Assembly (NCBI GenBank): GCA_026552955.1
Contig: JAPMTS010000005.1
Location: 1-64,000, forward strand
Origin: Candidatus Methanoperedens sp.
GTDB taxonomy: Archaea; Halobacteriota; Methanosarcinia; Methanosarcinales; Methanoperedenaceae
Direction: 5' to 3'
DNA length: 64,000 bases
The notes below the pieces were generated by a model. The model saw nothing but the letters and a program-made list of their open reading frames with translations, ran no database searches and was not told where the DNA came from. The translations under genes and the position numbers were made by a program. The stretch's first letter is position 1, and each line of letters starts with the position of its first letter. This document shows, piece after piece, positions 1 to 64,000 of this stretch.

Positions 1-1
1 C

Positions 2-82
2 AGAGAAAGTATGGAACGATGGGTAAAAGCATTTGCTGGATTTAGGAATTGGATGAAAGATTCAAAAGTGGTCTTAAGTTGA
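2..82 (+). CDS. C-terminal fragment of an unidentified protein (cut by window edge)
   Basis: A reading frame open from the window edge ends at a TGA at 80-82 and gives 26 residues ending in DSKVVLS. The stretch is rich in Trp, Arg and Lys, as in the tail of a soluble protein. I do not recognise it. It may be chance, since only 26 codons are visible; the sequence upstream of the window would decide. Confidence 0.25.
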   Translation, partial: RESMERWVKAFAGFRNWMKDSKVVLS

Positions 83-121
83 AGGTCTCCCCTTTGAACC
101 CACGGAGATAAATATTGCAGC

Positions 122-850
122 CTAACAATATACCTTGATAACGGGCTTATCCTCAATAAAGAAAGATTCCACAGGCAGCCTCTCACACATTTTTCTCATC
201 GAAGGCGCTTCGGTTGCATAATGAGTTGCATCAAAGAGGCATAACGCGTCTGCATATCGCTGGGCATCATGGCGCATCTCACCTGATACAAAAGCATCAA
301 CACCGTTCTCTATCGCGACATCGATATATTCGCGCCTGAATCCGCTTCCACCCACAACCATAACCTTCTTGATATCGCTATCTCCTTTATATTGGACATG
401 CGTATCCAGTTTTTTGGCTAAGAAACATGCAAATTCATGTGCCTTCATCGGTTGGATCTCTCCGATCCTTCCAAGGGGAAGATGAATGATATGGTTCAAA
501 TCAAGTAATTCAGCAAGCACATCATTCACGCCGCCGTCTGCTTTATCGTAATTGGTATGCATCGTGTAGATGGAAATATCGTTATCCATCGCAATTTTCA
601 GGGTATCTGACAATCGTTTCGATATAAGATTTATGGGGTCAAATATCAGCGTATGATGCGTTATCAGCAAATCGGCACCCATACGTGCTGCTTCATTAAG
701 GACAAAGTCAGTTGGGTCAAGTGCGATCGCGATCTTTTTGATATTGCTACCCCTGTCAAGGACAAGCCCGATTTTTCCATGATCAAAATCTTCTGAAAGT
801 GAGGGAGGAGCAATTGTTTCAAGAAGTGGGATAATTTCTTTGAGATGCAT
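122..850 (-). CDS. Nif3-like dinuclear metal-centre protein
   Basis: NIF3/YbgI family (COG0327), a hydrolase-like fold that binds two metals; the cellular substrate is not settled for archaea. Visible family motifs are LITHHTLIF, HTNYDKADGGVND, SGEMRHD and DATHYATE; their His, Asp and Glu residues are the usual metal ligands. The frame is open to 958, but the family N-terminus (MHLKEIIPLLE) begins at 850, giving 242 residues. A TATA-like ATTAAATATC lies about 25 nt before this ATG, so a leaderless or very short-leader transcript is likely. The gene stands alone, divergent from the secreted-protein gene at 1112. Confidence 0.88.
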   Translation of the reverse strand: MHLKEIIPLLETIAPPSLSEDFDHGKIGLVLDRGSNIKKIAIALDPTDFVLNEAARMGADLLITHHTLIFDPINLISKRLSDTLKIAMDNDISIYTMHTNYDKADGGVNDVLAELLDLNHIIHLPLGRIGEIQPMKAHEFACFLAKKLDTHVQYKGDSDIKKVMVVGGSGFRREYIDVAIENGVDAFVSGEMRHDAQRYADALCLFDATHYATEAPSMRKMCERLPVESFFIEDKPVIKVYC

Positions 851-870
851 GGTTGTTTGTTGGCCGGAGG

Positions 871-880
871 GATATTTAAT
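871..880 (-). promoter_or_regulatory. TATA box of the Nif3-like gene
   Basis: ATTAAATATC on the minus strand is centred about 26 nt upstream of the ATG at 850. This spacing would place the transcription start at or next to the start codon. It also argues against the longer reading frame that begins at 958. Confidence 0.4.
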
Positions 881-1111
881 ACTTAGGAAAACGTTACATT
901 CTCTATTAACATAATTTTTATTTTCTGGTAATTTGCCAGGATTTTTAAGCCAGAACATGATATGATAATTGTTCTCATAATAAGCATTATATAGTACTTT
1001 ATTATTTATATAGTAATAGATTATTTTTACATTTCATGAAAGTATCCTGAAAAGTGTAATATATCTTAAAATTAGGTCAAAATTTCCTAAAAAATTAAAA
1101 AGAGGTATGAA

Positions 1112-1855
1112 ATGAATAAAATATCGATATTCAGAAGTCTAACTACGTTAATCCTGAGCATCTATTTATTGGCAGGTACAGGCAGCGCAGTATTATATAA
1201 TGGAGTTGATTTTCCAGGCGGAGCAAGTTCTTTCGCCGATGAGGTCGTTAGTTATAATCCTGCAACTGGCGTTTCAGGTCATGATAATCCATCAATGGCA
1301 ATAGGTATTCCGGATTATGCTAATAATACCAATTATGTTTCTTTGGGTGACGAGGGGACTCTTGTATTAAAGTTTACCGATAACTCCTTAACAACTTCCG
1401 GAAATGAGAATAAGGATTTGTGGATCTTTGAAATTGGTGAGAAATTTGAATCAGCTGATGTTTATATAAGCAAAGATGGAATAAATTGGATATACACCGG
1501 CAGCACATCCAATTATACCACAGGTATCGATATCGATGCATATAGAGGCCCAGAAGGAATCATTCTGGGTGAACAATACAGTTATGTAAAACTTGTGGAC
1601 AGGTTGCCCCATGAAAGCGATTCTCCTACCGCGGGAGCAGATATAGATGCTGTTGGAGCTGTAAGTTCCAATGCAGCAATACAAGCAGATGTGGCTGTAA
1701 GTCCAGAGGCGCCCGATACAACCATGGTGCCAGATATAAATGCTGAGAGAATTATATGTTTCAGGCTGTCATCAATACGAAATTTTATAATAATAGCATT
1801 GTTAATCGCAGGTGCAATAGGGCTGTATCTTATTAAGAGAAGAAAAGGCAACTAG
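1112..1855 (+). CDS. Secreted, C-terminally membrane-anchored cell-surface protein
   Basis: Residues 1-26 form a signal peptide. A beta-rich ectodomain follows, with the pattern FADEVVSY, AIGIPDY, VSLGDEGTLVLKF, DLWIFEIGE, VYISKDGINW and GADIDAVGAVSS. This pattern is known from many bacterial and archaeal surface proteins, often ones carrying PEP-CTERM or similar sorting signals. The C-terminus has one membrane helix (about 223-240) followed by KRRK, a tripartite sorting-signal layout, but I see no clear PEF/PGF motif before it. A GAGGT Shine-Dalgarno precedes the ATG. The ligand is unknown. Monocistronic, convergent with the YchF-type GTPase. Confidence 0.8.
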   Translation: MNKISIFRSLTTLILSIYLLAGTGSAVLYNGVDFPGGASSFADEVVSYNPATGVSGHDNPSMAIGIPDYANNTNYVSLGDEGTLVLKFTDNSLTTSGNENKDLWIFEIGEKFESADVYISKDGINWIYTGSTSNYTTGIDIDAYRGPEGIILGEQYSYVKLVDRLPHESDSPTAGADIDAVGAVSSNAAIQADVAVSPEAPDTTMVPDINAERIICFRLSSIRNFIIIALLIAGAIGLYLIKRRKGN

Positions 1856-1856
1856 C

Positions 1857-1880
1857 GTCTTTTCTTTTTTAATTTTTTAT
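1857..1880 (+). terminator. T-rich terminator
   Basis: Right after the TAG of the surface-protein gene there are three runs of T (4, 6 and 6 nt) within 24 nt and no strong hairpin. This matches archaeal intrinsic termination at U-tracts. The convergent GTPase gene ends at 1900. Confidence 0.4.
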
Positions 1881-1899
1881 CCGATTTCAACGATTTTTA

Positions 1900-3072
1900 T
1901 TATTTCACAGACACAATCTTCACGATATCCCCATTCTTAAGCTCATGTTTCTCCCCAAGCCTCATCCTGGTGCGAGCATCCACTGCAAAAAGGAAACTCT
2001 TTCCGATATCAGTATGCACCATGAAAGCAAGGTCTTTTGGCGTGCTCCCCTTTTTCATCAGGAATGCATCAGGAAGTATGTTGCCTTTTTTATCCGTGAA
2101 CTTGTTCTCATCCTCCACAGGATAGACCACTATGAGGTCAAGAAGCTTGAAAACCGTTTCATTAATGCATTTCTGGATACCTGTGCCGCCATTATTCTTC
2201 ATTAGCAGGCGAATCTTTGCTAGCGCCTGCTTTTGTGCATCGGAAAGATTTTGCGATTCCACAAAATCAGCATCCCCCGGAATATATTTTACGGCGCCGC
2301 TCTTATCTGCAAGGCGAAGCACTACTTCCGTTGCGCCGCTGACCGGGATCGCACCCTTCTTCAAAAGGTGTTCAATATTCTCCTGTGAAGCAATATCTAT
2401 CTTATTTGCCGCAATAATGAAGGGTTTGCTTTCTGCCCTTAGCATGTCGGAAAGTTCTATTATCTGTTCTTGCGTCCATACCTGTGGTTTATCGCGCGGA
2501 AGTCGAATTCTCGAAAGAATGGTCCTGACGTGGGCTTCAGTTATTCCCGCACCTTCAAGCTGGCTGGCAATTGTCTCTTCGATCTTCAGACCTTCCGCAT
2601 TTACCTTTTTTGACAGCCTCTCCCAGTTTCGGTTCAATATGCCCGCCATCCACATGGTTATCTCATGCTCCAGGAATTCTATATCATCAAGAGGGTCATG
2701 CGACCCGGCAGCCACGGGATTACCTTCGATATCCGTTGTGCCCGATGCATCTATTACATGGATTATTGCTTTTGCCTGTCTTAAATTATCAAGGAATTCA
2801 TTGCCAAGCCCCCGTCCTTTATGGGCATCGGGGACAAGCCCTGCCACATCTATGATTTCGATGGGTACGAACCTGACACCCTCCCTGCAATTCCCGCAAT
2901 CAAGGTTAAATTCCCTGCATGGGCATGCAGTTCTCACATATGCTACCCCGTGATTTGCATCTATAGTCGTAAAAGGATAATTTGCGATCTCAACATTCGC
3001 AAGTGTTGCGGCTTTGAAAAAAGTTGATTTCCCCGAGTTTGGTTTCCCGGCAAGAGCTATTGAAATGGTCAT
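1900..3072 (-). CDS. YchF/OLA1-type Obg-related GTPase
   Basis: Ribosome-associated P-loop NTPase of the TRAFAC/Obg family, 390 residues. G1 is GKPNSGKST at the N-terminus, G3 is DVAGLV, G4 is ANKID, and a C-terminal TGS-like domain ends in a beta-rich tail (KNGDIVKIVSVK). An insertion after the switch region, CPCREFNLDCGNC, holds four cysteines and could bind zinc. That insertion is typical of the archaeal subgroup rather than bacterial YchF. It lies upstream of, and is separated from, the surface-protein gene. The start MTISIALAGKPN puts the P-loop at the expected distance. Confidence 0.9.
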   Translation of the reverse strand: MTISIALAGKPNSGKSTFFKAATLANVEIANYPFTTIDANHGVAYVRTACPCREFNLDCGNCREGVRFVPIEIIDVAGLVPDAHKGRGLGNEFLDNLRQAKAIIHVIDASGTTDIEGNPVAAGSHDPLDDIEFLEHEITMWMAGILNRNWERLSKKVNAEGLKIEETIASQLEGAGITEAHVRTILSRIRLPRDKPQVWTQEQIIELSDMLRAESKPFIIAANKIDIASQENIEHLLKKGAIPVSGATEVVLRLADKSGAVKYIPGDADFVESQNLSDAQKQALAKIRLLMKNNGGTGIQKCINETVFKLLDLIVVYPVEDENKFTDKKGNILPDAFLMKKGSTPKDLAFMVHTDIGKSFLFAVDARTRMRLGEKHELKNGDIVKIVSVK

Positions 3073-3120
3073 ATTGCTACTATCCTTTAATCAACCTTAA
3101 CTTTAATCTTTTCTAAAAAA

Positions 3121-3486
3121 TCAAAGAATTTCCTTTATTTTTCCCGCTGTTTTGTCAAGTTCTTTGATGATAGGGCCAATACTTGCATCCTTTTCTGTCA
3201 TTACTGAAATAAGTGCTTTTGAACCCACAGAAGTAGTAATGAGCTTTCCTCCCTGATAATCAACTATTACGCGGTTGGGATTGACTTTTTCAAGCGCAGT
3301 AGTAACCGTTTCAGCAGCCTGTAACATGTTTGCCGACATCAGGGTCAGGATTTCCGCCCCTTCACCTGCATGATCACCGATCAGGTAACCATCACGACCC
3401 GCAAGTTCAATCCTTTTCACTCCTTTTAGTTTCTTCATATCCAGTAAAATGGTATTATATACTTCCGACATTTTGTGCTCTTTCAT
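3121..3486 (-). CDS. Roadblock/LC7 domain protein
   Basis: Single roadblock/LC7 domain of 121 residues (MglB/LC7 fold). These are small dimeric regulators that usually act on Ras-like GTPases. The family pattern runs from VKRIELAGRDGYLIGD through LMSANMLQAAETV to GGKLITTSVGSKALISVM. An alternative start lies at 3471 (MSEV); the first ATG has GGGGT seven nt upstream. The adjacent gene on the same strand is the YchF-type GTPase, 48 nt downstream. A functional pairing with that GTPase is only a guess. Confidence 0.82.
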   Translation of the reverse strand: MKEHKMSEVYNTILLDMKKLKGVKRIELAGRDGYLIGDHAGEGAEILTLMSANMLQAAETVTTALEKVNPNRVIVDYQGGKLITTSVGSKALISVMTEKDASIGPIIKELDKTAGKIKEIL

Positions 3487-3598
3487 ACATTACCCCAATA
3501 AATTATATACCTGTGATGGTATAATTCTTTCGGGTCTTTCAAAAATTATTTATTTTTATAAAATTATTTTCTATATCACATTATGTCACAAAAAATAG

Positions 3599-4624
3599 CT
3601 AACCTTTTATCTTAACTTCATCGAGAAGAAGCGGAGGATAAAATACCCCATTTTCTGTGATTAATGCAGTCACATTTTCCATCGGTGTTGCATCAAATGC
3701 GGGATTATAAACATTTACCCCAGGTGGAGCAATCTGATATTTCCCAAAAAACGTTAGTTCTTCGGGTTTTCTCAATTCGATCTCGATCTCATCTTCAAGT
3801 CTTTCAAAATCAAATGTGGAAACAGGCGCAGCAACATAGAACGGCACATGATGCTCTTTTGCGATGACCGAATGTGTATAAGTCCCGATCTTATTGAACA
3901 CGGCATCCTGGGTGATCCTGTCTGCGCCCACGATGACTTTATCTATCATTCCTTTTCTCATCACATGACCGGACATACTGTCGGTTATAAGAGTCACCGG
4001 GATCTTATCTTCCATCAATTCCCATGTTGTTATGCGGCTTCCCTGGTTGAGCGGACGAGTCTCGCAAGAAATGACTTTGATGTCTTTTCCCTGGGCGCGG
4101 GCAGAACGGATAACTCCGAGGGCAGTGCCCCAGTCCACACATGCAAGTCGGCCTGCATTGCAATGCGTCATGACGGTATCCCCGTCTTCAAGAAGCTCAG
4201 CACCATGTTCTCCAAGCTGCATGTTCTTTTCCACATCCTCATCAGCGATCGCTTTTGCTTCATCAAGCGCGAACATCCTTACTTCTTTTATGTTTTTTGC
4301 ATCTTCTAATGCTCCCAAAACGCGTTTTACTCCCCATGAAAGGTTTACTGCCGTAGGTCTTGTAGCGATTATGATGTTTGCGCATTTTTGAAGGTCATCA
4401 AGCAACGTATCCAAGGATCCGGCTTCACTTCGAAAAGCAGCAACAACAACCCCAAATCCCCCTGCAGCACCAAGTGCAGGCGCACCCCGGACGCGAAGGG
4501 ATTTAATGGCTTCGCATAGTGAATCTACCGTGGCGCATTCTATGACCTTATATTCCACGGGTAAAAGGGTTTGATCTATCATTATGATATTATTTTTATT
4601 ATCATTCCAGTCTATTGTTCTCAT
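3599..4624 (-). CDS. mtnA: S-methyl-5-thioribose-1-phosphate isomerase
   Basis: Converts methylthioribose-1-phosphate to the ribulose form in methionine salvage; archaeal homologues may also process 5-deoxyribose-1-phosphate. The IF2B-alpha/beta/delta-related fold is shown by RGAPALGAAGG (about 46-56). The catalytic pair is visible: Cys155 in THCNAG and Asp235 in VIVGADRI. Length of 341 is normal for MtnA and the N-terminal MRTIDWND is the family start. No other salvage gene is adjacent. Confidence 0.93.
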   Translation of the reverse strand: MRTIDWNDNKNNIIMIDQTLLPVEYKVIECATVDSLCEAIKSLRVRGAPALGAAGGFGVVVAAFRSEAGSLDTLLDDLQKCANIIIATRPTAVNLSWGVKRVLGALEDAKNIKEVRMFALDEAKAIADEDVEKNMQLGEHGAELLEDGDTVMTHCNAGRLACVDWGTALGVIRSARAQGKDIKVISCETRPLNQGSRITTWELMEDKIPVTLITDSMSGHVMRKGMIDKVIVGADRITQDAVFNKIGTYTHSVIAKEHHVPFYVAAPVSTFDFERLEDEIEIELRKPEELTFFGKYQIAPPGVNVYNPAFDATPMENVTALITENGVFYPPLLLDEVKIKG

Positions 4625-4701
4625 TAAAATCTTATTTGTATCAGGAGGAACTGGTATTAAAATACTGCCATTTATGTTATTATTTTCCGGTTTGAAGTCT
4701 C

Positions 4702-5673
4702 CTAAAACTTAATATCCTCGCTTTCAACAAGCAACCTGAACTCATCAAGGCTCAAACGTCCGTCTTTCTTGAGCTTCTCCCTGGCATGCTCGCGTTTTCC
4801 AACATTTTTCTGCTCGTCACGGCCAAGCTGGTATTCTTTCATCTGTTCAAGATAAACCCCGAGTTCATCTCTCAAATTTGGGATTTGTACCTTTATGATG
4901 CTTATTTTCTTTCGAAGTGGAGCAATTCCTTTGAATTTCTCATTCAATTGGGCATGATAGGAGTCCGCTTCCTTGCGAAGCGTGTCGATTTCATTATAAA
5001 GAGCTATCATGTCTTCATGGTCTTTCTGGGATTCCCGGGCAAGCGTCTGGATCCTGGCATGCAAAGTATCCATATCCGTGTAAATCTCTTTTCCCTTCGC
5101 ATATTCTACTGAGATCACTGAATGTATCTCATTGGCTTTCCTGGTGGCTTTTAACCTCTCGTTCAATTCATTTAAGCGGTTAAAAATATTGATCTCATGT
5201 TCAAGCGGCAGATCCCCGGTCAAAAATAGGTGCAACTCCTCTTCATAAGCCTTTTCAAGGGTTTCAAATCTTCCCCTTGCTGAAAGGTTCAATTCATCTC
5301 GTGATTTCTTAAGCTCCCCAATTCTCTCACTGAATTCTTTCCCCTTACCCCTCATCTGGTCCCGCTGTGCTTTCAGTTCTGCGATTTTTGCATTTGTTTC
5401 ATCCCGCTTTTTTCTCAATTCAGCGGCTTTTGGAGAAAGTTCCTTGACACGGGCATTTAAACCGTCACGTTTAGCTTTAAGGTCATTGCCTCCGGTGTTA
5501 TGAAGGGAAATATCCCTGAATATTATTTTCAATTCCCTTTCATCCTGTTCGATCCGCTGCCTCAGGAGATTGATTTTCTCTTTTAGCTCACGCTCTGATA
5601 ATTTCGGATATACTTTAGGGATTTCAGACTGTGGTTCTACTTGCGGAATTTGCATATTTTCAGGTTCACTCAA
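4702..5673 (-). CDS. Archaeal coiled-coil protein (COG1340 type)
   Basis: 323 residues, almost all predicted coiled coil. It has strong heptads with repeated KKRDE, LKAQRDQ and LKKSRDE blocks between residues 25 and 290. The closing segment, LKKDGRLSLDEFRLLVESE, looks like a small folded cap. It resembles the uncharacterised archaeal coiled-coil family COG1340, often misnamed phosphoserine phosphatase. It overlaps the preceding coiled-coil gene by 8 nt and is the last gene of the MCM operon. The function is unknown; the context suggests a chromosome-related structural role (inference). Confidence 0.75.
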   Translation of the reverse strand: MSEPENMQIPQVEPQSEIPKVYPKLSERELKEKINLLRQRIEQDERELKIIFRDISLHNTGGNDLKAKRDGLNARVKELSPKAAELRKKRDETNAKIAELKAQRDQMRGKGKEFSERIGELKKSRDELNLSARGRFETLEKAYEEELHLFLTGDLPLEHEINIFNRLNELNERLKATRKANEIHSVISVEYAKGKEIYTDMDTLHARIQTLARESQKDHEDMIALYNEIDTLRKEADSYHAQLNEKFKGIAPLRKKISIIKVQIPNLRDELGVYLEQMKEYQLGRDEQKNVGKREHAREKLKKDGRLSLDEFRLLVESEDIKF

Positions 5674-6325
5674 CGTTGATCCCCCCTTTTTGTTTATCCC
5701 AGTAAGCTAAAGCATTGGTATGGCTTTCGATCCTTCTTTTTAGCCAGTTGTGCCTTCCCTCTATTTCACCGGTCTGTTTATCCAATTCTTTTGCTGAACG
5801 TGTATCGTTTTTTGGTTTATTCATGATCGATATGAGTTCTCTGTGCGATTCATTTGCTTCATTTAATTTATCGATCACTGCTTTGAAAGTAACAATGATT
5901 CCTGCTTTTCCAGCCTCAGTTTCAAAATCATAAAGAAGTTTCTTAGCTTCGGCAATAGCTTTGTCTTCATCTTCAATATTTCTTGAATTCTGCAGTTTTT
6001 TCTCAAATTCTTCTATTCTTCCGCACAGGCGTATGATATCATGGGTATTGGGCGCTTTAATTTCACGCATTTTATCGAGGATATTATTGGAAAGCTCCTC
6101 CCTTTGTTTTTTTGCCTGGTGGAAAAACAGGAAATATTTTTCATTAAGGACATTGATCTTTGATTCGTTGGTCTCGATCTCTTTTTTAAGATCTTCGGCC
6201 TGCTTCTTAAGAGCATTGAGCTTATTTTCAAGCTCAGAGAATTCGCTCTTAAAAGCTCCAAGGAACTTATTATGTTTTTCAATAACAAGGTCCATTAATG
6301 TATTATTGTCAATTATCTCAGTCAT
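5666..6325 (-). CDS. Coiled-coil protein in the MCM operon
   Basis: 219 residues with a long coiled coil (about 20-90) and helical segments to the end, highly charged, with no signal or membrane segment. I do not recognise a named family, although it resembles the COG1340 protein encoded next. Its ATG overlaps the stop of the DUF424 gene (ATGA) and its end overlaps the next gene by 8 nt, so the two coiled-coil proteins are probably made together and may form a hetero-oligomer (inference). Confidence 0.7.
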   Translation of the reverse strand: MTEIIDNNTLMDLVIEKHNKFLGAFKSEFSELENKLNALKKQAEDLKKEIETNESKINVLNEKYFLFFHQAKKQREELSNNILDKMREIKAPNTHDIIRLCGRIEEFEKKLQNSRNIEDEDKAIAEAKKLLYDFETEAGKAGIIVTFKAVIDKLNEANESHRELISIMNKPKNDTRSAKELDKQTGEIEGRHNWLKRRIESHTNALAYWDKQKGGINVE

Positions 6326-6612
6326 ATTTGTACCATCTGTGCATGGGGTATCCCATCAATAAAAATCACGGTATCAGGTTCGATACATCCGCACTCAACT
6401 GCGCAGGCTATGGATCTCTTCCCGGCGATATTTGCGATCGTGGCGCAGCAAAGAGCTTCCTTTACATCATTATCGCCAACTTCCTCGCCTTTGTAGAAGC
6501 TTTCTTCCAGTTTAAGGACAAGTTTTCCTTCTTTGAATTTTTTTCCAAGAATATCACTGTCGCAGACTGCTACGATCACATGCCCGTCCGTATCATATCT
6601 TTTCATATACAT
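6322..6612 (-). CDS. DUF424 family protein
   Basis: 96-residue protein of the archaeal DUF424/COG2412 family, function unknown. Hallmarks are a basic N-terminus MYMKRY, the central VAVCDSDILGKKF, and a conserved segment ALCCATIANIAGKRSI followed by CGCIEP. A TTG at 6618 would overlap the MCM stop. The ATG at 6612, two nt after that stop, fits the family start better. It is translationally linked to MCM upstream and to the coiled-coil gene downstream (ATGA overlap). Confidence 0.82.
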   Translation of the reverse strand: MYMKRYDTDGHVIVAVCDSDILGKKFKEGKLVLKLEESFYKGEEVGDNDVKEALCCATIANIAGKRSIACAVECGCIEPDTVIFIDGIPHAQMVQI

Positions 6613-6614
6613 AT

Positions 6615-8690
6615 TCAAACGACCCTAAACCTTTCATTGCTTGATTCAATTATCTCTCCTGCGCTCTTTAGCTTTTGTATCATATCTTCAACGGTTTCTT
6701 TTTTGATACCTGATTCTTCAGCTTTTGATATAATCTCTTCTATTGGCGCAGCACCCAATTCTTTCTGGAGATCCCTGATTATCTCCCTGAGTACCTTGAT
6801 CCTGTCCCGCTGGCTTTTGCCCATTCCTACATTTACGATATCAGCATCAAGTCTTCCCGTTTCCGGATCGGTCATTACCTGCTTTAAGCTTGCCATAACG
6901 ATACGGATTATCCGGCTTGTGTCATCGGTGGTTATTTCATTACTCAAACGTACGCGGGCGCTTGCTTCGGCCAGTCGTATCAGGGCTTCAAGCTGGCGGG
7001 CTGTAACAGGGACCGGGGAATCCGGAGCCTCACCCTGTTTCCTGAGACCAAGATAAAAGTCGATCAGATGTTTCCTTGCATCATCCCTGATGATCGGGAA
7101 TATATTCCTCTTTGTATATGCAATATATTTCCTGAGTTTCTCTGATTCCAATACCGGCTGGATGATCTCCATGGCTTTGGTGATCTCATCCTGGCTGATC
7201 CCTGAATTTATAACGTTGTTTTTCCTGACTGAAAGTTCCCCGGCATAATGTGCTTTCAGGATATGTTCCGCAATTGCGGTATCCCTGTTGACCGAAGGCT
7301 CATCAGTAAGGATAAAGATCAGGTCAAAACGGGAAAGAAGTGCTGGAGGCATGTTTATTTGTTTCGCGATGGGTTCGTACCTGTCAAACCTTCCGAATTT
7401 CGGGTTAGCCGCGCCCAGAAGAGCACAGCGTGATTTCAATGTCGCCATGATGCCTGCTTTTGCAATGCTTATGGTCTGCTGTTCCATTGCTTCGTGCATG
7501 GAACTCCTGTCATCAGGTTCCATCTTGTCCAGTTCATCAACGCATGCCAGACCCATATCTGCAAGCACAAGGGCTCCTGCTTCAAGCGTCCAGCGGCCGT
7601 CCCCGAACTCATCCTTCACGGCGGTGGCAGTAAGACCAGCCGATGTTGAGCTTTTACCGCTGGTGTAAATACCGCGCGGTGCAAGTTTTACGGCATACCG
7701 CAATAGCTGGGATTTGGCCACGCCGGGATCCCCAACCAGGAGAATATGAACATCTCCACGAATTCGTGCGCCATCGGGCAGGTATTTGGCTATGCCGGAG
7801 AAAAGCTGAAGGGCCATGGCTTCCTTTACTTCCTCATAACCATAGATCGAAGGAGCTATTGAACCTATTATCTTATTATATATTTTCGGATCTTTTCCAA
7901 GAGTTGTAATCTCTTCGATATCCTCTTTTGATATCTCAATATCCTCGAATTCCTTGTCTTCTATATCTATTGATATCCCGTCAAGCAACAGATCAAAAAA
8001 AGTGCTTTTTCCCTCCCGGTTGCTTCGCTGGAATGAACGCAATACCCCGGATATGACCACCCGATCCCCGGGCGAGACCAGCCCTGCAAGATCGTCATCA
8101 ACATCTACATCGAGAGTCTGGGGCTGCTCACCGCCCCTGAGATCGTCAGGTGATTCCTGTATCCTCAGTTTCTGGGCATCGATAAATACGGATTCCTCGT
8201 GAACGAGTTTGAACTGACCTTTGCGTTCGCATTGTTCGCACTGGAAAGGCTCCACAAATTTCCCTTCATTCTGCGGTAATTTTGTAAGTTCCTCACAATA
8301 TTTGCATTTGAAAGCAGCTATCCTGATCTTTGGTCTTACTTCTGTTGCTTTCCTGATAAGGCCTGAGACAGCAATGAATTTGTTGATATTGTCGCTTCTG
8401 AGTTCCCTTATCTGGATTCGCTCCGGGATTTTTATGATCCTTACATGCGTATCAGTAAAAACAACATCAGCAGGCAGGTCAATTCCACTTAAGGCCTCAT
8501 TTGCATGTCTCATTACTTTATCGGGATGCTCGAGAAGTTCATGCGCAAGATCCATATCGAACCGATTGATGTCGGGAAATTGAATGACAAGACTTCTTTT
8601 TTCAGGATAATCCCTTGCCAATTCAAGGATGTTCTCCCAGTAATAGCGTTTAAAGAAATCTTCCCATACCTGGATAGATGATTGTACCAT
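6615..8690 (-). CDS. mcm: Replicative DNA helicase MCM
   Basis: Hexameric 3'-5' replicative helicase, 691 residues, the usual length. An N-terminal OB domain carries a zinc site with Cys129, Cys132, Cys151 and Cys154. The AAA+ module has Walker A GDPGVAKS (320-327), Walker B with Asp385-Glu386 (VDELDKM), sensor 1 in GAANPKFGR and an arginine finger in SRFD. A winged-helix domain ends the protein (about 625-691). It leads an operon with DUF424 and two coiled-coil genes. It is divergent from the CYTH gene, with a 112 nt shared upstream region. Confidence 0.96.
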   Translation of the reverse strand: MVQSSIQVWEDFFKRYYWENILELARDYPEKRSLVIQFPDINRFDMDLAHELLEHPDKVMRHANEALSGIDLPADVVFTDTHVRIIKIPERIQIRELRSDNINKFIAVSGLIRKATEVRPKIRIAAFKCKYCEELTKLPQNEGKFVEPFQCEQCERKGQFKLVHEESVFIDAQKLRIQESPDDLRGGEQPQTLDVDVDDDLAGLVSPGDRVVISGVLRSFQRSNREGKSTFFDLLLDGISIDIEDKEFEDIEISKEDIEEITTLGKDPKIYNKIIGSIAPSIYGYEEVKEAMALQLFSGIAKYLPDGARIRGDVHILLVGDPGVAKSQLLRYAVKLAPRGIYTSGKSSTSAGLTATAVKDEFGDGRWTLEAGALVLADMGLACVDELDKMEPDDRSSMHEAMEQQTISIAKAGIMATLKSRCALLGAANPKFGRFDRYEPIAKQINMPPALLSRFDLIFILTDEPSVNRDTAIAEHILKAHYAGELSVRKNNVINSGISQDEITKAMEIIQPVLESEKLRKYIAYTKRNIFPIIRDDARKHLIDFYLGLRKQGEAPDSPVPVTARQLEALIRLAEASARVRLSNEITTDDTSRIIRIVMASLKQVMTDPETGRLDADIVNVGMGKSQRDRIKVLREIIRDLQKELGAAPIEEIISKAEESGIKKETVEDMIQKLKSAGEIIESSNERFRVV

Positions 8691-8802
8691 TTTTATCTAC
8701 TTAAGCCCGAAGGGTATTTCAATCTTTCGAGAAGGAAAAAATAATGGGCACAATCCGAAAAAAATAAACAATTTGATATAACGGGGAGATAAAGTAACAT
8801 AT

Positions 8803-9366
8803 ATGATAGAGATAGAAGTGAAGGCATTTGTGGAAGACCCAAAAAAGATGGAAAGGTCGATAATTGAATTGGGGGCAACACCTATCGGGATAGAATCACA
8901 GGCAGATACATATTATAATGCGCCATATCGTGATTTCGGAAAGACTGATGAAGCTTTGAGGATCAGGGTGCAGGATGGAGAATCCATGTTAACCTACAAG
9001 GGACCTAAAATGGATTTTATTTCAAAAACAAGAAAAGAAGTGCAGACTAAGATCCTGGATACGGAAAGTATGGGAAATATACTTTCATCTCTTGGTTTTT
9101 TTCCGGTCGCTACCGTATCAAAAAAGAGAAAAAACTTCAGGATAGGGGATTTCACTATTTCCCTGGATGAGGTGCGTAACCTTGGGAATTTCATAGAAGT
9201 CGAGATTACTGTTAAGGATCCAAGGAATCACACGGAAAAAGTTGAAAGCATTTTTAAATTCATAGCTAAATTGGGGATAACCAGAGAATCAACTATCCGT
9301 AAATCATATCTGGAAATGATACTTGAAAAAAATAGAAACGATATTCGTTCGCATGCAGTAGAATAG
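8803..9366 (+). CDS. CYTH domain protein (CyaB-like class IV adenylate cyclase family)
   Basis: 187 residues forming a CYTH beta-tunnel domain. The diagnostic ExExK motif is EIEVKA at residues 2-7. Conserved Arg/Lys/Glu strands follow: EALRIRVQ, LTYKGPK, RKEVQTKI, SLDEVRNLGNFIEVEI and RKSYLEMIL. Family members bind triphosphate ligands; activities include adenylate cyclase and thiamine triphosphatase or tripolyphosphatase, and archaeal substrates are mostly unknown. 31 nt upstream of, and co-directional with, the Lhr helicase gene. Confidence 0.85.
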   Translation: MIEIEVKAFVEDPKKMERSIIELGATPIGIESQADTYYNAPYRDFGKTDEALRIRVQDGESMLTYKGPKMDFISKTRKEVQTKILDTESMGNILSSLGFFPVATVSKKRKNFRIGDFTISLDEVRNLGNFIEVEITVKDPRNHTEKVESIFKFIAKLGITRESTIRKSYLEMILEKNRNDIRSHAVE

Positions 9367-9397
9367 TTTTATATATTGAATCCGCTTTTTCAGTACT

Positions 9398-12217
9398 ATG
9401 AGCGTGTTCGGTTTACTTGATCCCAGGATCCAGGAAGCTCTGGCAAAGCAGGGATTTATTTCCCCCACACAGCCCCAGGTACTTACGATCCCATATGTGA
9501 TGGCAAAAGAACATGTTCTTCTTATAGCTCCAACAGGTTCCGGGAAAACCGAATCGATGGTTCTTCCGGTCTTTCACAGCGTAATGCAAGAAAGAAAAGA
9601 AGAAAGACGCGGGATCCATGTCCTGTATATCACACCGCTTCGTGCCCTTAACAGGGATATGCTGTTGCGCCTTGAATGGTGGGGAAAAGAACTGGGACTG
9701 AAAGTCGCTGTGCGCCATGGTGATACGACCACATATGAGAGGCAGAAACAGTCGTTAAAACCTCCGGATTTTCTTGTAACAACACCTGAAACTTTGCAGA
9801 TAATGCTTACCGGAAAAAGGCTTCGGAATAACCTTAAAACAGTCACGCACGTGATAATTGATGAGGTGCATGAGCTTGCTTCCTCAAAAAGAGGCGCACA
9901 GCTATCTATTGCACTTGAGCGCCTTGTAGAAGTGGCCGGGGAATTCCAGAGGCTTGGTTTGTCTGCAACTGTGGGGAAACCCGGTGAGATAGCGCATTTT
10001 CTTTCAGGAACGGATCGAACCGCCCGTGTTATTGAAGTCCAGCTCCTGAAGCGTCTTGAGTTCACTGTTTTGTGTCCCAAACCTGCAAAGGTGGATAATG
10101 AATCATCGAGAAAACTCATGTGTACGCCTGTTATGGCAGCACATCTTCGAATCATTTCAGGAATTGTGGATAATCATAAATCCACTCTCATATTTGTGAA
10201 TACGAGAGAATCAGCAGAAATGCTGGGCTCGAGATCCAGGATGCTTGGGCTTTCCATCGGAGTGCATCACGGCTCTTTATCAAAAGAAATGCGCATCGAA
10301 GCTGAGATACATTTTAAGAATGGAAGCCTACGCGGGCTTATCTGCACATCTTCTATGGAACTTGGTATCGATATTGGCGATGTTGACCATGTTATCCAGT
10401 ATATGTCACCGCGCGAGGTTACCCGTTTGATACAGAGAGTGGGAAGAGCAGGCCACTGGGTGGGTGAGAAGTCAAGCGGGACAATTTTAACAACAGGCGC
10501 AGACGATGCTGCGGAATCATCAACCATCACGCGCAGGGCAAAGTCTGGCGAGATCGAGATAATCAACATACATGAGAATAGCACTGACACCCTGGCCAAC
10601 CAGATATGCGGGATGGCCCTTGATTTTGGACAAATATCAACAGATGGTATTTTTTCCATTGTAAAAAGAGCGTATCCTTTTCGCACACTTAAGATAGAAC
10701 TTTTAAGGGCAGTATTAAAACAGCTGGAGGATACCCGCCTTGTCCGATTTGAGAACGATACTATTGGCAGGAAAATGAAAACCTGGCAGTATTATTACGA
10801 AAATCTCTCAATGATACCTGATGAGAAGCGCTATGAGATATTTGATATAGTCAGCGGCAGGACAGTTGGTGCTCTTGATGAGGCGTTCGTGGTTGATTTT
10901 GCAGAAGCTGGAGCCGTATTTATTGCAAAAGGCGAAATGTGGCGCATCATTGAGATTATAAGTGAAAAAAGCAGGATCAAAGTTGAACCCATAAGCGATC
11001 CTGGAGCTGACGTCCCAAACTGGATCGGCGATGAGATACCTGTTCCTTATGCGGTTTCACAGGAAGTGGGATTGATCCGAAAGCGCCTGGCAGACGAGAT
11101 CAGAAGCGGAAAGAGCGCCCACAGCATCATCGAGGCTTACAGGAAAGACTATCCCTCAGATAATGATGCGGCCTATGAAATCCTGGAATTGGTGACACGG
11201 CAGGTCAATAAAGGTCTTACTGTTCCTTCCAATGATAATGTTGTCATTGAACAGGATGGGACATCTATCTTAATTAACGTATGCGGCGGGCATAAAGTGA
11301 ATGAAACCCTGGGGCGCGTCATTACATCGCTTCTCACTGCAAGGTTCGGGGCAAGCGTTGCAATGGAGATAGACCCTTACAGGATAAAGCTTGAGCTTCC
11401 GAGATTATTCAATGCGCAAAAGATTCAGGAAATGCTGCTTACAATAAATCCCGATCATATTGAGCCTATTATCGAGATGACGCTTAAGAATTCTATGCTC
11501 CTTAAATGGAAGATGGTGCATGTGGCCAGAAAATTCGGGGCTCTCGGCCGGGATGTGGATTATGAGAGAATAAGCATGAAAAAGCTGCTCGATGTTTTTG
11601 AGCGAACCCCGATGTATGATGAAGCGGTGCGTGAAATATTCCAGGATAAACTTGATATCGCACGTTCCATAGATGTCATGAAAGGCATACAGAACGGGAG
11701 CCTGGAGATCGTTATCCAGCCCATAAGCCCGATAGGCGAGGCGGGTTTCATGGGAGGGCGCGAATTGATGGCGCCTGAGAGGGCTGACAGTTCCATAATC
11801 ATGATTTTAAAAAGCAGGATACTGGAAGACAGGGTCATACTTTTCTGCATTAACTGCAAGAAATGGCGCTCCACCAGGGCTGTAAAAAACGTGCCTGAGC
11901 GCCCTGAATGTCCACTGTGCGGCAGCAGGATGATAGCTGCTCTTAAGCCCTGGGAGGAAGAGGAAATAAAGATCGCAAAAAGGCCTGAAAAGGAAAAAAC
12001 CGAAGAGGAAAGAAAAAGGACGGCGCGGGTTTTCAAGAATGCAAATCTTGTACTCTCACACGGGAAAACCGCAGCCATAGCGCTTGCTTCAAGAGGGATA
12101 GGGCCTGAGACGGCATCAAGGGTTATCGGAAAGCTGAGGGTTGATGAAGAGGAGTTTTACCGGGATATCCTGATAGCAGAGAGGAATTATGCAAAGACCA
12201 AGAGGTTCTGGGAGTAG
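9398..12217 (+). CDS. Lhr-type large superfamily 2 helicase
   Basis: ATP-dependent DNA/RNA helicase of the Lhr family (3'-5', DNA repair or replication-fork processing). It has 939 residues: the Lhr core plus an extra tail. Walker A is APTGSGKTE (Lys50), the DEVH box is 155-158, SAT follows in LSATVG, and motif VI is QRVGRAGHW. A winged helix and Lhr-core C-terminal domain follow. Near the end, CINCKKW and CPLCGS make a four-cysteine zinc site. It probably shares a transcript with the CYTH gene. The convergent membrane-protein gene ends 4 nt away. Confidence 0.92.
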   Translation: MSVFGLLDPRIQEALAKQGFISPTQPQVLTIPYVMAKEHVLLIAPTGSGKTESMVLPVFHSVMQERKEERRGIHVLYITPLRALNRDMLLRLEWWGKELGLKVAVRHGDTTTYERQKQSLKPPDFLVTTPETLQIMLTGKRLRNNLKTVTHVIIDEVHELASSKRGAQLSIALERLVEVAGEFQRLGLSATVGKPGEIAHFLSGTDRTARVIEVQLLKRLEFTVLCPKPAKVDNESSRKLMCTPVMAAHLRIISGIVDNHKSTLIFVNTRESAEMLGSRSRMLGLSIGVHHGSLSKEMRIEAEIHFKNGSLRGLICTSSMELGIDIGDVDHVIQYMSPREVTRLIQRVGRAGHWVGEKSSGTILTTGADDAAESSTITRRAKSGEIEIINIHENSTDTLANQICGMALDFGQISTDGIFSIVKRAYPFRTLKIELLRAVLKQLEDTRLVRFENDTIGRKMKTWQYYYENLSMIPDEKRYEIFDIVSGRTVGALDEAFVVDFAEAGAVFIAKGEMWRIIEIISEKSRIKVEPISDPGADVPNWIGDEIPVPYAVSQEVGLIRKRLADEIRSGKSAHSIIEAYRKDYPSDNDAAYEILELVTRQVNKGLTVPSNDNVVIEQDGTSILINVCGGHKVNETLGRVITSLLTARFGASVAMEIDPYRIKLELPRLFNAQKIQEMLLTINPDHIEPIIEMTLKNSMLLKWKMVHVARKFGALGRDVDYERISMKKLLDVFERTPMYDEAVREIFQDKLDIARSIDVMKGIQNGSLEIVIQPISPIGEAGFMGGRELMAPERADSSIIMILKSRILEDRVILFCINCKKWRSTRAVKNVPERPECPLCGSRMIAALKPWEEEEIKIAKRPEKEKTEEERKRTARVFKNANLVLSHGKTAAIALASRGIGPETASRVIGKLRVDEEEFYRDILIAERNYAKTKRFWE

Positions 12218-12221
12218 TGTT

Positions 12222-13262
12222 TCATCGGGCTGAATATAGTAAAATCAAGGAATCAATCCCGAATTCCCCGGCATTGAAATCCTTTGATATGATTTTATCA
12301 TTGCCTGGGAGTATCTGGACAGTGCCCTTCTTATGAGGATAAAGCTCCTGGTTTGTGGAGGAAAGATTAATTGTTATGGTTCCTTTGTTACCAATTTCTA
12401 GTTTTGTATCACCTTCTGACGAATTTTTTTCTTTATAAGAAAAATGCGATCCATCCGCTACTATTCCATATTTCAACGTTGATGTGGTGTTTTCATTGAT
12501 ATATTTCAATAGAATCGAATCAATATCAACATCCATCCCTGTTCCCTTGACGTTTATATATAATTGATTTATGGGCACATAAGATTTATCCATTATTTCT
12601 CCTGATATGGCTGTAATTAACATGTTCGAAGAAATATCCAGGGTTGAATCATCACCTACGGAAATGGGTTTTTTAGATGCTTTTTCTATTGAAGTGGTAA
12701 TTTTACCTACAAAAGCCGAGTTTAAAAAAATTATGATCAAAACCATAAAAATAATAATAATTGTTTTGGTATTTATTATTTTAGAATATATTTGATGTTT
12801 ATCAAAAAAGCAATCAAATATTATCGATTGAATCAAGAATAAAATCGGGATAAGAAGTAAAAAAATAAAAATTATTGAAAAAATTTTTGGCAAGGTTCCT
12901 TCCGATTTTAGAAATCCGTAGAAGAAGATCAATACAATTATCATAAAATTAGATATAATAGCAATTAATTCTATCGCCATTTTATCAATTCTCTTCATTT
13001 CCACGATATCATTATCGTTTTCGTTCTCATTTGCGGGATCAATGGAAATAACATCCTGAATAAATGATCTCAGTACTATTATGAAAACTGCAAAAAAAAG
13101 CCCGATGATACCAATTGGAATATATATATTATCGGCAAGCAGTTCATATGTACTAGAATAAAGAAGCGTTATTATTGCGGAAAAGAGAGATAAAGCGGCA
13201 TAAAGTTTTAATATGACTTTATGTTTTATGGTCGTTTTGATCATAAACATGATTGTCTCCAT
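12222..13262 (-). CDS. Polytopic membrane protein with archaellin-like C-terminal domain
   Basis: 346 residues. Five membrane helices are visible at about 18-40, 46-68, 95-118, 125-152 and 165-188, with an acidic cytoplasmic loop (NENENDND) between the second and third. After the last helix, residues 190-346 form a beta-rich domain. Its order of segments resembles archaellin/pilin globular domains: SSNMLITAISGEI, NQLYINVKGTG, IDSILLKYI, GTITINLSSTNQELYPHKKGT and GIDSLILLY. I do not know a named family. Several in-frame ATGs lie within the first seven codons; none has a strong Shine-Dalgarno. AT content is higher than in its neighbours. Confidence 0.65.
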   Translation of the reverse strand: METIMFMIKTTIKHKVILKLYAALSLFSAIITLLYSSTYELLADNIYIPIGIIGLFFAVFIIVLRSFIQDVISIDPANENENDNDIVEMKRIDKMAIELIAIISNFMIIVLIFFYGFLKSEGTLPKIFSIIFIFLLLIPILFLIQSIIFDCFFDKHQIYSKIINTKTIIIIFMVLIIIFLNSAFVGKITTSIEKASKKPISVGDDSTLDISSNMLITAISGEIMDKSYVPINQLYINVKGTGMDVDIDSILLKYINENTTSTLKYGIVADGSHFSYKEKNSSEGDTKLEIGNKGTITINLSSTNQELYPHKKGTVQILPGNDKIISKDFNAGEFGIDSLILLYSAR

Positions 13263-13431
13263 TTGGACAGGGGTCTATTTGAAAGAGTATATTGCTCATT
13301 ATTTTATTATGATAAATTGTATCCAATTCACACGAATATATACATAGGTGTGAAAATGGTATTTCTGGATTTACTTTTTTGACTTCCCTCATGGCTTAAA
13401 TAGAAATATCAGTACAACCATAAAGTACAAC

Positions 13432-13551
13432 TATGCCTTTGCAATACAATTAGCATCGGTGATTCGAAAGAAAGGGGACGTCTTCATTACTAATGATAGG
13501 GGATTGAAACATGTGAAGGAAATCAAGATTTTGACATTAGAGGATATGTGA
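13432..13551 (+). pseudogene. Remnant of a PIN-domain (VapC-like) toxin
   Basis: Within the 408 nt gap 13263-13670, an uninterrupted frame reads YAFAIQLASVIRKKGDVFIT, then NDRGLKHVKEIKILTLEDM and a TGA at 549-551 past 13000. This is the typical end of a VapC PIN domain: the DALHxA-like helix, the DVFITND strand with its acidic residue, and a closing LxLxDL. Nothing upstream resembles the first two thirds of the domain, and no antitoxin gene is present. The rest of the gap holds AT-rich promoter-like sequence and no gene that I can support. Confidence 0.6.
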
Positions 13552-13670
13552 TTTGCATTTCCCCTCTACCAAGGGCAGGACATTGTCCTGATATGTTTGT
13601 ATTTCCCTCATAGTCAGCCATTACTTTTATATACTCAGCTTATTATTATATAATCGGACTGATATCAAAA

Positions 13671-14318
13671 ATGATTATAGTCAGTGAAGACGAAGATGAA
13701 GGGGACTCTAATCCGTTTCTTTTTTTAGGGCAACCAGTACACGACAACGTACTTAATATCAACCATGATTACCGTTATTTAAGGATGGGATATTATGTAT
13801 CTGCGCATGCTGAAACCTTTGGAGTAGATGTCACACCGAATTGTACGGAAATAATGGATGCCTACAGGAATCCGCTTTTGATAGAAAAAGCGAAAAGACA
13901 TGGGATTCGCACCAATTATTACAGGCTGATAACATCTTCAGGAAGCGAAATTGACGCTCCAGCAGTATTGTTCGCCGTAAATCCGTTTACAAATAACTCA
14001 ATGAAAGTGGTGGATTCCGGCTCAAAACTTCCCGGAATGATAAAGAGAATGAGCATGGGAGCCAGATTTCCTGTTTCGATACATCCCCTGACAGGTGAAG
14101 TTATGGAAATAATTCAGATGTTCGGGGAATCAACCAACGAAGAAACATCAGATTTCGCAAAAAAATTCTATGAAGTATTCAATATCCCCATCTGTAAACT
14201 AATTGTTCAGATAGACGATGGCGGTGTTGTGCTGAACCATTGCGAACCGGCATTGAAAAAGGAAGTTAATTGGGATATTGTTCATGATAAAGTGCGCGAA
14301 ATAAAACGAAGCGTTTGA
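13671..14318 (+). CDS. RimK-like ATP-grasp N-terminal (RLAN) domain protein
   Basis: 215 residues. The segment NINHDYRYLRMGYYVSAHAE (about 27-46) matches the core of the RLAN domain (SYRYLSKGYYVSLLAE in typical members), which is normally fused to a RimK-like ATP-grasp. Here it is a separate gene, and the ATP-grasp follows immediately, overlapping or 5 nt away depending on its start. In other genomes RLAN proteins sit with glutamate-cysteine-ligase-like and GNAT genes. The product is predicted to help make a modified amino acid or small peptide; the exact reaction is unknown. Confidence 0.75.
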   Translation: MIIVSEDEDEGDSNPFLFLGQPVHDNVLNINHDYRYLRMGYYVSAHAETFGVDVTPNCTEIMDAYRNPLLIEKAKRHGIRTNYYRLITSSGSEIDAPAVLFAVNPFTNNSMKVVDSGSKLPGMIKRMSMGARFPVSIHPLTGEVMEIIQMFGESTNEETSDFAKKFYEVFNIPICKLIVQIDDGGVVLNHCEPALKKEVNWDIVHDKVREIKRSV

Positions 14319-14323
14319 GTCTT

Positions 14324-15190
14324 ATGAAAATAGCTTGCTTTGTGGAAGCATACAATTTTATTGTTAAATCCGAGCGCATCGCTCTTATGAAATTCAAATC
14401 CACATCTGAATCCATGGGGCATGACTTTGAATTTATCTATAAGAATGATATTTCGAAAATCCCGGAATATGATGCCCTTTTCATACGGGCGACCACTGAT
14501 CCGAGCAGCTCGGCATACATCATTTCAAGACTTGCCGAACAATCGGGATTAAAAGTTATTGATGACCCTCAATCCATAAGGACATGTTCTAATAAGGTGA
14601 TACTGCATGATCTTTTCCATAAAAATAATATACCTTCGCCAAAGTCTATTTTATTTCACGGTGATTATTCCAGGGAAACTCTTGATTCGATAATTTCAAC
14701 TCTTGGATTACCCGTAATAATCAAAACGCCATATACGCGATTTTCATCCCATGTCGAAAAAGCAAGTAATGAGGCACAATTCATTGAAATATCGAAACAT
14801 TTGCTCAGGAAAGCCAAAGTTCTCGTCCTCCAGGAATACGTCCAATCGGATTTTGACTGGCGAGTAGGTATCCTTCGCAATGAAGTGCTTTATTTATGCA
14901 AGTATTGCATTCCTGACGGGGGATGGAAAGTAAGATCGAAGATAAATGGGAAAAACGTGTGGGGAGACACTATTGCATTATCAAGGGATTCAATTTCTCC
15001 CGGACTGAAAGAGCTCTCCATAATGCTTTCAAAATGTGTAGGCAATGGTCTTTATGGTCTTGATGTGAAAGAAATAAATGACGTTTACAAGGTCATTGAG
15101 ATAAATGATAATCCAAGCATATATGACGGCTATGAAGATACAGTAGATGGGGATATTTATGAGAAGATCGTAAATGCCCTTGTTTCGTGA
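14324..15190 (+). CDS. RimK-like ATP-grasp ligase
   Basis: 288 residues. Its ATP-grasp features are CSNKVILHDLFHKNNIPSP before the nucleotide pocket, LPVIIKTPY (ATP-binding Lys), VLVLQEYVQ (hinge), DWRVGILRNEV and the metal-binding KVIEINDNPS near the C-terminus. Such enzymes join an amine to a carboxylate through an acyl phosphate. A TTG at 14315 overlaps the RLAN stop; the ATG at 14324 is the likelier start (MKIACFVEAYNF). It should act with the RLAN protein just upstream. A convergent GNAT gene ends 30 nt downstream. Confidence 0.85.
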   Translation: MKIACFVEAYNFIVKSERIALMKFKSTSESMGHDFEFIYKNDISKIPEYDALFIRATTDPSSSAYIISRLAEQSGLKVIDDPQSIRTCSNKVILHDLFHKNNIPSPKSILFHGDYSRETLDSIISTLGLPVIIKTPYTRFSSHVEKASNEAQFIEISKHLLRKAKVLVLQEYVQSDFDWRVGILRNEVLYLCKYCIPDGGWKVRSKINGKNVWGDTIALSRDSISPGLKELSIMLSKCVGNGLYGLDVKEINDVYKVIEINDNPSIYDGYEDTVDGDIYEKIVNALVS

Positions 15191-15219
15191 ACTACGGGGG
15201 AGTGCTGCATTAAGTTCCT

Positions 15220-15666
15220 TCAGAATTTTCTCATAAGATGCAGCGCGTCATCACCGTTCTTATAGTAATGGGGTAGTTCTTTATCGACAATAAAATCCTT
15301 TGACCTGTATAGATCCTGTGCGATCCTGTTATTAATTCCCACTTCCAGTGTCACATTATCATATCCTTTTTCTTCCAGTATATCCAGGGCAGTATCCATG
15401 AGCGAACCCGCTATTCCCCTTCTCCTGTGTTCGGGATGTACGTTCAAAGAATATATCCTTGCATTTAATATACGTTCTCTTAAAAGGACTATAATAGATC
15501 CCACTATATTACCGCTAATTTGCGCGACCAATACTATCGATCTGGCTTTTAACAACAGGTATTTTAGCTGCTTTCTATGAAATGTCTCTTCTTTGTAACA
15601 TATTTGTTCAAGATCCAGAAGTGAATCAAGGTCATCTTTCGTTGCAGAACGGATATGCCATTTCAC
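15220..15666 (-). CDS. GNAT N-acetyltransferase (RimI-like)
   Basis: About 148 residues with a complete GNAT fold. The acetyl-CoA pyrophosphate loop is RRRGIAGSLM, the preceding strand is IYSLNVHPEH, and the closing segment NRIAQDLYRSKDF is typical of RimI-type enzymes. I chose the GTG at 15666 because it forms a GTGA overlap with the upstream DUF2111 stop and matches the family start (WHIRSATKDDLD). An ATG at 15693 with an AGGT site would add nine residues. Substrate unknown; ribosomal N-terminal acetylation or small-molecule acetylation are both possible. Confidence 0.82.
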   Translation of the reverse strand: MKWHIRSATKDDLDSLLDLEQICYKEETFHRKQLKYLLLKARSIVLVAQISGNIVGSIIVLLRERILNARIYSLNVHPEHRRRGIAGSLMDTALDILEEKGYDNVTLEVGINNRIAQDLYRSKDFIVDKELPHYYKNGDDALHLMRKF

Positions 15667-16070
15667 GGAACCGTCACTCGCGCCCTTACGCATTCCTGGA
15701 CCTGTTTTACCACTTCAGGATAGTCACCAAAGATGAAGCCAAGGTCTACTGTACCCACCACATCAACCACCCCGATGGCAGCAATGCCATATCCTTCTTT
15801 ATTTCTTATTGGCACGACGATAACGGGAATTCCCGCATATTTGCCGCTTGTGGGAATACAACGGATCGTCTTGTTCTCTTTTAATACGGACTCAAGTATG
15901 GGACCGGAATAATCATTATCAAGGACCTTTCCTTTCTCGATCCTGACTCCCTTTTTATTCAGGCTTCTCATAGTAACCGGAAGCCCCAGGAGTTCATGTA
16001 TCGCCAGCGCAAAAGGGGCGATATCTTCGGCGCTTCCATCTGCTGATATCAGGATATTAGTGTATTTCAT
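15663..16070 (-). CDS. DUF2111 family protein
   Basis: 135-residue archaeal protein resembling DUF2111 (COG4029), function unknown. Recognisable parts are FALAIHELLGLPVTMRSLNK, GVRIEKGKVLDNDYSGPIL and the glycine-rich YGIAAIGVVDVVGTVDLG. It sits between a UspA-like gene (22 nt upstream) and the GNAT gene, with which it shares four bases. The three look like one small operon, but no shared function is known. Confidence 0.75.
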   Translation of the reverse strand: MKYTNILISADGSAEDIAPFALAIHELLGLPVTMRSLNKKGVRIEKGKVLDNDYSGPILESVLKENKTIRCIPTSGKYAGIPVIVVPIRNKEGYGIAAIGVVDVVGTVDLGFIFGDYPEVVKQVQECVRARVTVP

Positions 16071-16091
16071 AATACTGCCTCTGTTAATGGA

Positions 16092-16490
16092 TCATCGTGC
16101 AACAAGGACGGTACATTGCGCATTCCGGACCACGTTCTCTGCTACGCTTCCCAGAAGCACTCTCTTGAATCCTTTCTTTCCTTCAGAGCCCATTACGATA
16201 GTATGGACTTTGAGACTTTTTGCCACATTCAGGATCGTTTCAGCCGGGCTTCCAAGTTTCAATATTTTCTGGATTTCAATACCCGTTTTTTTTCCATCTT
16301 CTGCCACCTCGTCCAGGATCTTTTCACCATATTTTATCAATTCGGCCTGTTCCGACGTTGAAGGGATATTTACTACATAGAGCGCAGCCATTCGAATATT
16401 ATATGATTTTGCAATCTTTAATGCCGCTATCTCTGCTTTTTTTGCTGACTCGGAACCATCCGTCGCAAGAAGAACTTCAACTTTTGCCAT
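16092..16490 (-). CDS. Universal stress protein (UspA family)
   Basis: 132 residues, one Usp domain. The start VEVLLATDGSESAKKA, and the ATP-binding signature MGSEGKKG followed by LLGSVAENVVRNAQCTVLV, show a nucleotide-binding member. Such small homodimeric proteins respond to stress or energy state. It is the first gene of the UspA-DUF2111-GNAT operon. Confidence 0.92.
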   Translation of the reverse strand: MAKVEVLLATDGSESAKKAEIAALKIAKSYNIRMAALYVVNIPSTSEQAELIKYGEKILDEVAEDGKKTGIEIQKILKLGSPAETILNVAKSLKVHTIVMGSEGKKGFKRVLLGSVAENVVRNAQCTVLVAR

Positions 16491-16570
16491 ATCTAATTTT
16501 TAGGCGTTAAACATATTAAGGATTGTGTTGTTGATGATTAACCACGTTTTTTTTTACAGAAATGGGTTCA

Positions 16571-16612
16571 AAGGGGGAAGAAAGCTCCCGACTTCAGTCG
16601 TGGAGAGGGTCT
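16571..16612. repeat. IS200/IS605-like right-end hairpin remnant
   Basis: The sequence GAAAGCTCCCGACTTCAGTC followed by GTGGAG folds into a stem of CTCCCGAC with GTCG(T)GGAG around a TTCA loop (16585-16605), with one bulged T. This look, a GC-rich stem with a central CTTCAG, is typical of the right end of IS200/IS605 and TnpB elements, where it also forms the 3' part of the guide RNA. No transposase or TnpB gene lies near. It sits in the 167 nt gap upstream of uspA. Confidence 0.4.
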
Positions 16613-16657
16613 CAATAACAATACTGGGCAACTCCTCACCACACATGCCTGATGATA

Positions 16658-16993
16658 TCAATATCCTCCAGACTTCAGGAAATCATCCACCAGATTCTTT
16701 CTCACGTTCAGCCTGTTTTCGTCCACAACCTCAATGAATTTGATGACCTTCTGGGCTTTTCGTTCTTCTTCGGGGCAGCCGCCGCACTCATAGATATAAT
16801 GCAGGAAACCTGTCTCGAAATCCTCTATCGTCCTTTTATGGGCATAAGAAGTGCCGCACATGAGGCAGTTGCCGACCACCGGCACAAGCTCGCTGCACTC
16901 GGGGCACTCATGGACAAATACTTGCATCACGTTCTCATATCTGTCTACAGCGGTGAGTTTGAATTCGGTTTTCTTTTTTTTTGGTTCTTCCAA
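16658..16993 (-). CDS. Small zinc-ribbon protein
   Basis: 111 residues, lysine-rich N-terminus (PKKKKTEF). Two CxxC pairs are seen: CPECSELVPVVGNCLMCG forms a classic zinc ribbon, and a later YECGGC adds cysteines. The C-terminal half is helical. I do not recognise a named family. A micro-ORF lies 75 nt upstream on the same strand. DNA, RNA or protein binding are all possible. Confidence 0.65.
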   Translation of the reverse strand: MEEPKKKKTEFKLTAVDRYENVMQVFVHECPECSELVPVVGNCLMCGTSYAHKRTIEDFETGFLHYIYECGGCPEEERKAQKVIKFIEVVDENRLNVRKNLVDDFLKSGGY

Positions 16994-17067
16994 GGCATCA
17001 CCCTGCTAAAATCATTGTTATAACCAAAGGAAAAAATGAAAAGACAAGTAAATCCATGTTCATAGTC

Positions 17068-17142
17068 TTACTTGCTCTTCTTTTTATTCTCCCGGTGCTT
17101 TCTGATTCTTTCTTTTTCTACCGGACTTATTACGCCGCCCAT
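17068..17142 (-). CDS. Candidate 24-residue basic microprotein
   Basis: ATG at 17142 begins a 24-codon frame, MGGVISPVEKERIRKHRENK then KKSK and TAA. A near-perfect Shine-Dalgarno, AAAGGTGAT, lies 5-6 nt before the ATG, the same type used by the ribosomal operon in this window. The peptide is strongly basic and lies in the 316 nt interval between the zinc-ribbon gene and ileS, pointing toward the zinc-ribbon gene. No homologue is known to me. Short length makes it uncertain. Confidence 0.4.
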   Translation of the reverse strand: MGGVISPVEKERIRKHRENKKKSK

Positions 17143-17309
17143 TAAATATCACCTTTAATCAGGATGAATTCATTATAGATAAATTTTTCTGCTTGGATCT
17201 TGTGGTCTTAAAAAACGCTGTTCGACCTTCATTCCAAACAGAAATCCCACCATAAAGTTTTAATTGCTTCATCACCGTACTAACCACTCATTACCTGGAG
17301 ATTATTTTT

Positions 17310-20300
17310 ATGCTAAAAGATGCAGGGCAATATAATGCTAAATCACTTGAAGAGAATATCCACAAATTCTGGGATGAAATTGATGCTTACTCACGGGTGA
17401 GAGAACAGAGGATCGATGGCCAGAAATTCTTTTTTGTGGACGGCCCGCCTTATACGACCGGACGAATACATCTTGGAACTGCGTGGAATAAAATAATCAA
17501 GGATTCGATATTGCGTTATAAATCCATGAAGGGTTTCCATGTACTTGACCGGGCGGGATGGGATATGCACGGTCTTCCCATAGAAGTAAAAGTTGAAGCG
17601 GTCCTGGGATTCAAATCAAAAAAAGACATTGAGAAATATGGTGTCGGGAATTTCGTGGCAAAATGCAAGGAATTCGCTCTTTCACATCGAGATGAAATGA
17701 CTCTCCAGTTCCAGAACCTTGGTGTCTGGCTCAACTGGAAAGATCCTTATATGACGCTGCGGGATGAGTATATTGAAGCTGCATGGTGGACGTTAAAAAA
17801 GGCGCATGAAAAGAACCTTCTGGAAAAAGGCCGAAGGGTCGTAAACTGGTGCCCCAGATGCGAAACAGCCATAGCTGACTCCGAGGTTGAATATGCAGAT
17901 GTTTCCGACCCCTCGGTGTATATCAAGTTCCCGGTCACAGGTGAAGAGAATACTTTCATCGTGATATGGACTACTACCCCATGGACTATTCCCGCCAATA
18001 TTGCAGTAGCGGTCCATCCTTCGTTTGAATATGTAAGAGTCAGGGTGTCAAAGAACGATAAGGAAGAAATCCTTATAATGGCAAAAGAGCTTCTGAAAAA
18101 TGTCCTGAAACAGGGAAGATACAAGAAATCCGAAGTACTGGAGACTATCCTTGGCGAAGAACTTAAGATCGAATACAATGCCCCTCTTGGCCACAAAGTA
18201 CCCAGACAGAATACATTCTCTCACACTGTTTACCTTGCAGACTTTGTGACCGCTGAAAATACAGGCTGTGTTCACATAGCACCGGGTCACGGCATTGATG
18301 ACTTTGAACTCGGGATGAAGCACAAGCTTCCAATATTCTGTCCTGTGGGACCCGATGGGAAATATACTGAGGAAGCAGGCGATTATAAGGGAATGCATGT
18401 CAGGGAAGCCAATAAAGTTGTGCTTGATGACCTTTCTGAAAAAGACCTGCTGCTCTCAAGCGGAACTATCTCGCACAGGTATGGTCATTGCTGGAGATGT
18501 AAGACCCCGATAATATATCTTGCCACAGAGCAGTGGTTCCTGAGGATCACCGACCTTAAGGAAAAAATGCTTGATGAAATCAAGAAAGTGAAATGGTATC
18601 CCGATTGGGCAGGTTCAGCTCGTTTTGCCGACTGGGTAAAAGGTTCACGCGACTGGTGCATTTCCCGCCAGAGGTACTGGGGCATCCCGATCCCGGTATG
18701 GATATGCGATTTTTGCGGCGAAGTGGAAGTAATGGGGACAATGGAAGAATTGAAGAACCGGTCAGCCGTGAAAAACCTGACAGACCTTCACCGGCCATAT
18801 GTGGACAATATCCATATCAAATGCAGGAAATGCGAAAAGAGAATGAGCCGGGTTCCGGATGTGTTCGATGTATGGTTTGACTCCGCAGTTGCATCCTGGG
18901 CAACATTAAATTTCCCGCGCGATGATAAAACATATAAGGAATGGTGGCCCGCCGATTTTATCACTGAAGGCCATGACCAGACCCGCGGCTGGTTCTATTC
19001 CCAGATGGGAGCAAGCATGGTCTCCTTCGGGAAAGCGCCTTATAAGAGCGTCCTGATGCATGGTTTTACCCTTGATACCGAAGGCAAGAAAATGTCAAAG
19101 AGTCTTGGGAACGTGGTTTCCCCGGATGACGTTATTAATAAGTACGGGGCAGAATCACTTCGATTGTATGTGCTTTCACAGAACGCGCCGTGGGATGACC
19201 TGAAATTCGTATGGGAAGAAGTCGGGACCATTAACAGGATGCTCAATATCCTCTGGAATGTGTATCGATTCCCTCTTCCCTATATGATCCTTGACAATTT
19301 CAATCCTGTGGATACCAGGGAACGCCTTGCCACACTTTCGCTTCGCATCGAGGACAAATGGATCCTCTCCAAAGTCCAGAGCCTTATCAAGAAGGTTGAG
19401 ACTGCCATGTCCGAGTACAATCTTCACAAAGCCACGCGGCCTATCTCGGAATTCATTCTTGAAGACCTCTCGCGCTGGTATATCCAGCTTATAAGACCAA
19501 GGACATGGCGTGAAGCGAATGACCCGGACAAGCTTGCAGCATATTATACTTTGTATGAGGTGCTTGTCACATTGACAAAAGTCCTGGCGCCCTTTGCGCC
19601 CCATATCTCCGAGGAAATGTACGGAAACCTTGTGCGAAATATACATCCGGACGCACCTGAAAGCGTCCACATGTGTAATTGGCAGGCTCCGGATGAAAAA
19701 TTTATTGATATTGAACTTGAGAAAAAGATGGATATCATCCGGGAAATCGTTGAGGCAAGTTCTAATGCAAGGCAGAAACTCAAGCGCAAACTGAGATGGC
19801 CTGTTAAGAGAATAGTAGTTGTGCCAAAGAATGAAATAGTAAATGAAGCGGTTTTGTGCCTTGAGAAGGTATTGAAAGAACAGACAAACGCCAAGAATAT
19901 CATTTTGATCAAGCACGGTGAAACCTGGGATGAGCTTGGCGTTGAAGTCCTCCCCAACCATGCAGCTCTTGGCCCCGCTTTTAAGAAAGATGCAGGAAAA
20001 GTCATAGCGCAATTGAAGACTGTCAGTGGCAGGGCAATAAAGAAATCCATCCTTGAGACCGGAAGTTTTGAACTGGAAGCCGGAGTCATCAACGCTGATA
20101 TGGTGACCTTTAAGGACCTTATACCGCCTGCTATTGCCGCCGCGGGATTCTCAGCCGGTGATGTCTATGTTGACACCGAGCTCACACGGGAAATTGAATC
20201 CGAAGGCTACGCGCGCGAAGTCATCCGAAGGATCCAGGATATGCGAAAAGAGCTTGACCTTGCCGTTGAAGAAGAGATACGAGCCTCCGTGGAGATCAAA

Positions 20301-20462
20301 GATGAAAGGGTTGCGATACTTGTTCTTGAATTAAAGGATTTCATTGCAGGTGAGGTGCGGGCAAGAACATTGACGATCGGACCTGAGGTTGAAGTAGAAG
20401 GTGAGCTTGTGAAGGATTGGGACGTAGAAGATGTCAGGATGAGGATGGGAATACGTTTATGA
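17310..20462 (+). CDS. ileS: Isoleucine--tRNA ligase
   Basis: Class I aminoacyl-tRNA synthetase charging tRNA-Ile, 1050 residues, the normal archaeal/eukaryal-type length. The HIGH-like motif is HLGT (54-57) and KMSKS is at 594-598. The editing domain (about 180-400) holds TTTPWTIP and [11 protein letters not shown] zinc site is formed by CDFCGE and CRKCEKR. The anticodon-binding and C-terminal domains follow. It is preceded by a basic micro-ORF on the opposite strand and followed by micro-ORFs on its own strand. Confidence 0.97.
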
Positions 20463-20663
20463 TAGAGTGGGGCGAAAGTGCTTTGGAGAACCGCTCATAT
20501 CCTTGTTGCGGATGCCCCATTAATTCCTCAGTTGCTTTTCAAGATTATTCAATGATTTCTCTGACCCGGTCACAATGAGTTGTGCCGCACCAACAATAGT
20601 AAATTGCCCAGAAAAGGGTAAAATATTTAAATCCTCATGTATATCCTAATCATAATTAGGAGT

Positions 20664-20717
20664 ATGAGCAGGTGCGTATTGAACCATTGCAGCTGTAAAC
20701 GAATGTTAGAGGTATAA
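20664..20717 (+). CDS. Candidate 17-residue cysteine-containing micro-ORF
   Basis: ATG at 20664 gives MSRCVLNHCSCKRMLEV and a TAA. It begins about 32 nt after a TATA-like element, so the message could be almost leaderless; an AGGAGT is present but only two nt from the ATG. It ends four nt before the next micro-ORF and contains that ORF's Shine-Dalgarno, an arrangement like a leader peptide coupled to a second frame. Weak evidence by length alone. Confidence 0.25.
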   Translation: MSRCVLNHCSCKRMLEV

Positions 20718-20720
20718 AAA

Positions 20721-20783
20721 ATGCAGAGAATAAATCGGCGCAGGCAAAAAAAAAGAAGAGGGCGTATGCGTCTCTTTCCTTAA
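20721..20783 (+). CDS. Candidate 20-residue arginine-rich microprotein
   Basis: ATG at 20721 with AGAGGT seven nt upstream encodes MQRINRRRQKKRRGRMRLFP and a TAA. Half the residues are Arg or Lys. Size and charge recall the ribosomal peptide L41e, but the arrangement does not match the L41e sequences I know, so I do not assign it. It follows the cysteine-containing micro-ORF by three nt. Confidence 0.35.
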   Translation: MQRINRRRQKKRRGRMRLFP

Positions 20784-20830
20784 TCACAGAAAATAATGGG
20801 ATCATGATATTCTAATATTCAGAAAAAAAC

Positions 20831-21640
20831 CTATATCGCATACTTCACTGCCTCTTCGATAGTCCTCACTTCCCTCACTTCAATTCCGATGTCCCCCACA
20901 ATGCTTTTCTGACCCGGCGGCACAAGAAACAGCTTTGCCCCATTCTCCTTTGCAGCAATGCCTTTTTCCCTCGGGGCGCCGATTGACCCTATCGAATGGT
21001 CTTCACGGATCGTTCCCGTCATCAGCACATCACTCCGGGGCGCTTTTCCTTCCATCGCGGCAATAGCTGCGATAGTAATAGCACCGCCTGCGCTGCCTCC
21101 TGAAATGATAAGGTTTTGCTCCTGTGGCGGTGATTTGATATTGACCAGAATATCTTTGTTTATAAGACTTGTCCTTGTAACTTCCCGGGCCACGCGAATG
21201 GCAGTCTGGTATGATGATTGCATTGCTTCATCAACAAGAACATTGGCGAGATTGAGAAATAAGTTGCTTTTTCCTTCTTTTATGATCACTTCAAGAGGTA
21301 TCACATGGCCGATATCATTCTCATCCACACCAATTACCCCGTAGTCGCTTTTGGTGACCATGGTGAGGTTTATGATGTCCTCTTCAAGTTTTTGGCGTGT
21401 CTGTGTTTCATTCTCCAGCAACCTTTCTGTTCTTGACAGGTTTCCATAGAGGCTTGAGATATTTGATTCAAGCTGTGAAATCTTTATTTTTTGTGAGGTT
21501 ACTTCACCAGACATAGCGGCTATAGATGCATCTTTTTGTCTTATGTCTTCAAGACTTACCACTAAAAATGCAGATGAACCGATCAATAATATAGAAAGGA
21601 TGATAATTGCAATTCGAAATTTTCTGCTACTGTCTGGCAT
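20831..21640 (-). CDS. Membrane-anchored Lon-like (S16) serine protease
   Basis: 269 residues. An N-terminal membrane anchor (about 8-30) is followed by a short coiled coil (35-95) and a Lon protease domain without an AAA+ module. The Ser-Lys dyad is Ser183 in GGSAGG and Lys226 in GAPREKGIAA, in the order typical of S16 enzymes. It resembles the archaeal secreted or membrane S16 proteases of COG1750. The catalytic domain most likely faces outward, since the positive residues (SSRKFR) precede the anchor. Divergent from the ribonucleotide reductase gene. Confidence 0.88.
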   Translation of the reverse strand: MPDSSRKFRIAIIILSILLIGSSAFLVVSLEDIRQKDASIAAMSGEVTSQKIKISQLESNISSLYGNLSRTERLLENETQTRQKLEEDIINLTMVTKSDYGVIGVDENDIGHVIPLEVIIKEGKSNLFLNLANVLVDEAMQSSYQTAIRVAREVTRTSLINKDILVNIKSPPQEQNLIISGGSAGGAITIAAIAAMEGKAPRSDVLMTGTIREDHSIGSIGAPREKGIAAKENGAKLFLVPPGQKSIVGDIGIEVREVRTIEEAVKYAI

Positions 21641-21728
21641 ACTTTAAGTATATTTTTTTCATATTTTAAAAGGCTTTTTAAAACATTCATAAGTTTTAAC
21701 CTGATAAAGATTAATATATTATCCAGGG

Positions 21729-24700
21729 ATGATTTTTCTGCCGCAGGAAATCAGGAAAAGAGATGGAAGAATAGTAGATTTTGACATAGCAAAGATAACC
21801 AAAGCCATTTTTAAGGCATTTGTTGCCACGAAAAGCCATAATGGTGAAAGAGCAGGAGAAATTGCTGGCCAGGTTGTGGAAATTCTTGACAAGAAAATAA
21901 CCGGGATACCCGGTGTTGAGGATGTGCAGGACACTGTCGAGGAAGTCCTGATCAAAAAAGGTTATACAATGGTTGCCAGGGCATACATCCTTTACAGGGA
22001 AAAGAGGGCGCAGATCAGGAAGGCAAAAGAATTCTTTGGTGTGAAGGATGAACTGAAATTGAGCGTTAATGCCGTGAGGGTACTCCAGAGGCGTTACCTG
22101 TTGAAAAATGAGAAGGGGGACGTTATAGAAACACCCCTTAAGCTGTTTGAGCGAATTGCGAAAGCAGTGGCTTTTGATCCTGAATCTGAGTGTGAGTTCC
22201 TCAACATGCTGGTGAACCTTGAATTTCTGCCCAACACCCCCACAATTATGAACGCTGGCACCAACAACGGACAACTATCTGCATGTTTTGTTCTTCCGAT
22301 AGAAGATTCACTTGTGAGCATTTTTGATGCCGTGAAAAACATGGCACTTATCCAACAATTAGGTGGCGGGACAGGATTTTCATTCTCACGCCTTCGGATG
22401 CGAGGAGATAGGGTAAAATCCACAAAAGGTGTAGCTTCAGGCCCTGTTTCATTTATGAAGGTATTTGATACTGCAACGGACATAATCAAACAGGGAGGAA
22501 AAAGGCGCGGCGCGAACATGGGAATACTCAGGGCGGATCATCCGGATATCATTGAATTCATCACTGCAAAAACAAATGAAGGAATCCTGACAAATTTCAA
22601 TATATCAGTTGCTGTGGATGATAAGTTCATGAACGCTGTCAAAGAGGACGGTGATTATGAGTTGATCAATCCCAGGAACAGGGAAGTAGTAAAGAAGGTG
22701 AAAGCACAGGATATCTGGAACCTGATGATAACGATGGCCTGGAAAACCGGTGACCCCGGGATCATATTCATAGATGAGATAAACAGGCATAACCCAACGC
22801 CGCATATAGGGAAGATGGAGAGCACGAATCCATGTGTTGTGGGCAGCACGTTGATCCCTACAGAAAAAGGCCTGGTCAGGATGAAGGACCTGGTCGAAAA
22901 ATATTTCGGAGGTGGAATCCTTATTGCCGTGGATAATAGAGTTCCGATACAGATCAAGAACAATAATGGAACCATAAGCCTGATGAAGCAAAAGCAATTT
23001 GGAGTATCCTTCTTCGGAATTTTAAAAGCATTTTGTGTGGGAGAAAAGGATACCTGCAAAATAGAAACAGAATCCGGATTTGAGTTGATCTGTACATCAG
23101 ACCACAAGGTTCATACAAATTATGGATGGGTGAAAGCAGAGGACCTTGATCCTTTAAGACATAAGGTTTTGATACAATCGGGATTGGGAAGATTTAATGA
23201 AAATCTTGAATTACCGTTTGATGTTAAGAATCAGTTTACAGGAGGAAATGGTAAAACAACCAGATTATCTTTGCCGGATAAATGGAGTAAAGAATTAGGA
23301 CAGGTAATGGGCTGGCTGATAGGTGATGGCTGGCTAAGGGATGCGGATAAAAATTGCAGGGTGGGATTCACATTCTCGGAAGCGGACAGGAAAGTTATGG
23401 ACTATTTCAAACCCATTATTAATTGTTGGTATGGTTTTGATATAAAGGAAGTAAAAAGAGAGAATGGAGTTTATCATCTGTCCTATCATTCTAAATATTT
23501 TGTGGATTTTTTCAAAAAATTGGGTGTAATGCCTGTAAATGGCAAAGACAAGAAAGTTCCCGAAAGTATTTTTACAGCTCCAAAGGAGGCCGTTATTGGA
23601 TTCTTGCAGGGTTTATTTACAGTTGATGGAACTGTAAATTTTATTGAAAACAAATCATCATACGTGAGACTTACATCGATATCCCGGGAACTGTTGAAAG
23701 ATGTTCAAATCCTTTTGTTGAATTATGGTATTAAAAGTAAGATATATGATAGGTGCAGAACCCAGGAAAACAAATTCAATTATCTGAACAAGCATGGAGA
23801 ATTGAAAAAATATAGTTCAAGCGGTATTTGCTACGAACTGGAAATGAGTAAAGAAGGTGTATTGATCTTTTTAAAGGATATCGGATTTCTGTGTAATTAT
23901 CACAACAATAAAATAAATAAATTATTTTCAAAAGGTTACTATTCTGAGTATTTTGAAGAACGCATAAAATCGATAAATGAGAATGGAAAGGAACTAGTTT
24001 ATGATTTGACTGAACCAAAGACATTGAGCTTCATCTCGAATGGATTTGTATCTCTTGATTGCGGCGAACAACCTTTGCTGCCTTATGAATCCTGCAACCT
24101 TGGTTCCATAAATCTGGCAAAAATGGTTGAAAATGGTTCTATCGATTGGGAAAAACTTGGAAAAACCATAGATATTGCGGTAAGGTTCCTTGACAACGTA
24201 ATTGATATCAATAAATACCCCCTTATCCATATTGAGGAAATTACAAAGGCGAACAGGAAGATCGGGCTTGGTGTGATGGGGTTTGCTGATATGCTGGTTC
24301 ACCTGGGGATTCCTTATGATTCTGAAGAAGCTCTTAAAACCGCAGAAGAAATAATGAATTTCATCCAGGAAAAATCACACAGGGCCTCTGAAAAATTGGC
24401 GAAAGTCCGGGGTTCTTTCCCGAATTTTAAGGGAAGCGTATATAAAAAACCCATGCGAAATTCTACTGTTACCACAGTCGCACCCACCGGGACAATAAGC
24501 ATTATAGCGGGTTGTTCAAGCGGGATAGAGCCATTGTTTGCTGTTTCTTTTGTCAGGAACGTACTTGAGGGTACAAAACTCATCGAGGTAAATCCCTATT
24601 TTGAGGCTGTTGCAAAAGAAAGAGGATTCTATAGCGAAGAATTGATGATGAAAATAGCAAAGTCCGGTACACTGGCAGGAATAAAAGAGATACCTGATGA

Positions 24701-25007
24701 CGTGAAGCGGGTATTTGTGACAGCCTTTGACATAGCCCCCCTGTGGCATGTGAAGATACAGGCTGCATTCCAGAAATATTGTGATAACGCGGTTTCAAAG
24801 ACCATAAATTTCCCGAATGAGGCGGATATCAAGGAAGTCGAAAAAGCCTTCATGCTCGCCTATGAACTTAAATGCAAGGGTATCACGGTCTACAGGTATG
24901 GGAGTAAAACCACGCAGGTTTTGTACTTTGGGGATGCGAATGATAAATATGTGTCTGCAGATCCTGAATATTCAGGTGGTTGCGCAGCGCAGGTATGCCC
25001 GGTGTGA
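21729..25007 (+). CDS. nrdJ: Adenosylcobalamin-dependent (class II) ribonucleotide reductase with intein
   Basis: Reduces ribonucleotides to deoxyribonucleotides with a B12-generated thiyl radical. The precursor has 1092 residues; removing the intein (369-777) leaves 683. An ATP-cone lies at about 5-100. Active-site cysteines are Cys186 (LSACFVLP), the radical Cys778 with Glu780 (CGE) and Cys789 (YESC); the 11-residue gap between the last two matches known class II enzymes. A C-terminal redox pair is Cys1085 and Cys1090. PTGTISIIAG is the family phosphate loop. Convergent with acnB, 4 nt apart. Confidence 0.95.
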   Translation: MIFLPQEIRKRDGRIVDFDIAKITKAIFKAFVATKSHNGERAGEIAGQVVEILDKKITGIPGVEDVQDTVEEVLIKKGYTMVARAYILYREKRAQIRKAKEFFGVKDELKLSVNAVRVLQRRYLLKNEKGDVIETPLKLFERIAKAVAFDPESECEFLNMLVNLEFLPNTPTIMNAGTNNGQLSACFVLPIEDSLVSIFDAVKNMALIQQLGGGTGFSFSRLRMRGDRVKSTKGVASGPVSFMKVFDTATDIIKQGGKRRGANMGILRADHPDIIEFITAKTNEGILTNFNISVAVDDKFMNAVKEDGDYELINPRNREVVKKVKAQDIWNLMITMAWKTGDPGIIFIDEINRHNPTPHIGKMESTNPCVVGSTLIPTEKGLVRMKDLVEKYFGGGILIAVDNRVPIQIKNNNGTISLMKQKQFGVSFFGILKAFCVGEKDTCKIETESGFELICTSDHKVHTNYGWVKAEDLDPLRHKVLIQSGLGRFNENLELPFDVKNQFTGGNGKTTRLSLPDKWSKELGQVMGWLIGDGWLRDADKNCRVGFTFSEADRKVMDYFKPIINCWYGFDIKEVKRENGVYHLSYHSKYFVDFFKKLGVMPVNGKDKKVPESIFTAPKEAVIGFLQGLFTVDGTVNFIENKSSYVRLTSISRELLKDVQILLLNYGIKSKIYDRCRTQENKFNYLNKHGELKKYSSSGICYELEMSKEGVLIFLKDIGFLCNYHNNKINKLFSKGYYSEYFEERIKSINENGKELVYDLTEPKTLSFISNGFVSLDCGEQPLLPYESCNLGSINLAKMVENGSIDWEKLGKTIDIAVRFLDNVIDINKYPLIHIEEITKANRKIGLGVMGFADMLVHLGIPYDSEEALKTAEEIMNFIQEKSHRASEKLAKVRGSFPNFKGSVYKKPMRNSTVTTVAPTGTISIIAGCSSGIEPLFAVSFVRNVLEGTKLIEVNPYFEAVAKERGFYSEELMMKIAKSGTLAGIKEIPDDVKRVFVTAFDIAPLWHVKIQAAFQKYCDNAVSKTINFPNEADIKEVEKAFMLAYELKCKGITVYRYGSKTTQVLYFGDANDKYVSADPEYSGGCAAQVCPV
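22833..24059 (+). mobile_element. Intein with LAGLIDADG homing endonuclease inside nrdJ
   Basis: 409 in-frame codons, precursor residues 369-777, splitting NP from CGEQP of the reductase. Block A is CVVGSTLIPTEKG (Cys1 nucleophile) and block B holds TSDHKVHT. Two LAGLIDADG motifs, LGQVMGWLIGDGW and VIGFLQGLFTVDG, keep their catalytic Asp residues, so the endonuclease looks active. Block F is VYDLTEPKTLSF. The C-terminal splice motif is SNGFVSLD before Cys+1: the usual His-Asn is replaced by Leu-Asp. The +1 residue is the reductase radical cysteine, so splicing is required for enzyme activity. Confidence 0.93.
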
Positions 25008-25011
25008 GGTA

Positions 25012-27465
25012 TTAGAGCGACTGGATATATTCCGAAAGTGTCGGGATCCTTCCAAGAACAGCCGTTATCGCGGCAAGTTCGGCCGAACCAAGATAGACCA
25101 GTGCATTTTTACCCATGCGGTTATCGAAATTGCGTGTGGAAGTTGAGAATACAACGGCATTATCAGCTACTCTTGCCTGGTTGCCCATGCAAAGGCTGCA
25201 TCCGGGGATCTCCATTCTTGCACCAAGTCCTGAGAGCTTTGAATAGTAACCTTTTTCTTTCATGCTTTTTTCGATAAGCCTTGTTGGGGGAGCCACCCAC
25301 AATTTCGCTTTCATGCTGCCTGCCTTTTCAAGTATGGTTGCTGCCCTGTCCAGCTGTTCAATCCCTATCATGCAGGATCCGATAAATACCTCATCAATTT
25401 TTGTTCCCTGTACTTCAGAAAGCGGTTTAACAAGATCGGGATCATTGGGGCAGGCAAGTAATGGTTCACTGATATCGGACAGGTCGATCTGGAGGATATC
25501 GGCATATTCCGCATCAGGATCCGCTTCCATCAAAGAAGGGGCATCAAGCCATTCCTGCATTGCCTTTATCCGCATTTCAAGTGCATTTGATGCATATCCT
25601 TCTTTTATGAGCGATCTTAAAATTTGTATGTTGGTTTCAAGAAATATCGCGACCTGCTCCTTTCCCAGGGCTATCACGGCAGCTTCAGAGGACCTCTCCG
25701 CACTTGCATCCGTGAGTTCAAATGCCTGTTCTACAGTAATGTGGGGAAGACCTTCCATCTCCATTATCCTTCCATTAAAGATATTCTTTTTATTCGTTTT
25801 CTCAAGAGTTACCTTGCCCTGTTTTGATGCGTAATACGGAATTGCATTGACAACATCACGTAAGTATAATCCTTTTTTAAGGTTGCCCTTAAATCGTACA
25901 AGCACACTTTGCGGCATATCCAGGGGCATTATACCAAGGGATGCGGCAAACGCTACAAGACCGCTTCCTGCAGGGAATGAGATGCCTATGGGGAAACGTG
26001 TATGGCTGTCTCCTCCTGTACCCACGGTGTCGGGCAGGATCATGCGGTTTAGCCATGAATGGATTATTCCGTCGCCGGGTTTTAAAGCTACTCCCCCTCT
26101 TTCCCTGAAGAATGCAGAGAGTTCTTTATGCATTACTGTGTCCGCAGGAGTTGGATATGCTGCCGTATGGCAAAAGGATTGCATGACAAGAGGCGCCTGG
26201 AACCCAAGGCATACAAGTTCTTTTATTTCATCAGCGGTCATCGGCCCGGTCGTATCCTGGGAGCCCACTGTGGTGATGCCCGGAAGGCATGACTGCCCGG
26301 GACGCACACCAGGAAATCCGCATGCTTTTCCAACTATCTTTTGCGCGAGCGTATATCCCCGATCTGAAGTTGCAGGGTCAGCTGGCTTGATGAATAGATC
26401 ATAATTTACTCCAAGGGCTTCCTGGGCTTTTTTGGTGAGTTCTTTTCCTATTATAAGTGAAAGCCTTCCCCCTGAGCCGTATTCATCAGGGAGCGTTTCG
26501 GGCTCAAGAGAAAATGAAGTGATCTCTTCTTTGTTTTCGCCAAGTATCTTGCCCTGTTTGAAATCCAATGTAACTACATCGCCCGATGTGAGAGCAGAAA
26601 CATCGCATTTGATCGGGATAGCACCGCTGTCACGTGCGGTATTGAAAAAAATTGGCGCTATCTGGCTTCCAAGAATTATTCCGCCTTTTCGTTTATTCGG
26701 GATGCCCGGGATGTCCTGTCCGATCCACCAGATCAGGGAATTAGCAGCTGATTTCCTGCTGCTGCCTGTTCCCACAACATCTGCGGCGAATGCTAGGGGA
26801 TATCCTTTTTTTTTCAGGTCCCTTATTTCATCAATCGCCCCAGGATATCGGTTTTCAAACATGGAAAGAGCATGCAATGGAATATCGGCGCGTGTTCCGG
26901 CACGGTTTGCCGGGGAGAAATCATCAGTATTTACTTCTCCAGGGATTTTGAATATCGTGACTCTTTGCGTTTGGGGGATTCCACCTTTGTGCCAATCAGC
27001 TTTTGCCCAGCTTTCGAGAACTTTCTTTGCTCCGGAATTTGTGGCGGAAAGCTCTTTTATCCTGTCAAAGAAACCAAATATCAAGATCGTGTTTGAAAGA
27101 GCACAAACCGCCTGTTCCGAAAGATCCCTGTCATCGAGCAATTCAATAAGCGTCTCGATATTATATCCGCCTTTCATCAGGCCTAACAGGGAGACCGCCT
27201 CATGCGGCAGGAGCAGTTTTGATCTTTTCTCGCGCAGGGCGATCTGTCTTAAGAACTTTGCTTTTTCAAGAGCCGCAGGGTCAACACCGGGTGGAATATG
27301 ATCTTTTAGGAGTTCAAGCATAAAATCTTCCGATCCAGGGGGAGGATCAAAAAACAATCGGGTTAACGCTTTAACCTGTTCGGCATTGAGGGGAATAGGG
27401 GGAATTCCCTGTTCTTGCCTTTGTGCGATATGCTTCTGGTATGATTCAAGGATTTCTATGGTCAT
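25012..27465 (-). CDS. acnB: Aconitate hydratase B (AcnB type)
   Basis: Interconverts citrate and isocitrate; AcnB enzymes may also act on 2-methylisocitrate. Length 817, slightly shorter than E. coli AcnB. Domain order is the AcnB one: N-terminal HEAT-like helices (about 1-150), swivelling domain, then the catalytic core. The 4Fe-4S ligands are Cys698 (GSCMIG), Cys756 and Cys759 (PGCSLCMGNQ). GSQDTTGPMT and GDSHTRFP are active-site loops. A separate transcription unit, convergent with nrdJ. This bacterial-type isozyme may have arrived by transfer (inference). Confidence 0.95.
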   Translation of the reverse strand: MTIEILESYQKHIAQRQEQGIPPIPLNAEQVKALTRLFFDPPPGSEDFMLELLKDHIPPGVDPAALEKAKFLRQIALREKRSKLLLPHEAVSLLGLMKGGYNIETLIELLDDRDLSEQAVCALSNTILIFGFFDRIKELSATNSGAKKVLESWAKADWHKGGIPQTQRVTIFKIPGEVNTDDFSPANRAGTRADIPLHALSMFENRYPGAIDEIRDLKKKGYPLAFAADVVGTGSSRKSAANSLIWWIGQDIPGIPNKRKGGIILGSQIAPIFFNTARDSGAIPIKCDVSALTSGDVVTLDFKQGKILGENKEEITSFSLEPETLPDEYGSGGRLSLIIGKELTKKAQEALGVNYDLFIKPADPATSDRGYTLAQKIVGKACGFPGVRPGQSCLPGITTVGSQDTTGPMTADEIKELVCLGFQAPLVMQSFCHTAAYPTPADTVMHKELSAFFRERGGVALKPGDGIIHSWLNRMILPDTVGTGGDSHTRFPIGISFPAGSGLVAFAASLGIMPLDMPQSVLVRFKGNLKKGLYLRDVVNAIPYYASKQGKVTLEKTNKKNIFNGRIMEMEGLPHITVEQAFELTDASAERSSEAAVIALGKEQVAIFLETNIQILRSLIKEGYASNALEMRIKAMQEWLDAPSLMEADPDAEYADILQIDLSDISEPLLACPNDPDLVKPLSEVQGTKIDEVFIGSCMIGIEQLDRAATILEKAGSMKAKLWVAPPTRLIEKSMKEKGYYSKLSGLGARMEIPGCSLCMGNQARVADNAVVFSTSTRNFDNRMGKNALVYLGSAELAAITAVLGRIPTLSEYIQSL

Positions 27466-27839
27466 CCGGGGTCTGAATGGCGGTACTATCTATTAATTTT
27501 GCGATACACCGGATCATCGTTATTTATAATGATACGAGTAGATAATATAAACACACAAATATAAATACATTCAAACCGTTATAATTATAATCATAAAAAT
27601 GGTTTTGTCCCGGGTTAATGAATTCGCAGTTGTCGATATGATCCCGTAAAGAGAGTCTGGCAGCTTGAGCAATATAATGTGCATCGTATGATATTTTTCA
27701 AGTTGAATTTTTCTATGATAATAATAACAATTATTATGATAATATTGATATACCATTTAAACCATATATGCTTTGACCAAATGAAAAACGAACTGCCCTG
27801 CTTAATATCAAATTAGTATTTGAAGGAAAGGATTTCTCA
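27466..27839. other. Divergent promoter region between acnB and the signalling operon
   Basis: 374 nt, very AT-rich, with several TATA-like stretches on both strands. An inverted repeat of 8 bp (ATAATAAT, AACA spacer, ATTATTAT) lies at 27718-27737, about 100 nt upstream of the kinase operon start, and could be an operator. AAGGAAAGGA precedes the kinase ATG as its Shine-Dalgarno. I see no RNA gene or supported coding sequence. Confidence 0.45.
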
Positions 27840-29459
27840 ATGCCTGGATTAACTAATATGGACATTCTAAGCCTAGTAAGCGATGCAATTATTTCTATTA
27901 CAGATGAAGATATTATATTCTTCTGGAATCGAAGTGCACAAAACTTATTCGGGTGGAAAGAGAATGAAGTCATCGGAAAGAAACTTTCGGCACTGGCTGT
28001 TCCTCCTGAGCGACTGGCTGAAAAAGCAAAACTCGAAGACGAAGTAAAATCGGGAAAAATTATAACTGGAATTGAAACGGCCTGGTTAACAAAAAATGGC
28101 AATCCTGCTAATTTGATTTTGTCTCTCATCCTGGCACGGGATAAGGACCAGAATATTATTGGTAGTTCATATATAATTAATAATAATAATGAAACAAAGC
28201 CTGCTGGAGAGGCATTGATAGAAAGCGAAATGCGATTGCATGCTATGATGCAGTCATCAACCGACGCCTTCATCATTGCAGATAAAGATGGAACTATAAT
28301 TTCTACAACCGGGGTTGCCCAAAATATACTCCAGTATACAGAACAAGATCTTAAAGGTAAGCCGCTTAGTGTAATTATTCCGAAAAGGTACAAAGCATCT
28401 CATGAGATCGGGGTGCAGCGTATGATTGCGACTGGAAAGGCCAATATTATCGGTAAGAAAGTTGGACTATTCGGGGTCCGAAAAGATGGGAGCGAATTTC
28501 CCCTTGAACTTTCTCTAAATGTATGGAATTCGGGCAAAAAGATATTTTTTAGCGCAATGATTGGCGAGATAAAAATTGCAACTATAAAAAGGAACACATC
28601 TTTTCTTTCCAATTTTAAGAAAACAGGGGAGAAACCAAGAAAAAACAGCTTAATTTTCTCAGAAGATACTTACCCTGATGAGCCTGAAACAGTAGCTTCC
28701 CGCTTATCAAGAATCACCATGGATTCTTCTTTTATCAAATACCGCAGGAAAGCTGAAGAACTGCAGTCTGAAAATACCCGTATTGCACTTGCATACAAAG
28801 CAGAATCAGAATTTCTTGCAACTATAAGCCGTGAGTTCAGGGACCCTTTGGGTTCTATAATCGGTTTTTGTGAACTCCTTAAGCGTAAGACTCATGGAGA
28901 TCTCGAAAAAAAACAGGAACAATATATTGATACGATCCACAAAAGCGGAAAATCCCTGATTACTCTTATCGATAAATTTGAATTAAAGAGAACAGGCGCT
29001 GAAAAAATACATCTCGTAATGGGGAAGATCTTTGTTATTGAGATAATAAATGAAACATTTAATCTCTTGAAAGAAAAAGCCCTGGAACATAACGTGGAAT
29101 TAACAAAAGATATTGCCACCTCTTTTAATCTGATAAATGCGGATAAGAAATTTTTGAATTTGATATTTTTCAACCTTATGGGAAATGCTATAGATTTCAG
29201 TTCGGGTGGAAGTGTACATATAACCGCGAAGGAAGAAAATACTATGGCCCGTTTCTCGGTCAGGGGAAGCGGATGGGGGGATATTCCCAAAAAGATCGAT
29301 GATTATAGTGTCGTCCTGGATAAAGAAAATATTCCTGAATTCGTAATCTCGAAAAAACTTGTTCAGATGCATGGAGGCAAAATATTCTCGGAAAGGAAAG
29401 ATGGAGATTTGCTAATTACATTCATAATGCCGATAGAAGTGAAAAAAAGAGGTATATAG
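27840..29459 (+). CDS. PAS-PAS pseudo-histidine kinase (degenerate)
   Basis: 539 residues, cytoplasmic. Two PAS domains (about 5-110 and 125-250), a linker, a DHp-like domain (about 315-385) and a CA-like domain. The phosphoacceptor motif SHELRTPLNS of its neighbours reads SREFRDPLGS here: the His is Arg331. The ATP site is also degraded. The N-box keeps NLMGNA, but the G1 box VDTGIGI reads VRGSGWG without its Asp, and the F and G2 boxes are gone. The frame is intact, so this is not simple decay. It leads an operon with a receiver and two intact kinases; TAG and the next ATG abut. Confidence 0.85.
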   Translation: MPGLTNMDILSLVSDAIISITDEDIIFFWNRSAQNLFGWKENEVIGKKLSALAVPPERLAEKAKLEDEVKSGKIITGIETAWLTKNGNPANLILSLILARDKDQNIIGSSYIINNNNETKPAGEALIESEMRLHAMMQSSTDAFIIADKDGTIISTTGVAQNILQYTEQDLKGKPLSVIIPKRYKASHEIGVQRMIATGKANIIGKKVGLFGVRKDGSEFPLELSLNVWNSGKKIFFSAMIGEIKIATIKRNTSFLSNFKKTGEKPRKNSLIFSEDTYPDEPETVASRLSRITMDSSFIKYRRKAEELQSENTRIALAYKAESEFLATISREFRDPLGSIIGFCELLKRKTHGDLEKKQEQYIDTIHKSGKSLITLIDKFELKRTGAEKIHLVMGKIFVIEIINETFNLLKEKALEHNVELTKDIATSFNLINADKKFLNLIFFNLMGNAIDFSSGGSVHITAKEENTMARFSVRGSGWGDIPKKIDDYSVVLDKENIPEFVISKKLVQMHGGKIFSERKDGDLLITFIMPIEVKKRGI

Positions 29460-29822
29460 ATGACAAAAGTACTTGTGGTTGAAGACAGCCCTTTTAACAT
29501 GGAACTGGTACTTGAAGTACTGGATGACATGGGTTTCATAGCCGCCGGGGTAACAAACGGTGCGGATGCGATAAAGAATACAGAGAATGAGGTTTATGAC
29601 CTGATCCTGATGGATATAGAACTTCCGGGAATGGATGGGGTTGTGATTCAAAAAATACTTAAAAATAATATAAAATATAAAAATATTCCAATAATAGCTT
29701 TAACCGCTTATGCCATGAAAGGGGATAAAGAACGATTCATTGCGGAAGGTTTTGATGATTACATATCAAAGCCAATAAACATGGACGATTTCACACACAG
29801 ATTGGAGAAATACAGGAAGTAG
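29460..29822 (+). CDS. Stand-alone response regulator receiver (CheY/DivK-like)
   Basis: 120 residues, a single receiver domain with no output domain. All key residues are present: Glu8-Asp9 acidic pair, phosphoacceptor Asp52 (LMDIELPG), Thr82 (LTAYAM) and Lys104 (SKP). It begins directly after the stop of the pseudokinase and ends 1 nt before the next kinase. It can be phosphorylated by the downstream kinases and could use the pseudokinase as a dock or phosphatase partner (inference). Confidence 0.93.
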   Translation: MTKVLVVEDSPFNMELVLEVLDDMGFIAAGVTNGADAIKNTENEVYDLILMDIELPGMDGVVIQKILKNNIKYKNIPIIALTAYAMKGDKERFIAEGFDDYISKPINMDDFTHRLEKYRK

Positions 29823-29823
29823 C

Positions 29824-31722
29824 ATGAAACATATTATGAAACTGTCGGCAATAGTTCTTTCAGTATTCATAATAGAATTTTTCATAGAAAGATCAATAGA
29901 TATATTCTCAACAGATCCAGTATCTTTTGAAAGGACTATTGAAATTTTATCTGAATTTTTTTCGATTTTTGTGGCATTTTCGATTTTTTCAATGACCTGG
30001 CATGCCTATTCGAATAGCAAGGATAATCATTCACTTTTCCTTGGGGCAGCTTTTTCTGTAATAGGGCTTACCACTCTTTTCCATTTGCTCTCTTATCCTT
30101 TCATGCCGGATTTCGTAACATCGAATTCTCTCAATAAGGCAGATTTTTTCTTTATTGAATCAAGGATATTGCTTTCACTATCATTCCTTACAAGTTCATA
30201 TATTTATAAAGATACCGTTTCCATCAAGAGATTTTTTTTGATTCCCCTGATCATAGTAACTTCTGTCATATCCATCTTCGTTTCCCTATCAGAACCTATT
30301 TTTCCGGTTAGTTCTTTCCGGTTAGTTGATCCTGCTGGGACAGTATTGATTTTTTTTATCAGTGTTATTTTATTGTTCTCGACCTACCGATACATAATAC
30401 GATTACGGGAAACTGGACAAAATAACCTGGAGCTTTTGATATATGGTATGATTATCCTGATCTTTAGTAATATAGTTTATCGCTCTTATGAATTATCTGC
30501 ACATTTCTTGATAATTATTGGCTTCTTTTTCATATATATGTCACTTTATAAATCATCGGTGGAATTACCTTATTCAAAACTGGCTCTTGCAGAGGATCGT
30601 TTCCATTCGTTGCGGCAATCCATAAACGATGCAATGATTTCAATTGATATGAATGGGAAGATCATTTTCTGGAACAACGGTTCGCAGAAAATGTTCGGAT
30701 ATAGAGAAAATGAAGTGATGGGAAAAGATATCACAATTCTTATGCCTGAGCGTTACAGGGAATTTCATAAAGAGGGAATGTCGCGGTTGTTATCAAAGAG
30801 GGATCCTGATATCATTGAAAAAACAATCGAAATGCATGGCTTGAGGAAAGATGGCAGTGAATTCCCCCTTGAGCTTTCTCTTTCTACATGGAAGGATGTG
30901 GAAAGCAGATTTTTTGGCAGTATCATAAGGGATATCACCGAACGAAAACATATCGAGGAAATTCACATTGAAAATGAGCGCCTCATATACGCAAATAAGG
31001 CTAAATCTGATTTCCTCACTATAATGAGTCATGAACTTCGCACCCCTTTGAACTCTATTATAGGTTTTTCGGAGCTCCTTAAGAAAAAAAAGAACGCCAG
31101 TTTGACCGTAAAACAGGAACGCTATGTTGATAATGTCCTTACGAATGGCATAAATTTATTGTCTCTTATCGATGATATCCTTGACCTTAGCTTTATTGAA
31201 GCAGGTAAGATCAAAATTAATAAAGAAACCATGCCGGTTCAAAAAACAATACATGAAATCATTAACCTGGTGGAGTATAAAGCACTTGAACAGAAGGTTA
31301 TTCTGAAAGCTGAATGTGATCCAGAACTTGAAACAGTTGAAGCTGACATCCAGAGAATCAAACAGATACTTCTCAATCTCCTCAATAATGCTGTGAAATT
31401 CAGCAAAAAAGAAGGAGGAATAGTGACCATCATAACGAAAAAAGAAGACAACAAGGCACTTTTTTCTATTGTTGATACGGGCATAGGAATAAAGGATGAG
31501 GACCTGGTTAAATTATTCAATACTTTTTCGCAGGTGGATTCAGGAAGCAGCAGGAAATATGGCGGTACCGGTCTTGGGCTTGTGATCTCAAAACATCTGG
31601 CCCAGCTTCATGGTGGGCAGATCGTGGTAAAAAGTAAATTAGGGGAAGGAAGCGCGTTTACTCTTATTTTGCCTATCAATCAAAACAAAATGACAACGTC
31701 ACAAAAAGCACTTGAGATGTGA
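29824..31722 (+). CDS. Membrane histidine kinase with MASE3-like sensor and PAS domain
   Basis: 632 residues. About seven membrane helices in residues 1-245 match the MASE3 sensor module, with FSIFSMTWHAYSNSKDN and an LGAAFSVIGLTTLFHLLSY-like helix. A PAS domain (about 258-375) ends in SIIRDITERKHIEE. HisKA carries His403 in SHELRTPLNS. The CA domain has the N-box NLLNNAVKF, G1 VDTGIGI and G2 GGTGLGL. Complete and probably active. Its last codons overlap the next gene by 4 nt. Confidence 0.92.
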   Translation: MKHIMKLSAIVLSVFIIEFFIERSIDIFSTDPVSFERTIEILSEFFSIFVAFSIFSMTWHAYSNSKDNHSLFLGAAFSVIGLTTLFHLLSYPFMPDFVTSNSLNKADFFFIESRILLSLSFLTSSYIYKDTVSIKRFFLIPLIIVTSVISIFVSLSEPIFPVSSFRLVDPAGTVLIFFISVILLFSTYRYIIRLRETGQNNLELLIYGMIILIFSNIVYRSYELSAHFLIIIGFFFIYMSLYKSSVELPYSKLALAEDRFHSLRQSINDAMISIDMNGKIIFWNNGSQKMFGYRENEVMGKDITILMPERYREFHKEGMSRLLSKRDPDIIEKTIEMHGLRKDGSEFPLELSLSTWKDVESRFFGSIIRDITERKHIEEIHIENERLIYANKAKSDFLTIMSHELRTPLNSIIGFSELLKKKKNASLTVKQERYVDNVLTNGINLLSLIDDILDLSFIEAGKIKINKETMPVQKTIHEIINLVEYKALEQKVILKAECDPELETVEADIQRIKQILLNLLNNAVKFSKKEGGIVTIITKKEDNKALFSIVDTGIGIKDEDLVKLFNTFSQVDSGSSRKYGGTGLGLVISKHLAQLHGGQIVVKSKLGEGSAFTLILPINQNKMTTSQKALEM

Positions 31723-33983
31723 AAAGAATGATATTGCGTAATAAGTCTCTTATCGTTATCGGTTTTACACTTCTTTGCCTGATTTTGTTTTTTTTATCAG
31801 CATCATCAACCATCATGACAGGCGGTTTTTTACAAATTGAGCAACAGCAAGTAATCAGGAATGTTGATCGTGCCGCAATGTCAATATCTGATGACATATC
31901 GGGCCTAAACGGGGAAATTGAAGACTGGGCATTATGGGATGATACCTATGAATTCATCGATAATGCCGATCCAGATTATATAGAAAAGAACATCCCTGAT
32001 ACAACTTTCATTGAAATAAAGCTGAATTTGATCCTTTATGTCAATTCTTCAGGAGGCATAGTATACGGGAAGGCATTTGATATTCAAAATAGAACTGAAT
32101 TGCCCATCCCACAGAGTTTTCAGGATATTTCTCCCGGCAGCATCTTTCTGAGACAAATTGATGAAAAAAGCAGCTTAAAAGGGCTCATATTAATGCCTCA
32201 AGGACCAATGTTGATAGTTTCAAGACCTATCATGGATACGGAAAGAAAAAAACCGATTCGCGGTTCATTGATCTGGGGAAGATACCTCAATGATAAGGAA
32301 ATTGAGCGCATTGCTAAGATAAACCAAATTTCGCTGGTCGTGCACCGTCTGGATAAAGGGCATCAGCCTGATAATCTTGCCGCGATCCAAAGCAGGTTAT
32401 CAGATGAAAATCCTTTTGTTACTGTGCCAATTGATGAAGATTCGATCACTGGATACACTATTTTCAAAGACATATATGGAACACCAGCGCTTCTTATGGA
32501 AGTTATGTTACCAAGGGATATATACAAACAAAGCAAGCTCGCTGAACGCTATTTATTCATTTCATTGATCATTGTAGGTATCATCATAGGCGGACTGTCG
32601 CTTTTGCTCCTTGATAAATTTGTCCTGTCCAGATTGTACCTCCTTAGTTCTGACATTCATAGAATTGGAGAAAGCGGAGAACTCTCCGATAGGGTGACAA
32701 CGCAAGGGAAGGATGAATTATCAAGTGTGGCAAACGCCATCAATAAGATGCTTGAGGCTCTTGAGCGTTCCCAGGAAGAAAAGCGTATTGTTGAAGAAGA
32801 ATTAGTAAAGCACCGCAACCACCTTGAAGAACTTGTAGAAGAAAGAACATCTGAACTAAAGAGAAGCAGTGAACAACTGAAGAACTCAGAAGAAAAATAT
32901 CGTTCACTCGTGGAATCCACTGAAGATTCCATATATATGGTGGACAGGGATTGCAGATACCTGTTCATAAATAATAAACATATCAAGAGATTAGGAATTG
33001 AGGATTACAGAGACAGGATGTATAATGAATTCCATTCACAGGAAGCGTCAAAGCGATTTATTGAGTGCGTAAATGATGTTTTTGAAACTGGAGAACCCAA
33101 GCATGTAGAATATGAATATAATGGGAGATGGTTCAACCAGACCTTAAGCCCTGTGAAAAACGAAACAGGCAATGTAACTACTGTAACGGTGGTTTCATCT
33201 GATATAACCGGGCGCAAGAAAGCAGAAGAGATAAGGATTGATAATGAACGCCTGGCATATATAAATAAGGCAAAATCGGATTTCCTGTCGAGTATGAGTC
33301 ATGAACTTCGAACTCCTCTTAATGCCATAATAGGTTTCTCGGAACTGCTACAGAAAAAAGGAAAGGGTACTTTCAATGATAAAATGGAGCATTACGTGGA
33401 TATCATTATTACAAGCAGTAAATTCCTTCTCAATCTTATCAATGACATACTTGACTTAAGTAAAATCGAAGCGGGAAAGATAGAGCTTGTATATGACAAA
33501 ATGCCTTTACATGCAACTCTCTATGAGACCCTTCTCCTGATCAAGGAAAAGGCGGATTTACATAACATTTTAATTGAGAAAGAATTCGATCCAAGGCTTT
33601 CTTTGATCGATGCGGACACACAAAGATTCAAACAGGTCGTTTTCAATCTCTTGAGCAATGCAGTGAAGTTCAGCGCGAAAGAAGGAGGAATAATTAAAAT
33701 CTCTACAACAAAAGAGGGCGATATGGCAAAGATCTCTTTTTCGGATACAGGTATCGGGATCAAAGAAGAAGATATCGGAAAGTTATTCAATGCTTTCGAG
33801 CAGGTTGATTCTGGAATTTCCAGGATATATGGAGGCACAGGACTTGGATTAGTAATATCAAAGAAGTTCATTGAGCTTCACGGTGGTACAATCTGGGCCA
33901 CCAGTAAATATGGTGAAGGCACAACATTCACCTTTGTTCTACCTATAATGAAAGAAAAAATTACAAAGAATAGAAAATGTTAG
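31719..33983 (+). CDS. Membrane histidine kinase with CHASE4, HAMP and PAS domains
   Basis: 754 residues. A first membrane helix (about 8-30), an extracellular CHASE4 domain with the hallmark WALWDDTYEFI, and a second helix (about 275-297). Then HAMP, a coiled coil, PAS (about 390-505), HisKA with His528 in SHELRTPLNA, and an intact CA domain (NLLSNAVKF, DTGIGI, GGTGLGL). The start is a GTG in a GTGA overlap with the previous kinase; an ATG three codons later is the alternative. The external ligand is unknown. Confidence 0.92.
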   Translation: MKRMILRNKSLIVIGFTLLCLILFFLSASSTIMTGGFLQIEQQQVIRNVDRAAMSISDDISGLNGEIEDWALWDDTYEFIDNADPDYIEKNIPDTTFIEIKLNLILYVNSSGGIVYGKAFDIQNRTELPIPQSFQDISPGSIFLRQIDEKSSLKGLILMPQGPMLIVSRPIMDTERKKPIRGSLIWGRYLNDKEIERIAKINQISLVVHRLDKGHQPDNLAAIQSRLSDENPFVTVPIDEDSITGYTIFKDIYGTPALLMEVMLPRDIYKQSKLAERYLFISLIIVGIIIGGLSLLLLDKFVLSRLYLLSSDIHRIGESGELSDRVTTQGKDELSSVANAINKMLEALERSQEEKRIVEEELVKHRNHLEELVEERTSELKRSSEQLKNSEEKYRSLVESTEDSIYMVDRDCRYLFINNKHIKRLGIEDYRDRMYNEFHSQEASKRFIECVNDVFETGEPKHVEYEYNGRWFNQTLSPVKNETGNVTTVTVVSSDITGRKKAEEIRIDNERLAYINKAKSDFLSSMSHELRTPLNAIIGFSELLQKKGKGTFNDKMEHYVDIIITSSKFLLNLINDILDLSKIEAGKIELVYDKMPLHATLYETLLLIKEKADLHNILIEKEFDPRLSLIDADTQRFKQVVFNLLSNAVKFSAKEGGIIKISTTKEGDMAKISFSDTGIGIKEEDIGKLFNAFEQVDSGISRIYGGTGLGLVISKKFIELHGGTIWATSKYGEGTTFTFVLPIMKEKITKNRKC

Positions 33984-34056
33984 GATACGGATTTCATGGA
34001 TGCGTGTGGAAAAGTTAAAGTCTTCCTGAAATGAGCAATCTGAACTTTTGTTTGTA

Positions 34057-34130
34057 CGGGCTGGGAGGGATTTGAACCCACGGCCGTCGGATTAAGAGTC
34101 CGACGCTCTGCCTGTCTAAGCTACCAGCCC
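34057..34130 (-). tRNA. tRNA-Lys (anticodon CTT)
   Basis: 74 nt on the minus strand. Acceptor GGGCTGG pairs with CCAGCCC, discriminator G, no encoded CCA. The anticodon stem TCGGA/TCCGA holds the loop CTCTTAA, reading AAG codons. The T-loop is TTCAAAT. The T-stem GTGGG/CCCTC has a T-T mismatch at the second pair. The TATATATTAAC sequence 23-35 nt upstream is shared, facing away, with the JAMM gene promoter. Confidence 0.95.
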
Positions 34131-34189
34131 AAGACTTCCCTCTAATAATGCTAAGTTAATATATACGTTTCGCACAATCAGGATATAAC

Positions 34190-34594
34190 ATGAAAATCGC
34201 ACGAGAAACCTTACAATTCATTCTGGAAGTATGCAAATCATCCGCCCCCCTTGAATTCGCAGGAATGCTCTCTGCCCGGGGGGATATCATTACGGAAGTC
34301 GTTGTAGTCCCTGGCACGGAGTCCAGCGATGAAAGCGCAGTGATGGAGTTATTCATGCTTCCCAACATACATACCATAGGGTCGGTGCACAGCCATCCCT
34401 CCGGGAATATTACCCCATCCGGCGCTGATCTTGAACTTTTCAGTCAGAAGGGGATCGTCCATATTATCGTAGGCGCACCCTTTGATTCCAGAAGCTGGAA
34501 ATGCTATGATAAAGACGGGGTGCAGGTCAAACTCGAAGTGGTAGATTATAAGTTCAAAGAAGAAAATGACTTTGTACTGGATGAAGAATTATGA
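34190..34594 (+). CDS. JAMM/MPN+ metallopeptidase
   Basis: 134 residues, a minimal MPN+ domain. The zinc and catalytic residues of the JAMM motif are complete: Glu22 (LEFAG), His67 and His69 (VHSHPSG), Ser77 and Asp80 (TPSGADL). Archaeal members of this family remove ubiquitin-like SAMP proteins or act in sulphur transfer. Its last four bases are shared (ATGA) with the next gene, pointing to coupled translation. A TATATA element lies about 30 nt upstream. Confidence 0.9.
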   Translation: MKIARETLQFILEVCKSSAPLEFAGMLSARGDIITEVVVVPGTESSDESAVMELFMLPNIHTIGSVHSHPSGNITPSGADLELFSQKGIVHIIVGAPFDSRSWKCYDKDGVQVKLEVVDYKFKEENDFVLDEEL

Positions 34595-35097
34595 AACTGG
34601 AAGATATTATCAAACAAATTGCACATGTAAGTAAAGCTGAGATAAAAAAGATCGCACCCGCAGACTGTGATGAGATCAAATACCTGATATTGGAATCAAA
34701 ACCCGGAAGCATATATGAGAAAATGGTACTCGGCTACCTTACATCGATATGCGCAGAATGCATGTACCCGAGGATATTTCACCTCTTTCGCAATGACCTT
34801 GATTATATCGGGTTTGAACTTGAAAAGGGTGAGATCATTGTTGAGATAGCCGGAATCATGCTGGGAACCTGTATGAAAGGAGGAAAGATCGAAGTAAAGA
34901 AAGCCGGGGATGAAACCGGAAGTTCCATGAACGGCGGGGAGATAATCGCGGATGAAATTAAGAGCATCGGAAATACCATAAAAGGAAAAATAGTTGCAGG
35001 ACAGGTCGGCAAGATCTCAAGAAACCAGGGTGCACAGATTTTTATAAATGGAGTTATATTCAAGCGGAGTTTTCTTGACAGGTTATTGGGGAAATGA
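34591..35097 (+). CDS. Unknown protein with glycine-repeat beta-helix C-terminus
   Basis: 168 residues. The N-terminal 85 residues are mixed alpha/beta with CDEIKYLIL and SICAECMY. From about 85 a repeating pattern of roughly 17-19 residues with paired glycines (GTCMKGGKIEV, SSMNGGEIIA, NTIKGKIVAGQVG) suggests a short right-handed beta-helix, like the C-terminal domains of glutamate synthase or formylmethanofuran dehydrogenase C subunits. I do not know the family. The 4 nt overlap with the JAMM gene suggests that the two work together, possibly as enzyme and substrate or adaptor. Confidence 0.65.
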   Translation: MKLEDIIKQIAHVSKAEIKKIAPADCDEIKYLILESKPGSIYEKMVLGYLTSICAECMYPRIFHLFRNDLDYIGFELEKGEIIVEIAGIMLGTCMKGGKIEVKKAGDETGSSMNGGEIIADEIKSIGNTIKGKIVAGQVGKISRNQGAQIFINGVIFKRSFLDRLLGK

Positions 35098-35224
35098 AAC
35101 TCCCCACGGCTAAAGAAGGAAGATTCCTGTTCATTAACAAAAACATGTTCTGGATGCCGATTAGAGGTTCTTATCCAGGTAAGTGGATCTAAAAGGTTGG
35201 AGTAATAATTATTATCATGATTAT

Positions 35225-35245
35225 TTAAATTTTAATAGATAAATT
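35225..35245 (+). promoter_or_regulatory. TATA-like promoter of the 86-residue protein gene
   Basis: AT-rich TTTAAATTTTAATAGATAAA with a second AAATTTAAATAAG close by, about 110-130 nt before the ATG at 35359. This implies a leader of roughly 80-90 nt, long for this genome. The leader contains a short possible pairing GTGG/CCAC but no riboswitch that I can name. Confidence 0.35.
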
Positions 35246-35358
35246 TAAATAAGAATATAACTCAACTAAGATATGTGTGTAAACTCGTGGCCTATCGGGT
35301 AAAAAAGCCAAAGACCACAGAACATAATAAAAACAGCAAAAAAAAGGAGGAATCAAAT

Positions 35359-35619
35359 ATGGGAATATGGGCATGGATTCAACCGATCGATAGGATATGG
35401 AAGGTAATTTCTGATACTGAAAAAGGAACACTTTACGTTTATAACGAGAAGAGTGAATTGATCATGGAACAAAAAGGATTGACAAAAGCAGAAGTTTCAT
35501 TCATAGAGGATAATTTCCTTCAAATAGTTGCCAAAAATCTTGATGAGGAAAAAATAATCCCCAATCACATCGTTAATGTGGAAAGGCCAGTTCATGAGTA
35601 CAATTACATGTATGCGTGA
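35359..35619 (+). CDS. Unknown 86-residue protein
   Basis: The frame is open from 35275, but GGAGGA eight nt before the ATG at 35359 fixes the start (MGIWAWIQPIDRIWKV). The protein has an aromatic N-terminus, a beta pair (GTLYVYNEKSELIMEQKGL) and a helix ending at NFLQIVAKNL. No cysteines, signal peptide or membrane segment. I do not recognise the family. It stands alone, convergent with the ABC transporter genes. Confidence 0.7.
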   Translation: MGIWAWIQPIDRIWKVISDTEKGTLYVYNEKSELIMEQKGLTKAEVSFIEDNFLQIVAKNLDEEKIIPNHIVNVERPVHEYNYMYA

Positions 35620-35647
35620 GTGTTTTTTCTGGTAAAAACGATTGTCA

Positions 35648-36406
35648 TTATCCGGGTTTTGATGCAATTTTTATCTCACTGACAAGTGATTTCAAAACCC
35701 TGTCCCTAATTATATTGGCTTCAGGGCCTGTCCGTATCCTTGGGCGCGTTAATTTAACATCGAATATCTCTTTAATTTTACCCGGGCGGGCTGACATGAT
35801 AAGGACCTTATCTCCCAGGTAAACGGCTTCGTCCACGCTGTGAGTTACAAAAAGCACACTTACGTGTTCCTTTTCCCAGATTCTTAATAATTCACTCTGC
35901 ATGAGATTTCTTGTCTGGGCATCAAGCGCGCCGAAAGGTTCATCCATCAATAGCAGCTTCGGGTTGTTGGCATAAGCCCTTGCGATACCGACTCTTTGTT
36001 TCATGCCCCCTGACAATTCATCAGGGTAATGGTTTTCAAACCCGCTCAAGCCTACGAGATCTATATAATGCTTTGATATTTTTTCACATTCCAAACTGGT
36101 CTTTCCCTTTACCTCAGGTCCGAATTCGATATTCTCTTTCACGGTCCTCCAGGGGAAAAGGGCATATTCCTGGAAGACAAAACCACATTCTTTATTGACC
36201 CCTGATATTTTCTTGCCGTCCAGGCATAACAAGCCACTATCCGGCTTTTCCAGCCCTGCAGCAAGGCGAAGAACAGTTGTTTTTCCGCATCCGCTGGGGC
36301 CAAGAAGGCACACGAACTCTCCCTCTGCAACTTCAAAATTAACATCTTCAAGTGCGAGAAAATCATTGAATCTCTTGGATACCGAATTTATGACTAATCT
36401 GCCCAT
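35648..36406 (-). CDS. ABC importer ATPase (nitrate/sulfonate/taurine class)
   Basis: 252 residues, full ABC domain: Walker A GPSGCGKTT, Q-loop in GFVFQEYALFPW, signature LSGGMKQRV, Walker B LLMDEPFGALD and the H-loop FVTHSVDEA. Closest in type to SsuB/TauB/NrtD. It overlaps the permease gene by 13 nt and is the last gene of a binding protein-permease-ATPase operon. The substrate cannot be read from sequence; sulfonate, nitrate, taurine or a pyrimidine precursor are options for the class. Confidence 0.93.
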   Translation of the reverse strand: MGRLVINSVSKRFNDFLALEDVNFEVAEGEFVCLLGPSGCGKTTVLRLAAGLEKPDSGLLCLDGKKISGVNKECGFVFQEYALFPWRTVKENIEFGPEVKGKTSLECEKISKHYIDLVGLSGFENHYPDELSGGMKQRVGIARAYANNPKLLLMDEPFGALDAQTRNLMQSELLRIWEKEHVSVLFVTHSVDEAVYLGDKVLIMSARPGKIKEIFDVKLTRPRIRTGPEANIIRDRVLKSLVSEIKIASKPG

Positions 36407-37200
36407 TTTATGAACCTCCTCTGCAAAAGAAGGATACTAATATTCATAATATATCCGATCACGCCTATAACTATCATACCTGCCACCATTTCCGAATAGC
36501 GGCCCAGGTCTCCCATGTTCCAGATAAAATAGCCAAGGCCCACGGGACTCCTGATAACCATCTCGGCTGCTACTATTGCCATCCATCCCACACCAAGCCC
36601 GATCCTCAAACCGGTCATAATAGATGGAAAAGCTGAAGGAATAATTACTTTTTTTACTATCATTGATTCTGAAGCCCCAAGTGTTCTTGCAGCGTCAATG
36701 AGCCTTGGGTCTGTTGATTTTACTCCCTGGACCGTGTTAAGGATAATGGGAAAAACCACGCCGATAAAAACAATAAATATCGATCCGCCGGATATGAAAA
36801 TAAATATCGACAGCGGTATCCATGCCATCGGAGGCATGTTTCGGATAATTTCAATTAAAGGATTGAATAAGTTTCCGATAAGCTTTGAATATCCAACACC
36901 GATACCCAGCGGGACACCAATGATAAAGGCAATAATCCCGCCTTCGATCACGCGCTGCAGACTGGCATAAACATGGTTAATGATACCATACGTGAAACCT
37001 GGCCCATGCAGCTGAATGAACATCGAACCAACAAGCGCGAACCATGTTTCAATAGGCGTGGGAATGTCCCCCAGCCGAATAAAAGGAATATTGAAACTAT
37101 CTTTCCTTGCAAGTATCACCAGCAACTGCCATACCAGCGCAAAAATGATAAGGGAAAGGAGGTTAATTACTAATCCTTTCTTGCCTTGCTGGATTTTCAT
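36394..37200 (-). CDS. ABC importer permease (SsuC/TauC type)
   Basis: 268 residues with about six membrane helices. The coupling (EAA) loop reads DAARTLGASESMIVKKVIIP, as in the BPD transport family. A periplasmic segment after the first helix (residues about 35-75) is longer than usual. Its ATG overlaps the stop of the binding-protein gene by one base (TAATG), and its end overlaps the ATPase gene. Confidence 0.92.
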   Translation of the reverse strand: MKIQQGKKGLVINLLSLIIFALVWQLLVILARKDSFNIPFIRLGDIPTPIETWFALVGSMFIQLHGPGFTYGIINHVYASLQRVIEGGIIAFIIGVPLGIGVGYSKLIGNLFNPLIEIIRNMPPMAWIPLSIFIFISGGSIFIVFIGVVFPIILNTVQGVKSTDPRLIDAARTLGASESMIVKKVIIPSAFPSIMTGLRIGLGVGWMAIVAAEMVIRSPVGLGYFIWNMGDLGRYSEMVAGMIVIGVIGYIMNISILLLQRRFIKWAD

Positions 37201-38312
37201 TAATAGCTGACCGTAAGTCCTTCCTTTTCTGCCTCCATGAGGAAAAGAACATGCTGTATGGTACCGGGTCCGGGGAATCCAACTGTCTCTCCCTGCAAGT
37301 CCTTAATAGAGGTAATGTTATTGGCCACAACGATCACCGACCCTTCATTATTCATCCCTGCGATCACTCCAACGCGTGCGTCATCTTTGGAAAAATCATT
37401 GCTATTGATCCTGTGGATAATCACAGGTGGTATTCCAAGACTTCCCACATCAACCGTATTGGCTTTAAAGCCGTTTTGCATCTCAAAAGCCCCGTTCTGG
37501 AATGGTGCACCTTCAGCTATTGTAATATTTATTCCCAAATCGTTATAATATCCTTTTTGCCATCCTACGTAGAATGGCAATTCATGAATATCATTAATAA
37601 GGTATGCATACCGGATGTTGACAGGTTCTTTCAATGAAAGCTTCGAGAGATTTTCATCTTTGTTATTGATGGCCCAATCCACATATTTGTTTGTCACGAG
37701 TGAATTTGCATAATCTGAAGCGTTCTCATATCCTGATTGATTCCATTTCGCCATGTCGAATATCTTAAAATCCTGTATACGCTGGATAAATGTGGTTGTG
37801 CCAGCAACATTAGTATTATAAACAAATTCCACATCAGCAAGACTCAGGTTCGCAGCCACAGGATCTGTCATTCCGCCAAACTGCATTGTATAATTGATCA
37901 ATTGGGCATGGTCGGGTGAATCGCCCTGCTTTGCATTATTTATGTATTCAACCGATCTTAACTGCACAAGTGCCATGCGCTTCAGGATCTCATCAGAATT
38001 ATTTGTCTTCTTATACCAGTCATCATCATACGCTACTACACAGCAGGGATGGTCAGTCCATATTTTTCCTGAAAAAATAAAGTTTTTCCCATACCCTTTG
38101 GTAACCGCTATTGCAGGATAAGGTTCCCACATGATGAATCCAGCAATTTCCCCTGTCCCCAATCTCTGTATCATCTCCTGTCCAGTCATTTTCACAAGGT
38201 TTATTGGTTCTGATGCTTCAGGAGTTTTTTTGCTTTCAAGACATCCTGATACAAATATTGCCAGAATAATGACAAATAGGATCTTCAGTGAATTTTTCAT
38301 AATCTTCCTCAA
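37200..38312 (-). CDS. Lipoprotein substrate-binding protein with permuted lobes (SsuA/NMT1-like)
   Basis: 370 residues with a lipobox (FVSGC, lipid-anchored Cys24). Residues about 30-220 match what is normally the second half of SsuA/TauA proteins: RLGTGEIAGFIMWEPYPAIA, then PCCVVAYDDDWYKK and a long helix. Residues about 228-370 match the normal first half: VNIRYAYLINDIHELPFYVG, DVGSLGIPPVII, SIKDLQGETVGFPG. The protein ends in EGLTVSY, exactly where a standard protein would run into the sequence found here after Cys24. The family fold thus appears circularly permuted. First gene of the importer operon. Confidence 0.85.
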   Translation of the reverse strand: MRKIMKNSLKILFVIILAIFVSGCLESKKTPEASEPINLVKMTGQEMIQRLGTGEIAGFIMWEPYPAIAVTKGYGKNFIFSGKIWTDHPCCVVAYDDDWYKKTNNSDEILKRMALVQLRSVEYINNAKQGDSPDHAQLINYTMQFGGMTDPVAANLSLADVEFVYNTNVAGTTTFIQRIQDFKIFDMAKWNQSGYENASDYANSLVTNKYVDWAINNKDENLSKLSLKEPVNIRYAYLINDIHELPFYVGWQKGYYNDLGINITIAEGAPFQNGAFEMQNGFKANTVDVGSLGIPPVIIHRINSNDFSKDDARVGVIAGMNNEGSVIVVANNITSIKDLQGETVGFPGPGTIQHVLFLMEAEKEGLTVSY

Positions 38313-38443
38313 ACAATTCTCTATTATAGATTCAAATTACGATATTTAATGGTTTCCGTTTTTTCTGGATATTTATTTCCTTTTCAAATTTGAAAATAAT
38401 ATAAAAAAAAACACTGCGGAACAAAGTTCTGCAGTTTCCCTGA

Positions 38444-39922
38444 TTATTCTTTCCCGAAGAAGCTTCTCATCATCGGGTGCATTTCCATCATCTGCTGGCT
38501 TGCTATATCCTCATACAGCCGGTACATGATACTTACTGTCAGCAATAGGCCTGTCCCGCCTGCACCGCCAAGAGTGCCTAGAAGACTTGCAATGAGTGTA
38601 AGAAAACCTATGAATGCCCCGCCTATGACTGTTACTCTGGGGACATATCGCTGCATTACACGCTCAAGCGTTCCGCTGCTTCTGCGATAACCGGGGATCT
38701 GCATTCCTGATTTCTGGATCTTTTCAGCGACGTTCTTTGCGCCCATTCCTGTGGTTTCAACCCAGAAAAGAGCAAAGACTATACCGCCAATAATGAGCAT
38801 GGATGCATCCGTGAAAACATGAAGTATTATTTTCCAGAATGCGGGTTCTGCAATGCCAAGACTTGTGAATCTTGGCCCAACAAGAGAGGGTATCCAGTCA
38901 CTCGGTCCGTTAATCGGTGAGAGATAATACATAAGACCGCCAACAGGTGTTCCTTGTACATATGTTCCCAGTGCAGTCACACCTTTGCTTGAAAGGATGA
39001 GACCTACCATCTGGATATTTGCCTGAAGCGCCCTTACCAGGATCATAGGCAAAACACTTGCATAAATAAGTTTTACCGGAAATCGCCCTCGTGCCCCTCT
39101 TACGGCCGCATGTGCAAGGGGTATCTCGATACGTGTACTTTCTACATAGACAACCATCAGGTAGATTAATATTGTACTGAACAACGCCAGGATACCGGCT
39201 TCGTAGATGAATAGAACCTTGTTTGTCAGGATGTAAGTCATATCAATACCGGATGTGGGACCTGCCATGAATATCCATTTGGGAAAGATACCGATAGGGA
39301 CTCCGGTATCATCTGCCTTCCAATTGAATAGACCCTGGACTATCTGTTGCGACACACCGGCGATAATGAACATTCCAACACCTGAGCCTATGCCCCATTT
39401 GGAAACTATTTCATCCATATAGAGGATCAATACGCCGCCGGCACATACCTGAAGGAATAACAGCAAGGTTATAAAGCTCACGTCAACGCCAAGCGTCGCC
39501 GCAAGCCCTGCATCTGCTTTCATATACCCGCCAAGTATCTGCGGCAGTGCTTCAAGAACGACCATTACAAAAACGAGAAGTTTCTGCAAACCCTGGAATA
39601 TGGCCTGCTGATGCGGATCAGTAAGATCCATTTTAATGACATTTGCCCCTACAAGCAATTGCAGCACTATTGAAGCGGTGACTATCGGGCCTATTCCCAG
39701 GACCATCAGGGAACCTGAAGCTCCGGCGAAAAATGCCCTGTAAAGTTCGAAAAGGTCAATCGAGCTTTTATCCAGTCCGAATAGCGGGATATTGGCCAAA
39801 ACGAAATACAGGACAAGAATACCCAATGTCCATCCAAGTTTTTTCTTAAAATGCACATGACCTTCCGGACGTTTAACCGCAGGAAGACGATTCAATAGGG
39901 GTGCAAGACTTTCAAATGCCAT
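38444..39922 (-). CDS. secY: Protein translocase subunit SecY
   Basis: Channel subunit of the Sec61/SecYE translocon, 492 residues with about ten membrane helices. The plug region follows the first helix and archaeal signatures include RIEIPLAHAAVRGARGRFPVKLIY in the fifth cytoplasmic loop region and TGMGAKNVAEKIQKSGMQIPG before the last helices. It closes the ribosomal operon, 6 nt after L15. The adenylate kinase gene that often follows in archaea is absent here; the ABC operon follows after 131 nt. Confidence 0.96.
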   Translation of the reverse strand: MAFESLAPLLNRLPAVKRPEGHVHFKKKLGWTLGILVLYFVLANIPLFGLDKSSIDLFELYRAFFAGASGSLMVLGIGPIVTASIVLQLLVGANVIKMDLTDPHQQAIFQGLQKLLVFVMVVLEALPQILGGYMKADAGLAATLGVDVSFITLLLFLQVCAGGVLILYMDEIVSKWGIGSGVGMFIIAGVSQQIVQGLFNWKADDTGVPIGIFPKWIFMAGPTSGIDMTYILTNKVLFIYEAGILALFSTILIYLMVVYVESTRIEIPLAHAAVRGARGRFPVKLIYASVLPMILVRALQANIQMVGLILSSKGVTALGTYVQGTPVGGLMYYLSPINGPSDWIPSLVGPRFTSLGIAEPAFWKIILHVFTDASMLIIGGIVFALFWVETTGMGAKNVAEKIQKSGMQIPGYRRSSGTLERVMQRYVPRVTVIGGAFIGFLTLIASLLGTLGGAGGTGLLLTVSIMYRLYEDIASQQMMEMHPMMRSFFGKE

Positions 39923-39928
39923 GGTTAA

Positions 39929-40387
39929 TTACTCTTGTTTTATAGATTCTGATTGTTCTGCAGGATTATTTGTCTGACCTTTGGCTTCTTCGATTTTCTG
40001 CTTTGCCAGGGATGAGAACCCGGAAGCAGTTATGAATAAGGGTTTGGTCACTTTTCCACTCCCAAGTACTTTTTCGATACCGATGTTGCCCAGGTCAATA
40101 TGATATGCATTGCCTTTTTTTTCCGCAAATCCATCTACTACTAGTTGTTCAATTGCCTCATCGATCTCTCCGATATTTACGATGATCAAATCTGATGTTA
40201 CAGACTGCGGGCGTTTGAACCCGTGCTTACCAAAACTCAAGCCGCGCTGCATTGAACGGACAAAATGATGCTTGCATGTTCCGGCATTTCCGCGTCCACC
40301 GCGGCTGCCTCCACCTCTTCGGTTCTTATGCGTGCCACCGCCACATGTCCTTGATCCCCTGAATTTCTTAGTTTTTTGTTTGCTCAT
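39929..40387 (-). CDS. rpl15: Large-subunit ribosomal protein uL15
   Basis: 152 residues. The glycine/arginine-rich N-terminus ([20 protein letters not shown]) threads into the 50S subunit, and the globular end carries [17 protein letters not shown] tail of about 15 residues ending in SESIKQE is acidic and variable. GAGGT precedes the ATG. Five nt after L30. Confidence 0.95.
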
Positions 40388-40392
40388 GATAA

Positions 40393-40854
40393 TTACCTCA
40401 TCTTAGTTAACAGGGTATTGATTTCGGCTCCATGGAATCCGAGATCTCCTCCTTCCTGAAAGGTTCTTTTTGTACCCTTGAGACCTTTCCTTGCCGGATG
40501 CATCCTGAAAACAGGTTTTAATTTAGGAATATCAGCTATTGATGAGCTTCCTTCACATATGGCTTTTGCCAGTTCCTTGAAAGATTTGAATTTCGTGTTC
40601 TTACTCAGGTATTCCTCAGTCAGGTCATCGCCGCCTTCGAGTTTGCCTCTGTTTTCAAGCATTTGGGCAAGTGTTTCCGGGGTTATAACGCCCCATGCAA
40701 CGTAATCCTTTGCTTTGTGGATCATCCCACTATAGGTGGGTGTCTCAGGTACGACCACACAGTGATTTACCCTGTCAAGGCGCAACATTCTTAATGTATC
40801 CCTGATATCCTGCCTGGTTTTTACTTCCCCGCGAAGTTTTACTATAGCGTACAT
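40393..40854 (-). CDS. rpl30: Large-subunit ribosomal protein uL30
   Basis: 153 residues, the long archaeal/eukaryal L7-like form. It begins [20 protein letters not shown] and contains [16 protein letters not shown] and [26 protein letters not shown] serves as its ribosome-binding site. 3 nt after S5. Confidence 0.95.
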
Positions 40855-40857
40855 TTT

Positions 40858-41478
40858 TCACACCTTCATAGTTGTTGTCTGTATAAGTGCATCAAAAGTT
40901 GCTTTTGCGAAATTAAGGGTTGTTCTGGTCTCCCCGCTCACTTTTGTCCAGACATCTTTGATCCCTGCGATCTCCAGCACTTTTTTTGCAGTTCCGCCTG
41001 AAGCAATTCCCAATCCTCTGGGTGCAGGCCTGAGTTTAACTTCCACACTTCCGATTTTCCCTTTTACTTCAAAAGGCACGGTATGACCCTGCCCGCAGCC
41101 ACATTCCCATGAACCGCAGCCACGTTTAATACCGATTATGTTCATCTTGGCAGTATCTATTGCTTTCCTGATGGCGATTCCAACTTGAACGTCCTTGCCC
41201 TCTCCGATGCCGATAAAACCATCACCGTTGCCAACAATGACCGTTGCCCTGAATTTTACTCTTCTTCCCGAGTCTGTCATTCTCTGGACCATATTGATAT
41301 CCAGAACTTCATCTCTGATCTCTGGCAATAACGCATCTACGATTTGTGACTCCCTTATCGGTAATCCCGATGCAAGGGCTTCACCCATGGTTGTAACCTG
41401 TCCCTCCTTGACCAGTTTTCCCAGTCTTGTCTGAGGGAACCATTCCTCTTTATGTTGTTCAAATCCTTTATCTCTCAT
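40858..41478 (-). CDS. rps5: Small-subunit ribosomal protein uS5
   Basis: 206 residues, with the double-stranded RNA-binding N-terminal half ([20 protein letters not shown]) and the S5 C-terminal domain ([20 protein letters not shown]). [14 protein letters not shown] segment with GCGSWECG gives four cysteines, typical of archaeal S5. The frame opens at a GTG at 41487, but that GTG is part of the AGGTGA Shine-Dalgarno; the ATG at 41478 is the start. Confidence 0.95.
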
Positions 41479-41483
41479 TTTAT

Positions 41484-42002
41484 TCACCTGAATTCGCCCT
41501 CGATCTTTTGTTTTACCGCCTGGAATTGTTCTGCAATATTGGTTTTCCTGTATGTGTCAATATGCTTGCCCATGATCCTGTCTTCTGACGGGAATATCTT
41601 GGGGTCGTGTGGGATTTCAAGACCTGCATCTATCGCACCTTTTAATGCGGCAAATAGAAGTCCCCCTTTTGTAGTATGGTATAATCCAAGGTCAGTTATT
41701 GCCACTGTCTGTCCCTTTTTCTTTGCCCGGTATCCAAGCAATAATCCTGCCAGGTATGCTGACGTGATATTTCCGGTCGGGGCGGTATAGCCATATTTCT
41801 TTAAATCCTGCGTATTGGCGCATACCAGTGTAGCATCTCCGGCGGATTGAGGTACTATTATCTGTACCTGTGTATTTTTCAGGCTTTTCCTGATTACGAG
41901 CCTGGGCTTTTTTGATATCAGCAATTGCTTTCTTGCACGATAATCCGTTTTGCCCATCCTGACTCTTCTGAATTTTACTTTGTAACGTGATCCTGTTGCC
42001 AT
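41484..42002 (-). CDS. rpl18: Large-subunit ribosomal protein uL18
   Basis: 172 residues, a 5S rRNA-binding protein. It begins [20 protein letters not shown] and has [20 protein letters not shown] and the C-terminal [14 protein letters not shown]. The start is the ATG at 42002, preceded by AAGGAGG; an in-frame TTG at 42008 overlaps the L19e stop and is less likely. Confidence 0.95.
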
Positions 42003-42004
42003 AT

Positions 42005-42457
42005 TCAAGCCTCCTTGGCTTTTAGCTGTTCCACATGGGCAATAAGATGTGCCCTGCTTCTGTATTCTCCACCTTTGGCCTTTCGGTATAATTTCCTGTA
42101 CGTTGAGACTTCAATGGTCTTGTTCTCTTTCATTTCCTTAAGCTGGCTGCGCAATGCACGGATCTTTTTCATCCACTGTTCTTTCTTAGGATTCCTTGCG
42201 CCTTTTGCTCCGGATCTTGAACCATGTCCCTTCCTGTGCCCGTATGCACGGGTTTCATCAACTTTTCGGGCTCTGCCACGGCTTACTCCCTGGATATTTC
42301 TTTTTCCGATTTTCTCTTCGCTTATCAATTTTCGGATATCTTCCCGCGTAAGAGCTGTAGAAATATCTTTGTATGCTTCAGGGTTCATCCATACGCGGTT
42401 AACACCAATAGACATAACTTCTGCCGCAAGTCTTCTCTGATTTGCCAGATCTGTCAT
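42005..42457 (-). CDS. rpl19e: Large-subunit ribosomal protein eL19
   Basis: 150 residues, archaeal/eukaryal only. MTDLANQRRLAAEVM and RVWMNPEAYKDISTALTRED form the N-terminal helical domain, then a basic linker GRARKVDETRAYGHRKGHGS and a C-terminal helix. AAGGTAG lies before the ATG. Its ATG is one nt after the L32e stop. Confidence 0.96.
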   Translation of the reverse strand: MTDLANQRRLAAEVMSIGVNRVWMNPEAYKDISTALTREDIRKLISEEKIGKRNIQGVSRGRARKVDETRAYGHRKGHGSRSGAKGARNPKKEQWMKKIRALRSQLKEMKENKTIEVSTYRKLYRKAKGGEYRSRAHLIAHVEQLKAKEA

Positions 42458-42458
42458 T

Positions 42459-43094
42459 TTAATCTACCTTCCTTGTGGGATTCAGAATCTTTAATCCCAA
42501 TTCAGCAGCTTTTTTCTCCATCAAGCTGCGCTTTCTTGCTCCCACTGTCCTGGCAATCCTGCCAGCTTGCCTGCCGGTCTTGAGAGCTTCGACCTCTTCA
42601 ATATTATTTACAATAATCTCTTCGAATCCTGAAGGATGCAGCCCGCGAACAGCCGCAGGACTTCCATATCCTGCTTCTACAAGAGGACATTTTCCATGCT
42701 TTGAATAGCGTGTCTTATTATGGATGCCGTCCGGTTTCCTCCAATGATCCGCAAGCTTTTTCTTCTTATGGGAATCAGTCTGCTTGAATGTGGGTTTCTT
42801 GCTTTTCTGTTTTTTCCTTATATTAAGAAGTCTTTTTGTTTCCGTATCAAGTGTGATAGTTATCGGCGAAGTTTCACCTATTTCCGCTTGCTCCTCTTCA
42901 ATCACCATTTGATCGGCAGACGCTTTGATCTTCTGGGCAAGTTTTTCGCCTATTCCTTTGATCTGGGCAATATCATCTTCATTTGCCTTTTTTACGGATT
43001 CGATTGTCTTGAACCCTGCATCATAAAGTATTTTCGCTTTAGCCTTGCCAACACCCTCTATGGTTGTAAGCTGTTTGATCGCTTCATTTTCCAT
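42459..43094 (-). CDS. rpl32e: Large-subunit ribosomal protein eL32 with N-terminal helix-hairpin-helix domain
   Basis: 211 residues. The eL32 domain fills the C-terminal 120 (WRKPDGIHNKTRYSKHGKCP, LHPSGFEEIIVNN). An N-terminal extension of about 75 residues carries tandem helix-hairpin-helix units, IEGVGKAKAKILYDAG and IKGIGEKLAQKIKA, which usually bind nucleic acid backbone. Such extensions occur in some euryarchaea. The start is the ATG at 43094; the upstream in-frame GTG belongs to the GGTGA Shine-Dalgarno. Confidence 0.95.
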   Translation of the reverse strand: MENEAIKQLTTIEGVGKAKAKILYDAGFKTIESVKKANEDDIAQIKGIGEKLAQKIKASADQMVIEEEQAEIGETSPITITLDTETKRLLNIRKKQKSKKPTFKQTDSHKKKKLADHWRKPDGIHNKTRYSKHGKCPLVEAGYGSPAAVRGLHPSGFEEIIVNNIEEVEALKTGRQAGRIARTVGARKRSLMEKKAAELGLKILNPTRKVD

Positions 43095-43099
43095 AATTT

Positions 43100-43630
43100 T
43101 CACCGTCCTGACTGTTCCACGAGGTAAATCCCATCCTGGAAAACCCTGGGATCAAATCTTTTTATTTTTGTAGCCTGACGGATGTTAGCTGCTGTCTGGC
43201 CAACATCTTCCTTATTGATACCATTAAGGATAACCTGATCACCTTTTATCGTGACTTTGGTATTGCCCAGGATATTGGCTTTTCTTGACTTCTTTTCGCC
43301 GAGGAAATTAGCAATTATTACCTTGTTTCCTTCCGTCTTTATCTGGATCGGGAAATGTGAATAAACGACTTTCATCGTGTATTCGTATCCTTTGGTTACT
43401 CCAGCGATCATATTTTTTAAGTGGGATTCATATGTGCCAATGATTGCGAGCTGTTCTCTTCGGAGAATGTTCGTCTCCACGATAAGTTCGGAATCAGCCT
43501 TCTTTATGGCAACTCCCGGATACCAGAGTTTTTTCTGGAGTTGACCCTGCGGGCCTGATATCGATACATTTGTGCTATCGATATTTATATTAACACCCTC
43601 AGGGATTTCTATAGTTCTTTTTGTTTCCAT
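43100..43630 (-). CDS. rpl6: Large-subunit ribosomal protein uL6
   Basis: 176 residues, two uL6 alpha/beta repeats. METKRTIEIPEGVNINIDST opens the first, and YEYTMKVVYSHFPIQIKTEG is the linker strand. The end ATKIKRFDPRVFQDGIYLVE is the archaeal form. The start is the ATG at 43630, nine nt inside the open frame whose GTG is part of AGGTGA. Its TGA forms part of the L32e ribosome-binding site. Confidence 0.95.
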   Translation of the reverse strand: METKRTIEIPEGVNINIDSTNVSISGPQGQLQKKLWYPGVAIKKADSELIVETNILRREQLAIIGTYESHLKNMIAGVTKGYEYTMKVVYSHFPIQIKTEGNKVIIANFLGEKKSRKANILGNTKVTIKGDQVILNGINKEDVGQTAANIRQATKIKRFDPRVFQDGIYLVEQSGR

Positions 43631-43639
43631 GACTTTCAC

Positions 43640-44029
43640 CTAATAAACATAAGCGAGTAACTCTCCGCCAATGCCATTGTCCCTGGCCTCACTGTGGGTC
43701 ATTACACCGCCAGGAGTTGTCAGGATGATAGAGCCGAAGCCCTTTGCTGGCAAAAACCGCTTTTCCCATTTTTCAAATTCGGTATTCTTCACGGCATGGC
43801 GAGGTCTGATTACTCCGCACTTGTTGATTTTTCCTTTAAGCTGTACCTTGAAATAACCTGATTTCCCATCATCGATGAATTCGAAATCGCCGATATACCC
43901 CTTATCCTTCATGACTTTAAGCACGTTCCCTATAAGCTTTGAAGCCGGTTTGATAGTGCAATCGGATTTACCTATTATTTCTGCATTTTTTATTGTTGAT
44001 AATGCATCTGCAAGTGGATCTAATAACAT
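43640..44029 (-). CDS. rps8: Small-subunit ribosomal protein uS8
   Basis: 129 residues. [20 protein letters not shown] and [20 protein letters not shown] are family signatures; the C-terminal half binds 16S rRNA helix 21. ATG at 44029 follows AGGTGAT by five nt; the longer GTG frame at 44038 is the Shine-Dalgarno itself. Confidence 0.95.
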
Positions 44030-44038
44030 TGATATCAC

Positions 44039-44191
44039 CTATGTATATTTCTCAAAGCCCATCTGGTATGCTGTGTCCCTGAAGCACTGCCTGCAGAGGT
44101 ATAATCCATATTTTCGAACTAGTCCCTGTTTCCTGCCGCAGCGTTTGCAGGCATTGGCACCGGCTCCAAATTTTTTATTACTTCGTTCCAT
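44039..44191 (-). CDS. rps14: Small-subunit ribosomal protein uS14 (zinc form)
   Basis: 50 residues, [19 protein letters not shown] at the start and ending GFEKYT. The zinc site uses ACKRCG and LCRQCF, four cysteines, the C+ archaeal type. It is too short for many gene finders. It lies between L5 (0 nt) and S8, and its TAG is nine nt before the S8 ATG. Confidence 0.95.
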
Positions 44192-44698
44192 TTAAATTAC
44201 CTCCACGTCGTACTTTTCTTTCACAAATGAAATAACGTCGTCCTTTTTCAATCTGTGATCGTTGGATATTCTGTTCGCCTCAATCTTTCTTGAGCGTATC
44301 CTGTATCCCGCTCTTTTTACCGCTACATTGATATCCATTCCATAGATACCTATTGAGGGATCGTATTTCATACCGGGAAAGTCTGTATGTTCCTCTACCC
44401 CGAATGAAAAATTTCCATTTTGATCGAATTGTGTTGCACTGATCTTGTTATCAATGATCTTCAATGCGGTTTTAAGGAACTCTCTGGCATTGTTTCCCCT
44501 CAAGGTCACTTTGCAGCCGATGGGTTCATTTTTCTTGATCGAAAAATTCGGCAGGGTTTTCTTTGCTATGGACCTGACGGGTTTTTGCTTGACGATAGTC
44601 CCGAGCAATTTTTCTGCATTGGTCAATCGCTCACCGCTTTCTCCTGTACAGATATGTACCGTCACTTTATCAATTGAAGGTGTTCTCATCGGATTCAT
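44192..44698 (-). CDS. rpl5: Large-subunit ribosomal protein uL5
   Basis: 168 residues, binding 5S rRNA at the central protuberance. Signatures are IDKVTVHICTGESGERL, KPVRSIAKKTLPNFSIKKNE, and DFPGMKYDPSIGIYGMDINV. The C-terminal segment is shorter than in bacteria, as usual in archaea. It directly abuts S4e upstream and S14 downstream. Confidence 0.95.
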   Translation of the reverse strand: MNPMRTPSIDKVTVHICTGESGERLTNAEKLLGTIVKQKPVRSIAKKTLPNFSIKKNEPIGCKVTLRGNNAREFLKTALKIIDNKISATQFDQNGNFSFGVEEHTDFPGMKYDPSIGIYGMDINVAVKRAGYRIRSRKIEANRISNDHRLKKDDVISFVKEKYDVEVI

Positions 44699-45391
44699 TT
44701 ATACCACCTTGATCTGCGGTGTGGTTTCACCTATTACATATACGTAAGCTTCAATTGTCTCAAATTCCGTTTCATTGGATATGGCTACCATGTTCGTTCC
44801 TGAACCTCTGACTTTTCGGATCTGCTTTATCTTTCCGATTTCACCTGAGTGTTCGCCGCCGACGATCATTGCAAGATTTCCGACTTTATAGCCCATGTGT
44901 TTAATGATCTTGTGGTCCTTGGTATCGAGAATTATTGTATCAAAAGTCTTGTAATCATTTGATCCAAGTACATTTGTACCATCATGCAGGTTGAGCTGTA
45001 CAGCCCCTTTTCTAATAATTGTTTTATTGTTTATCCTGCATAACTTTCCAGCGTTTGCATCTTCTTTGAAGAGTTTAAACCTGTTCTTTGAATCAAGAAG
45101 AACCCGATAATATTCATTGGTAGCAGGTATTGATACAATATCAAAAAGACCCACCATATGTTTGTAATCGGTTCTTGCTATACCATCTATGTGAATGTTC
45201 TTTTCATTAATTATCCTTTTAGCTTCCCTGGCATTGTTTGCGACCTTAAGGATATCCCGTACTACAACGAGTAATGGAATACCGGTTTCCATTGAATGGG
45301 CTCCCGGATTAGCTCCAACTACCCAGTGATGTGTTTTTCTGGTAATAGGCCACGATATGGGCGCTGCTACTCTTTTCTGATGTGTTGCCAT
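44699..45391 (-). CDS. rps4e: Small-subunit ribosomal protein eS4
   Basis: 230 residues, archaeal/eukaryal only. The N-terminal S4-like RNA-binding fold contains HHWVVGANPGAHSMETGIPL and EAKRIINEKNIHIDG. A KOW segment follows (GNLAMIVGGEHSGEIGKI), and the protein ends in the usual beta domain. Abuts L24 and L5 with no spacer. Confidence 0.95.
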   Translation of the reverse strand: MATHQKRVAAPISWPITRKTHHWVVGANPGAHSMETGIPLLVVVRDILKVANNAREAKRIINEKNIHIDGIARTDYKHMVGLFDIVSIPATNEYYRVLLDSKNRFKLFKEDANAGKLCRINNKTIIRKGAVQLNLHDGTNVLGSNDYKTFDTIILDTKDHKIIKHMGYKVGNLAMIVGGEHSGEIGKIKQIRKVRGSGTNMVAISNETEFETIEAYVYVIGETTPQIKVV

Positions 45392-45733
45392 TTAATCACC
45401 CAGGCGTTTTTCATCTTTTGTTTCTAATTTTATTATCATTACATTTGAAGGTTGTATTGGTCTTGGAACCTCTGTACCATCAGATTTTGTAACACTTACA
45501 CCATCTACGGTAATTGTCATATTTGCAAGATTTACTACTGCAACCTTTCCTTCTTTGCCTTTATGGTCCCCGCGCAATACTTTGACAGTATCGCCTGCAC
45601 GGACAGGAATACTTTTTATTGTATGTTTTTCACGGAGTTCAGTGCTTAACATCGCACCCATAAACTTATGTCTGATATGGAGAGGTGCCTGATACCTGGA
45701 TTTTCTCTGTTTTCTTGGTTGTGTTGATACCAT
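45392..45733 (-). CDS. rpl24: Large-subunit ribosomal protein uL24
   Basis: 113 residues with a KOW motif ([20 protein letters not shown]) typical of an early assembly protein. The N-terminus [20 protein letters not shown] is the archaeal form. The ATG at 45733 follows AGGTGAGAAA; the GTG at 45742 belongs to that site. Confidence 0.95.
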
Positions 45734-45742
45734 TTTTCTCAC

Positions 45743-46141
45743 CTAAACAATTATCGAAGCTGCGGATGATATTTTTGAGTAACGTTCCGCTGCCTCCCTG
45801 GCTACAGGTCCTTTTATTTCCGTACCCTTTGGTACGCCTTCATCATCTACGATCACTACGGCATTATCTTCAAAAGAAACCCTCAATCCATCGGGGCGCC
45901 TGAATTCTTTTTTCTGGCGGATGATAACGGCTTTGAAAACCTGTTTTCTTGTTTCGGGGGTTCCTTTCTTAACGCTTACGATAAGAGTATCTCCTATGCC
46001 GCCGCGAGGATATCTGTTCCTGACACCGCGGTATTTCAATACTGATATGACTTCAACAATTCGCGCACCTGTATTATCAGCGCATTCCATTCGAGCTGCT
46101 GTGTTTATGGCTCGCGGAATTTTTGCCTTCATCCCTTTCAT
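45743..46141 (-). CDS. rpl14: Large-subunit ribosomal protein uL14
   Basis: 132 residues, a five-stranded barrel at the subunit interface. [17 protein letters not shown] is the signature and [20 protein letters not shown] follows. The ATG at 46141 overlaps the S17 stop (ATGA) and has GAGGTG upstream. Confidence 0.96.
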
Positions 46142-46461
46142 TTTAGCACCTCTATTATTACATAGGATTTTGTCTTACTCAGGGGGCGGCATTCAGCAAT
46201 CGTTACTTTTGCTCCTTCTGCTGCATTCATGCAAGGGGGATTGTGAGCGTGCACTTTTGTCTTTCTTTTCTCATATCGCTCATATTTTGGATTCTTTTTT
46301 ACATATGTTCTCTGCACGACTACCGTCTTATCCATTTTATCACTTACAACTACCCCACTTAAGACCTGTCCTCTGACAGGCAGGGTCCCATGAAATGGAC
46401 AATTCGGATCTGCGCATTCTTTTGTTGGCGGTTGAACATCCAACCCAATATCACGTGTCAT
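46138..46461 (-). CDS. rps17: Small-subunit ribosomal protein uS17
   Basis: 107 residues. [20 protein letters not shown] with a CxxxxC pair is the archaeal N-terminus, and [20 protein letters not shown] is the OB-fold core. [14 protein letters not shown]-type end ([10 protein letters not shown]). GAGGT precedes the ATG. Follows rnp1 by 13 nt. Confidence 0.95.
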
Positions 46462-46474
46462 TTATATACCTCAT

Positions 46475-46786
46475 CTATTTTCTGAATTTCTTCTTGAATT
46501 TTGTCTGGATTCTGTTTTCGGGTTGCGAGAGCAATAATCTTCCGTCAACTTTTATTGTTAAAGGCAAGTAACGTTTGCCGTCAACCGACGGAACTGTGAA
46601 TATAAAAGATGAACAGGATTTCGGGATCTTTTTTTCCTGGACATCAGTTTCTATGGTCAAAACATTTTTTGTTTCGTCAACTATTCTTCCCTCTATTCCG
46701 ATAAGGGACATGTTTGTACTGGACACTACTTTCGTATCAAGACCAATAAGTTCATGGTGTATGATATTTTGTGGTGTCATTTTCAT
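46475..46786 (-). CDS. rnp1: Ribonuclease P protein component 1 (Rpp29/Pop4)
   Basis: 103 residues with an Sm-like barrel. HELIGLDTKVVSSTNMSLIG and GIEGRIVDETKNVLTI are the Rpp29 family signatures, and a basic C-terminus (RIQTKFKKKFRK) binds RNase P RNA. It helps process pre-tRNA 5' ends. Placed between L29 and S17 as in many archaea; the SUI1-like gene sometimes found here is missing. Confidence 0.92.
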   Translation of the reverse strand: MKMTPQNIIHHELIGLDTKVVSSTNMSLIGIEGRIVDETKNVLTIETDVQEKKIPKSCSSFIFTVPSVDGKRYLPLTIKVDGRLLLSQPENRIQTKFKKKFRK

Positions 46787-46789
46787 TCC

Positions 46790-46987
46790 TTATTTTTTCT
46801 CCGTCTGGATCGTTCTGATCCTTGCGATGGTTCTTTTGATCTCTTTCATCTTTCCCGGACTTTCAGGTGCGCCACCCGCTGAAGCAATAGCGCGTTCCCT
46901 GATCAACTCCATTAATATTTTGTCCAGTTCTTCCTGTCTCTCATCAGTATTCATCTTCCTTATTTCATCACTTCTTAATATTGCCAT
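46790..46987 (-). CDS. rpl29: Large-subunit ribosomal protein uL29
   Basis: 65 residues, a helical hairpin at the tunnel exit. It begins [20 protein letters not shown] and ends in [14 protein letters not shown]. The frame is open to 47068 inside the S3 gene, but GGAGGAG eight nt before the ATG at 46987, which lies 2 nt after the S3 stop, defines the start. Confidence 0.94.
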
Positions 46988-46988
46988 A

Positions 46989-47831
46989 CTACTCCTCCGT
47001 CTTATGGGTTCGTGATGCCGGGTGCCAGTAATCGTATTCCTGATGTTTATGTTCCAGTACATCAGCATGCATCCTTTCTTCTATATCACCAGTATGGATT
47101 TCTTCCGGGACAATTTCCTTTATAATTTCAGGTTCCGGTTTTGTGATCTCCGGTTTTACTTCAACGGGTGCAGCCTTTACAAGTTCTTTGATGCCTTCTG
47201 GTTTCTTTCCTGAAGGTGCAGCTTCCTGGGGAACGATAATATCTACGGTCTTGAACCTTCCCGGGAGTTTTACTGTTGGGCGGATTAACCTTACACGGCA
47301 TCCGATTACTCCCAGTTTCTTTATCGCAATAGCAAAGCCCTTATCAACCAGTTCCATTGCAGGATTGCCTGCATGAAGCATATTGCCTGCTACGAATTTT
47401 TCAGTCCTCTTCCTGGGGCCGGTCAATTTGCCGGCAATGTCAATTTCACATCCGAGAGCTCCTGATTCCATAATTCTTCTCAGCATGTTATGGCCGGCTT
47501 TCCTGAAGTATAGCCCGCGTTCAATAGCTCCTGCTAATCTTGATGCCATCATCTGGGCATTCAGTTCAGGGATTTTTACTTCCTGGACATCGATTTGGGG
47601 ATTATCAACACGGAAAACCGTTTCAAGGTCATGGGTAAGTTTGTGTATCGTTCTTCCGCCCTTTCCTATGATCATTCCCGGTTTTTCTGCAAAAATAGTC
47701 ACCTGTGTACCCATAGGGGTCCTGTTGATATTCATGCCGCCATATCCCGCCCTTTCCAATTGTTTGGAAAAGTATTCTGCCATCTGAGTTTTATCAAATC
47801 CGTTCTTGACGAATTTTTTTTCTACGCCCAT
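46989..47831 (-). CDS. rps3: Small-subunit ribosomal protein uS3
   Basis: 280 residues. KH domain core [19 protein letters not shown], then [14 protein letters not shown]-like segment ([20 protein letters not shown]). A C-terminal tail of about 70 residues is rich in Glu, Pro and His and is variable in archaea. Its ATG and the L22 stop share one base. Part of the mRNA entry channel. Confidence 0.95.
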
Positions 47832-48277
47832 TATTGCACCTCTGCTATCATTTCTACGGTTACTGTTTCCTGTTTTTTTGGCGTAGCTCTTCCCTGTGCC
47901 CTGGGGAACTGCCCCATATAAGTGTGGCCTTTCTTTGTGGCGACATGAGTAATCCTCATGGTTCCCGAATCAAGCCCTTTATAGGTAGCATTACTTTCTG
48001 CGTTTTTCACTATACATAAGATTTCCTTGGCTGCCTTTTGTGGATACCTGCCACTGCACATCCCTCTCTTGTGAGGGACATTGCGTACGTATCTCTTATA
48101 AGGAACAGCCTGTTTCAATGCAGCTACATTTTCAAGAAATTCCCGTGCGGCGTCAAGTTTCATGCCTTTTATGGCAGTCGCTATCTCATGTGCCTGTTTT
48201 CTTGAAATATGAAGTTCTTTGCCCATCGCCTTTGATGTTTTTTCAGGTGAGGGTTCAATAGAGAAATTTAATTTCAT
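47831..48277 (-). CDS. rpl22: Large-subunit ribosomal protein uL22
   Basis: 148 residues, lining the exit tunnel. [20 protein letters not shown] and [20 protein letters not shown] are clear, and the beta hairpin leads to [20 protein letters not shown]. The start is the ATG at 48277 behind AAGTGATT; the frame's GTG at 48286 is part of that site. Confidence 0.95.
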
Positions 48278-48282
48278 GTAAA

Positions 48283-48696
48283 TCACTTCAATGGAACGAA
48301 TTTGCTTGATTTTGTTGCACCGATACCTGCTGCACCATGTGAAACCTTCCTTCTGGTAAGCACAAACTCACCAAAATAATGGCCCATCATCTCAGGAAGG
48401 ATATCAATCGGTACAAACTCTTTGCCGCTATGGATAGCGATCTTCATACCAACCATTTCCGGAAGGACTATCATGTCCCTCAAATGCGTCCTGATGTTCT
48501 GGTCCTTGATTTTGACTTTATGCAGTAATTTTTTATGATCCTCTGAAAATCCGCGCTGGATGGTGCGGCGCTGTCTTGACGGAACAAGCAGTGCGAATTC
48601 ATCATGACTTAACTTTTTAAGGTCCTCTACTGATTTCCCTCTAAATGTGAATTCACCCTTTCTCTTTGGTATCTTCGATGATTCTCTTCTTGCCAT
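48283..48696 (-). CDS. rps19: Small-subunit ribosomal protein uS19
   Basis: 137 residues. [20 protein letters not shown] at the N-terminus, and [20 protein letters not shown] with [20 protein letters not shown] carry the family signature. Binds 16S rRNA at the head. 5 nt after L2. Confidence 0.95.
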
Positions 48697-48701
48697 TTAA
48701 C

Positions 48702-49412
48702 TCACCTCTTTCCTGTCCTTCTTGCGGCGATCGAGCCGACTTTTCTTCCGGGCGGCGTGCCCCTGGCTACGGTCTTTGGTCTTCCAGGATGCTGGCGTCC
48801 TCCGCCTCCGAACGGGTGGTCGACGACATTCATTGCTACGCCCCTGCTTCTTGGCCATTTGCGTGCCCTGACCTTCATTCTGAAGAATTTCTTTCCAGCC
48901 TTGACAAAATGCTTTTCGGTACGTCCGCTTCCTGCGACAACACCGATGGTAGCCCTGCATTTGGGGTTCAGCCATTTCATCTCCCCGCTTGGTAATTGAA
49001 CTACGGTCTTGCCCACATCATGTGCAACAAGTATTCCGTACATGCCTGAGGCGCGGGCAAATTTCCCACCGTCGCCAGGCTGTGACTCCACATTACAGAT
49101 AGGCACACCTTCCGGGATTTCTGCAAGTACCAGGGTATTGCCGGGTTCCACAGGGGCGGAAATACCGCACTGCATGGTCTGACCTACTTCTGTACCTTCC
49201 GGGATAAGCATCAAGCGTTCCTCGCCATTACTGAATGAAATGCGGGCAATAGGAGCCGAGCGTGCAGGATCATGTGTAATTTCAAGCACTTTTCCCGTTA
49301 TTATTCCTTCTTGAACTTTCAGGTGCTCAAGGTTCGCTTTGAATTTATGAGATGGTGCTGTATAGGTAGGAGAACCTTTTCCCCTACTTTGAGACATTAT
49401 TCTTTTTCCCAT
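48702..49412 (-). CDS. rpl2: Large-subunit ribosomal protein uL2
   Basis: 236 residues. SRGKGSPTYTAPSHKFKANL is the archaeal N-terminus. The SH3-like barrel is followed by the peptidyl-transferase-associated loop with RGVAMNVVDHPFGGGGRQHP, which includes the conserved His residues. AAGGTG precedes the ATG at 49412. Confidence 0.96.
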   Translation of the reverse strand: MGKRIMSQSRGKGSPTYTAPSHKFKANLEHLKVQEGIITGKVLEITHDPARSAPIARISFSNGEERLMLIPEGTEVGQTMQCGISAPVEPGNTLVLAEIPEGVPICNVESQPGDGGKFARASGMYGILVAHDVGKTVVQLPSGEMKWLNPKCRATIGVVAGSGRTEKHFVKAGKKFFRMKVRARKWPRSRGVAMNVVDHPFGGGGRQHPGRPKTVARGTPPGRKVGSIAARRTGKR

Positions 49413-49421
49413 TTTCTCACC

Positions 49422-49667
49422 TTAGAATATTCCTAGCCTTGAAGCAAGTTCTGTCGCTGTATCGGGGTCCTGGAAACTCACTATGGCTTTCTTTTTTCCT
49501 TTTGAGGTCATCATCATATTGACGCTTGCCACTTTTACTTTAAAAAGTGCCTCAATCTCTCTTTTCACATTTGTTCGACTATCATTGATATCAACGATGA
49601 ACTGGAGAACATTGTTATTTTCCGCCATCATCGTCGCTTTTTCTGTGATGTAGGGATGCTGTATCAT
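49422..49667 (-). CDS. rpl23: Large-subunit ribosomal protein uL23
   Basis: 81 residues, the short archaeal form. [20 protein letters not shown] at the start and [20 protein letters not shown] in the core. A docking site for SRP at the tunnel exit. Its ATG overlaps the L4 stop by four nt. Confidence 0.95.
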
Positions 49668-50416
49668 TGCATTTTCTCCTCGAGTTTTGAAATTGCCGAC
49701 TCGGTATATATTGTCAGGCGTCCTGCATGCGTTCCAGGGGCCAGTAATTCTGCATTAAGCTGGTCATAAATGACTACATCGACACCTGCAAGATTGCGAG
49801 CGGCCTTAACGACACCCTTGTCTTCTGCGGTGACGATCAGAATGCTTTTTGGCTGTTTGTATCTCCTGCCCCGGAGTTTACCTTTTCCTGCGCGGACCCT
49901 GGTTTGTTTTGCTCTCAGGATATCGTCCCATAATTTAGCTGTTTCAAGGAATGATTTTACATCTTTTGTTTTGGACAGGGCGCTAAAATCATCTGCTACT
50001 ACTAAGGGCAATGATGCAGAGAACTGGTGTCCTCTCTTCTTTACAAGTTCAGCATTTCCTGTTGCAGCAAGTGCCGATCGTATGGCTTTCTTGCGCTCCT
50101 TATCATTGATCTTTTCACTCCTGTCTGTTTCAGGTTTGGGAGGATGCGCCTGTCTTCCTTTGACAGCCTGTGGGATCCTTGCGGCCCTGCTTCCATTCAT
50201 AATTCTGGCCACACGTGATACGCCTCTTCCGGGGCCCCATCCTTCTGCTGATGTCCTCATTCCCGCATACATGTGCGGTCCATAAGGCTGCATACGATTC
50301 GCCTGGGCCGCCAGTACTGCCTTCTTTATAAGATCAGGCCTGTATGGCTCATCGAAAAGTGTTGAAGTAATTTTTTTCTTAGAATTTCCCGATAAATCGA
50401 TTATATTCAAATCCAT
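49664..50416 (-). CDS. rpl4: Large-subunit ribosomal protein uL4
   Basis: 250 residues. The extended loop [20 protein letters not shown], with [20 protein letters not shown], lines the exit tunnel. The globular part ends with [20 protein letters not shown]. The frame opens at a TTG inside L3 (50440), but the ATG at 50416 follows AAGGGTGAT and gives the usual [10 protein letters not shown] start. Confidence 0.95.
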
Positions 50417-50420
50417 GAAA

Positions 50421-51434
50421 TCACCCTTGTTTTGACTCAAGGCTTATGTACGTTATTTCAGGTGCCTGGCCCTTTGCTTGTGTCTTTGGTCTGATAGCGG
50501 GTCGCATGCGGACTAATCTCTTAACGGGTCCGGGCACGCTTCCCTTTATAATTACATAATCATTTCTGACAATACCGTAATTTAAGAATCCGCCTTCAGG
50601 GGTAACGTTCTTTCCATCTTTACCCATCTGCATGATCCTCTTGTTGAATTCGGTTCTCTGATGATATCCTGTTTGTCCCTGTTGCGGAACTCTCCAGCTT
50701 ACATGCGATGGATGCCACGCACCAAGAGTACCGATCTGCCTGACGCTTCCTGCTCTTGAATGTTTGTTTTTCGCAAGCTGGATCCCCCAGCGCTTTACTG
50801 GCCCCTGGTTTCCTTTTCCTATTGTTATTCCAACAAGATCTATGACATCACCGTTATTGAATACATCACTGATATTGATGTTTTTCCCGAGAAGCCCTTT
50901 AGCATACTGGAAACGGGCCATAATATCAGTCCCGCCGATACTATTCTCCATGATCTCCGGTTTTTTCTTGGGTATTCCTGTGACCTTTCCAGGCATCGTG
51001 TACATTACGACCCTCAAATCCTTTGCTATGCCGTCTTTTATGAGCTGTTCGATCTTTGCAATAGCTGCTGGAAGATCGTGTTTCTTGGGTATTGGTATTG
51101 CCCGGTTAAGTTCTTTATCAAGTTCTGTTGTCCATGCTTCTGCGATAGCACTGGCGCCATAAGTGGTATTGTTATATAACCTGATAGCTGCAACTTTCAT
51201 TGCCGGGACTTCCATAATGGTCACCGGTACTGAAATCTCCATCCCGTTTGTTAAACTGTTGGGGATTTCGTCTCTCATTACGAGATGTGTCATGCCGGCT
51301 TTGTATCCTGCAAATCCTAAAAGTTTTGGCTCCTTTTGTACAGGCCATGCTCTTACACGAGGTACTTCGCTTCTTGCTCTCACGCGCGGACTGAATCCAA
51401 TCGAACCGCGTCTTGGTCTGTGCGGATGTGACAT
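50421..51434 (-). CDS. rpl3: Large-subunit ribosomal protein uL3
   Basis: 337 residues, archaeal length. [20 protein letters not shown] at the start, [16 protein letters not shown], and the loop [20 protein letters not shown]-type region ([20 protein letters not shown]) that reaches the peptidyl-transferase centre. AAAGGAGG precedes the ATG. It is the first ribosomal gene of the operon, about 210 nt downstream of a strong TATA box. Confidence 0.96.
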
Positions 51435-51481
51435 TTTTTCCTCCTTTTCGATAATATATAAATTAATACGTGGGAATATTT

Positions 51482-51616
51482 TTACAGCAAGTGCAAACCC
51501 GAAGGTTTTGCAAATATGTCTTCACAAATAGATTTTGACTTACACGCTTTTTTACGGGCATACGATAACCGCATTGGCCCTGGCAATTCATCAAATCCGA
51601 CTTTGATCGACTTCAC
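51482..51616 (-). CDS. Possible short leader ORF upstream of L3
   Basis: In the roughly 210 nt leader between the operon promoter and L3, a frame ends at 51482. Its last 44 codons from a GTG at 51616 read [20 protein letters not shown] onward to AKPSGLHLL. Codon choice looks coding-like, but there is no clear Shine-Dalgarno and I know no homologue. The frame extends to 51715, beyond the likely transcription start. Other leader sequence carries GGAGG ahead of a seven-codon ATG frame. Low confidence. Confidence 0.25.
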
Positions 51617-51665
51617 CTTGCGTAATCTATACGCATCGTACTTTCCTCCATAGAGGAATAAGAAG

Positions 51666-51673
51666 TATATAAT
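51666..51673 (-). promoter_or_regulatory. TATA box of the ribosomal protein operon
   Basis: ATTATATA on the minus strand, preceded by a purine-rich BRE-like CAAAGC. The start of transcription would be near 51643-51647, giving a leader of about 210 nt before L3. This is the only good promoter seen upstream of the whole L3-SecY cluster. Confidence 0.6.
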
Positions 51674-51742
51674 GCTTTGGGGAGAAAAACAGGAAATATC
51701 GCGGTTCTCCAGCATTCCATATTCCCGGACTTAGGATAAAGC

Positions 51743-51752
51743 TTTTTATACC
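51743..51752 (+). promoter_or_regulatory. TATA box of tRNA-Gly
   Basis: TTTTTATACC lies about 27-30 nt before the first base of the tRNA, the normal archaeal distance. It is back to back with the ribosomal operon promoter, about 70 nt away. Confidence 0.6.
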
Positions 51753-51776
51753 TTTTTGACTATCTACGCACTACCT

Positions 51777-51848
51777 GCACCGATGGTCTAGTGGCTATGA
51801 CTTTAGCCTTCCAAGCTAATAACTCGGGTTCAAATCCCGATCGGTGCA
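51777..51848 (+). tRNA. tRNA-Gly (anticodon TCC)
   Basis: 72 nt. Acceptor GCACCGA pairs with TCGGTGC, discriminator A, no encoded CCA. The anticodon loop CTTCCAA reads GGA codons. The T-arm CGGGT/ATCCCG region carries TTCAAAT. A T-tract follows at once. Downstream lies a zone of broken genes, a usual situation beside tRNA integration sites, but I found no repeated tRNA end marking an attachment site. Confidence 0.96.
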
Positions 51849-51857
51849 TCTTTTTTT

Positions 51858-51860
<3 letters not shown>
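51849..51860 (+). terminator. T-tract terminator of tRNA-Gly
   Basis: A run of ten T directly after the tRNA 3' end, the standard archaeal intrinsic terminator. The same bases form the A-rich end of the GIY-YIG remnant on the other strand. Confidence 0.6.
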
Positions 51861-52042
<182 letters not shown>

Positions 52043-52056
52043 TTACACCTAATCTA

Positions 52057-52967
52057 TTCTTCAGAGAAATAATCAGAATCAATCTGTTTTATTTCGTAAG
52101 AAGCTATCTTTGAAACACCAACATCATTTTGAATCATAAAGTTAACAAGAAGTTCCCCATCAATTAAAACAATTTTAGTGCTCCCCGTCATATCAACAGA
52201 TTCCCTTGCTTCTTTAGAAAAATTGGAAGCCGTTATAAAAATTCCTTTTTAGCTCCTTTCATCTGTAAAGCCCCTATGAATTTTTGTATTTCAGGTCGTC
52301 CAACAGTTCCATCCCATCTTTTCGCCTGGATATATATTGTATCTAATCCTAATTTATCTTCCTTAATAATGCCATCAATCCCTTCATCTCCACTTTTCCC
52401 GATAGCCTCACCTGCCTCTTTTTGAGAGCCACCATATCCCATTTTTAATAATAAATCTACTACGAGTCTTTCAAAAAATTCTGGTGAAGACTGTTTGATT
52501 TTTATTATCAGGTCTCCACCCAAATCATTCTGTAATTTTAGGATATTTTCCTCAATGGATTCTCTTGGCGTACCTTCTGCTTGAGGATATTGAACAAATG
52601 ATTGTATCTCTGCATCCGGCTTCTTTATGGTTTTAAATTCGACAAATCCTGGAAATTGTTCAAGATACTTGCTATTTATTTCTGCTGGATTCTGTTTTAG
52701 GACATTTAGTCCAATATCGGTAATTTTAAAATAAGACTTTCTAGGAGATTCTAAAAGTCCCGCCTTTTTAAGATATGTCCTTGCCCAACCCGTTCTGTTA
52801 TTAATTATAGGTTGTTGCCCGCTCGACAAAAGTTCTCTTTTTTCTTCATTACTTAAATTAAATAAACCGGAAATATGTACAATTGCATCCCGTATTGAAT
52901 GTTCTTTTTTATCTCCAGCGAACTTCAGTAACGGAAGCATTATACTTTGATAATCGGGGATTGCCAT
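52057..52967 (-). pseudogene. mrr: Mrr-type restriction endonuclease, frameshifted
   Basis: Type IV restriction enzyme that cuts methylated DNA. The first frame (to a TAA at 52233) has an Mrr N-terminal winged-helix domain (about 5-95) and the catalytic Mrr core with GDEGIDGII and IYIQAKRW. It then breaks at AAAAAGGAA (52242-52252). In the next frame the family C-terminus continues: GIFITASNFSKEARESVD, then KIVLIDGELL and YEIKQIDSDYFSEE, TAG at 52057. One missing base explains everything. It could be a real recent mutation or a sequencing error in the A/G run. Confidence 0.85.
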
Positions 52968-53210
52968 AGAAATACTTTATTAATTTTTACTGAATAAAAA
53001 GCTTATTCTTTCATGGTAAAACAAAATCGCACATTATTATCCCAAACAATTTATGAACATATAATAACCGCATGGGAATCATATGGAGGTAAAGCCACTC
53101 CCAGACCATTGGCTTATCCTGGCCACAAATAATAATATGTAATCCGGACATATATATCTATACACTCGTATAAATTACTGTAATAATGATAATTACCATA
53201 AAGAGGCGTG

Positions 53211-53222
53211 TTTATATAAAAT
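53211..53222 (+). promoter_or_regulatory. TATA box upstream of the RNA candidate
   Basis: TTTATATAAAAT, an excellent archaeal TATA element, with transcription expected to start near 53240. No protein start with a Shine-Dalgarno follows. This supports a non-coding transcript. Confidence 0.45.
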
Positions 53223-53239
53223 CTGTTCCTTCATCGGTG

Positions 53240-53420
53240 AAGAGAAAATCGAGACATAGAACACGGTTCTCCACGTATGGCGAGAGCCATATAAGTAGGC
53301 GACGTCAACTGGCGCAACGGTTGACGCGGATGCGCACGGATTTGATTATCCGTGAAAACATATACTCCAATAATTCCGGACAGTTGAGTCTGTGGCAAAT
53401 TCGATATAATTCTTTTTTTT
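53240..53420 (+). ncRNA. Candidate structured non-coding RNA
   Basis: A GC-richer island inside AT-rich DNA. Three perfect stems lie in tandem: TATGGC-GAGA-GCCATA (53275-53290, GNRA tetraloop), CGTCAAC with GTTGACG (53303-53326, extendable by two pairs past a bulged A) and CACGGAT-TTGATT-ATCCGTG (53335-53354). Weaker stems GAAC/GTTC and ACAG/CTGT flank them. A TATA box lies 25-30 nt upstream and a T8 tract ends the unit at 53412-53420. I know no RNA family with this layout; the ends are estimates. Confidence 0.5.
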
Positions 53421-53480
53421 CTAATTATAAGCAAAATAGACACTTATTTTCATAAAAAATTACAAGCAGAAGCACAATTC

Positions 53481-53545
53481 GACAGGATAACAGGATTTAC
53501 AGGATAACTTTTCAATCCAATCCTGTTGATCCTGTAAATCCTGTC
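53481..53545. repeat. Imperfect palindromic repeat of AGGAT/ATCCT units
   Basis: Left arm GACAGGATAACAGGATTTAC AGGAT and right arm ATCCTGTTGATCCTGTAAAT CCTGTC pair over about 20 bases around a central TTTCAATCC. Each arm is itself a tandem of ACAGGAT-like 8-9 base units. Elements of the type GGATTTACAGGATCAACAGG recur in many environmental bacterial and archaeal genomes. The origin is unknown; it would form a long hairpin in RNA or cruciform DNA. Confidence 0.65.
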
Positions 53546-53687
53546 TGAAAAATCGCAAAATTTCGTTATATTTATTAATTATCCAGAGCTTCGAATATGA
53601 AATTTTTTGGGATTTTAGCTTTTGTTAGGGTTTATTTTAGATTTTAAAGCTATCTTGTCAGGTTCGCTTTAGGCTCAGTTGATCAAA

Positions 53688-54890
53688 TTATTTCTTCTCT
53701 GCTTCCAATCTCAGAAGAGACTGGTAATATACCCATACCATATGTGATTTTAAGAAATAATAGAACTCCGAAGAAACACCAGTACTTCTCAGATTCTTTA
53801 TTATCTCAGGAATGTCAAGCTCAAGGGGGCAGTTTTCACGGCATTTCCCGCACCTCAGGCACAGCTCCAGTTTCTCATGGGGTTCATCCATATAGAGTGA
53901 ATAATATGCTAATCCTTTCCCCCCCAGGTAGCTTTCTATCGCATACTCATTTCCGATAGTATTATACATCGGGCAATGCAGCAAACAATTCCCGCACCCT
54001 ATGCATTTGAGAAGTTCCTTAAATCCTTTCCCGGTAAGGTCACTCCTTTTATTATCCACAAGCACAAGGACTATTTCTGAAGGATTATGAATCCCTTTAA
54101 CGAATTTCTTTTCCACATCTGCGGTCTTGCTGACACCGCTTATTATATCTAAAAATGAAGGGATTATCGAACCTGTAGCATTATAAGACAGGATCTTCAT
54201 CATGTTGATAGCATCTTCTATATCAGCATATATCTTGTCAATCGAGGTCACCACAATATGTTTTTCTTTCCTCATCACCTCGTGGATATTTCCTTCGTTA
54301 TGGGTAAGAAGAATTGAGCCTTCCTCTGCGGTGATGGCATTAGCCCCCGTAATTCCGATTTTTGCCTTTTCCAGGCTGGAGACTATATCGGCTTTTACTA
54401 TTTTCACGATATCTTCAGGATTTCCGGTCACCGGCAGATCATAATATTTTGATATCCCTTTTGCGATTTCTTTTGCGGAAAGATGAGTTACCGGACCGGT
54501 AGGATGTGAAGGCTTTGCATCCAGTATCTGTAAAATCCTGTCCCCTATATCAGTTTCTATAACAGTTAATCCTTTTTTTTCAAGAAATTTTGTTAATTCC
54601 AGTTCCTTGGTCACATTGGATTTGGATTTTACGATTGTTTTTTCATTTCCGATCTCTTCCAATATTATTTCGAGCGCTTCCTGCTTTTCCCTTGCAAGAA
54701 AAACCTTTATTCCGTTTTTCCTGAGATTTCCTATCGCATGTTCCAGAAGTCCTTCGTTTCCCACGCAAAGATCTCTTGATGAAATAAGTCTCTTTGTCCT
54801 GTCGGAAAAACTTTCAAGCAGGTTTTGAGCCTGCCTTTCTTTCACGGAGTCAAAGGCTTTGCGAAGGGCTCTTACTTCCTCATTATTCAT
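53688..54890 (-). CDS. LUD-domain iron-sulphur protein (LutB/LldF-like)
   Basis: 400 residues. A LUD domain (about 30-270) with SKSNVTKELELTKFLEKKG and IGITGANAITAEEGSILLTH is followed by two 4Fe-4S clusters: CIGCGNCLLHCP and CLRCGKCRENCP. The layout is that of LutB, a subunit of lactate oxidation, but LutA and LutC are not adjacent. An alternative is an electron-transfer partner for another organic-acid or heterodisulfide-linked enzyme. A single gene. The C-terminal helix is amphipathic with several Tyr/Trp. Confidence 0.85.
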   Translation of the reverse strand: MNNEEVRALRKAFDSVKERQAQNLLESFSDRTKRLISSRDLCVGNEGLLEHAIGNLRKNGIKVFLAREKQEALEIILEEIGNEKTIVKSKSNVTKELELTKFLEKKGLTVIETDIGDRILQILDAKPSHPTGPVTHLSAKEIAKGISKYYDLPVTGNPEDIVKIVKADIVSSLEKAKIGITGANAITAEEGSILLTHNEGNIHEVMRKEKHIVVTSIDKIYADIEDAINMMKILSYNATGSIIPSFLDIISGVSKTADVEKKFVKGIHNPSEIVLVLVDNKRSDLTGKGFKELLKCIGCGNCLLHCPMYNTIGNEYAIESYLGGKGLAYYSLYMDEPHEKLELCLRCGKCRENCPLELDIPEIIKNLRSTGVSSEFYYFLKSHMVWVYYQSLLRLEAEKK

Positions 54891-54932
54891 GGTGATAAAA
54901 ACCTCAAACGTGTTTGATGTGATACTTTTAAA

Positions 54933-56111
54933 CTATTTAAGCCTGATAGTTTGTTCAGATGTGTTTAAGACCATCGCATCTATTTTCATTTTTGAATAAG
55001 AATAAACGGTATATATCAATAAAATGAGGTTAATTCCTGCTGTCACAGGTATTAAAAATTCAGCATTGGGTAAACCAAATCCACTTTTTGTTTCCTCAAG
55101 CACAAAATGCAGGTTGAACAAAAATGTAATTGTTGCCAATACGTACACATAAGAAAAACGCCTGTCCAGGGTCATTGCAACAGCAAGCGGAGCAAAAACA
55201 GGGAAGAGATACCTTTCATGTATCCGTGTAAAAAACATGAAAAATGCGAAAAATAATATTGCAGAAGATATATATATCGACATATTATCTTTGTTTTTCA
55301 GGGTAAAGTACGCAACACATATGAAAATCATTCCGAACAGGAGATAACCCCACGTTCGATAAGTTATGAACATAAATTGGGTATCATCAGGCTGGAACAT
55401 ACCTGTGAAAGCCCAGATATTGAAAGCATTTAAAGAATTATACGGATACTGGATATATGATGAAGAATACTGCTTGAATATGGTGAGAATCGAGGTAGCC
55501 GGATAGAAAGGAAATGCTACAACCACAAATGCAGCACATGATGCGGCTGCTGTTTTTACAGATGTGGATAGTGACTGTTTTCTAAGTATGAATAAGACAA
55601 AAAGAGGTAAAAGTACAAGGCTCTGGGGTTTTGTCAATATGGCCAGGGTCAGGAAGATGCCCGATAGCATCGGCTTATCAGAGACAAGTTGCATCAGGGC
55701 AAACATGAAAAACAGAGTGTAAACGGAATCCACCTGTCCCCATATTGCAGAGTTATATATTATTGCCGGATTGAAAGAATATGAGATCATTGATAGAAAC
55801 GCCAATCTAAAGCTGCCATATCTTCTTACGATCAGGAATATCAAAAAAGCCGTGGAAATGTCCGCTATCATCGCCGGCATCTTAATTAAGAAAGTAAAAA
55901 CAGGGGAATCAATATCAAAAGAAAAAGATATAAATGATTTATAAAAAGTTCCTATTGCCCACAGGAAATAGATATAAAAGGGGGGATAATCAGACCTGAT
56001 ACCATCATAGAAATGAGCAAAACCAGTAAAATATACCGCGCGACTCCAAATCTTAAAAATCCAGATATCATATCCGTATCCTTCAACCTGTGAAAGATAC
56101 ATTCGTATCAA
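54933..56111 (-). CDS. GT-C family membrane glycosyltransferase (mannosyltransferase-like)
   Basis: At least 392 residues with about ten membrane helices. The first outer loop has GYDIWIFKIWSRAV and SDYPPFYIYFLW, whose Asp and DYPP motif mark GT-C enzymes using polyprenyl-phosphate sugars. Later loops have NSAIWGQVDSVYTL, LTKPQSLVLLP and TRIHERYLFP, all family-typical. It probably acts in surface glycan or N-glycan synthesis. The first usable start is a TTG at 56111, yet a perfect first helix (QYLAIVLALFVSFLIRM) is encoded upstream in frame; an ATT at 56192 with AGGA six nt before is a possible start. Confidence 0.8.
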   Translation of the reverse strand: MIRMYLSQVEGYGYDIWIFKIWSRAVYFTGFAHFYDGIRSDYPPFYIYFLWAIGTFYKSFISFSFDIDSPVFTFLIKMPAMIADISTAFLIFLIVRRYGSFRLAFLSMISYSFNPAIIYNSAIWGQVDSVYTLFFMFALMQLVSDKPMLSGIFLTLAILTKPQSLVLLPLFVLFILRKQSLSTSVKTAAASCAAFVVVAFPFYPATSILTIFKQYSSSYIQYPYNSLNAFNIWAFTGMFQPDDTQFMFITYRTWGYLLFGMIFICVAYFTLKNKDNMSIYISSAILFFAFFMFFTRIHERYLFPVFAPLAVAMTLDRRFSYVYVLATITFLFNLHFVLEETKSGFGLPNAEFLIPVTAGINLILLIYTVYSYSKMKIDAMVLNTSEQTIRLK

Positions 56112-56400
56112 GAATGAGACAAATAACGCAAGAACAATGGCTAAGTATTGATTACTTCTAATGGCAAACCATTTGTTAATGCCCGGTCTAATATTTTTTC
56201 CTGTAATCCTGAAAAGGTAATTGGGATTTATGGTACTTTCCCCCCGAAGTTAGATGTGATACCAATATTTATCTATTTTCCCATAAAATCTCATATGGTA
56301 TTGATTCACCCGGATTTAATAAATTTGGCACTAAAAAACAATCGCACAAAATAACCGGGACTCAATAAAATATTTCTCTCGGTATATCCTATGTAAGATT

Positions 56401-56688
56401 ATGCTGATCGAACAAATAAATCTTGAAAAAGGGAGCGCACTTGGATTTAAGATGGATATGGAATATGCCCCCCTGCTGGTAATCCGTGCCGGCTGCGGTT
56501 TTGTCATGTGCGGATACCTGAACATGGATATTGCCAATAAGCTGGGGGATGTAGCTGTGAGGGTTACCGGGGTCAGGAGCTTTGAGGATGTATTGGGCGC
56601 AAAGGCAGTGGATGTTTCGGAAGCTGCAAAAAAACGGGGGGTATCGGCCGGAATGACAGCAAAAGAAGCGCTGAACCTTATGTTCTAA
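56401..56688 (+). CDS. DUF1805 family protein
   Basis: 95 residues, the DUF1805/YunC family of unknown function. LLVIRAGCGFVMCGYLNMDI and GDVAVRVTGVRSFEDVLGAK are the conserved core. Cytosolic, single domain. Alone, 109 nt upstream of the S3Ae gene on the same strand. Confidence 0.82.
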   Translation: MLIEQINLEKGSALGFKMDMEYAPLLVIRAGCGFVMCGYLNMDIANKLGDVAVRVTGVRSFEDVLGAKAVDVSEAAKKRGVSAGMTAKEALNLMF

Positions 56689-56797
56689 TATACTATCAAA
56701 AAATGTCCAAAAGTATTAAGTATCCATTGCTCTATTAAACGCATGATTTTGTGAACTTATTTCACATCATAATCATATTATACCTGGAGGAAATTAA

Positions 56798-57379
56798 TTG
56801 GCAGTAGCAAAAACAGAAGGCTGGAAAGCTAAAGTATGGTACAACCTTGTTGCACCGGACATGTTCGGAAAATCAAATATCGGAGAAACAATTGCCGATG
56901 AACCGGAAAAGTTGATCGGAAGAAACATTGAAGTCACACTGGGGGAGTTGACAAATGATCTTTCAAAGCAGAACACCAAACTTATCCTGAAAATTGACCG
57001 CGTTGGCGGTGATTCTGCTTATACAAAATACATGGGCCATCAACTGACCCAGGATTACCTGCGCTCACTCGTTAAGAGAGAAACATCATCAGTAGAGACA
57101 AATGTTTCAGTAAAAACCAGGGACGGTTATACCATAAGAGTAAAACCATCGTGTTTCACTATAAAAAGGGCACGTGAGGCCCAGGTGAAAGCTATTCGCC
57201 AGATAATGAACAATGTTATTGAAGCAAGAGCTAGGGAAATTGATATGGAGCAGTTCGTACAGGATGTTGTAACAGGAAAACTGTCTGCCAGCATATACCA
57301 TGATGTAAAACCCATCTATCCTCTTCGCAGGGTAGAGATCAGGAAAACGGAAATTGAGGCCGAACCCATAGCCTCATAA
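56798..57379 (+). CDS. rps3ae: Small-subunit ribosomal protein eS1 (S3Ae)
   Basis: 193 residues, archaeal/eukaryal only, near the mRNA exit of the 30S subunit. WKAKVWYNLVAPDMFGKSNI, GRNIEVTLGELTND and GHQLTQDYLRSLVKRETSSV are diagnostic. The start is a TTG at 56798, fixed by GGAGG seven nt upstream and by the family N-terminus AVAKTEGWKAK. Monocistronic. Confidence 0.95.
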   Translation: MAVAKTEGWKAKVWYNLVAPDMFGKSNIGETIADEPEKLIGRNIEVTLGELTNDLSKQNTKLILKIDRVGGDSAYTKYMGHQLTQDYLRSLVKRETSSVETNVSVKTRDGYTIRVKPSCFTIKRAREAQVKAIRQIMNNVIEARAREIDMEQFVQDVVTGKLSASIYHDVKPIYPLRRVEIRKTEIEAEPIAS

Positions 57380-57409
57380 TTCTTTTTTTTTAAATTATTT
57401 TTGAAATTA

Positions 57410-58108
57410 TTACAGATTGTTTTTCCGCTTCAATTCGTTTGCTTTTTCTTTCAAATTTTCGTTATCCATTCTTAGCATCATGAGTGATGCAGCCAGAAGG
57501 AAATATGCTGCAAAATGAAGTAGGAGATAATATAAGACTTCTCCCCCTATACCTCCCCCCCCTCCGCTGGGACAGGGCGGGACAACGCACGGGTGCATCT
57601 TTGAATAGAACCGCACTGAAAGAAAACTTATAGGAACGCTTATAAAACCGATTATGCCGAAAACCGCCGAAAGCCGGGCGCGTTTTTCGGGTTCTTCCAC
57701 TGCCTGGCGGATCATCAGATATGACAGGTAAATCAGGAAAAGTATTAGTGATGTATTCAACCTCACATCCCACGAAACCCAATATGCATTCCAGGCCGAT
57801 CTTCCCCATATTGATCCGCTAACAAGAGTCAGAAAGGCAAAAACAACCCCAATCTCAGCTGCCGACAACGATAATATATCCCATTTTTGTTTCTTGCTTC
57901 TGAGATATAAAATACTTGAAATAAATACAATAAAAAAAGATAAATATGCAGAAATTGCGATAGGAAGGTGGAAATAGAATATTTTGAAATTTCCCGGATC
58001 ACCTGCTGCCGCGCCTGGATCTATGGGAATGGGAGCAATAAAGAACAGCACATATACTGAAATCAATATCATCACGGCAGTTATCGCATAAACAATTTTC
58101 TTGAGCAT
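57410..58108 (-). CDS. ccmC: Haem exporter/cytochrome c maturation protein CcmC
   Basis: 232 residues with six membrane helices. The tryptophan-rich haem-handling motif is WGRSAWNAYWVSWDVRLNT, with flanking His residues in YFHLP and in LLHFAAY. A loop PCVVPPCPSGGGGGIGGE is unusual, with two cysteines and a glycine run. It passes haem to CcmE for c-type cytochrome assembly. Last gene of the ccmA-ccmB-ccmC order on the minus strand, 43 nt after ccmB. ccmE and ccmF are not in the window. Confidence 0.9.
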   Translation of the reverse strand: MLKKIVYAITAVMILISVYVLFFIAPIPIDPGAAAGDPGNFKIFYFHLPIAISAYLSFFIVFISSILYLRSKKQKWDILSLSAAEIGVVFAFLTLVSGSIWGRSAWNAYWVSWDVRLNTSLILFLIYLSYLMIRQAVEEPEKRARLSAVFGIIGFISVPISFLSVRFYSKMHPCVVPPCPSGGGGGIGGEVLYYLLLHFAAYFLLAASLMMLRMDNENLKEKANELKRKNNL

Positions 58109-58151
58109 ATTAAGCTCAGAATTAGTTTACATGCCTCATAATATTATCCTT

Positions 58152-58841
58152 TCAATCTTCGATCGTATATTCAAATACCATCTGCGCTACGACGAAAAAA
58201 ATGAGGTCATATACTACCAGTATCTGCAGCTCTCCTGCTACATCCGAAAAATTCCCGTTTGAAAGCATTATTCCGGTCGCAGATACTGCTGAAAGTATCA
58301 CAGGTATAAGGACGGGAAATAAAATAACCGGAAGCAGGATCTCCCGGGTCCGTGTATTTACTGTTAATGCCGAGAGAAGTGTTCCCACAAATATGAAGCC
58401 GAAAGTACCCAGAATGATTACAACAATAAGACCCAAAATATTTTTGATTTCATAACTGAAAAGCACAATGAAGATAGGCAACGTTGCCATTTCCATGAGA
58501 AACATCAGAACCGCATTTGAAAGGACTTTCCCGTTATATATTTCACTCCTTTCCACGGGGCAGAGTTTCAATCCTTCAAGGCATCCTTCTTCTTTTTCAC
58601 CGGCAAATGACCGCGAAAGCCCCAGCATACCTGCAAACGTGAAAGAGATCCATAGCATTCCGGGAGCAAGCAGGTCAACTATCTTTTTATTAAGATTTGG
58701 AACGAATATTGTGGCTTCATTCCCGAAGGCAAAGCTAAAGATCACTATCACCAGAAGCGCAAAAATCACCATTGAATTGAGCATCTGTTTTGTCCGAAAT
58801 TCTGCAAGAAGATCTTTTCGTGCGATCTCAAGGAATTTCAT
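58152..58841 (-). CDS. ccmB: Haem exporter permease CcmB
   Basis: 229 residues with six membrane helices, ABC-2 type. MKFLEIARKDLLAEFRTKQM, RSFAGEKEEGCLEGLKLCPV and TREILLPVILFPVLIPVILS are family features. Works with CcmA. Its ATG overlaps the ccmA stop by four nt. Confidence 0.92.
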   Translation of the reverse strand: MKFLEIARKDLLAEFRTKQMLNSMVIFALLVIVIFSFAFGNEATIFVPNLNKKIVDLLAPGMLWISFTFAGMLGLSRSFAGEKEEGCLEGLKLCPVERSEIYNGKVLSNAVLMFLMEMATLPIFIVLFSYEIKNILGLIVVIILGTFGFIFVGTLLSALTVNTRTREILLPVILFPVLIPVILSAVSATGIMLSNGNFSDVAGELQILVVYDLIFFVVAQMVFEYTIED

Positions 58842-59518
58842 TTTCGCTCCTCCACATGTTTTTCATAAATAGCCCTGCACTGGAGCAAGTCACTGATCTC
58901 GGTCTTGCTCATTTCATGCGCAATATGGCCGCCTGTCAGGATTATCGCCCTGTCGCACATTGAAATACCGTGCTCCAGATCATGGGAAATAAGGATTCTC
59001 GTCTTATCCTTTGCATTCATACCGCCGAGTATCCTGTCAAAAGTCGCTATGGCATGCTGGTCCAATCCTGTATAGGGTTCATCAAGAAAAAGGATCAAAG
59101 GATCATGTATCAAGGCTCTTGCTATCGAAAGGCGCTGTTTCATCCCGCGGGAGAACGTTCTGACGCGATCGTTCTTCCTGTATGTCAAACCGACCTGACC
59201 GATCAATTCATCTATCCTTGATTCAAGGTTCACGGTGTCATACATCCTTCCGAAGAACCTTAAATTTTCGGCTGCTGTCAATTCAGTGTAAAGATATGTT
59301 TCGTGAGATATCACACCGATTTTTTTTCTGACCTTAATAGATTCATCTTTGATATCAAGACCATCGATAAGGACTTTTCCGGAAGTAGGAGTAACAAGTG
59401 TTGCCATTATCTTGATAAGTGTGGTTTTTCCTGCGCCGTTGGGACCGAATATCGTGAGGAATTCACCTTTTTCTATCTTAAGATCGATATTTCGAAGGAC
59501 AACGTTCGTGCCGAACAC
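58838..59518 (-). CDS. ccmA: Haem exporter ATPase CcmA
   Basis: At least 226 residues. Walker A GPNGAGKTT, signature FSRGMKQRLS, Walker B LILFLDEPYTG, H-loop ISHDLE. The first conventional start is a GTG at 59518, but eleven more in-frame codons (INIISIENLSK before VFG) match the usual beginning of an ABC ATPase. They follow AGGAG, yet include no ATG, GTG or TTG; an ATC at 59551 or ATA at 59545 would have to serve. The order ccmA-ccmB-ccmC implies maturation of c-type cytochromes. Confidence 0.9.
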   Translation of the reverse strand: MFGTNVVLRNIDLKIEKGEFLTIFGPNGAGKTTLIKIMATLVTPTSGKVLIDGLDIKDESIKVRKKIGVISHETYLYTELTAAENLRFFGRMYDTVNLESRIDELIGQVGLTYRKNDRVRTFSRGMKQRLSIARALIHDPLILFLDEPYTGLDQHAIATFDRILGGMNAKDKTRILISHDLEHGISMCDRAIILTGGHIAHEMSKTEISDLLQCRAIYEKHVEERK

Positions 59519-59671
59519 CTTTGAAAGGTTTTCAATAGATATTATATTGATTTCTCCTGTCTGGTACTAGATGAGTCCATACATGCTTTATATTTTCTCC
59601 TTCTCATTTAGGAAGCCGGGATACCAGTAAACCTTTATTCATATACGCTGAATTATATGTAGGTGATTTAA

Positions 59672-60961
59672 ATCAAACCGGTACTTCAAGTAGCTCTTGA
59701 TGTCTTAGAAGCAGAACGCGCGATACAGATCGCCAGAGAAGCAGTAGATGGCGGAGCAGACTGGCTGGAAGCTGGAACACCATTGATCAAGAGTGAAGGC
59801 ATGGATGCCGTGAGGAAACTGAAAGCAGCGTTCCCGAACAATGTTATCCTTGCTGATATGAAAACAGTAGACACCGGGGCAATGGAAGTGGAAATGGCAG
59901 CAAAGGCCGGGGCAGATATCATTATTCTCCTCGGGAGCGCCGATAATTCCACGATACAGGATGCCATAAGGTCAGCCCGCAAATACGGCGTCAAGATTAT
60001 GGCTGACCTGATCTCAGCAGCAAGCCCGGCAAAGCGGGCAAGAGAACTGGCAGAACTTGGCATTGATTATATTAATATTCATGTTGGGATCGACCAGCAG
60101 ATGATCGGTGAGGACCCGCTCACGATCCTTAAGTTGCTGAAAATAAATATACCTATTGCAGTAGCGGGTGGCCTTGATGCCAGCAGCGCTGCAGCAGCAG
60201 TATTATCCGGGGCAAGTATCATCATCGTTGGAGGAAATATTGTCAGGTCATCGAATGTTACGGCATCGGCAAGAGCCATACGGCAGAGTATGGAGAGCCT
60301 GCAATTATCCCTTGTACCGGAAAAATCCATGGATGAGAAAACCATCGAGCTTTTAAGACAGGTATCAACTCCCAATATCTCGGATGCCATGCACAGGAAA
60401 GGGGCGATGAAAGATATCCATTCAATTTGTCCAGGGACAAAAGCAGTGGGAAAAGCGGTCACCGTACAGACATTCCCCGGGGATTGGGCAAAATCCGTGG
60501 AAGCTATAAATGTTGCCCATGTCGGTGATATTATCGTTATCAATAACAATAGCACTCATGTGGCCCCGTGGGGTGAACTTGCTACGTTGAGCAGCATAAA
60601 TAAGGGCGTTGCAGGCGTTGTAATTGACGGAGCCGTGAGGGATGTTGATGATATAAGGCGGCTTAATTTTCCTGTTTTTGCGACATCAATAGTCCCAAAT
60701 GCAGGTGAGCCGAAAGGTTTCGGGGAAATAAATGCCGAGATACAGTGCGGGGGGCAGACCGTAAAACCGGGGGATTTCATAGTCGGGGACGATAATGGCG
60801 TTGTAGTAATATCACAGGAACGTGCATATGAGATTGCAAGAAGGGCGGCAGAAGTTGAAAAAAACGAACGCCGGATACGAGATGAGATACAGAGGGGAAA
60901 AACGCTTTCTGAAGTATTATATCTTGAGAAATGGGAGAAAAAAAGAGGAAATTCACAGTAA
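59672..60961 (+). CDS. Fused 3-hexulose-6-phosphate synthase and RraA-like domain protein
   Basis: 429 residues. The N-terminal half is an orotidine-decarboxylase-fold Hps: [20 protein letters not shown], the metal/phosphate motif DMKTVD (Asp62, Lys64, Asp67) and [15 protein letters not shown]. It converts ribulose-5-phosphate and formaldehyde to hexulose-6-phosphate or the reverse, for pentose supply. Residues about 220-429 are RraA-like ([39 protein letters not shown]). The first conventional start (TTG, 59783) would delete the first two strands. The family N-terminus begins at an ATC at 59672, five nt after AGGTGAT, right behind an in-frame TAA. Confidence 0.88.
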
Positions 60962-60962
60962 C

Positions 60963-60979
60963 ATTCATTATTAATGAAT
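60963..60979. promoter_or_regulatory. Perfect palindrome between Hps-RraA and the CBS regulator
   Basis: ATTCATTA T TAATGAAT, an 8 bp inverted repeat with a one-base centre, directly after the Hps-RraA stop and 120 nt before the regulator gene. It could be an operator for that regulator. It lacks a T-tract, so it is less like a terminator. Confidence 0.3.
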
Positions 60980-61098
60980 ACTATTTAACTCTAAAAAAGG
61001 ATAGGAAGTTATATCCAGAAATTAAATGCACCAATTGTAATTATCAATAAAGATATATACAAAAAGAAATAGTATAAATTAGGGAGAGTTTTCAATTT

Positions 61099-61974
61099 AT
61101 GGAACTTACACCAATACAAAAAGAAATTTTAACAGCATTAATAAATTTATATCGCACAAAAAAACATGCAATTAAAGGTGAAGACATAGCGGAAGTAATA
61201 GAGAGAAATCCTGGGACTGTCAGGAATCAAATGCAATCCTTGAAAGCACTTGGATTAGTCGAGGGGGTTCCAGGACCCAAAGGAGGATATAAGGCAACCG
61301 GAGATACCTATCGGGCGCTTAGCTTATCTGACATGGATAAGGAAATGAACGTTCCTTTACGGCGGAATGATGAAGTGATAGATAACGCTACTGCTGCAGA
61401 AATAAGTTTCACGACGGTAAGGCATCCTGACCTGTGCAATGCTACCGTACATGTGATCGGGGATATAAGAAAATTCGATGTCGGGGATAACATAGTGATA
61501 GGACCCACGCCGGTAAATAAGCTCGTGATGCGCGGGTCGGTGATCGGAAGGGATGATACTGAAAATACGGTATTATTTGTAATACAGGAAATGATCTCGC
61601 TTCCAAAAAAGCCCGTTAAGAATTACATTAAGGAGAACCCCATAACCATTCCGTCAAATGCAACAATACAGGAAGCTTCGAGGATCCTTGTAAAGAATAA
61701 TATCCATGGCGCTCCGGTGAAAGACAAGGACGGGATAGTGGGCATAGTAACCCTGACCGACATCGGTAAAACGCTTGCAGAAGGGAAAACAAGCCTGAAA
61801 ATAAAAGATATCATGACAAGGGAAATAATATCCGTCGATGGTGATCTTCCTCTTTATGAGGTTGTTAAGATATTCAATAAGGAAAAAGTGGGCAGACTCA
61901 TGGTCAAAGTCAATGGAGAACTTGCAGGACTTATTTCAAAAACAGACATCCTTAGCAAACTTGTGGTATATTAA
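61099..61974 (+). CDS. HTH transcriptional regulator with C-terminal CBS pair
   Basis: 291 residues. A winged helix (about 1-70: AIKGEDIAEVIERNPGTVRN, LVEGVPGPKGGYKAT), a middle beta domain (about 95-175) and two CBS motifs (about 185-290: NNIHGAPVKDKDGIVGIVTL and EKVGRLMVKVNGELAGLIS). This is the COG2524 architecture, thought to sense an adenine nucleotide or S-adenosylmethionine-type ligand through the CBS pair. A TATA element GATATATAC lies about 40 nt upstream and GGGAG before the ATG. Targets unknown. Confidence 0.88.
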   Translation: MELTPIQKEILTALINLYRTKKHAIKGEDIAEVIERNPGTVRNQMQSLKALGLVEGVPGPKGGYKATGDTYRALSLSDMDKEMNVPLRRNDEVIDNATAAEISFTTVRHPDLCNATVHVIGDIRKFDVGDNIVIGPTPVNKLVMRGSVIGRDDTENTVLFVIQEMISLPKKPVKNYIKENPITIPSNATIQEASRILVKNNIHGAPVKDKDGIVGIVTLTDIGKTLAEGKTSLKIKDIMTREIISVDGDLPLYEVVKIFNKEKVGRLMVKVNGELAGLISKTDILSKLVVY

Positions 61975-61995
61975 AGGAAAGTATATAAATGATGT

Positions 61996-62811
61996 TCATT
62001 GGGTGAAATGGGTCATACCGTTTTCATCATCTTTCTTGAGCCTTTTTGTGATTTCTATGAGAGGATGTTTGGCATAATCAAGTATTCTTATATCGGATAG
62101 TGTATGAAGACCCGATGACATAGCGGTTTTTTCCATTCCGAGATGGATATCATCACTTATCGGGATGACATAAGCATCCATGCTTTTTATCCCCAGTTTT
62201 TTGGCGGCGATCACTCTGTGATGACCATCCACAAGAATAAGTTTATTCGTTTTCCTTATTACAACTATTGGCTCAGCCAGCCCTTTTTTTAGTTCATATA
62301 TCCTTCCGTCAAGTTCATCTGCATAGACCTTGGGCTGTGTGGGAACAAGTTCATCTATATGTATCGATTCACGGATAACATCAACATGGATATTGTGGAT
62401 GGCCTCAAGCGTCTTTTTAAGCGTCCACACCTTCTGCGGACTTGTCCTTTCTATATGTGAACGAATAACATCCGAGTTTGTAATAATGCCCCGCAGGTGT
62501 CCGCTTTTATCAACAACAGGTAATTTTGATTTTCCAGACCTGAATATAACTCGCGCCACATCGCTCATATCCATTTCCATATCTGCAACAAGCACATCCC
62601 GGCTCATTACGCGCGAAATCTGTTCATCGAGTGATTTTTCAAGTAAACCCGATGCTGATACGTATCCTGTTACCTTTCCCTCCTCGACTACAGGAAATCC
62701 ATCATGCCCGGTCTCCCTAATAAGTTCTATGACATCTTTGACAGAATTTTCAGGGGATACGGTGTCGACCTGGGTCGTCATGTAGTTTTTCACTTTTGGA
62801 TGGTCTGTCAT
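61996..62811 (-). CDS. CBS-pair protein with ParB-like nuclease/kinase domain
   Basis: 271 residues. Two CBS motifs (about 5-125: GHDGFPVVEEGKVTGYVSA and GKSKLPVVDKSGHLRGIIT) are followed by a ParB/SerK-fold domain (about 140-235) with the conserved VDGHHRVIAAKKLG. ParB-fold relatives act as CTP-binding clamps, nucleases or, in the SerK group, serine kinases; the activity here cannot be read from sequence. Convergent with the CBS regulator, 21 nt apart. Its 5' end lies in a three-copy tandem repeat of about 31 nt. Confidence 0.85.
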   Translation of the reverse strand: MTDHPKVKNYMTTQVDTVSPENSVKDVIELIRETGHDGFPVVEEGKVTGYVSASGLLEKSLDEQISRVMSRDVLVADMEMDMSDVARVIFRSGKSKLPVVDKSGHLRGIITNSDVIRSHIERTSPQKVWTLKKTLEAIHNIHVDVIRESIHIDELVPTQPKVYADELDGRIYELKKGLAEPIVVIRKTNKLILVDGHHRVIAAKKLGIKSMDAYVIPISDDIHLGMEKTAMSSGLHTLSDIRILDYAKHPLIEITKRLKKDDENGMTHFTQ

Positions 62812-62862
62812 GTTAGTTTTTCATTTGTATATGGTCTGTTATGTTAGTTTTTCAAGTAGATG
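62771..62862. repeat. Three-copy degenerate tandem repeat at a gene start
   Basis: Units of about 30-31 nt share GTCTGT(C/T)ATGTTAGTTTTTCA: copies at 62801-62823 and 62832-62854 differ by one base, and a more diverged copy lies at 62771-62800. The repeat spans the start codon of the CBS-ParB gene, so each unit carries an ATGAC(A)GACC start-like sequence on the minus strand. Confidence 0.6.
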
Positions 62863-62978
62863 GTTTTTCTCCTTTTTATAAGGTGTTGTCAACAATCCCT
62901 TTGGATTATGATGATTTTTACCTCCCACATACCAATCTTTATTACCTATTGAAATCAACCCTCTACTGGGTGAATGAT

Positions 62979-63479
62979 ATGAACGAACAGGAGCTTCTTG
63001 ATATCTTAAAAGAAGCGATATCCATTGAGATTTATGGCAAGGAATATTATTCGATATTTGGCGAACTTGTTGAAGATGAAAATGCAAAGTCGATCTTCAG
63101 GGGACTTTCAAGGGATGAAGGAGAACACAGGGAACTTCTTGAAAAACAATTCCTGATGATCTCAGGTAAGTCTTTTGATATCGGTGAAGTGGATGAAATG
63201 AACAGGGAAAAAGCAAAGCGCATATTCCCGGAATCCCTTGAACCGCTTGGTGTTGAAAAGACAAAAGATATTCTTAACCTTGGTATCAGGACCGAAGAAA
63301 GGTCAATCGACCTTTATTCCACGAGTATAGACAAAACCAATGACAAATCAAGCAAAGACCTGTTCTCAAGACTTGTGCATTTTGAAGGTGAACATAAGAA
63401 AACACTTGAAGAAGCATTATATTATCTTGACCAGGAAGGGTCATGGTATGGATATTCCCCTCCTACTATTGAAGGTTAA
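62979..63479 (+). CDS. Ferritin-like (rubrerythrin-type) di-iron protein
   Basis: 166 residues, a four-helix bundle. Iron ligands are seen in the expected places: EAISIEIYGKEYY, DEGEHRELLE, TEERSIDLYST and FEGEHKKTLEEA (two ExxH pairs). The ATG at 62979 follows GGGTGA by five nt; the frame is open further upstream but without family sequence. No rubredoxin domain, so electrons must come from a separate partner. Peroxide reduction or iron handling is likely. Its stop touches the ATG of the next gene. Confidence 0.87.
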   Translation: MNEQELLDILKEAISIEIYGKEYYSIFGELVEDENAKSIFRGLSRDEGEHRELLEKQFLMISGKSFDIGEVDEMNREKAKRIFPESLEPLGVEKTKDILNLGIRTEERSIDLYSTSIDKTNDKSSKDLFSRLVHFEGEHKKTLEEALYYLDQEGSWYGYSPPTIEG

Positions 63480-64000
63480 ATGGAAAGATTGTTATTTGGT
63501 ACTGCAGGAACACCCGTAAGCTCAACCGGAACAGATAGTTTATCAGGGATAAGGCGGGTTCATGAGCTTGGTCTTGGCTGCATGGAACTTGAGTTCGTAC
63601 GCGGTGTAAAGATGGGGGAAGAGACCGCGCGAAAGGTATGTTTCCTTGCAGAAAAGCTTGATATTACATTGAGCGTGCACGCCCCATATTACATAAATCT
63701 TAATGGCGATGATGAAACCCGGCTTAAGAGCAGGGAAAGAATACTGAACTCTGCGCGGATCGGACAAATATGCGGTGCAAAAGGCGTCGTGGTTCATGCA
63801 GGTTTCATCCAGAAAGAAACACGTCCGGACGCATACGAAAAGATCAAACAGGAACTGACCGGCATCCGTGAACAATTGAATACCGATGGCTTAAACATTG
63901 CACTTCGCATTGAGACAATGGGACGAAATTCGCAGTTCGGAAGCCTGGATGAGGTTCTTGGCATTACAGAGGTGGAAGGTGTCCTGCCATGTATTGATTT
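63480..64000 (+). CDS. Endonuclease IV-like TIM-barrel protein (5' part)
   Basis: At least 173 residues, cut by the window end. MERLLFGTAGTPVSSTGTDS, LGLGCMELEFVRGVKMGEET, LSVHAPYYINLNGDD and VVVHAGFIQKE match the AP-endonuclease family 2 (Nfo, COG0648) barrel with its metal-binding His and Glu residues (IETMG). Probable role in repair of abasic sites, although some archaeal members are uncharacterised. It starts immediately after the ferritin-like stop (TAAATG), so the two are likely co-transcribed as an oxidative-damage unit. Confidence 0.85.
   Translation, partial: MERLLFGTAGTPVSSTGTDSLSGIRRVHELGLGCMELEFVRGVKMGEETARKVCFLAEKLDITLSVHAPYYINLNGDDETRLKSRERILNSARIGQICGAKGVVVHAGFIQKETRPDAYEKIKQELTGIREQLNTDGLNIALRIETMGRNSQFGSLDEVLGITEVEGVLPCID

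Follow-up and report, generated by a model that had tools for sequence, protein, structure and literature searches.

The window, by which is meant the whole 64,000-nucleotide stretch of Candidatus Methanoperedens sp. DNA that was analysed, encodes a substrate-binding protein (SBP) of the SsuA/TauA type in which the two halves of the chain stand in reversed order. Profile matches, rotation tests, tree analysis and the recurrence of the swap in numerous independent genomes support it as a circular permutation of such a protein within an intact SBP-permease-ATPase operon. The explanation that best accounts for the whole, held with high confidence, is that the gene encodes a membrane-anchored, bilobed type II SBP of an ABC importer, and that its chain underwent a single permutation in an ancestor of several Halobacteriota-type archaeal lineages.

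The gene and its operon

The open reading frame (37200-38312, reverse strand) is intact and comprises 370 amino acids counted from a TTG codon. Because the alignments of relatives begin at the ATG at 38300, and because a GAGGA lies just 5' of this codon, a protein of 366 amino acids is the likelier product. The gene had been described previously as intact and as closely linked in one operon to a permease and an ATPase gene, and the overlaps between consecutive genes bear this out (Table 1). Both features that mark membership of the SBPs are present: an export signal with a lipobox, and an operon with permease and ATPase.

Table 1. Features of the permuted SBP operon in the window
Feature	Position	Strand	Basis and remarks
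Circularly permuted substrate-binding lipoprotein gene	37200..38300	(-)	366 aa from ATG; listed ORF from TTG 38312
GAGGA, probable ribosome-binding site for initiation at the ATG	38306..38310	(-)	Putative; read from the sequence
Signal peptide and lipobox VSGC (lipid anchor, Cys20 in ATG numbering)	38241..38300	(-)	Sequence and alignments; anchor probably at the lobe-2 end
Classical C-terminal half, first in chain	37635..38213	(-)	Most of lobe 2 and the C-terminal helices; contains the W..HPCC motif; profile matches, rotation tests, alignment
Classical N-terminal half, second in chain	37203..37628	(-)	Lobe 1 strands and first lobe-2 helix; new C-terminus EGLTVSY; profile matches, rotation tests
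Permease (BPD_transp_1)	36394..37200	(-)	Start overlaps SBP stop; co-inherited with permuted SBPs
ABC ATPase	35648..36406	(-)	Start overlaps permease end; groups with ATPases of same-genus normal-order operons

Profile matches and rotation tests

Profiles from Pfam and NCBIfam match the two halves of the protein in reversed order. In the 370-residue numbering, positions 152-229 of the 252 of NMT1_2 (PF13379) fall on residues 35-111 and positions 5-109 of the 216 of NMT1 (PF09084) fall on residues 245-356; in NCBIfam, SaoX positions 124-219 fall on residues 30-125 and SsuA_fam positions 7-127 on residues 240-366. Both Pfam matches pass their curated cut-offs (NMT1_2, 67.9 bits with a cut-off of 24.7; NMT1, 31.5 bits with a cut-off of 20.5). 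SsuA_fam (TIGR01728) is matched in two stretches at 47.1 bits and does not reach its cut-off of 163.5, a shortfall due at least in part to the splitting of the match, and a relative of normal order (L086) scores 183.8 bits against the same profile.

In a rotation scan, the mature window protein was rotated in steps of three residues, and each rotated form was scored against a hidden Markov model (HMM) of 19 normal-order homologues. The native order scored 58.5 bits with only one half matched, whereas the best rotation scored 132.4 bits in a single alignment over model positions 31-305. The normal-order control L088, scored with an HMM built without it, did the opposite, falling from 403.9 bits in its native order to 191.9 bits when cut at the equivalent place. 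In the reverse scan, L088 was rotated against an HMM of permuted proteins and peaked at 165.4 bits at the residue 156 rotation, over a baseline of 83. Rotation approximately doubles the native score in each of the 32 permuted proteins that were tested. When a profile of the permuted family was compared with solved structures, it matched halves of TauA, SsuA, NrtA and CmpA, and none was matched over the whole length in chain order.

The preliminary description had placed the C-terminal half of an SsuA/TauA-type protein first and the N-terminal half second, and had proposed a profile comparison of the rearranged sequence. The reversed halves in Pfam and NCBIfam and the gain on rotation both agree with that order. 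The standard N-to-C order of the SsuA/TauA/NMT1 halves was not found with Pfam, NCBIfam or the rotation scan, nor is the first half an unrelated domain, given its NMT1_2 match; these were the two outcomes that the description had named as contrary to its claim.

Distribution among archaea

The swapped order is not peculiar to the window gene, but belongs to a family spread over the phylum. Its colinear, importer-linked form is present in 26 of 34 Methanoperedenaceae genomes, and 52 named loci with the swapped order were found in independent assemblies, including M. nitroreducens and BLZ2; these loci derive from Candidatus Methanoperedens and its family, the ANME-2 cluster archaeon HR1 and a Methanosarcinales MAG. 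At class level, full-length colinear matches occur only in families f1, f2 and f6 among the matches listed, those listed for other families being to separate halves. At phylum level, the permuted SBP was found in 30 of 394 genomes of what we take to be the Halobacteriota, and it is present in 22 of the 59 genomes in the class of G336, whose family (f10) we presume, with little doubt, to be Archaeoglobaceae. A motif scan of genome contigs had hinted at a restriction to Methanoperedens; its two peptide patterns were too strict, and this restriction was rejected once the clade had turned up in further families in profile searches. Searches of plasmids returned mostly partial bacterial matches, none of which was demonstrated as permuted.

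The same distribution bears on the quality of the assembly. The window genome is a draft of 54 contigs, in which a mis-joined contig, through an error of assembly or binning, could have swapped the halves; however, dozens of independent genomes show the same order and the same cut, at identities of 25-93%, and some of these loci lie on single-contig chromosomes (for example, G336 and G258). An artefact is refuted by the retention of the order in unrelated assemblies and can be given practically no credence, in keeping with the earlier statement that the swap is not an assembly break.

Cut site, membrane tether and predicted fold

The last residues of the protein, EGLTVSY, had been said to join naturally to its own first residues, and in the rotated alignment they join to EPINLVKM (residue 35 onwards, 370-residue numbering). 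The join point corresponds in normal proteins to the loop that links the first helix of lobe 2 to the strand after it, and the old C-terminal helix is followed by a linker of some 15 residues that leads to the old first strand. In the topology of type II binding proteins, such a cut would leave two lobe crossovers and place both new ends on lobe 2. The alignment thus points to a cut in a lobe-2 loop and to a lipid anchor that would have shifted from lobe 1 to lobe 2, whereas the two crossovers should remain, with only their order along the chain reversed. The preliminary description had both the hinge crossovers and the membrane tether moving, of which the movement of the tether stands and that of the crossovers, by family topology, does not.

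An AlphaFold2 model built from 52 permuted sequences has a mean pLDDT of 89 and a pTM of 0.84. Within the whole-protein model the C half has a pLDDT of about 90-98; the low confidence of the same half when modelled alone (pLDDT 69) suggests that it is not an autonomous unit. This behaviour, together with new termini in one lobe and a joint that is a linker, would also suit a domain-swapped dimer in which the halves are exchanged between two molecules, but the single-chain model is confident and nothing indicates a dimer, and such an exchange is regarded as quite unlikely. An order-dependent Foldseek search gave a query TM of at most 0.36 for every solved structure among the matches listed, values that stand without a normal-order control model from the same pipeline; the match of highest probability was OpuAC (3chg), a family that is itself permuted relative to ProX.

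Origin of the permuted clade

In a tree of the SBPs, computed on the rotated alignment, a single branch (100/100) separates the 32 permuted from the 19 normal proteins, and the permease tree shows the same split (SH-aLRT 97). In the tree of the C half the permuted group forms one branch (99), and in that of the N half it does not, where two changes would be needed that are not forced by supported branches. As SBPs and permeases each split at one branch, the simplest reading is that the permutation apparently arose once, long ago.

A permutation could be mimicked by a chimera, in which the C half of one SBP paralogue was fused to the N half of another. The failure to recover the permuted group as one branch in the N-half tree and the occurrence of SBP paralogues side by side in L131 lend this some plausibility, but both halves align to one family, and the rotated sequence aligns without a break and with the pocket residues conserved. 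In the half trees, which are weak, there is no clear sign that either half is closer to a normal group of its own, and a chimera is judged improbable, although less so than a domain-swapped dimer. Under the single permutation that is preferred here, the original chain ends would have been joined by a short linker in the ancestor of several archaeal lineages, and new ends would have opened in the lobe-2 loop described above, probably via tandem duplication, fusion and trimming. The permuted chain would still form a two-lobe flytrap of the usual kind with an unchanged pocket, close on its ligand and hand it to its own permease, tethered to the membrane through lobe 2 rather than lobe 1.

The ATPase tree does not show this split: ATPases from the permuted operons of Methanoperedens group with those of three normal-order operons that also belong to this genus (99). 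The ATPases of these normal-order SBP and permease operons (L086-L088) are 73-77% identical to the window ATPase. The genomes with this normal-order SBP (G007, G012 and G016) are all among the eight without the permuted importer; for independent genomes, such a non-overlap would arise by chance with a probability of about 0.009, but these genomes are not independent. The grouping of the ATPases across the two orders and the non-overlap of the genomes are read as an event between importers of similar function, in which either the ATPase was exchanged or SBP and permease were replaced. In G001, the ATPase gene lies at a contig end and its SBP may be lost in a gap.

Kinase-linked paralogues

Immediately behind a dCache-HAMP-HisKA-HATPase kinase gene, and often overlapping its end, lies the gene of a permuted SBP paralogue with 25-32% identity; this arrangement occurs in Methanoperedens and in ANME-2 relatives (L002:1465-3908; L003; L060-L082). 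The paralogue is presumably the ligand-binding partner of the kinase, the pair likely constituting a two-gene sensor. Several of these paralogues are without the lipobox cysteine and may keep the N-terminal helix as an anchor. Two ORFs of 96 amino acids (L004:1459-1749 and L113:3611-3901) match the permuted, kinase-linked SBP at its end only and represent remnants or split genes.

Since paralogues directly follow a histidine kinase gene, the window SBP might itself be mainly a sensor component and not a transport component; however, throughout the family the gene is tightly joined in one operon to those of permease and ATPase, and the permease is co-inherited, so that a primarily sensory role merits little weight. 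A broader proposal may be advanced tentatively, as possible but rather doubtful: that a distinct clade of archaeal type II SBPs, with its own co-inherited permeases and kinase partners, goes back to one ancient permutation, that the tether on the opposite lobe is functional and alters how the closed protein docks on permease or kinase, and that the ATPase is exchangeable with those of normal-order importers.

Binding pocket and candidate ligands

Conserved across both orders are a histidine in the first lobe-1 helix, G..P, GS, Q and W..H with C, the last taking the form W..HPCC in most permuted members. Because these pocket-side residues are shared by the two orders, the binding pocket has probably survived the permutation.

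The surroundings of the permuted importer differ between lineages. In L124, genes for a corrinoid protein, a corrinoid activator and an MtrH-like methyltransferase precede the permuted SBP, and similar genes occur in L127, L130 and L132. In these four loci (L124:443-6462, L127, L130 and L132), the permuted SBP-permease-ATPase genes come directly after those for the AcsV-like corrinoid activator and the MtrH-like protein, with a corrinoid protein gene before these in L124 and L130. The cluster is possibly an operon for uptake and demethylation of a methyl compound. The gene mtnA, for methylthioribose-1-phosphate isomerase, adjoins the permuted importer in three families (L118:6261-7295, L119:3-689, L121:1396-2442 and L131:6538-7563), having been called by profile in L118 and L131 and by resemblance in L119 and L121. 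The order in L131:715-7563 is cysteate synthase, sulfopyruvate decarboxylase, a normal-order SBP-like protein without a signal, the permuted importer and mtnA. The window holds no such sulfur or methyl gene context of the corrinoid, mtnA or cysteate type. The protein family and the gene context in other lineages allow only a guess at the ligand, which may be a small sulfur-containing or methylated compound.

In eight loci (L117, L119, L120, L122, L123, L128, L129 and L131), a small gene resembling an HTH regulator is found close to the permuted SBP, in most cases upstream of it and in divergent orientation. Normal-order SBP-like proteins without a signal peptide, presumably cytoplasmic, are encoded at L136:1495-2436 (G000:C21) and L131:3050-3928.

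Comparison with known systems

Few natural circular permutations of binding proteins are reported in the papers searched, and what permutation does to docking and tethering is difficult to test where the two forms are only distantly related. In the present case, both orders are present in a single genus and share their type of ATPase, and importers and, seemingly, histidine kinases make use of the permuted form. Binding proteins are permuted by engineers for biosensors, and the present family offers a cut site tolerated by evolution across many archaeal families. Order-dependent profiles under-score the whole clade, as in the 47 bits of the window protein against a cut-off of 163.5.

The window SBP resembles SsuA/TauA/NrtA-type SBPs (PF13379, PF09084 and TIGR01728) in the homology of both halves, the lipobox and the operon, but its halves are reversed and its ends would lie in lobe 2. 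Its nearest normal-order archaeal relatives also keep W..H(P/A)CC and the other pocket-side residues. SaoX (NF040735), the SBP of the Sec-assisted organometallic system (PMC13188914), is akin in sequence to both halves, but the window SBP scores 38.6 bits against a cut-off of 300, and no Sao neighbour genes were seen in the window operon.

Two permutations are known among other binding proteins. TpMglB-2 (Tp0684) is a 'Type Ic' circularly permuted glucose-binding lipoprotein that is tethered and two-lobed, and still binds and closes (PMC4990184). It has a type I fold, a different cut and a fourth lobe crossover, whereas the window SBP belongs to a type II family and by topology should have no added crossover; no kinship of the permuted N lobe with the type I fold of MglB was found, the significant profile matches being to type II families. 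The glycine betaine binding proteins OpuAC (2B4L) and ProX (1R9L, 1SW1) are related by a circular permutation within type II (PMC2395249), as is the case for the window SBP, but they form another family. The window SBP has no Pfam match to the OpuAC-type family PF04069 at E<=1, and the kinase-linked paralogue L002 has a sub-threshold match (20.7 versus 21.2). The OpuAC cut apparently falls about one strand-helix unit before that of the window SBP. A literature search, with most subscription journals outside it, found no report of this permuted archaeal family, and the clade is considered a new, independent-looking variant beside the known permutations of TpMglB-2 and OpuAC/ProX.
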